Shown here: positions 1 through 20,886 of the stretch, in pieces
How the letters are laid out: each line of letters starts with the position of its first letter
How positions within the stretch are numbered: position 1 is the stretch's first letter
DNA from: a virus
Reading direction: 5' to 3' (one strand)
Length of the DNA: 20,886 nucleotides
IMG/VR virus record: IMGVR_UViG_3300031963_014949
Coordinates: 1 to 20,886 of that record
Made by a program: the position numbers and the translations under genes
The notes under the pieces: model-generated
Told to the model about the DNA's origin: nothing
The model's database searches: none
What the model saw: only the letters and a program-made list of their open reading frames with translations

Positions 1-335
1 AAGATGATTTTGAAATAGGCGGGGAAGATACAGAATCTGAAGAAGATACGGAATCTGACGAAGACGAGGAAGATATGGGAATGGATGATGAAGAAGAGGA
101 GCAAGAGGAAATGGAAGAGTCTGAAGAAGATGCATTCGAGAGAGAGGTTCAAGAATACAATGAAGAATACGACTTCGAAGAAGACGAGAATTTAGAAGAA
201 GAAATGGAAGGTGGAGATCAAGAGGATATGGATTGGGATCATGAAATGGGCATGGAGGAATCCGATGAAATGGAAGAGGAAGAAGAAGAATCAGAGGAAA
301 TTTCAAATCCAGCTTTCAATAAATTTTTTAACTAA
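1..335 (+). CDS. Acidic C-terminal part of a truncated unknown phage protein
   Basis: The gene enters from the left edge; its frame starts at base 3 and stays open to a TAA at 333-335, so only about 110 C-terminal residues are visible. An ATG at 75 lies in the same frame, but the open acidic frame continues upstream of it, so it is probably internal. The visible part is extremely rich in Glu and Asp with scattered Met, and ends in a short non-acidic tail, NPAFNKFFN. There is an 18-bp near-perfect tandem duplication at 27-62 (DTESEE/DTESDE). Such tails are low-complexity and do not reveal a family. Acidic proteins occur among prohead core and scaffold proteins of T4-like phages, which is only a possibility here. 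The strong terminator just downstream shows that it ends a transcription unit. Confidence 0.75.
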   Translation, partial: DDFEIGGEDTESEEDTESDEDEEDMGMDDEEEEQEEMEESEEDAFEREVQEYNEEYDFEEDENLEEEMEGGDQEDMDWDHEMGMEESDEMEEEEEESEEISNPAFNKFFN

Positions 336-356
336 TAAGCATTAATAATACAAGCG

Positions 357-389
357 AAGGGATCAATTATTTGATCCCTTTTTCTTTTT
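357..389 (+). terminator. Intrinsic (rho-independent) terminator
   Basis: A 10-bp perfect stem (AAGGGATCAA at 357-366 with TTGATCCCTT at 371-380) closes a TTAT loop, and the descending arm runs into a T-rich tract to 389. It lies 21 bases after the stop of the acidic gene and 19 bases before the next start, so it separates the left-edge transcription unit from what follows. Confidence 0.9.
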
Positions 390-408
390 ATAGTGATATA
401 TAAAACAA

Positions 409-963
409 ATGAGTTTAAGGCATATAAAATCTTTCAGTTCTCTTTTCGAAAGCACTTCGGCGGGATCCCACGACCGAGGATATTCTGATGTTCCCCCTTT
501 TAAATACGCCATAAATTTTGATCACAGGATCGGTTATTCTAAAGATGATTTTGCAAAGGATCTGAATGAGATCTACCTTAGATCTTCCTCTAAGGAAAAA
601 TCCGAAATGATGGATTTTATATTTAAGAATTCAGGGATATTAAAGATCTCACAAATACCAGAGCTTTCTCAGGAAAAAATAGATACTTTAATAAAAGACC
701 TGGAGGGGTTTTTAGATTCTAGAGCAGAGCATAATCCTAAAATGCTTCCAGACGGTTATTTGTTATGTTACGAGAATTTGAGGAAAAAGGGAAGAAGATG
801 CGACGTGTATTATTCCCCTTCTTTGAAATCTGTGAAGATCTGCTTTACTGACTCATATCCAGAGAAAGACGACGAAGTTATTTCCCTAGAAGATTTTATC
901 CCAGATTCAGTGGGAATTAATCAGAAAGAATTTTCCAATTTATTGAGTAGAATGGAAGGTTAA
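409..963 (+). CDS. Unknown small phage protein with N-terminal IKSFxxLFE motif
   Basis: A 184-residue protein of unrecognised family. The most telling part is the N-terminus: residues 6-14 read IKSFSSLFE, a short amphipathic motif like the one that opens many small proteins of T4-like and large myophages (compare the MKTYQEFIAE start of T4 internal protein III, a capsid-targeting sequence cut by the prohead protease after L/I-x-E). LFE at 12-14 would fit that cleavage rule. The rest is a soluble mixed-charge protein without membrane segments, with a stretch near residues 125-160 that looks like a small beta-rich domain. The ATG at 409 has no Shine-Dalgarno sequence, only the A/T-rich leader TATATAAAACAA. 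The gene stands alone after a terminator and ends tail to tail with the minus-strand gene at 960-1715, sharing TTAA as both stop codons. Packaging in the capsid is inference only. Confidence 0.75.
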   Translation: MSLRHIKSFSSLFESTSAGSHDRGYSDVPPFKYAINFDHRIGYSKDDFAKDLNEIYLRSSSKEKSEMMDFIFKNSGILKISQIPELSQEKIDTLIKDLEGFLDSRAEHNPKMLPDGYLLCYENLRKKGRRCDVYYSPSLKSVKICFTDSYPEKDDEVISLEDFIPDSVGINQKEFSNLLSRMEG

Positions 964-1715
964 AAAGAGGAGAGATAGTTTTTATAATTGCTAACTATAA
1001 ATTCTATAGATCTTTCTTTTATTAATTCAAAAGATATCTCATCTTCACCTTTAGATTTTTCAAGATCAACTATAATGAAGCAATCATTATATTTAGAAAA
1101 GTTTTTTACTTCTTTCTTTACGAAATCAAATATTTTTTTATCAGATTTACTGTAAACAGGGGAGGGATCTAAAAGTTCACTTAATAGGAGACCAACCTGC
1201 TCGGTTTCATCTACTGTTATGATTGAAAAGAGCCAGGAGTATATTTTTATCTTCTTATTTTTATTATTTCTAATTATCATGTAACCCCTGTCACTATTTA
1301 GTGATTTATCATTATGTATTTTGAATTCTAGGGATTTTTCTATTTCCTCTATATAGGGATTGATTTTTGTGATAAATTTTTCCAAAACCTCCAGACTGTT
1401 ATCCAAGATATAATCAACTTCTTCATTCTCTATTAGGCTAACAGTGAGATCCTTTGTTTTTTCTATTTCCTCCTGCGTCATAGCTCTTACTGTCTTGTCA
1501 CTTAGTTTTTGGAACTTTTGAAAGCTCTTAAGATCATTATAAACCCGGTTAATCTTTTGTATTTGATCTGAGTATTTTTTCTGATCTAAATCAGATTCGA
1601 CAGACTGCAAAAAATCCATTAGAACATAGTATTTGTGCTCCATATCAACAGGAGATTGTAAAAACCAGTATGGATGTAAACTCTTCATTGGTATCTGATA
1701 TAATATATAACTCAA
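960..1715 (-). CDS. Unknown minus-strand phage protein
   Basis: A 251-residue soluble protein, family not recognised. Its N-terminus is aromatic and hydrophobic (SYILYQIPMKSLHPYWFLQ), followed by a Lys/Glu-rich, probably mostly helical middle (about residues 30-130) and an alpha/beta-looking C-terminal half with strands such as NDCFIIVDLE near residue 211. No signal peptide or membrane helix is apparent. The start used is TTG at 1715, the only in-frame start that keeps the SYILYQIP segment; an ATG at 1688 would give a protein nine residues shorter. Neither has a Shine-Dalgarno sequence. The 3' end overlaps the plus-strand gene at 409-963 by four bases. It points away from the glycan operon and shares a divergent control region with it, so co-regulation or repression by the same site is possible. 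It could be a regulator or a structural accessory; nothing in the sequence decides. Confidence 0.7.
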   Translation of the reverse strand: MSYILYQIPMKSLHPYWFLQSPVDMEHKYYVLMDFLQSVESDLDQKKYSDQIQKINRVYNDLKSFQKFQKLSDKTVRAMTQEEIEKTKDLTVSLIENEEVDYILDNSLEVLEKFITKINPYIEEIEKSLEFKIHNDKSLNSDRGYMIIRNNKNKKIKIYSWLFSIITVDETEQVGLLLSELLDPSPVYSKSDKKIFDFVKKEVKNFSKYNDCFIIVDLEKSKGEDEISFELIKERSIEFIVSNYKNYLSSF

Positions 1716-1786
1716 AACAGGAATATTTTCGGATTAAAAAATAATTTTCTCGAATCTGGAAACTTTCCTTTAAAACCCTGCTAAAA

Positions 1787-1803
1787 TTGTTATCTGATAA
1801 CAA
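1787..1803. promoter_or_regulatory. Perfect 17-bp inverted repeat, operator-like
   Basis: TTGTTATC-T-GATAACAA: two perfect 8-base arms around one central base, in the 118-bp divergent gap between the minus-strand gene (start 1715) and the first glycan gene (start 1834). The one-base centre and the absence of a following T-tract argue for a dimeric-protein binding site rather than a terminator. Its left arm begins with TTGTTA, which could serve as a -35 element, with TATGAA at 1811-1816 (18-bp spacer) as a poor -10. A bound repressor would then cover the promoter of the glycan operon. The palindrome is seen directly; the operator role is inferred. Confidence 0.5.
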
Positions 1804-1833
1804 CCCGGGGTATGAATATATCTATAGTATCTA

Positions 1834-2418
1834 ATGAGCCCCTTTCTTGTAATAGCTTATTTTACCAAAGGAAACCAATACGAAGCACTCTCGGAAAATC
1901 TTAGCAGATCTTGTTCAGAGTTTGGTATACCCCTTCACTTAAGCCCCATCCAAAATCTAGGAACCTGGGAAAAGAACACGCACTTTAAAGCAAACTTTAT
2001 TTTAGATTGTTTATCAGGATTCTCCCAAAATTTAGTTTATGTTGATGTCGACGCAGTCTTTAGAAGTTACCCAACTTTATTCCAAACAATAGATTGCGAT
2101 ATTGCATATCGAACTGAGAATTTTAGATGGAGAAGAAACGAGGCATTAAGTGGAACTATCTTCCTTGCCAACAACGAAAGAACTAAAAGACTGGTTGAAA
2201 AATGGATAGAGATCAATAATGTCATAAAATCGAATAGAATGGACCCAGAAACATGGGAACAGAAAAATATGCAAAGAGCTCTCGAAGTGTGTGATGACGT
2301 GTCTTACCAGAACTTGCCACCCGAATACACATTTATCTTTGATCATTCTAAAAGATTGCATCCTGGGGTCTCTCCTGTTATTGAGCATTTTCAGGCTTCT
2401 AGAAAAGCTGATATATAA
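1834..2418 (+). CDS. Glycosyltransferase, nucleotide-diphospho-sugar transferase type (GT-A fold)
   Basis: A 194-residue cytoplasmic glycosyltransferase, first gene of the glycan operon. The sequence has the compact architecture of the nucleotide-diphospho-sugar transferase group (Nucleotid_trans/GT77-like): an N-terminal strand FLVIAYFTKG followed by a helix, then LVYVDVDAVF at about residues 67-76, with the D71-x-D73 pair that binds the metal and sugar nucleotide, a LSGTIFLANN segment near residue 105, the helix RLVEKWIE, an EQKNMQRAL motif (acceptor-side helix in this group), and a terminal VIEHFQASRK. Donor and acceptor cannot be read from sequence. There is no signal peptide or membrane anchor. 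The ATG at 1834 has an A/T-rich leader without Shine-Dalgarno sequence. It is followed 18 bases later by a second DxD transferase, which suggests that they act in sequence on one glycan. Confidence 0.8.
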   Translation: MSPFLVIAYFTKGNQYEALSENLSRSCSEFGIPLHLSPIQNLGTWEKNTHFKANFILDCLSGFSQNLVYVDVDAVFRSYPTLFQTIDCDIAYRTENFRWRRNEALSGTIFLANNERTKRLVEKWIEINNVIKSNRMDPETWEQKNMQRALEVCDDVSYQNLPPEYTFIFDHSKRLHPGVSPVIEHFQASRKADI

Positions 2419-2436
2419 AAAAAACACGATTTATAG

Positions 2437-3630
2437 ATGTCTTTTGAAAAATTTAGAAGGTTAAGAAAACCTATTGAAGATCTATTTGGAAAGATTGGAA
2501 ATACTCCAGCTCCTCCAGATGGGCCTTTTCGAAGGCCTCCCACTGTTTCCATGTCAACCGAGGAAAAGTTAGCTCTTATGGAAAAAGAAAGTAATGAAGC
2601 GAACATCCCTGTTGATTACCCTAAAATGACTACTACCATTTATAGTTATTACGCAGACTTCCAACAAAATAATTATTACAAAAATTACGCCCTCAATTTA
2701 ATTGATAGATGTAAAAAATTCGGTGTAGCATATAATATTTCGGAAAGAACTTCGAGGGGTAGCTACGGAGCAAATTGCTTAATGAAGCCAGAGTTTGTCC
2801 TTGAAAAATTAAAAGAAAGTAAAGCACCTTTAATCTGGATGGACTGTGACACTGATTTTAAATCTTCATTTTCAGAGTTTAATAATATATCTGAGGATAT
2901 TGGAATGGCAACACATAGCGGGGATTTATCCGGAATAAAAGCTTCGCCTCTTTTTTTCAACTATACTGCAGGATCCTTCAAGATAATAAGGGAATGGGTA
3001 GTTCATTGCAGATCTGCTTTTTTAAAAGGAATCCCTGAATTAGATCATGATGCTTTAAAACACTACGTTTTGCCGCATCTTAGGGGAAATTATTCGGTTT
3101 TTCTACTTTCTCAGAATTGGAATGATTTTGTACATGGAAAATATATTCATAACGGCAATTCTAGGGTTGATGGGAAAATGGAGACCCATAGGCAAGTGGG
3201 GGTAGACGATGATACTAGGGCAAGATACAGTCGAGATGTAAAAACATTTCACGTTTATTTTGAAGAAAAGTCTGAAATAGTCTTTTCTAGTGCTTTAAAA
3301 TTTCTAAATAATTTTTCAGATTATGCTCGTCTTAAATTTCATTTCGACCAGGGTTTAGAAAAAATCTCCTGTTCATCCCTAGAATTTCACAAACTCTATA
3401 CAGAAAGCGGAGGCAATACAACATTTAGCGAAAACCACTTTACCGATCATAGCCCCTTGAATGGTGAAATAATTCTAGGAGTATCTGGGGTAAAAGATAT
3501 AGAAAAAGACTGGGACTCTAAAATATCAGGTGAAATACAGGGAGGGAAAAATCCTCTCTATGTTTTAAATTATAAAGATGACGGACTAGGAAAAATAACA
3601 ATAAAGGAGGGATTTAGTTTATGGAATTAA
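2437..3630 (+). CDS. DxD glycosyltransferase with long unassigned C-terminal region
   Basis: A 397-residue protein. Residues 1-60 are polar and Pro-rich (linker-like). From about residue 66 there is a GT-A type sugar-nucleotide domain: TTIYSYYADF, a Tyr/Asn-rich helix, then APLIWMDCDTDF at 130-141, whose Asp136/Asp138/Asp140 form the DxD-type metal site, then DIGMATHSGD and a FFNYTAGSFKIIREWVVHC stretch typical of the acceptor side of this class. The last 170 residues or so (from about 230) show no motif known to me and may be a second binding domain. The gene starts after TTTATAG without Shine-Dalgarno sequence and overlaps the fucosyltransferase gene by 10 bases; an AGGAGGG inside its 3' end (3605-3611) lies 9 bases before that start, suggesting translational coupling. 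Enzyme class is fairly sure; the sugar transferred is unknown. Confidence 0.72.
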   Translation: MSFEKFRRLRKPIEDLFGKIGNTPAPPDGPFRRPPTVSMSTEEKLALMEKESNEANIPVDYPKMTTTIYSYYADFQQNNYYKNYALNLIDRCKKFGVAYNISERTSRGSYGANCLMKPEFVLEKLKESKAPLIWMDCDTDFKSSFSEFNNISEDIGMATHSGDLSGIKASPLFFNYTAGSFKIIREWVVHCRSAFLKGIPELDHDALKHYVLPHLRGNYSVFLLSQNWNDFVHGKYIHNGNSRVDGKMETHRQVGVDDDTRARYSRDVKTFHVYFEEKSEIVFSSALKFLNNFSDYARLKFHFDQGLEKISCSSLEFHKLYTESGGNTTFSENHFTDHSPLNGEIILGVSGVKDIEKDWDSKISGEIQGGKNPLYVLNYKDDGLGKITIKEGFSLWN

Positions 3631-4475
3631 TCAAAGGATTCGGTTTACCGTTCCCCGCGGAGTACTCTTCGTGTTCTAATTTACCCCCTAAATCTTTTTC
3701 ATGGACAACAGGTGATGCTGATATTCACGTTTATATAGACAATAGAATTTTTGACGGACTAGAAACCCCTAGGCATGAATTTAAATTCGGTTGGTTGTGT
3801 GAATCTCGAGAAATTGCTATAGAAATTTATAGTGCTGTTTATCAGAATCCAGGAAGATATAAAAACAAGTACGCTGGCATTTTTACCTGCGAGGAGTTTT
3901 TAATTCAGTCGGATCCTGAATTTTTCTTTTATGCCCCACCGGGATCTAATCTTCCTTGGACTAAACCGGATGAAATGCGAATTTATCAGAAGAGCAAAAA
4001 ATGCTCAATGATATGTTCACCTAAAGCAAGAACTGATGGACATAAATTCAGATTAGAGGTAGCTGACAAGTTAAAAGAATCTCTCGATCTTTTTGGGGGA
4101 GCACACAACTCGCCTAGAATTGGTGATGGCTCTGGACCAAATGGGGATTGGTGGCGATCGAAACTTCCAGCTTTGAAAGATTACATGTTTTCCGTGGTTT
4201 TTGAGAATGCTGTCTATGAAAAATATTACACCGAAAAAATAACCGATTGTTTTGCTACCGGGACAATCCCTGTTTACTGGGGGTCTAGAAAAGTTTGCGA
4301 GGATTTTAATCCCGATGGTATAATTTTCTATAACGATTTAAAATCATTAGATGATTTAACCCACGATCTTTACAATTCGATGTTAGATAGTGTTATTGAT
4401 AATTTAGAGAGAGTTAAAAAGTTAGAATCTGCTGACGATATCATATTTAATAAAATAAAATCTATTTGTGGATAA
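3621..4475 (+). CDS. GT10 family fucosyltransferase (alpha-1,3/1,4-FucT-like)
   Basis: A 284-residue enzyme predicted to transfer L-fucose from GDP-fucose to a glycan. The C-terminal half carries the GT10 signature in order: YMFSVVFEN at 188-196, YYTEKITDCFATGTIPVYWG at 202-221, then EDFNP at 227-231. This matches the GDP-fucose-binding block of bacterial FucTs such as those of Helicobacter pylori (FEN...YVTEK...IPIYWG...DFNP). The N-terminal part contains KFGWLCES near residue 55, where FucTs have a similar strand. Length is short but within range; no membrane segment or heptad repeats are present, unlike some LPS fucosyltransferases. It is one of the few genes here with a good Shine-Dalgarno sequence. 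Its donor pathway, Fcl and Gmd, is encoded at the end of the same operon, which strongly supports the assignment. It overlaps the next gene by 8 bases. Confidence 0.83.
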   Translation: MELIKGFGLPFPAEYSSCSNLPPKSFSWTTGDADIHVYIDNRIFDGLETPRHEFKFGWLCESREIAIEIYSAVYQNPGRYKNKYAGIFTCEEFLIQSDPEFFFYAPPGSNLPWTKPDEMRIYQKSKKCSMICSPKARTDGHKFRLEVADKLKESLDLFGGAHNSPRIGDGSGPNGDWWRSKLPALKDYMFSVVFENAVYEKYYTEKITDCFATGTIPVYWGSRKVCEDFNPDGIIFYNDLKSLDDLTHDLYNSMLDSVIDNLERVKKLESADDIIFNKIKSICG

Positions 4476-5301
4476 GTCGTTAAAATTAAATTGGCATAAA
4501 AGTTCAAATTTTGGGGATCAGCTTAATCCGTATTTAGTTAAAAAAATGTGGGGATTCAATTCTTTTAAAATTAATGAAGGAAGTAAGGACCCACACGTCA
4601 TGATGATAGGATCGATATTAAACGAAGCAAATTCTCAGACCCTAGTTTTAGGATCAGGATTCGTAGGGGTTAATAGGTTTTTTGAGGGTGTTCCTAGGAT
4701 AATTACTGTGAGAGGAAAAAAGACCCTCCAGATGGTTAATGACGTAGGGGTAAAAACTGACGAAATTAGTTTAGGTGATCCAGCAATTCTTATACCTGAT
4801 TACTTTACACCATCCCCAGGAATCGACAAATACGATATAGGTATAATTCCCCATATAATAGACATGGAGTATGCTCAAAAAATATTCGGAAGAAAAAGAG
4901 GTTCTAGGATAATAGATTTAAGACTAGTTGGAGAAACGTTTGATGAAATGGAATCAATCATAAATCAAATATGCTCATGTCGATGTATTATTTCCAGCAG
5001 CTTACATGGATTAATCATAGCGCATACTTACGGAATACCAGGGATTTGGTGTGAATTTTCTGATATGGTTATAGGGGAGGGATTTAAATTCAAAGATTAT
5101 ATGTCAGCCCATGGTGTGGATGAAGATTCTGTGCCTTATTTAAATCTAAAAGAACCTAATAGCTTTCTCACTATACCGGAAATTAAAACCCTTGCTAAAA
5201 ATGTTATAGTAGATTCCAATCACGAAAGAGAAAAAATGAGAGCTATCATTAGCAACGTTTATGATATTATTTGTTCTAATAAAAAAATGTACCTTCTATA
5301 G
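4468..5301 (+). CDS. Polysaccharide pyruvyl transferase-like protein
   Basis: A 277-residue cytoplasmic protein with the layout of the polysaccharide pyruvyl transferase family (CsaB/ExoV/WcaK group; PF04230). Seen in order: NFGDQLNPYLVKK at 14-26 (the opening loop), VLGSGF near 60, a VRGKKTLQMV segment at 81-90, LGDPAIL at 102-108, and the diagnostic SSSLHGLIIAHTYGIPGIW at 176-194, whose SLHG His180 is a conserved feature. The family puts a pyruvate ketal from phosphoenolpyruvate onto a sugar, giving the glycan a negative charge; some members are sugar transferases instead, so the exact reaction is open. The start is GTG at 4468, inside the 3' end of the fucosyltransferase gene; no better start is evident. 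The stop abuts the next ATG, so the two are translationally coupled. Confidence 0.78.
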   Translation: MDKSLKLNWHKSSNFGDQLNPYLVKKMWGFNSFKINEGSKDPHVMMIGSILNEANSQTLVLGSGFVGVNRFFEGVPRIITVRGKKTLQMVNDVGVKTDEISLGDPAILIPDYFTPSPGIDKYDIGIIPHIIDMEYAQKIFGRKRGSRIIDLRLVGETFDEMESIINQICSCRCIISSSLHGLIIAHTYGIPGIWCEFSDMVIGEGFKFKDYMSAHGVDEDSVPYLNLKEPNSFLTIPEIKTLAKNVIVDSNHEREKMRAIISNVYDIICSNKKMYLL

Positions 5302-5955
5302 ATGGAAAAACTAGATCTTAAAAAAATAACAGCCGTTGTGATAGATGGAAGGGGTTATTTAGAAGAGAGATATAACAGATTTAAAGAGATAGTTTCCTTT
5401 ATGCAAAAGCATATAGAATTTGATTCTATAAAGATGTTTTTGGTTGAAGATCCTAAAATTCCCGGAATTGAATTTAATAAGATAAACAGATTTGGAATTT
5501 CGGATTATTCTAAATTTTGTTTGCACGAATTGACAAATTATATTAGCACTGATTTCTGTTTAATATTTCAAGACGATGGTTTTGTTTTAAATCCTGGTTA
5601 CTGGAGTGATGAATTTTATATGTATGATTATATTGGATCCCCTTGGCCTCTTTATATAGGATGGCCAGAGGAGGGAAAGCAAGTAGGAAACGGAGGATTC
5701 TCATTAAGGAGTAAAAGGTTATTAGAATATTCAAAAACATTAACACACCACACGACGGAAAATGAGGACACATTCTTACTTGATGATAGAAAGGCATTAG
5801 ATGATGCTGGTATTAAAATAGCTCCTGTGGAGATAGCAAGAAAATTTTCCATAGAAAATCATATGGATAGTGATCACAGTATTCATAATTGTTTTGGATT
5901 TCATGCTAAGCATTTATTAGAGGAGTGTTTGGAAATAATTAGAAAAGAAAAATGA
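5302..5955 (+). CDS. DUF5672 family glycosyltransferase-like protein
   Basis: A 217-residue protein matching the DUF5672 pattern found in carbohydrate gene clusters and thought to be glycosyltransferase-related. Visible marks: a first strand ITAVVIDGRG at 9-18, FCLIFQDDGFVL at 85-96 (the Asp-Asp pair where GT-A enzymes have DxD), the YDYIGSPWP block at 108-116, VGNGGFSLRSKRLLE at 128-142 and ENEDTF at 153-158. These last three blocks in this order are the family's hallmark. It is slightly shorter than the typical member, and the whole length is accounted for by the domain. It begins directly after the previous stop (TAG ATG) and overlaps the next gene by ATGA, placing it firmly within the operon. 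Donor and acceptor are unknown. Confidence 0.78.
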   Translation: MEKLDLKKITAVVIDGRGYLEERYNRFKEIVSFMQKHIEFDSIKMFLVEDPKIPGIEFNKINRFGISDYSKFCLHELTNYISTDFCLIFQDDGFVLNPGYWSDEFYMYDYIGSPWPLYIGWPEEGKQVGNGGFSLRSKRLLEYSKTLTHHTTENEDTFLLDDRKALDDAGIKIAPVEIARKFSIENHMDSDHSIHNCFGFHAKHLLEECLEIIRKEK

Positions 5956-6680
5956 AAGTAATGGCATATTATCCCATTCATTATGGGACTGAGTATTTAG
6001 AATCTTCTATAAAATCTATAGACGATCAGGTAGATAAAATATTAATTTTATATTCTGCTACCCCCAGCTATGGACACTTAACTGATATAGAATGTCCAGA
6101 ATCTGAAAATGATATAAAAGATGTTGCATTTTCAGCTTCTTCTAAAATAGTATGGAAGAAGATAGAAGCTTATAACGAGGGAAATCATAGAAATATTGGA
6201 TTTCAAGAATCTAATGATTATGATATAATGTTAACATTAGATTCTGATGAGGTATGGAATCCAACATCCCTTGATAAATGTATAAAAGAAACATATGACG
6301 GCGAAGCTTGGAGAAGAAATATTACGGGATTTGTACATTTTTGGAAATCCTTTAACTGGGTATGTAGGGATGGATTTCAGCCTGGTAGAATTTTCAATCT
6401 TAGGAGAAATAACAATATAGAGGTTCCTATTGAAGGGACAATATATCATTTTGGATATGCTCAGTCTAATAAAATCATAGATTATAAATTTGAAATTCAT
6501 GGCCATAAGAATGAAATAAAACCCGGATGGCTAGAAAACACGTATTATAAATGGGAGCCAGGAATGAGGGATTTACATCCTACTGGCGGTGCATGGGATC
6601 AAGCTATTCCTTTTGATAAGAATTCATTACCAGATATACTTAAATCCCATCCTAATTACGATAAAGAAATAATAAAATAA
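5952..6680 (+). CDS. GT2-like glycosyltransferase
   Basis: A 242-residue protein whose first half looks like a GT-A glycosyltransferase of the GT2 type: MKVMAYYPIHYGTEYLESSI at the start, a helix with HRNIGFQES at 79-87, then YDIMLTLDSDEVW at 90-102 with the Asp97-Ser-Asp99-Glu100 metal site. The second half is rich in Trp, Tyr and His (FVHFWKSFNWVC, IYHFGYAQSNK, EIHGHKNEIKPGW, then LHPTGGAWDQAIP) and resembles the acceptor-binding part of small bacterial transferases that also carry a conserved His pattern. No membrane segment or signal peptide is present. Translation is coupled to the previous gene by ATGA and the next gene follows after 5 bases. Sugar specificity cannot be inferred. Confidence 0.75.
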   Translation: MKVMAYYPIHYGTEYLESSIKSIDDQVDKILILYSATPSYGHLTDIECPESENDIKDVAFSASSKIVWKKIEAYNEGNHRNIGFQESNDYDIMLTLDSDEVWNPTSLDKCIKETYDGEAWRRNITGFVHFWKSFNWVCRDGFQPGRIFNLRRNNNIEVPIEGTIYHFGYAQSNKIIDYKFEIHGHKNEIKPGWLENTYYKWEPGMRDLHPTGGAWDQAIPFDKNSLPDILKSHPNYDKEIIK

Positions 6681-6685
6681 AAAAT

Positions 6686-7264
6686 ATGGACATGGAAAAA
6701 ATTTTATCAGAGATACTCAAAGTTGGTAAAGATCAATTAGATTCTATTGATTTAAATGATTACAGAAAGATTACGGATTCTATTAACACCCCTAAAGAGT
6801 GGTTTTATATGCAATCCGGGGTAGAGCATTACAGATTGCTCGCATTTATAAGTGGACTTTTTGAAAACGAAAGCTTATTAGATATAGGAACATACCAGGG
6901 GAGTTCTTCCATAGCAATGTCATATAATTCTAAAAATTCAATAACTTCTTTTGATGTTAATCATCAACCTGAAATTTCTAAAATTAAAATACCAAATATT
7001 AATTATAAAATAGGTAACGTTTTGGAATTTACTGATTTAATTATCAAATCTCCTTTTATATTATTAGATACCTATCACGATGGTTCTTTTGAGGCTGAGT
7101 TCATGGAAGAAATGATAAAAATTAATTACAGAGGAATTGTTTTATTCGATGACATACACCTTAGCGGACCTATGGAAACATTTTGGAATTCTATTGATTC
7201 TGAAAAGTATGATTTAACTAGTAAGGGTCATTATACAGGTACAGGTTTAGTTTATTTTAAATAA
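6686..7264 (+). CDS. Class I SAM-dependent methyltransferase
   Basis: A 192-residue protein with a Rossmann-fold methyltransferase core. Motif I is LLDIGTYQGSSS at 64-75 (SAM-binding Gly loop), the acidic end of the second strand is SFDVNHQ at 88-94, and later strands show FILLDTYHDG at 124-133 and GIVLFDDIHLSG at 150-161. The last resembles the D-D-x-H metal-associated segment of the Methyltransf_24 / cephalosporin-hydroxylase-like group found in glycan clusters. It probably O-methylates a sugar or a small group on the glycan. An ATG two codons after the first (MDMEK) is an equally possible start. It has no Shine-Dalgarno sequence, only an A-run leader. It is one of two methyltransferases in the operon, which suggests two different methylation positions. 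Confidence 0.75.
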   Translation: MDMEKILSEILKVGKDQLDSIDLNDYRKITDSINTPKEWFYMQSGVEHYRLLAFISGLFENESLLDIGTYQGSSSIAMSYNSKNSITSFDVNHQPEISKIKIPNINYKIGNVLEFTDLIIKSPFILLDTYHDGSFEAEFMEEMIKINYRGIVLFDDIHLSGPMETFWNSIDSEKYDLTSKGHYTGTGLVYFK

Positions 7265-7275
7265 AATTCATTTAT

Positions 7276-7788
7276 ATGGGAGAATTAACAATGGGGCATA
7301 GATCATACGGGAATGTTACAAGAAGGGGAGTTCATAATTCGGTTACTATTGGAAAATACTGCTCGATAGCTTCAGGATTGATAGTCGATGGAGGATTTGG
7401 ACATAATACCGAGTTTATATCAACTTATCCATTTAGTGTAATGTTTGATAAATGTGGACATTTAACGGGTCATCCTGTTTGGAAAGGAGATGTCATAATA
7501 GGAAACGATGTTTGGATAGGGGAGGACTGCTTAATAATGAGCGGGGTAACAATCGGTGATGGTGCAGTTATAGGAGCAAGATCTATCGTAACAAAAGATA
7601 TTGACCCATATTCTATAAATGTAGGATCACCTTCTCGCAGGGTAAAAAAAAGATTTACGGAAGAACAAATATCGGATCTTTTAAAAATAAAATGGTGGGA
7701 TTGGGATGAGGATAAAATTTTAGAAAATTCACATCTTTTAATGGGCAAAGAAATAAACCATTTTATAGATAAACATAAAATATATTAA
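7276..7788 (+). CDS. Hexapeptide-repeat acyltransferase (CatB/Vat-like, left-handed beta helix)
   Basis: A 170-residue acetyltransferase-like protein of the xenobiotic/CatB subgroup. The isoleucine-patch hexads are easy to see: VTIGKYCSIASGLIVDG at 23-39 and, after the insertion loop, VIIGNDVWIGEDCLIMSGV at 73-91, then TIGDGAVIGARSIVTKD at 92-108. The loop holds GHNTEFISTYPF (42-53), where His43 is in the position of the catalytic His of CatB and Vat enzymes. The C-terminal INVGSPSRRVKKRF and KWWDWDEDKI are standard for the group. In glycan clusters such enzymes O- or N-acetylate sugars from acetyl-CoA and act as trimers; drug acetylation is the other known role but does not fit this operon. 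An alternative ATG lies at 7291. The leader is TTTAT with no Shine-Dalgarno sequence. Confidence 0.87.
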   Translation: MGELTMGHRSYGNVTRRGVHNSVTIGKYCSIASGLIVDGGFGHNTEFISTYPFSVMFDKCGHLTGHPVWKGDVIIGNDVWIGEDCLIMSGVTIGDGAVIGARSIVTKDIDPYSINVGSPSRRVKKRFTEEQISDLLKIKWWDWDEDKILENSHLLMGKEINHFIDKHKIY

Positions 7789-7801
7789 TAAAAAAAAGTA
7801 T

Positions 7802-8500
7802 ATGCAAGAATCACAAAACAAAGATGTTCAATTGATAAAATATCTTGATATCGAAATAATCATTACTGAACAAAGTGCTAAATACCACGGAAGCTTTACC
7901 GGGGGAAAAGTCTACGAAAGCGATGTTGTGGAAAGATTTTTAAATGATATACCAGAAAATGGCACCGTATTAGATATTGGAGCCTGCACAGGTTCGTATG
8001 CCATGTTGGATTTAATAAAATCTGGTATAAAAATACATTCATTTGAACCTTCTAGGGTATATCACGAGCTGGTTAAAAACATATCTATAAACGGAAGTAA
8101 AACTATGTGTTATAACTATGCGGTGTCTGATAAAGAGGGTATATTTGACTTTAATGAAATAGTAGAAGACTTACCCATTGCACTATCTATGCTAGGTGGT
8201 AAACCTGCTTCCCATAAAAATTATAGAACGTTTGAGGTTAAAACTGTTACGATTGATAGTTTAAATTTAAACCCTGATATCATTAAAATAGATACAGAGG
8301 GTCATGAGCTTATGGTTTTAAAGGGAGGAGAAAAAACAATTAACACTTTACATCCTATTATTTATTGCGAATATAGTCAGGAAAATACATCTCAATATGG
8401 ATACAATGCTGACGATTCTTTAAATCTATTAAAAGAATGGGGTTATGAGATTGAATTAATTAATGGTAACATTATAGCCAAATACCCAGTACATAATTAA
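7802..8500 (+). CDS. FkbM family methyltransferase
   Basis: A 232-residue SAM-dependent O-methyltransferase of the FkbM type (Methyltransf_21). Seen: motif I VLDIGACTGSY at 56-66, HSFEPSRVYHEL at 79-90 (the FEP acidic strand typical of FkbM proteins), YNYAVSDKEGIFDF at 104-117, VKTVTIDSL at 146-154, and the diagnostic DIIKIDTEGHELMVLKGGE at 159-177 followed by HPIIYCEYSQ. This family methylates hydroxyls of polyketides and is frequent in capsule, O-antigen and S-layer glycan clusters, where it methylates sugars. Length is normal for the family. The gene lies 13 bases after the acyltransferase gene and 14 bases before GDP-fucose synthase, with an A-run leader. Its substrate is presumably the fucose-containing glycan; this last point is inference. 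Confidence 0.86.
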   Translation: MQESQNKDVQLIKYLDIEIIITEQSAKYHGSFTGGKVYESDVVERFLNDIPENGTVLDIGACTGSYAMLDLIKSGIKIHSFEPSRVYHELVKNISINGSKTMCYNYAVSDKEGIFDFNEIVEDLPIALSMLGGKPASHKNYRTFEVKTVTIDSLNLNPDIIKIDTEGHELMVLKGGEKTINTLHPIIYCEYSQENTSQYGYNADDSLNLLKEWGYEIELINGNIIAKYPVHN

Positions 8501-8514
8501 ATCGTTAATATTTT

Positions 8515-9450
8515 ATGAAGTATAAATTAGCATTATTTGGATCCTCTGGTTTAGTTGGTTCAAATATTTTAAAAAAAATAGACACGGATAAGTATGAAGT
8601 GCTATCACCAATAAGAAAGGATTTAGATCTCTTGGATGAGAAAAAGGTACTAGATTGGTTTTTAAAAAATCGTGTAGATTATGTTATTCTAGCTGCTGCC
8701 AGAGTTGGAGGTATAGTTGCAAATGCAACATATCCCACAGAATATCTTTACGAGAATCTAACTATCCAGAATAATGTGATTATGTCTGCTTTTAAAAGTG
8801 GTGTTGATAATCTTGTTTTTCTTGGATCATCTTGCATTTATCCTAGAGAATGTCAACAACCAATAAAGGAAGAGTATTTGTTAACTGGGCCATTAGAAAA
8901 GACCAATAAATCATATGCTCTAGCAAAGATAGCTGGCATTCAATTGTGCGATTCAATTAGAGAGCAGTATGGTAAAAAATATTATTCTTTAATGCCTTGT
9001 AATTTATATGGACCTGGTGATAATTTTAATCATGAAGCTTCCCACGTAATCCCTGGGATGATGATTAAAATTGATAGAGCTAAAGAAGCTGGATCTGAAG
9101 AATTAAATCTGCTGGGTACAGGTAGACCATTTAGGGAATTCTTATTCATAGAGGATTTAGCAGATGGTGTAATTTTTGTGATGGAAAATCATAAAGGAGA
9201 GGATGGAATCATTAACTTAGGTTCAGGTGAGGAAGTTACCATCAAACAACTTGCGGAAATACTAGTTAAAGAAATGGATTACGAGGGAAAAATAATTTTT
9301 AATACAAACGGACCAGACGGAACCCCTAGAAAGGTTTTGGATAATTCTAAGATAAACTCAATTGGATGGAAATCTAAAATAAAACTAGAAGATGGTATAA
9401 AAAGAACTGTTAAGTGGTTCTATGAAAATAAGGAATCAATAAGAATATGA
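8515..9450 (+). CDS. fcl: GDP-L-fucose synthase (GDP-4-keto-6-deoxymannose epimerase/reductase)
   Basis: A 311-residue short-chain dehydrogenase catalysing the last steps to GDP-L-fucose: 3,5-epimerisation of GDP-4-keto-6-deoxy-D-mannose and NADPH-dependent reduction. The N-terminus has the Rossmann loop GSSGLVGS at 9-16; [10 protein letters not shown] at 61-70 is family-specific. The catalytic set is complete: Ser106 and Cys107 in GSSCIYP (epimerisation Cys), Tyr134 and Lys138 in SYALAKIAG, and His177 in ASHVIP (the family's epimerase His). NLYGPGDNF at 163-171 and [12 protein letters not shown] at 207-218 complete the pattern. Length equals bacterial WcaG/Fcl. It overlaps Gmd by ATGA, in the order fcl-gmd, the reverse of the Escherichia coli order. 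With Gmd it makes the donor for the GT10 enzyme upstream. All active-site residues are present, so the enzyme should be functional. Confidence 0.95.
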
Positions 9451-10454
9451 AAGTAGCATTAATAACGGGGGTAAATGGACAGGATGGATCTTACCTAGCA
9501 GAACTCCTCCTAGAGAAAGGATATTTTGTTCACGGAACTATTAGAAGATCTTCTTCTTTTAATTCTTCCAGAATTGAACATTTTAGAGATCATCCTAATT
9601 TTAAAAGACATTATATAGATTTAACAGATTACGGGAGTGTTTCCAGTGTTATTTCGAAAATACAACCGGAAGAGGTTTATAATTTAGGTGCACAAAGTCA
9701 TGTTAAAATTTCTTTCGAGATTCCTAATTACACTGGACAGGTTGATGCAATAGGAACATTGAATGTGTTAGAAGCGATTCGCACTCATTCCCCGAGTTCC
9801 AAACTTTATCAAGCTTCGACCTCTGAGCTTTATGGTAAGGTTCAGGAAACTCCTCAAAAAGAAACTACCCCCTTTTATCCAAGATCTCCCTATGGAGTAG
9901 CAAAGCTCTATGGTTTTTGGATTATTAAAAACTATAGAGAATCCTATGATATGTTTGCATGCAATGGAATTCTGTTCAACCACACATCTCCTAGAAGAGG
10001 AGAAAACTTCGTAGAGAAAAAAATAATTCAAACTCTTTGTGATATCAAAAGAGGAAGAACTGAAATATTAACTTTAGGCAATTTATCTGCCAAAAGAGAT
10101 ATAGGGCATGCTAAAGAATATGTTGAGGGAATGTGGAGAATGCTACAGCAAGAGAAGCCTGATGATTTTGTTTTAGCCACTGGAGTAACATACTCTATTA
10201 AGGAAATGGTGGAAATGGTTTGTAAAAAAATAGGGATAGAAATTTACTGGGAGCCGCAAGAAGTAGGGGAGATAGGCATTGACAGAAAAACTAACAAGAT
10301 AATTGTTGGAGTAGATCCTAAATATTATAGACCAGCTGAAGTTGAACTACTCTTAGGCGATGCTACAAAGGCAAAGGATATTTTAGGATGGGAACCTAAA
10401 CTGGATCTTTCACAGATATTTGATGAGATGATAGAAGAAACTATGAAAAGCTAA
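9447..10454 (+). CDS. gmd: GDP-mannose 4,6-dehydratase
   Basis: A 335-residue NADP-dependent extended SDR that converts GDP-D-mannose into GDP-4-keto-6-deoxy-D-mannose, the first committed step to GDP-L-fucose and also to GDP-rhamnose and perosamine. Seen: [19 protein letters not shown] from residue 4 (the Gly loop of Gmd), [10 protein letters not shown] at 30-39 (NADP-phosphate-binding Arg residues), [13 protein letters not shown] at 79-91, catalytic STSELYG at 124-130 (Glu127), SPYGVAKLY at 147-155 with Tyr149 and Lys153, [13 protein letters not shown] at 177-189 and [18 protein letters not shown] near the end. Length is close to the bacterial enzymes. It is the last gene of the glycan operon; its stop lies directly beside the stop of the convergent minus-strand gene. 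GDP-mannose itself must come from the host because no mannose-1-phosphate guanylyltransferase is in view. Confidence 0.96.
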
Positions 10455-10679
10455 TTATTTAGATACTATTTCATTAGCTTTAAGAAGCTGATCCAGATCC
10501 TTCATTTTATAGCTAGTTTGTCCTGGTGAGCCCCATTTATTTTGATCTCCCCAATTAATGAATCCCTGATTATTTAAATGCTTTCCTGAATTATAAGAAA
10601 AATCGTATTTTCCCTCTGCTTTGGCAGCCTCTGAAAATTCGTCCATGTTAGATATATTTTTGTAACCGTATTTTTCCAT
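10455..10679 (-). CDS. Unknown small minus-strand protein
   Basis: A 74-residue polar protein, no family recognised. It is rich in Lys, Asn, Gly and aromatic residues, with a turn-rich centre (NQGFINWGDQNKWGSPGQTS at 37-56) flanked by helices (EFSEAAKAEG and DLDQLLKANEIVSK). It has no membrane segment, Cys pair or DNA-binding motif. It lies 2 bases downstream of the DUF5872/DUF5824-like gene and is surely co-transcribed with it from the region near 11258-11312. The purine-rich leader on its strand (AAAGAAAAAGAAATA) is a little closer to a ribosome site than most here. Its stop is immediately adjacent to the stop of gmd, with no terminator between the two converging genes. Confidence 0.65.
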   Translation of the reverse strand: MEKYGYKNISNMDEFSEAAKAEGKYDFSYNSGKHLNNQGFINWGDQNKWGSPGQTSYKMKDLDQLLKANEIVSK

Positions 10680-10681
10680 TA

Positions 10682-11257
10682 TTATTTCTTTTTCTTTCTA
10701 TTTGCCTTAGCTCTTTGGTAAAGCTTTTTGTCATGCATTTTAGTTGTTTTACCCCCCGTTACAAAAGAATTAACTCTAGCCATTGCCCATTGTTGAGGCG
10801 TAGTTCCAGGCACGTGTCCGGTTTTCCATGCTGCATAACCCTTTCTCCAGACCTGCTTTAATATTCCTAACGGAAATCCTGTTTTGTCGGACTTGTTCTT
10901 TAGTGCCTTGTGAACCGGACTTGTAATCTTATCAACGGATTCATTGATAAAATCCTCGTTTTCGTTGATTAATTCCATGAATGCCTCGAGAAATAATTCC
11001 TCCCCCTCGTTCATAGCTTCATCAAACTGGTTGAAATTTTTTAGTAGCTTACTTTCTCCAAACATTTTCTTGTATTTACTTGTATATTTACTAGGCTTTG
11101 TGTCAACCTTTTTACCAACTCCAGCTTTTCTTGACTTATAATCAGCGTCCCATTCCTGATATGCGCTAGAGTCGTCGTCAGCTTTTTTCCCATGTTTTTT
11201 GATTTCCTTCTTCATCACATTGGGATTCTTTGTCAAATATTTTTTAGGAAGCTTCAT
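10682..11257 (-). CDS. Basic phage protein with DUF5872-like and DUF5824-like segments
   Basis: A 191-residue, strongly basic protein in three parts. Residues 1-68 (KKHGKKADDDSSAYQEWDAD, then TKPSKYTSKYKKMFGE) resemble DUF5872, a short Lys-rich phage and viral domain. Residues 70-108 hold LLKNFNQFDEAMNE, similar to the 'I/L-K-x-F-x-x-F-x-E' motif of the gene at 409, and then an acidic stretch with INE and FINES. Residues 115-170 match the phage domain DUF5824: KTGFPLGILKQVWRKGYAAW followed by KTGHVPGTTPQQWAMARVNSFVTGG. The C-terminus is a Lys/Arg tail. Family names are from memory and need a search. The ATG at 11257 is preceded by TATAAATA on its strand. Positive charge and an L/I-x-E-rich linker would suit a protein packaged with DNA and cut by a prohead protease, but this is speculation. 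Confidence 0.75.
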   Translation of the reverse strand: MKLPKKYLTKNPNVMKKEIKKHGKKADDDSSAYQEWDADYKSRKAGVGKKVDTKPSKYTSKYKKMFGESKLLKNFNQFDEAMNEGEELFLEAFMELINENEDFINESVDKITSPVHKALKNKSDKTGFPLGILKQVWRKGYAAWKTGHVPGTTPQQWAMARVNSFVTGGKTTKMHDKKLYQRAKANRKKKK

Positions 11258-11259
11258 AA

Positions 11260-11267
11260 TATTTATA
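11260..11267 (-). promoter_or_regulatory. TATAAATA element, T4-late-promoter-like
   Basis: On the minus strand these bases read TATAAATA, the exact consensus of T4-type late promoters, followed by TT and then the ATG of the DUF5872/DUF5824-like gene. A late promoter here would start transcription at about the ATG itself, so either the transcript is leaderless, or the match is a chance product of A/T-rich start regions. Confidence 0.3.
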
Positions 11268-11303
11268 TATCCACAGGGTCGGAATCAAATCGGGTGATTG
11301 GTC

Positions 11304-11309
11304 TATAAT
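11304..11309 (+). promoter_or_regulatory. Candidate -10 element TATAAT
   Basis: A perfect TATAAT in the 55-base divergent gap (11258-11312), without a recognisable -35 at 16-18 bases. It would start transcription near 11316, just ahead of the plus-strand block of small genes, and would exclude the TTG codon at 11313 as a start of the next gene. Confidence 0.35.
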
Positions 11310-11342
11310 TAATTGCAGAGAAATGTAAAGAATCATGCCTCC

Positions 11343-11963
11343 ATGTTCAATAAGCTCAAAAAAATAATAAACATCATGACGGAAAAGGAAACCCCCGAAC
11401 TAAAGGAAGATTATAGCCAATTTTCCTATCAATGGATTAAAGGAGATCTACTTTCTAAAGTCCAGCACTATCAAGATATAGTTGAAGAAGGGGATAGAAA
11501 ATATATAGTTTTTACCGATAAAAGCAGAATTCTATTGGATCTACTTGATGAATATATGATCAGAGTGGATAAGGGATTTGAAGAGATCAGTGCTCCTTCC
11601 CAGGATTTACCAATTTTCCAAGAAGACCCATTAACTCACAAGGGGGTAAAAACGAGGGATACGAAATATGAACCTAAGATTCAGCAAGATGAAAGTCCTA
11701 TTTTTTCTCTTTTATCTAAACAGAAAGAAAACTGGGTTGATGTAGATCTCCAATTAAGTATAAATCTGCCTCCAAAAAGTTTATGGGATGTCTTAGTTTC
11801 TTCTTTTGATGATGCTGAAAAAGACATCTTAGAATACGTAACAAAGGATTTAGACATCGAGGTAGTGAGACAATCCCTCAGAAATTCCATAAAAGATATA
11901 TATAAAAAGCAAAAGAATATCCCAACTAAAAATGTCAGAACCCAAGATTCTTCTCCAGAATGA
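11343..11963 (+). CDS. Unknown phage protein
   Basis: A protein of about 206 residues with no recognised family. After a basic N-terminus (MFNKLKKIINIM) come a mixed segment with YIVFTDKSRILLDLLDEYM (a strand-helix pair), a long polar, Pro-rich linker, and a helical C-terminal half (SLWDVLVSSFDDAEKDILEY and VVRQSLRNSIKDIYKKQK). No membrane segment. Start choice is uncertain: the frame opens with TTG at 11313, but a TATAAT at 11304-11309 would place the transcript start downstream of it. ATG 11343 is used here; ATG 11376 (MTEKETPEL) has the A-rich leader typical of this genome and is about as likely. The 3' end overlaps the Nudix gene by 32 bases, so the two are translated together. It lies at the head of the small-gene block that precedes the tail operon. 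Confidence 0.68.
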   Translation: MFNKLKKIINIMTEKETPELKEDYSQFSYQWIKGDLLSKVQHYQDIVEEGDRKYIVFTDKSRILLDLLDEYMIRVDKGFEEISAPSQDLPIFQEDPLTHKGVKTRDTKYEPKIQQDESPIFSLLSKQKENWVDVDLQLSINLPPKSLWDVLVSSFDDAEKDILEYVTKDLDIEVVRQSLRNSIKDIYKKQKNIPTKNVRTQDSSPE

Positions 11964-12450
11964 TCATATAGAGGTTATCGAGATAGGTAATAGGGTTGGG
12001 ATCCAGCAAAAAAATCCTTCCGTTATTATTTTACCATATACAACTGATGAATCCGGTAACCCAAAATCACTAGGACTTATTTCAGAGCCTAACTCCCTAA
12101 AGGAAGGAGGAATGTCTCTAACTGTGATAACAGGATCCCCCGAAGACTCTGACGAGGATATTTTAGAAACAGCTAAGAGGGAATTGAAGGAAGAAGCTGG
12201 ATACGAGATTAATGATATAGAAAAATGGGAATATCTTGGGAACATTAAGACCTCAAAAATTGTAATCAATGGTAATCCTGCATTTGGTGTAGATGTAACT
12301 GGGATGGAAAGAGGACAAAAATCTGGGGACGGATCTAAAAATGAAGAGAATTCCAAGTTTTCATTAGTTAATCTTAGTGATGCTATTAATCTGGATGATG
12401 CTCTAGTTTCCTGTTTATTTTTAAAAATATTTCAAAACAAACTAATTTAA
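11932..12450 (+). CDS. Nudix hydrolase
   Basis: A 172-residue protein with a clear Nudix box: G68...E75...R83-E84-L-K-E87-E88-A-G90-Y. The REUxEExGU half is perfect; the spacing between Gly68 and Glu75 is six residues rather than the canonical five, a small irregularity. Upstream strands (VIILPYTTD) and downstream YLGNIKTS fit the alpha/beta/alpha Nudix fold. Such enzymes hydrolyse nucleoside diphosphate derivatives (NDP-sugars, ADP-ribose, NAD(H), dinucleoside polyphosphates, capped RNA) with Mg2+; the substrate is not deducible. The region beyond residue 130 (KSGDGSKNEENSKFS) is polar and loop-like. It overlaps the preceding gene by 32 bases and is followed by one base and the next ATG. Its place close to NDP-sugar-using genes suggests sugar-nucleotide control, but NAD or dNTP metabolism is as likely. 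Confidence 0.87.
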   Translation: MSEPKILLQNDHIEVIEIGNRVGIQQKNPSVIILPYTTDESGNPKSLGLISEPNSLKEGGMSLTVITGSPEDSDEDILETAKRELKEEAGYEINDIEKWEYLGNIKTSKIVINGNPAFGVDVTGMERGQKSGDGSKNEENSKFSLVNLSDAINLDDALVSCLFLKIFQNKLI

Positions 12451-12451
12451 T

Positions 12452-12733
12452 ATGTATTTACCTTCTAGAAAAGAAAGAAAAGCGCTAGCAAAAAAATTAG
12501 GATTAAAAAAGAAAAAAGAATCATTTAAAGAAATGGTAGAGAGATTCGGAAGATCTCAAGAATATGGAAAAATGATTCATCTTCAACACCTACAAAATCA
12601 AGAAAATTCTAGGATCAATTTAGAAGAAAACATTGAAACCAATTTAGAAGTAAACCCTCCTATCCAACAAACCCAAGAATGGGAAAAGGACGAACTGAAA
12701 AAAATTATAAGTGGAGAAACTCCTCAAGCCTAA
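12452..12733 (+). CDS. Unknown small basic protein
   Basis: A 93-residue protein whose first half is very basic and helical: RKERKALAKKLGLKKKKESF at 6-25, then EMVERFGRSQEYGKMIHLQH. The second half is polar and Asn/Gln/Glu-rich and probably unstructured. No family is recognised. The ATG at 12452 follows the Nudix stop directly, with A/T-rich leader (AACTAATTTAAT). It overlaps the next gene by 23 bases. A charged helix of this kind can bind nucleic acid or another protein, but the sequence gives no catalytic motif. It is taken as real because it fills the gap between two overlapping co-directional genes and has the composition of its neighbours. Confidence 0.65.
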   Translation: MYLPSRKERKALAKKLGLKKKKESFKEMVERFGRSQEYGKMIHLQHLQNQENSRINLEENIETNLEVNPPIQQTQEWEKDELKKIISGETPQA

Positions 12734-13052
12734 AAAGGATCCCCTCAAGATATATTTAACCTCCCTCTCCTACCGAGAAATCAAAAAGAATCTGTCAGAC
12801 GTAGAGAAGGTACCCTATATTGATGTGACTAAAATAATCACGGAAAATTTTGGAGGTGATAAGGACCTGAATGACATCCAAAATTGGATTCTAAATCAAA
12901 TGGTGGTAAAAAAAATTGAATCCTTAAAGGGGGCTAATACCTCTAAAATTTTTGTAATTATAAAGGATCCTAGTAAATCTTCAGCTAAATCGTTTAAAGA
13001 AGTACTTAGAGAATCGGAAATTGGCCCGGTTTCTATAGAGCTGTATCCATAG
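12711..13052 (+). CDS. Unknown small protein before the tail operon
   Basis: A 113-residue protein of unknown family that starts at GTG 12711 within the 3' end of the previous gene; no in-frame ATG occurs until far inside, so a GTG (or other non-ATG) start is needed. The sequence suggests a small alpha/beta domain: helix YREIKKNLSDVEK, helix DLNDIQNWILNQMVVKKIES, strand TSKIFVIIKDP, helix SAKSFKEVLRESEIG and a last strand VSIELYP. It has no membrane segment and no catalytic motif that I recognise. The overlap with the previous gene and the 56-base gap before the big tail gene make it the last member of the small-gene block. A role in tail assembly would be a guess from position alone. Confidence 0.65.
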   Translation: MEKLLKPKKDPLKIYLTSLSYREIKKNLSDVEKVPYIDVTKIITENFGGDKDLNDIQNWILNQMVVKKIESLKGANTSKIFVIIKDPSKSSAKSFKEVLRESEIGPVSIELYP

Positions 13053-13082
13053 CAAATTGTTCACGTCTCTTTTATTGGAATA

Positions 13083-13088
13083 TATAAT
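13083..13088 (+). promoter_or_regulatory. Candidate -10 element of the tail operon
   Basis: TATAAT within the 56-base gap 13053-13108, the only gap of note before the block of structural genes. It would give a transcript start near 13095 and a leader of about 14 bases to ATG 13109. No convincing -35 is present at standard spacing (TTGTTC at 13057-13062 is 20 bases away), so it is only a candidate. Confidence 0.35.
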
Positions 13089-13108
13089 GTTAAGATAATG
13101 TATTGTAT

Positions 13109-14947
13109 ATGTCCAATCACACAAAGGATAATGTATCTAATTTAAGAAATACCTCCTCACAGCTTGCTGACAATCCCCCGATTGTTGGAAGTAACAAGAA
13201 ATTCCAGGATTCGATGATTGATAGATCCTCGTATCTTGAAAAATCAATATACTCTTTTAATTCGGATCAAGAGTATGGAGTTTTTGAGAATGTTAATGAT
13301 GCTGTCTCTACACTTCCTAGTTCTCTGTTTTACGAGGCGCAATCTTCAGAGGATGGTAGAAGTGGACTTTTTAATTACCATGTGATAGGAGACAGTAGAA
13401 TGTCTAAGGGTGGGGCAAAGATTACATATATTAAATCTGAAACCTACGAGATGAATCAATCCATCACCCCGGAGATTTCTAGAAATCCTACTGCCCATGC
13501 GATCATTAAGGAAACCACAGCAAGCGGAAATTACCTTAATCCAAGTAGTAAGTATGTTTCTCAGCCTTTCAACGTGAAAGATTTTATATTCTGTAAGCAT
13601 TATGGGGTAATCCCTAATAATAGAATGATAACTCTGAGAAGATTTCCAACTCCAGTAATGGACAACTTAAGGGTACCTACTCCTGGTAAAAGAGCCCAGT
13701 TAACCGACGAGGGAGGAAGGGTAAAAGGAAGTTTTGTAGATGGGGAAGGAATCACACCAAGTCAAATGATAAGAGAAGGAGCAGCACTTCCTATGGCACA
13801 GGCTGTTACTTTTTTTGGAACAGATACCGGAAATAATCTTGAAACAATATTAGGAATAGACACGGGTTTAAAATGGGATCAACCGCAACAGAAATCAAGA
13901 GTAGATCTTCAGGGAAATGATAGAGGATTATTAAATAGCACTTTAGGAAAATATATTGAAGGGATTCTTTCCACTGAAGCAAATGATAATCTCAGAGGAA
14001 TTAGTAATTTGCTTGGAACTTTTACAGATCCAGATAACCAAGAACTCCAATTAAGAAGACAATTATTCGATAAATTAACATCTGGTGATGGTCCACTAAG
14101 TAGAAAGATTTTTGTCGACGTTAACACAGTTAATAAAATGTGGGTAAGAGATGTTGGACTTTCAGGAGGAGAGCAATCTTTCACACTTAAGTTTACTTAC
14201 AGTTTAACTAGTGTAGGTGAAGTAAACAGCAGAATGTTATTTTTAGATTTATTTGCTAATTTATTAGCACTTGGAACGGATTATGGAAAATTTTTAACAC
14301 CGCAGCTTTTAGTTAATTCTAATAGACAGGGGCTAGGATTTCCTATGGGTAACAAAGGTTATATTCAGCACCTAACACATCCTGTTGAATTTATAAATTC
14401 GATGCTGAAACTCAATTTTAGTGCAGAGGTTAAATCCAAAATAGAAAGTTTAAAAGGTGACGTTGAAAAAGCAAAGGAAGAGTTGGAAGGAATAAAAAAA
14501 GGAACACCATTAAGTAAGGATGGGAAAATTTATAAGACCCTAACAGCTATGCTTACTAGTGACCTGATAAATCAATTGTATTATGAACCCATTATGCTTT
14601 CTGGATATCCCACCGGTGAATGGCACGTAACAGTAGGAAATCCACTCAATCCTATTGCTATGATGGGTAACATGATCTGCGATACCGTAAAGATACGCCT
14701 TAATAATGTTTTAGGACCTGATGATTTTCCTACAGAGTTAACTGCTGAATATTCTATGAAATCTGCTAGACAAAAACATAGGGGTGATTTTGAAAGTATG
14801 TTTAACAGAGGAAACGGAAGACTTTATCTTGGTAAATTTGAAATTTCTGACGCTTCTAAAGGAGCACAGATAGGTGCAAAAAGCGGACTGGATATTAACA
14901 CACCAACGGGAGATTCTAGAGATTCATCTGCAGCATTTGCGTCTTGA
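13109..14947 (+). CDS. Tail/baseplate structural protein (gp48/gp54-like, tail-tube initiator class)
   Basis: A 612-residue virion protein, first gene of the tail operon. The C-terminal part has the features I associate with baseplate-tube junction proteins of T4-like and jumbo myophages: EWHVTVGNPLNPIAMMGNM at about 504-522, then CDTVKIRLNNVLGPDDFP, and FNRGNGRLYLG at about 565-575. The middle (DFIFCKHYGVIPNNRMITLR, then RFPTPVMDNL) and a long Gly/Asn-rich region are typical of structural proteins. A charged coiled-coil-like helix (SKIESLKGDVEKAKEELEGI) lies near residue 453. There is no signal peptide. ATG 13109 is used; a TTG at 13103 would add two residues. The assignment rests on recalled motifs and on the LysM/gp53-like, gp27-like and gp5-like genes that follow. 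It could instead be another baseplate component. Confidence 0.65.
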   Translation: MSNHTKDNVSNLRNTSSQLADNPPIVGSNKKFQDSMIDRSSYLEKSIYSFNSDQEYGVFENVNDAVSTLPSSLFYEAQSSEDGRSGLFNYHVIGDSRMSKGGAKITYIKSETYEMNQSITPEISRNPTAHAIIKETTASGNYLNPSSKYVSQPFNVKDFIFCKHYGVIPNNRMITLRRFPTPVMDNLRVPTPGKRAQLTDEGGRVKGSFVDGEGITPSQMIREGAALPMAQAVTFFGTDTGNNLETILGIDTGLKWDQPQQKSRVDLQGNDRGLLNSTLGKYIEGILSTEANDNLRGISNLLGTFTDPDNQELQLRRQLFDKLTSGDGPLSRKIFVDVNTVNKMWVRDVGLSGGEQSFTLKFTYSLTSVGEVNSRMLFLDLFANLLALGTDYGKFLTPQLLVNSNRQGLGFPMGNKGYIQHLTHPVEFINSMLKLNFSAEVKSKIESLKGDVEKAKEELEGIKKGTPLSKDGKIYKTLTAMLTSDLINQLYYEPIMLSGYPTGEWHVTVGNPLNPIAMMGNMICDTVKIRLNNVLGPDDFPTELTAEYSMKSARQKHRGDFESMFNRGNGRLYLGKFEISDASKGAQIGAKSGLDINTPTGDSRDSSAAFAS

Positions 14948-14961
14948 TATAATGGAATGAT

Positions 14962-15549
14962 ATGATAACAATAGACACCTTAGAAAATAAACCAGTTAAA
15001 CTAGTTAGAGGTGAAGAAATAGTAGATTTTACTTATAAGTCAATTAACAGTGACACTATCCCTGGATATTCTAGAGTTATTCTAGTTACCAGGGAAATGA
15101 CTATGAGGCCAGATCTAATTGCTCATATGTATTGTGGATCACAGAACAAGGTAGGAAGTCTTTTAAAGATAAATTCTATTTCCAATCCTTTTTCCCTAGA
15201 TGAGGGAGACATACTTTATATTCCAGATTCTGAAACGATGAGCAATATTATTGCTAAACCAATAGAGGCTGATGCTTCGGAAGCTAGAAAATCCTTTAGA
15301 AAACAATTACAAGAAAGAATATCCAAGGTTTCTGATCAAAGAAAAGAGTATTTAAATTCAGTAGATATCAGTGCTTCTACCATACTACCTCCCAACGTAG
15401 TAAAAGATGGAGACGAACAATTTAAAGTACTAGACGGAAAATTAATATTCGGATCTGATATTGGAGTATGTAGAACAAAAATTCAGCAGAATAAATCTGT
15501 TGCAACAATAAAATCAAGATTTGCTCAAAGACAAATTTTTGAAACATGA
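14962..15549 (+). CDS. LysM-like baseplate wedge protein (gp53-like)
   Basis: A 195-residue protein. Residues 49-88 (RPDLIAHMYCGSQNKVGSLL, then KINSISNPFSLDEGDILYIP) have the form of a LysM module: a helix with 'I-A-x-x-Y-G', a second helix ending in N, and the 'G-D-x-L-Y-I-P' last strand. In T4-like phages the baseplate wedge protein gp53 carries the equivalent module, and short LysM proteins sit beside the hub genes of many contractile tails. Upstream residues 1-48 are beta-rich; residues 103-135 form a charged helix (ARKSFRKQLQERISKVSDQR). The role is probably structural, linking hub and wedges, rather than hydrolysis, because no catalytic domain is attached. It lies 14 bases after the previous gene and overlaps the next by ATGA. 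Confidence 0.72.
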   Translation: MITIDTLENKPVKLVRGEEIVDFTYKSINSDTIPGYSRVILVTREMTMRPDLIAHMYCGSQNKVGSLLKINSISNPFSLDEGDILYIPDSETMSNIIAKPIEADASEARKSFRKQLQERISKVSDQRKEYLNSVDISASTILPPNVVKDGDEQFKVLDGKLIFGSDIGVCRTKIQQNKSVATIKSRFAQRQIFET

Positions 15550-17072
15550 TAGATCCTAAAAAAACAATTCTCCAGCTTGAAAAGGAAACAATAGTATTAG
15601 ACGAACTTTCTGTTGTTGATGAGATGAATGCTGGGGACAGTTCAAGTGTAAATGCATCACAAAGTAGGGAAGAAATTGATATAGGATACGGATTACCCCT
15701 GATTAAAATAAACTCTTATGTTGTAAAGAATTTAAAATTTTTCAGACTGGATTTATCAAATAAAATTCCAGATCTAATATTCAGATTTACAACAGAGGAT
15801 GAAACATTTCTTTATACTTCATTTCCTAAGGATGGAGATATTGTTTGTCTTTATATAAGATCAACATCTGAACTCTATAAACCGATAAGAATGGATTTAT
15901 TAGTTACTGAAGTAATAAACTCTTTTCCCATGCTAGAGGACGAAATAGGCGGTGAAGATAATAGAGCTAATGCTACTAGCACAACTTTTACTATAAAGGC
16001 TCAGATGAGAATTCCTGGAATTTATCAGCACCAATCCAAATCTTACAAAGATCTGACATCTTTTGAGGTTCTAAGATCTGTTGCCAAAGATCTAGGTTTA
16101 GGATTTGCATCTAACGAGAGTGGAACCGATGATAAGATGAGTTGGATCTGTCCTAACAAAACCTTTTATAAATTCATAGATGATGTTGCTAATAGCTCAT
16201 GGAAGGGTGAAGAAGATTTTTTTGATTGGTGGATAGATCAATATTATGTTTTAAATTTTATCAATCTAAGAAAACAACTTCTAGAAAAAAGTAAAGACGA
16301 AACAAAGATATTAACTGCAATTGGACCGGAGAGGGGAATAGCGGGAGGATTAACTAGTGATGTAAAACCCTCTGAAATCGATTTACCGCTTTTCTTTACC
16401 AATGATTTCTATTATAAAAAATATCCATTTTTTATTAACGCTTATTCTGTTAAGAATGAATCTGGTTATATTGTGAGTAGATTCGGATATTCCAGGGATC
16501 TTCAATTTTACGACACAAAATTAGTTAGTGATAGACCAATTAATAAGTATGTTAGCTATAAAGTTGAATATGTAACCGAGAAAGATTTAGGTCCTAGTAG
16601 CATATTGTTTAAAGGGAGGGTAAACGAAGAGGTTTATAAAAAGGAGAACAAGAAAACATGGATAGGAACTCAATATGGAGAAAATCAGCATAAAAATATT
16701 CAACAGGCTCAGATACAAAACAAGATAAACAAATATGAGAATTTTAAAGTTTATCTGGAAACCCAAATGCATTCTTATGTTCCGTGGGTCTATAGAGGAC
16801 AGAATGTACCAACTAAGATCGTACATGCTAGTGCTAGACAAGCAGCAGTAAATTCTCAGGAGTATAAAGGAGGTGGACAGAAAGATCCAGACCAGTTCCG
16901 AGCAGGTGCAAAGGTTGACAATAAATTTCTAAGTGGTGTTTATATGGTCATGGGATCGTATATTGAGTATATAGAGGGTAGGATCAAGCAGTCGTTTATC
17001 CTAGGAAAGAGAGAATGGGTATTAAACGACGGAAGAGGATCAGACCCAGAACCTAAAGTATCTAAAACGTAA
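15546..17072 (+). CDS. Baseplate hub protein (gp27 / late control D-like)
   Basis: A 508-residue hub protein, equivalent to T4 gp27 or phage P2 gpD, that forms the trimeric cup above the spike. Visible layout: after a polar 45-residue start comes a beta-rich domain (YGLPLIKINSYVVKNLKFFR, later GDIVCLYIRS), then TFTIKAQMRIPG at 147-158, then the block SFEVLRSVAKDLGLGFASN at 172-190, followed by MSWICPNKTFYKFIDDVANS at 198-217 and FFDWWIDQYYVLNFIN at 225-240, a sequence order typical of the hub fold in myophages. The C-terminal half contains further barrel strands and a polar GGGQKDPDQF loop, ending in YMVMGSYIEYIEGRIKQSF. No enzymatic motif is present. It overlaps the gene before it by ATGA and the one after by TAATG, which supports fixed-ratio translation of hub parts. 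Confidence 0.75.
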   Translation: MIDPKKTILQLEKETIVLDELSVVDEMNAGDSSSVNASQSREEIDIGYGLPLIKINSYVVKNLKFFRLDLSNKIPDLIFRFTTEDETFLYTSFPKDGDIVCLYIRSTSELYKPIRMDLLVTEVINSFPMLEDEIGGEDNRANATSTTFTIKAQMRIPGIYQHQSKSYKDLTSFEVLRSVAKDLGLGFASNESGTDDKMSWICPNKTFYKFIDDVANSSWKGEEDFFDWWIDQYYVLNFINLRKQLLEKSKDETKILTAIGPERGIAGGLTSDVKPSEIDLPLFFTNDFYYKKYPFFINAYSVKNESGYIVSRFGYSRDLQFYDTKLVSDRPINKYVSYKVEYVTEKDLGPSSILFKGRVNEEVYKKENKKTWIGTQYGENQHKNIQQAQIQNKINKYENFKVYLETQMHSYVPWVYRGQNVPTKIVHASARQAAVNSQEYKGGGQKDPDQFRAGAKVDNKFLSGVYMVMGSYIEYIEGRIKQSFILGKREWVLNDGRGSDPEPKVSKT

Positions 17073-19201
17073 TGGCCTTTTTAAGCGATATAAAAGATAA
17101 TGCTACATCGATAGGTAATTCTTCGGATATCCTAAATAGAGGCGTAGACAAAATGAGAACCCAGTTTTTAAGTGGGTTAAAAACAACTACGTCAGGGCAA
17201 AAGGAGGATCCAACTTATACTGGATTTAGACTTATGTTTGATATGGGATATGGAGGATTAGTTGATCCAGAAACATTTTTACCCGTGAGTCCTTTATTGT
17301 CTAAAGGAAGTCTCCAGGTTAGCCCCGGAGGACCTAGAGGTATGAAGCTAGATTCCCCTGTAGATTTTTTCCATCTTTCTAGAAATAAAATGATGCCTTT
17401 TCCAAACTACACTGAAAGACTTCATTATATGACCGCGGAAGCTTTTTTAAGAGAAAGAAGAAGTGCAGCAGAAAATGGTTTAAATGGTCCTTTTACTGAC
17501 AACACTGGAAAAGAGATTCCTTTTGATTCATCCCAACTTTCATCAGGAACAGTTTCCCACAGAGCTGACTCGTTATCAGGATTTAGAAATATTCTAACCT
17601 CGATCAATGAAAAAAGTCCTTGGTTTATTCAATCAATAGACGGATTGGATCAAATTCTTAAAGTTCCCCTAGCTAGACAAATAGGGGGTGGTACAGGAAG
17701 GGATCAAAGATCTGGTGTTTTAACTTTTGATTGTTTGGATTCAATAGATCTTAGAGTTAATGCTATGGCTGAACTCTATAGAAAAGCGACATATGATTTT
17801 CAGTATCACAGGGAAATGCTACCTGCGAATCTTAGAAAATTTAGAATGTGGATAATAGTAACAGAGATTAGACAAATGGATTTGCAGAGAAATCTTGCAG
17901 ATGTTCTAAATCCTTTTAATCTATCTGGTGTTAGAAGCGCAGCTCAAACTATATCTCAAATTGCTCAATCTGCAGGAATTTTAAAAAATAGTGCGACAGA
18001 ATCAGAAAATCCTAGGAGAGATTTAGAATCTTTGGTTAAATCCTTTGAAAGATTACAACCCTATGTTTTAATTTATCAATTAGATTTATGCGAATTTAAT
18101 TTTGACGAAACCTATGCTTTTAGTAGGCTCACAAACAGTAGAAATGAATCTGCTGTGAATGCTAAATTTAAAATTCATGTTGGAGCTGCTAAGGAGTATA
18201 AATTACAGTATAATATTTTATCAGATTTAATTAAAAACCAGTCAAGTCTTTCTCCTATTTTAATTCAGGATAGCTGGAATTTATTAGGATCTAAAATTCT
18301 AATGGAAGGAGTAACATTGGACAATAATCCAAACCTTTTTTCTAGACTTGCTAATAACTTCATAAACAATTCTATTGCTTCGGTTATTCAACAAAAAGTA
18401 AGTCCTTTGGTGACCGGAGCTCAGTTAGGAAATGCCTACGGATTTAGATTAAGTGATGCAGTTAGATCCTTAAATTCACTTCCTGATATGATAAACGGGA
18501 TCAAGACCATAAAAAGTCCTTTTCAAGATTATCGTCCGCAATCTAAAGGTTTAGGTGGTCCGGAGGAACGACAGTATCCAACTATAAAAGAGGATCTTTA
18601 TCCTAACACAAGGGTCGCTCCTGGACAGGTTATAGATAACGTGTTTGGAGAAACCCCAGGGAGAGGTGAGATTCTAAGGGGTGATGTGTATCCGGATAAT
18701 CCGGGAAAAGATCTCGGTTTGCCTACTAGGATGTATCCTACGATAAAGGATGACGAATACAGAAACACCGGTGGAGATTTAAGTAATCAAGATTTAGGGG
18801 TTCCTGATAGGGTTTATCAAAAAGTAAACGATGACATATACAAAGAATCTCCAGGTTTAGATCTTGGATTACCCAAAAGAGTTTATCAAAAAGTAGATGA
18901 CGACGTCTATACCGGGGTACCAGGGAATGATTTAGGAGTACCTGAAAGAGTTTATAGAACTAATGATGGAGAGAAAGATGTTTATAACGATGTTCCCGGA
19001 AGAGACTTAGGTTTACCCCAAAGAACTTATGCTAGAAACAATGATGATGTCTATCCGAATGTATCTGGTTCTGATTTAGGTGCACCTGAGAGGGTTTATC
19101 CGAATCTAGACGGTGTTGACACATACAATAATGTTCCTGGATCAGATTTAGGACTTCCAAAAAGAAACTATCCAAGTATAGACGAAAACGTTTACAAATA
19201 G
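17072..19201 (+). CDS. Tail/baseplate protein with C-terminal YxxxDDxY-PGxDLGxPxR repeats
   Basis: A 709-residue structural protein between the gp27-like and gp5-like hub genes. Residues 1-480 or so form the body: FRLMFDMGYGGLVDP near 52, a segment with ELYRKATYDFQYHREMLPAN then LRKFRMWIIVTEIRQMDL (about 235-272), and PYVLIYQLDLCEFNFDETYA at about 330-349; these resemble parts of tube- and baseplate-type proteins of large myophages. Residues 502-709 are a repeat tail of about 23-27 residues per unit, each beginning with Tyr and ending P-G-x-D-L-G-[LVA]-P-x-R, seven copies of DLGxP in all. The tail is acidic, Pro/Gly/Tyr-rich, and probably extended. It starts by TAATG overlap with the hub gene; a hairpin follows its stop directly. 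Exact role is unknown; a long hub- or tube-binding strap is one possibility. Confidence 0.68.
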   Translation: MAFLSDIKDNATSIGNSSDILNRGVDKMRTQFLSGLKTTTSGQKEDPTYTGFRLMFDMGYGGLVDPETFLPVSPLLSKGSLQVSPGGPRGMKLDSPVDFFHLSRNKMMPFPNYTERLHYMTAEAFLRERRSAAENGLNGPFTDNTGKEIPFDSSQLSSGTVSHRADSLSGFRNILTSINEKSPWFIQSIDGLDQILKVPLARQIGGGTGRDQRSGVLTFDCLDSIDLRVNAMAELYRKATYDFQYHREMLPANLRKFRMWIIVTEIRQMDLQRNLADVLNPFNLSGVRSAAQTISQIAQSAGILKNSATESENPRRDLESLVKSFERLQPYVLIYQLDLCEFNFDETYAFSRLTNSRNESAVNAKFKIHVGAAKEYKLQYNILSDLIKNQSSLSPILIQDSWNLLGSKILMEGVTLDNNPNLFSRLANNFINNSIASVIQQKVSPLVTGAQLGNAYGFRLSDAVRSLNSLPDMINGIKTIKSPFQDYRPQSKGLGGPEERQYPTIKEDLYPNTRVAPGQVIDNVFGETPGRGEILRGDVYPDNPGKDLGLPTRMYPTIKDDEYRNTGGDLSNQDLGVPDRVYQKVNDDIYKESPGLDLGLPKRVYQKVDDDVYTGVPGNDLGVPERVYRTNDGEKDVYNDVPGRDLGLPQRTYARNNDDVYPNVSGSDLGAPERVYPNLDGVDTYNNVPGSDLGLPKRNYPSIDENVYK
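18689..19198 (+). repeat. Protein-level tandem repeat array (seven DLGxPxR units)
   Basis: Codons 540-709 of the preceding gene. Units start at Tyr residues 540, 555, 582, 605, 628, 653, 676 and 700 (the last is a stub), giving lengths of 15, 27, 23, 23, 25, 23 and 24. The consensus is Y-x-x-x-x-D-D-x-Y-x-x-x-P-G-x-D-L-G-[LVA]-P-x-R-x. Codons differ between units although residues are kept, so the array is old and under selection at protein level rather than a recent DNA duplication. A more diverged first unit may reach back to residue 502 (base 18575). Confidence 0.9.
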
Positions 19202-19240
19202 GGTTTTTATATACTCAGATAAATAGAAAAAACCCTTTTT
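19201..19240 (+). terminator. Hairpin plus T-run directly before the gp5-like gene
   Basis: GGGTTTTT at 19201-19208 pairs with AAAAACCC at 19228-19235 around a 19-base loop, followed by TTTTT and then ATG 19241. The stem is 8 bp but only three pairs are G-C, and the loop is large, so termination would be weak and partial. It may tune the ratio of the two flanking structural proteins or protect an mRNA end. Confidence 0.5.
19219..19226 (+). promoter_or_regulatory. GATAAATA, one mismatch to the T4-type late promoter box
   Basis: Seven of eight bases match TATAAATA. It lies in the loop of the hairpin at 19201-19240, with 14 bases to ATG 19241, a spacing that would leave a leader of a few bases. 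Paired with the weak terminator, it could restart transcription for the gp5-like gene. A/T-rich sequence makes chance matches common. Confidence 0.22.
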
Positions 19241-20026
19241 ATGTCTGTACAGAATATTCAAGAATCAAATATTGAAAGAGCCCAGCATTTCTTGGGTGTT
19301 GTTGTGGATAACAAAGATCCGGAATTTAGGGCAAGATGTAAAGTTAAGGTTTTTGGAGTATTTGACGATGTTGCAGATACGGATCTACCATGGGCGTTCC
19401 AAAGATTTGATATTTCATTTGGTGACAATGGTGGATCTGGAAGGGTTAGTATACCTAAATTAGGTGCAGTTGTCCATGTCCAATTCAATAACGGGAACTA
19501 CTATGCCCCCGAATACAAAGCAGTACAAGAATTATCTTCCGATTTAATAGAAGAAATAAAAGCATCTTATGAAGGTGCTCATTCTCTAATCTATGACGGA
19601 ATAGAACAGCTAAAAATATATTACACTGTTGCTAAAGGACTCGTAATAGATTTAAAAGAGTCAACTGTGGTAATTTCTAATGATAATTCAATAACAATAA
19701 CACATGCTGGCCAAACATCTACCCTTGAATTTAGAGGTGGTAAAATTACAGAGTATGCAAATTCTGAAATAGAAAGCACTGCAGTAACTAGAATTAAACA
19801 AAGCAGCAACGAAGTTTGGGCAGACGGTAAAACAACAAAGCTTGGTCATTCCCCTGTTTATTCTGCAGTTTTAGCGGAACCTTTATGGATGTTTTTAAAA
19901 CAACTCGCAGCAGCGGTAGATGCTAAAGTTCCTTCCTGTCCTGGGTGTATGGCTACCCTTGCAGAAAGCTACGAACAGCTCTCTACGTCCGATGTGGTTA
20001 AGTTAACTAAGAGTAATGAGCAATAA
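19241..20026 (+). CDS. gp5-like baseplate hub/spike protein (OB-fold, no lysozyme domain)
   Basis: A 261-residue protein equivalent to the T4 gp5 / VgrG family part that joins the hub to the membrane-piercing spike. Residues 16-90 form the N-terminal OB-fold: HFLGVVVDNKDP at 16-27, ARCKVKVFGVFD at 31-42, TDLPWAFQRF at 47-56 and GSGRVSIPKLGAVVHVQFNNG at 65-85, the classic 'G-R-V-R-V-x-G ... D-L-P-W ... P-x-x-G' layout. Residues 118-200 are beta-strand repeats (LVIDLKESTVVISND, ITITHAGQTS, TRIKQSSNEVWADGKTTKLG), fit for the start of a trimeric beta-prism. A C-terminal helical part follows, with a CPGC motif at 233-236. The lysozyme domain of T4 gp5 is missing, as in most non-T4 myophages. It overlaps the next gene by 11 bases. 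Confidence 0.83.
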   Translation: MSVQNIQESNIERAQHFLGVVVDNKDPEFRARCKVKVFGVFDDVADTDLPWAFQRFDISFGDNGGSGRVSIPKLGAVVHVQFNNGNYYAPEYKAVQELSSDLIEEIKASYEGAHSLIYDGIEQLKIYYTVAKGLVIDLKESTVVISNDNSITITHAGQTSTLEFRGGKITEYANSEIESTAVTRIKQSSNEVWADGKTTKLGHSPVYSAVLAEPLWMFLKQLAAAVDAKVPSCPGCMATLAESYEQLSTSDVVKLTKSNEQ

Positions 20027-20886
20027 TTTAGAAAACCTTGATAAGTGGGTAAAAGATCTCGAAAACGGTACTATAACTGTTGAAGAGTTAGCTGCAAGAT
20101 TGTCTTCCATTCCTGATCCTCTCGGGAAGGAGGAAGATATAATTAACGCTGGGGAAGAAATTAATAATTCATTAAATCCTGAAGATTTAATACTTACTGA
20201 TAATGAGATAAATGATATTATATGTAAATACGAGGGCGAGGAATTAGGAAATAGATTAATCTGGAAAATTTTAGAAAAACTTAATTTAACTTCAGATCTT
20301 AAAGAAATTCCGGATTTTTCTAATAATGACTCATTTGAGAAATATTTTGAAAGAATTTCTTTGCAAGATAGATTACAAAGAGCCAAGGAAATGCTTTTTG
20401 ATAATCTTGATTTAGATCTTATAGGCATCAAAGTTAAAAGCCCTAATTTAAAAAAAAGAAATTTTAAAATTCTAGGCTTTAATTTTCCTCTCAATATCAT
20501 AACATATAAGGGTAAGCCCTTGTTTTTTCATATAGCTCCTCCTAAGGTCAACCTCTCCAAAATACTTCAAAGACTAAGAGACAGAATAAAATCTAAAAAG
20601 GTAAAGAGCTGCGAAAAGAAAGGAACTTATATAGATGAGGATGATCTTTTAAAAAAGTTAGAGAATCTTCTAAACGACGAAAAGGAAGAATATAACAATG
20701 TATTTGAAATCGCTGATGAGGTTTTTTGTGAGCCTGATATTCCAATTAATCCTGAAACGGGGGAATCGCTTTTCACAAAAAACGACTTAACTCAGTTTTT
20801 GAAAGAAATATGTGAGCCCGAAATTCCTTCTCCAGAAACACCTATCGATCCTGAACCTGATATAGAAGATATTTCAGACACTATTA
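20016..20886 (+). CDS. Unknown acidic protein, 3' end outside the window
   Basis: An open frame from ATG 20016 to the right edge (290 residues, no stop), overlapping the gp5-like gene by 11 bases. The start MSNNLENLDKWVKDLENGTI is helical and acidic; residues about 75-105 and 110-140 are further helices, LKKRNFKILGFNFPLNIITY near 150 and KGKPLFFHIAPP near 170 form a beta-like patch with the only markedly hydrophobic stretches, and residues about 180-205 are a basic helix (KILQRLRDRIKSKKVKSCEK). From about residue 235 a Pro/Glu-rich section carries two similar pieces, CEPDIPINPETGE and CEPEIPSPETPIDPE. No family recognised. By position it is a baseplate or tail component, translated together with the hub. 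The incomplete C-terminus prevents any firmer call. Confidence 0.75.
   Translation, partial: MSNNLENLDKWVKDLENGTITVEELAARLSSIPDPLGKEEDIINAGEEINNSLNPEDLILTDNEINDIICKYEGEELGNRLIWKILEKLNLTSDLKEIPDFSNNDSFEKYFERISLQDRLQRAKEMLFDNLDLDLIGIKVKSPNLKKRNFKILGFNFPLNIITYKGKPLFFHIAPPKVNLSKILQRLRDRIKSKKVKSCEKKGTYIDEDDLLKKLENLLNDEKEEYNNVFEIADEVFCEPDIPINPETGESLFTKNDLTQFLKEICEPEIPSPETPIDPEPDIEDISDTI

Follow-up and report, generated by a model that had tools for sequence, protein, structure and literature searches.

Our analysis revealed a glycan-building gene island with a swappable interior in the window, that is, the whole 20,886 nt stretch of IMG/VR record IMGVR_UViG_3300031963_014949, which is best read as DNA of a large tailed phage. 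The island is a co-directional run of 11 genes (1834-10454, plus strand) adjoining phage baseplate genes. Judged by sequence comparison and structural models, it encodes GDP-mannose 4,6-dehydratase (Gmd) and a GDP-L-fucose synthase homologue (Fcl), both with complete active sites, and a GT10 family glycosyltransferase with the donor-site residues in place, and it occupies one genomic site with a variable interior. The best explanation for the whole, to which we assign a probability of about 0.6, is that the phage makes GDP-L-fucose and that GT10 transfers the fucose to a glycan, most likely on the virion.

A sequence-only reading had placed a fucose branch at 3621-10454. The genes it named are real, with open reading frames for GT10 (3621-4475), Fcl (8515-9450) and Gmd (9447-10454) where it had put them, but its left limit was too narrow, as the island starts at 1834. 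The features are as follows.

1756-1833, plus strand: conserved non-coding leader with inverted repeat TTGTTAT/ATAACAA, directly before the first island gene
1834-2418, plus strand: glycosyltransferase (Nucleotid_trans, PF03407, 26.1 bits, cut-off 22), left edge of the island, kept in relatives
2437-3630, plus strand: predicted GT-A-fold glycosyltransferase (AF2 model) plus a C-terminal domain without assignment, directly upstream of GT10
3621-4475, plus strand: GT10 glycosyltransferase, probable L-fucosyltransferase (PF00852, H. pylori FucT match, AF2, Foldseek)
4468-5301, plus strand: polysaccharide pyruvyl transferase family protein (PF04230, 51.0 bits, cut-off 25.3)
5302-5955, plus strand: DUF5672 protein (PF18922, 75.3 bits, cut-off 24.4), present in many relatives' islands
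5952-6680, plus strand: weakly GT2-like protein (PF00535, 16.3 bits, below the cut-off of 23.3)
6686-7264, plus strand: weakly methyltransferase-like protein (PF13489, 16.2 bits, below the cut-off of 27)
7276-7788, plus strand: hexapeptide-repeat acetyltransferase of the CatB/Vat-like kind (PF00132, 45.1 bits, cut-off 27)
7802-8500, plus strand: FkbM-family methyltransferase (PF05050, 70.5 bits, cut-off 22.7; TIGR01444, 80.6 bits, cut-off 37.7)
8515-9450, plus strand: Fcl, GDP-L-fucose synthase homologue, i.e. GDP-4-keto-6-deoxymannose epimerase/reductase (PDB GDP-L-fucose synthase match, active-site residues)
9447-10454, plus strand: Gmd, GDP-mannose 4,6-dehydratase (TIGR01472, PDB match), right edge of the island

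The acetyltransferase scored 149.1 bits against the NCBIfam Vat model, far under the cut-off of 300, and a resistance function is therefore not claimed for it. Outside the island, the protein encoded at 13103 matches 31 phage records, with 26-36% identity among the 20 listed.

Gmd, Fcl and the GT10 glycosyltransferase

As the earlier reading had it, the sequence is that of a phage, GT10 shares its gene run with a complete GDP-L-fucose route, and the motifs it had named are present in Gmd (STSE at residue 124, YGVAK at 149), Fcl (SSCIYP at 105, YALAK at 134, SHVIP at 176) and GT10 (FEN at 194, YYTEK at 202, YWG at 219). Profile and structure-database matches show that these motifs are no chance resemblance. 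Gmd reached 493.6 bits against NCBIfam TIGR01472 (cut-off 415) and matched a PDB GMD at E 4.1e-127. Its residues T125, E127, Y149 and K153, whose roles we take to be catalytic, are all present; the Glu, Tyr and Lys were found in all 37 distinct homologues, and the first position is Thr or Ser. For Fcl the best PDB class was GDP-L-fucose synthase (E 1.2e-86), followed by GDP-mannose 3,5-epimerase (E 1.9e-20). It scored 402.3 bits against the NCBIfam equivalog NF047922, under the curated 500, a cut-off exceeded by none of 28 phage or virus records and by 4 of 14 cellular control genomes, and it is for this reason called a homologue that probably works like GDP-L-fucose synthase. The epimerase residues C107 and H177 and the reductase residues S106, Y134 and K138 are in place (roles as given in excerpts of PMC12362431), and the Cys, His, Tyr and Lys recur in all 24 distinct homologue reading frames of the studied loci (23 viral, 1 bacterial). 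A search for GDP-mannose pyrophosphorylase gave nothing above the TIGR01479 cut-off (0 of 13, with two weak partial matches), so the phage apparently draws its GDP-mannose from the host.

The 3621 product is a GT10 family glycosyltransferase, since profile search (PF00852, 38.5 bits, cut-off 23.9), sequence match (H. pylori FucT, E 1.6e-12) and predicted fold (AF2, pLDDT 92.8) all put it inside the family. A profile placement outside GT10, which the earlier reading had named as refuting it, is thereby excluded. Rows 1-16 of a Foldseek search were all fucosyltransferases, which we take to be filed as GT10, and VIA-align gave Z 15.3 for FUT9 (240 aligned, rmsd 3.9), while another GT-B enzyme also scored Z 14.2. 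Compared with the H. pylori alpha-1,3-fucosyltransferase (2nzy, Z 12.9, 232 aligned), the donor-site residues align, whereas identity is only 13-21% over the fold, the window enzyme has 284 aa and its N-terminal half shows no sequence match to FucT. Residues N196, Y202, E205 and K206 align with FucT N240, Y246, E249 and K250, of which N240, Y246 and K250 presumably have roles in the donor site. Mutants of E249 are described as virtually inactive in the relevant excerpt of PMC4202792. E61, conserved in 51 of 52 alignment rows, is probably the counterpart of the catalytic base Glu95 of FucT, in a domain that the residue-level FucT alignment stops short of. Taken together, the sequence suggests a probable L-fucosyltransferase using GDP-L-fucose.

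Directly upstream, the 2437 protein precedes GT10 in every one of the 15 island contig groups. Residues 64-245 of its AF2 model (pLDDT 84.4) superpose on the chlorovirus PBCV-1 capsid glycosyltransferase 2p72 with Z 14.1 (167 aligned, rmsd 3.3), compared with Z 11.4-12.6 for other GT-A enzymes. No Pfam match over cut-off was obtained for it; searches against the PDB gave zero matches at E 1 with the alignment profile and one meaningless match (E 0.34) with the single protein. Three of 15 relatives matched an alpha-L-fucosidase at E 0.0092, too weakly for that identity to be adopted.

Conservation of the island and its leader

Related contigs carry the island at the same site, where the edges are kept and the genes between them are exchanged. 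The left edge consists of the two GT-A-like genes followed by GT10, and the right edge of Fcl-Gmd. After leaving out 14 loci that repeated others, the left edge was found in 15 distinct contig groups, accompanied on the contig by Fcl and Gmd in 11; of the remainder, two stop right after GT10, one has Fcl only and one is represented by fragments only. The island was absent at this place in three relatives and is thus not universal.

That the phage gains nothing from these genes, whether through decay or because mis-assembly attached host DNA, is highly improbable and already close to refuted. GDP-fucose genes are common in bacteria, as our controls showed, and Gmd of one relative (G010) has an in-frame stop. 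However, two more contigs (219 kb and 87 kb) carry the island genes with the same flanks at 99-100% amino-acid identity, as do further relatives at about 50-80%, which is why host DNA or mis-assembly was set aside. The dN/dS values are moreover far below 1: 0.09-0.19 for GT10 (5 pairs), 0.05-0.07 for Fcl (3 pairs) and 0.03-0.09 for Gmd (10 pairs), for pairs of at least 75% amino-acid identity and with many dS values near or above 1. Because of this identity limit, the window sequence enters the Gmd pairs only.

The leader alignment comprises 14 sequences, from the window and from 13 relatives. Of 10 records searched with a strict leader pattern, 4 had one occurrence each and 6 had none; the 219-kb record holds a single strong copy. 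A riboswitch or other RNA leader was rejected: the window and six relatives gave no Rfam family at gathering score and a lax search only matches far under it, RNAalifold found zero pairs in the alignment and thus no shared fold, and the window leader folded no better than shuffles (z -0.22). In view of the missing common fold, the leader is more probably a promoter or operator than an RNA element. The leader contains the string TATGAATA, which has 25 copies in the 219-kb record; a late-promoter reading of it was discarded, since TATAAATA is equally frequent and TATGAATA is absent before the baseplate genes looked at. Sigma-70 and terminator scans gave no excess over shuffles. As the island has a leader of its own, it need not be expressed together with the baseplate genes.

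Donor sugar and acceptor

In the pathway we propose, Gmd would convert host GDP-mannose to GDP-4-keto-6-deoxymannose, which Fcl would epimerise and reduce to GDP-L-fucose. The two upstream GT-A-like enzymes may prime or extend a glycan, to which GT10 would add L-fucose, and the genes following GT10 may put pyruvyl, acetyl and methyl groups on it. The putative acceptor is most likely one of the phage's own virion proteins, which would be glycosylated in the host cytoplasm. GT10 enzymes acting directly on proteins are described in part of PMC11949838 for human FUT10/11.

Membership in GT10 is by itself no proof of fucose. The earlier reading had taken the family as fixing GDP-fucose use, and this did not hold among other phages. 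A GT10 match was present in 22 phage records, of which 12 were examined (nine seeming duplicates or near copies and the short marine contig AG-345-D19 were left out); GT10 lies near a GDP-mannose 3,5-epimerase in 7 of 12 annotated-collection records. In a third context, Gmd and a DegT-like protein adjoin GT10, and all 11 such rows of the GT10 tree have Met at the position of FucT Tyr246. The tree was made by a quick method, and the placement of L002 and L005, both on very long branches, is unsure. Two DegT-like proteins tested scored 54.8 and 44.6 bits against PF01041. As the protein has only about 200 aa and no PDB match was found for it, perosamine as the sugar of this context is only a guess. 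These observations, together with bacterial contigs in some of which GT10 relatives lie near epimerase-like genes, would fit a window GT10 that moves another GDP-sugar such as GDP-L-galactose, with Gmd and Fcl serving another transferase of the island. We consider this improbable, since the window has Gmd and Fcl as its donor genes, its island lacks any DegT match, Fcl resembles GDP-L-fucose synthase far more closely than it does the 3,5-epimerase, the Tyr is kept and the nearest GT10s are mostly accompanied by Gmd-Fcl.

With regard to the acceptor, the island might instead alter the host surface (LPS core, O-antigen or capsule), e.g. excluding other phages, and leave the virion unglycosylated; its enzymes would then feed into the lipid-linked pathway, flippase and polymerase of the host. 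In favour of this alternative, bacterial surface-polysaccharide clusters typically contain genes for polysaccharide pyruvyl transferase, acetyltransferase and GDP-fucose, and bacterial contigs hold relatives of the cassette genes. Moreover, the authors of Synechococcus phage S-SCSM1 class a similar set as cell wall synthesis and modification, in the section of PMC9602691 concerned. On the other side, neither a flippase (PF13440) nor an initiating sugar-phosphate transferase (PF02397) was found in any of 11 GT10-bearing IMG/VR records, a result that argues against the phage encoding a complete lipid-linked pathway itself. As the records are fragmentary, however, a flippase or other genes may be encoded beyond their ends, or be host-supplied. 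The case against a host-surface target is otherwise weak, and none of our results separates the two acceptors. Overall we regard a host-surface target as unlikely, though well above negligible, and retain fucosylation of the virion as the preferred reading.

A more tentative, rather doubtful extension is that phage GT10s are donor-switchable and that the swappable island makes a chlorovirus-like, self-made and variable fucosylated virion coat. The three contexts would be GDP-L-fucose genes (window), a 3,5-epimerase for GDP-L-galactose (S-SM2 and six other records), and Gmd with the short DegT-like protein, a context that would yield a 4-amino or 4-keto 6-deoxy sugar and in which the presumed donor-site Tyr is replaced by Met. 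One phage transferase family with three GDP-sugar gene sets forms a natural series for GT10 donor choice, and a warning against calling an enzyme 'fucosyltransferase' from its family name alone.

Similar gene sets in other viruses

A donor pathway with a matching transferase had been regarded as much more specific than single phage glycosyltransferases. It is not unique: cyanophages rule this out, with GT10, Gmd and Fcl also present in the isolates S-SKS1 and S-SRM01. GT10 over cut-off was found in 22 of 28 records chosen as GT10 or baseplate relatives, half of which (11/22) also had strong Gmd and Fcl; for IMG/VR records with such a GT10 the proportion was 7/10. The island thus belongs to a known type, with similar gene sets already in cyanophages and algal viruses. 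Within the open-licence literature, outside which subscription papers mostly lie, we found no paper on the fucose island of this lineage, and none on GT10 in phages. Should the preferred reading hold, GDP-L-fucose synthesis would be a capacity of a large-phage lineage distinct from the cyanophages, one that also varies the glycan to be decorated, and autonomous virus glycosylation, well described in chloroviruses, would extend to bacteriophages.

Synechococcus phage S-SKS1 (HQ633071) has Gmd, Fcl and GT10 within about 5 kb in a single co-directional run of sugar genes. It differs in phage lineage and in a gene order led by Gmd-Fcl, and its GT10, a 190-aa gene annotated 'alpha-1,4 fucosyltransferase', is distant (29% over 146 residues), with Val at the E61 column. 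In Synechococcus phage S-SRM01 (MW015081), a single region holds Gmd, Fcl, an FkbM methyltransferase and a GT10 of 38% identity; unlike the window, this phage belongs to Kyanoviridae and has genes named NodZ-like and alpha-1,2-fucosyltransferase. For S-SCSM1, excerpts of PMC9602691 report Gmd, Fcl and three fucosyltransferases, there named as protein O-fucosyltransferase, alpha-1,2 enzyme and NodZ, with no GT10 named. The biochemical precedent for virus-made GDP-L-fucose is PBCV-1, which uses GMD (a118r) and GMER (a295l) and has fucose in its major capsid protein glycan, according to parts of PMC7019647 and PMC4691112. Its host is an alga, and A111/114R contains the predicted fucosyltransferase as a domain, unlike in the window phage; the likeness lies in the virus-made GDP-L-fucose and in the 2437 protein, which models closest to the PBCV-1 capsid glycosyltransferase.

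Gene content and edges of the island

Eleven genes at window positions 1834-10454 are arranged in one direction with short gaps or overlaps, and minus-strand frames at 960-1715 and 10455-11257 lie on either side. The sequence-only reading had described an L-fucose branch at 3621-10454; its genes were recovered, while its extent was too short by the genes to the left of the GT10 transferase.

Genes of the island in order, all on the plus strand, with the coordinates of those discussed individually
Gene 1: PF03407 transferase
Gene 2: 2437-3630, GT-A-like transferase (2437 protein)
Gene 3: 3621-4475, GT10
Gene 4: pyruvyl transferase
Gene 5: DUF5672
Gene 6: GT2-like protein (weak match)
Gene 7: methyltransferase (weak match)
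Gene 8: hexapeptide acetyltransferase
Gene 9: FkbM methyltransferase
Gene 10: 8515-9450, Fcl (GDP-L-fucose synthase homologue)
Gene 11: 9447-10454, Gmd (GDP-mannose 4,6-dehydratase)

The 2437 protein had no hit over the Pfam cut-off and no useful sequence match in PDB. Its predicted model (pLDDT 84.4) was best matched by 2p72, a capsid glycosyltransferase of PBCV-1 (Z 14.1 over 167 residues, rmsd 3.3), but because other GT-A enzymes scored Z 11.4-12.6, the model shows a GT-A fold without implying a specific function.

The left edge, with the order minus-strand 960 gene, PF03407 gene, 2437-like gene(s) and GT10, was identified in 15 distinct contig groups (L007, L011/L012, L013, L014, L015, L084, L085, L086, L087, L088, L094, L095/L096, L097, L098 and L099). 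Fcl and Gmd share the contig with this edge in 11 of the 15; among the remaining four, L085 and L088 stop right after GT10, L094 has Fcl only, and L099, with L030, has fragments only. Between the edges the interior genes vary. Of ten interior proteins scanned from four relatives, one matched nothing; among them were transferases of GT17-family, GT2-like and Glyco_trans_1_2 type, an additional epimerase, and methyltransferases of the FkbM or another kind. A 212-aa gene takes the place of the window's pyruvyl transferase in L084, L086, L087 and L097. On the fragments L027, L028 and L039 cassette genes were not seen adjoining the baseplate block, and these records gave no match to GT10, Gmd or Fcl; their DUF5824 and 10455 genes are in exchanged order, and their version of the protein encoded from 13103 matches the window's at 64-67%.

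Immediately 5′ of the first island gene lies a non-coding leader (1756-1833, about 78 bases), which holds a short inverted repeat and is conserved across 14 aligned sequences. Its strict pattern occurs once each in four of ten records and is absent from the other six; the 219-kb record has just one strong copy. Since neither an RNA family (Rfam) nor a consensus RNA fold was found for it, we read it as a putative promoter or operator.

The transferase and its donor enzymes

The product of 3621-4475 falls inside GT10, as had been proposed from its motifs, with 38.5 bits in Pfam (cut-off 23.9) and a match to the Helicobacter pylori alpha-1,3-fucosyltransferase FucT at E 1.6e-12. Structure prediction with AlphaFold2 (alignment input of 32 window and viral sequences, mean pLDDT 92.8) agreed, the best 16 Foldseek matches all being fucosyltransferases. 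The top VIA-align match was human FUT9 (Z 15.3, 240 residues, rmsd 3.9), although the fold alone is not decisive, because a different GT-B enzyme reaches Z 14.2. Residues N196, Y202, E205 and K206 align with N240, Y246, E249 and K250 of FucT, among which N240, Y246 and K250 presumably have donor-site roles. A review describes Glu249 of FucT as the second catalytic Glu and Glu95 as a possible base (PMC4202792). The closest GT10 in bacterial genomes was 43% identical in one pattern scan (22 loci). On L126, a contig from a Chitinophagaceae MAG, there are two matches to GT10, one to DUF5672, an epimerase-like gene and, at the contig's end, part of a Gmd; the contig may come from a phage and have been binned with a bacterium, or may represent a bacterial origin of islands of this type.

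Gmd scored 493.6 bits against an equivalog cut-off of 415. Fcl matched GDP-L-fucose synthases at E 1.2e-86, compared with E 1.9e-20 for the next class, GDP-mannose 3,5-epimerase. Its active site is complete as initially reported, with Cys and His for the epimerase and Ser-Tyr-Lys for the reductase activity, residues whose roles are known from the human enzyme (PMC12362431). Because its 402.3 bits lie under the NCBIfam cut-off of 500, which was exceeded by none of 28 phage or virus records yet by 4 of 14 cellular controls, we call it a homologue that would work like GDP-L-fucose synthase. In a collection of 50,697 annotated phage records, 75 matched it at E 1e-30 or better; 57 of these belong to Synechococcus phages, and by this measure Fcl-like genes are common enough in phages. 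GT10, Fcl and Gmd are under purifying selection in the compared pairs (at least 75% amino-acid identity).

No GDP-mannose pyrophosphorylase exceeded the TIGR01479 cut-off in 13 records, which gave two weak partial matches, and the fucose route seems to depend on host GDP-mannose. An initiating sugar-phosphate transferase and a flippase were not found in 11 GT10-bearing IMG/VR records (of 14 control genomes, 9 and 14 were positive), which fits enzymes that glycosylate phage proteins directly or that decorate a glycan built by the host. Among GT10 enzymes, human FUT10 and FUT11 are established to fucosylate proteins directly (PMC11949838). Chlorovirus PBCV-1 has a GMD and a GMER that produce GDP-L-fucose, and its capsid glycan contains fucose (PMC7019647, PMC4691112). 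Among candidate acceptors we would rank the virion above the host surface.

Donor contexts of GT10 in other records

A donor pathway next to a matching transferase had been considered much more specific than the single glycosyltransferases often seen in phages. The pairing is indeed present but proved to be shared. We searched 28 records with the three families, a non-random sample picked as GT10 or baseplate relatives; 22 encoded GT10 over the cut-off, and half of these (11 of 22) also Gmd over the cut-off and Fcl with at least 400 bits. The full set occurred in seven of ten IMG/VR records, the exceptions being G002 with weaker Gmd and Fcl (405.1 and 238.9 bits), G011 without Gmd, and G010 with a distant GT10, a distant Fcl-like gene and a Gmd reading frame (G010:C1:21154-22158) interrupted by an in-frame TAA. 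In the annotated collection 4 of 12 records had it, namely S-SKS1, S-SRM01 and a pair of uncultured phages, one with the genes far apart.

Seven of the other eight annotated records encode a GDP-mannose 3,5-epimerase near GT10 (cyanophage or marine virus loci L004, L006 and L077-L081). The S-SM2 copy, annotated in its record as UDP-glucose 4-epimerase, matched the solved epimerase 2c59 at E 1.3e-84, and the other six copies are 70-83% identical to it; this context suggests GDP-L-galactose as donor. In a third context GT10 is followed by a DegT-like protein of about 200 aa and then Gmd, an order found at 12 viral loci (L109-L112, L114-L118, L121, L124 and L125; e.g. L110:10763-12361), 11 non-redundant rows of which entered the tree. 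Other GT10 loci had none of these donor gene sets within the stretch examined. The column of FucT Tyr246 holds 39 Tyr, 11 Met and 2 Phe in 52 rows, and Met occurs in all 11 tree rows of the Gmd and DegT-like context. Since these rows form one supported clade, the change from Tyr to Met counts as one evolutionary event. The GT10 label alone may thus not settle the donor; for the window's enzyme we call it L-fucose because Gmd and Fcl are encoded in the same run and the Tyr is kept.

Published systems and phage identity

The kind of system is already known. The published genes of phage S-SCSM1 include gmd, fcl and fucosyltransferases (PMC9602691), and a table of viral contigs from Chlorobium single cells includes gmd, fcl and rfbE (PMC8226683). 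For large phages, most of them from Bacteroidota hosts, the moraphage paper describes four core glycosyltransferase groups; the term "fucose" is absent from its main text (PMC12619734). In the openly licensed literature we found neither the edge-and-interior architecture of the island in this lineage nor the three sets of donor genes that accompany GT10 in phages.

The window (20,886 bases) corresponds to one virus record. The island genes are 99-100% identical at the amino-acid level, with flanks alike, in the 219-kb record IMGVR_UViG_3300008110_010000 (G001) and in one 87-kb contig. Tail proteins are encoded in the right half of the window, with PHROG baseplate matches at 19241-20026, and relatives of the 13103 protein occur in 31 phage records (26-36% identity among the 20 matches listed); the source is therefore a large tailed phage. 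These relatives were tallied to Prevotella, Tenacibaculum, Chryseobacterium, Sphingomonas and Flavobacterium phages and six uncultured ones, from which the host is perhaps a member of the Bacteroidota. The minus-strand gene at 10682-11257 encodes a DUF5824 protein with a second match, to the end of the PHROG family named cytidyltransferase. L067:1-1833 (minus strand; near 21,000 in G001) encodes a fusion protein of roughly 660 aa, in which inspection by eye suggests cupin, sugar nucleotidyltransferase-like and kinase-like domains.
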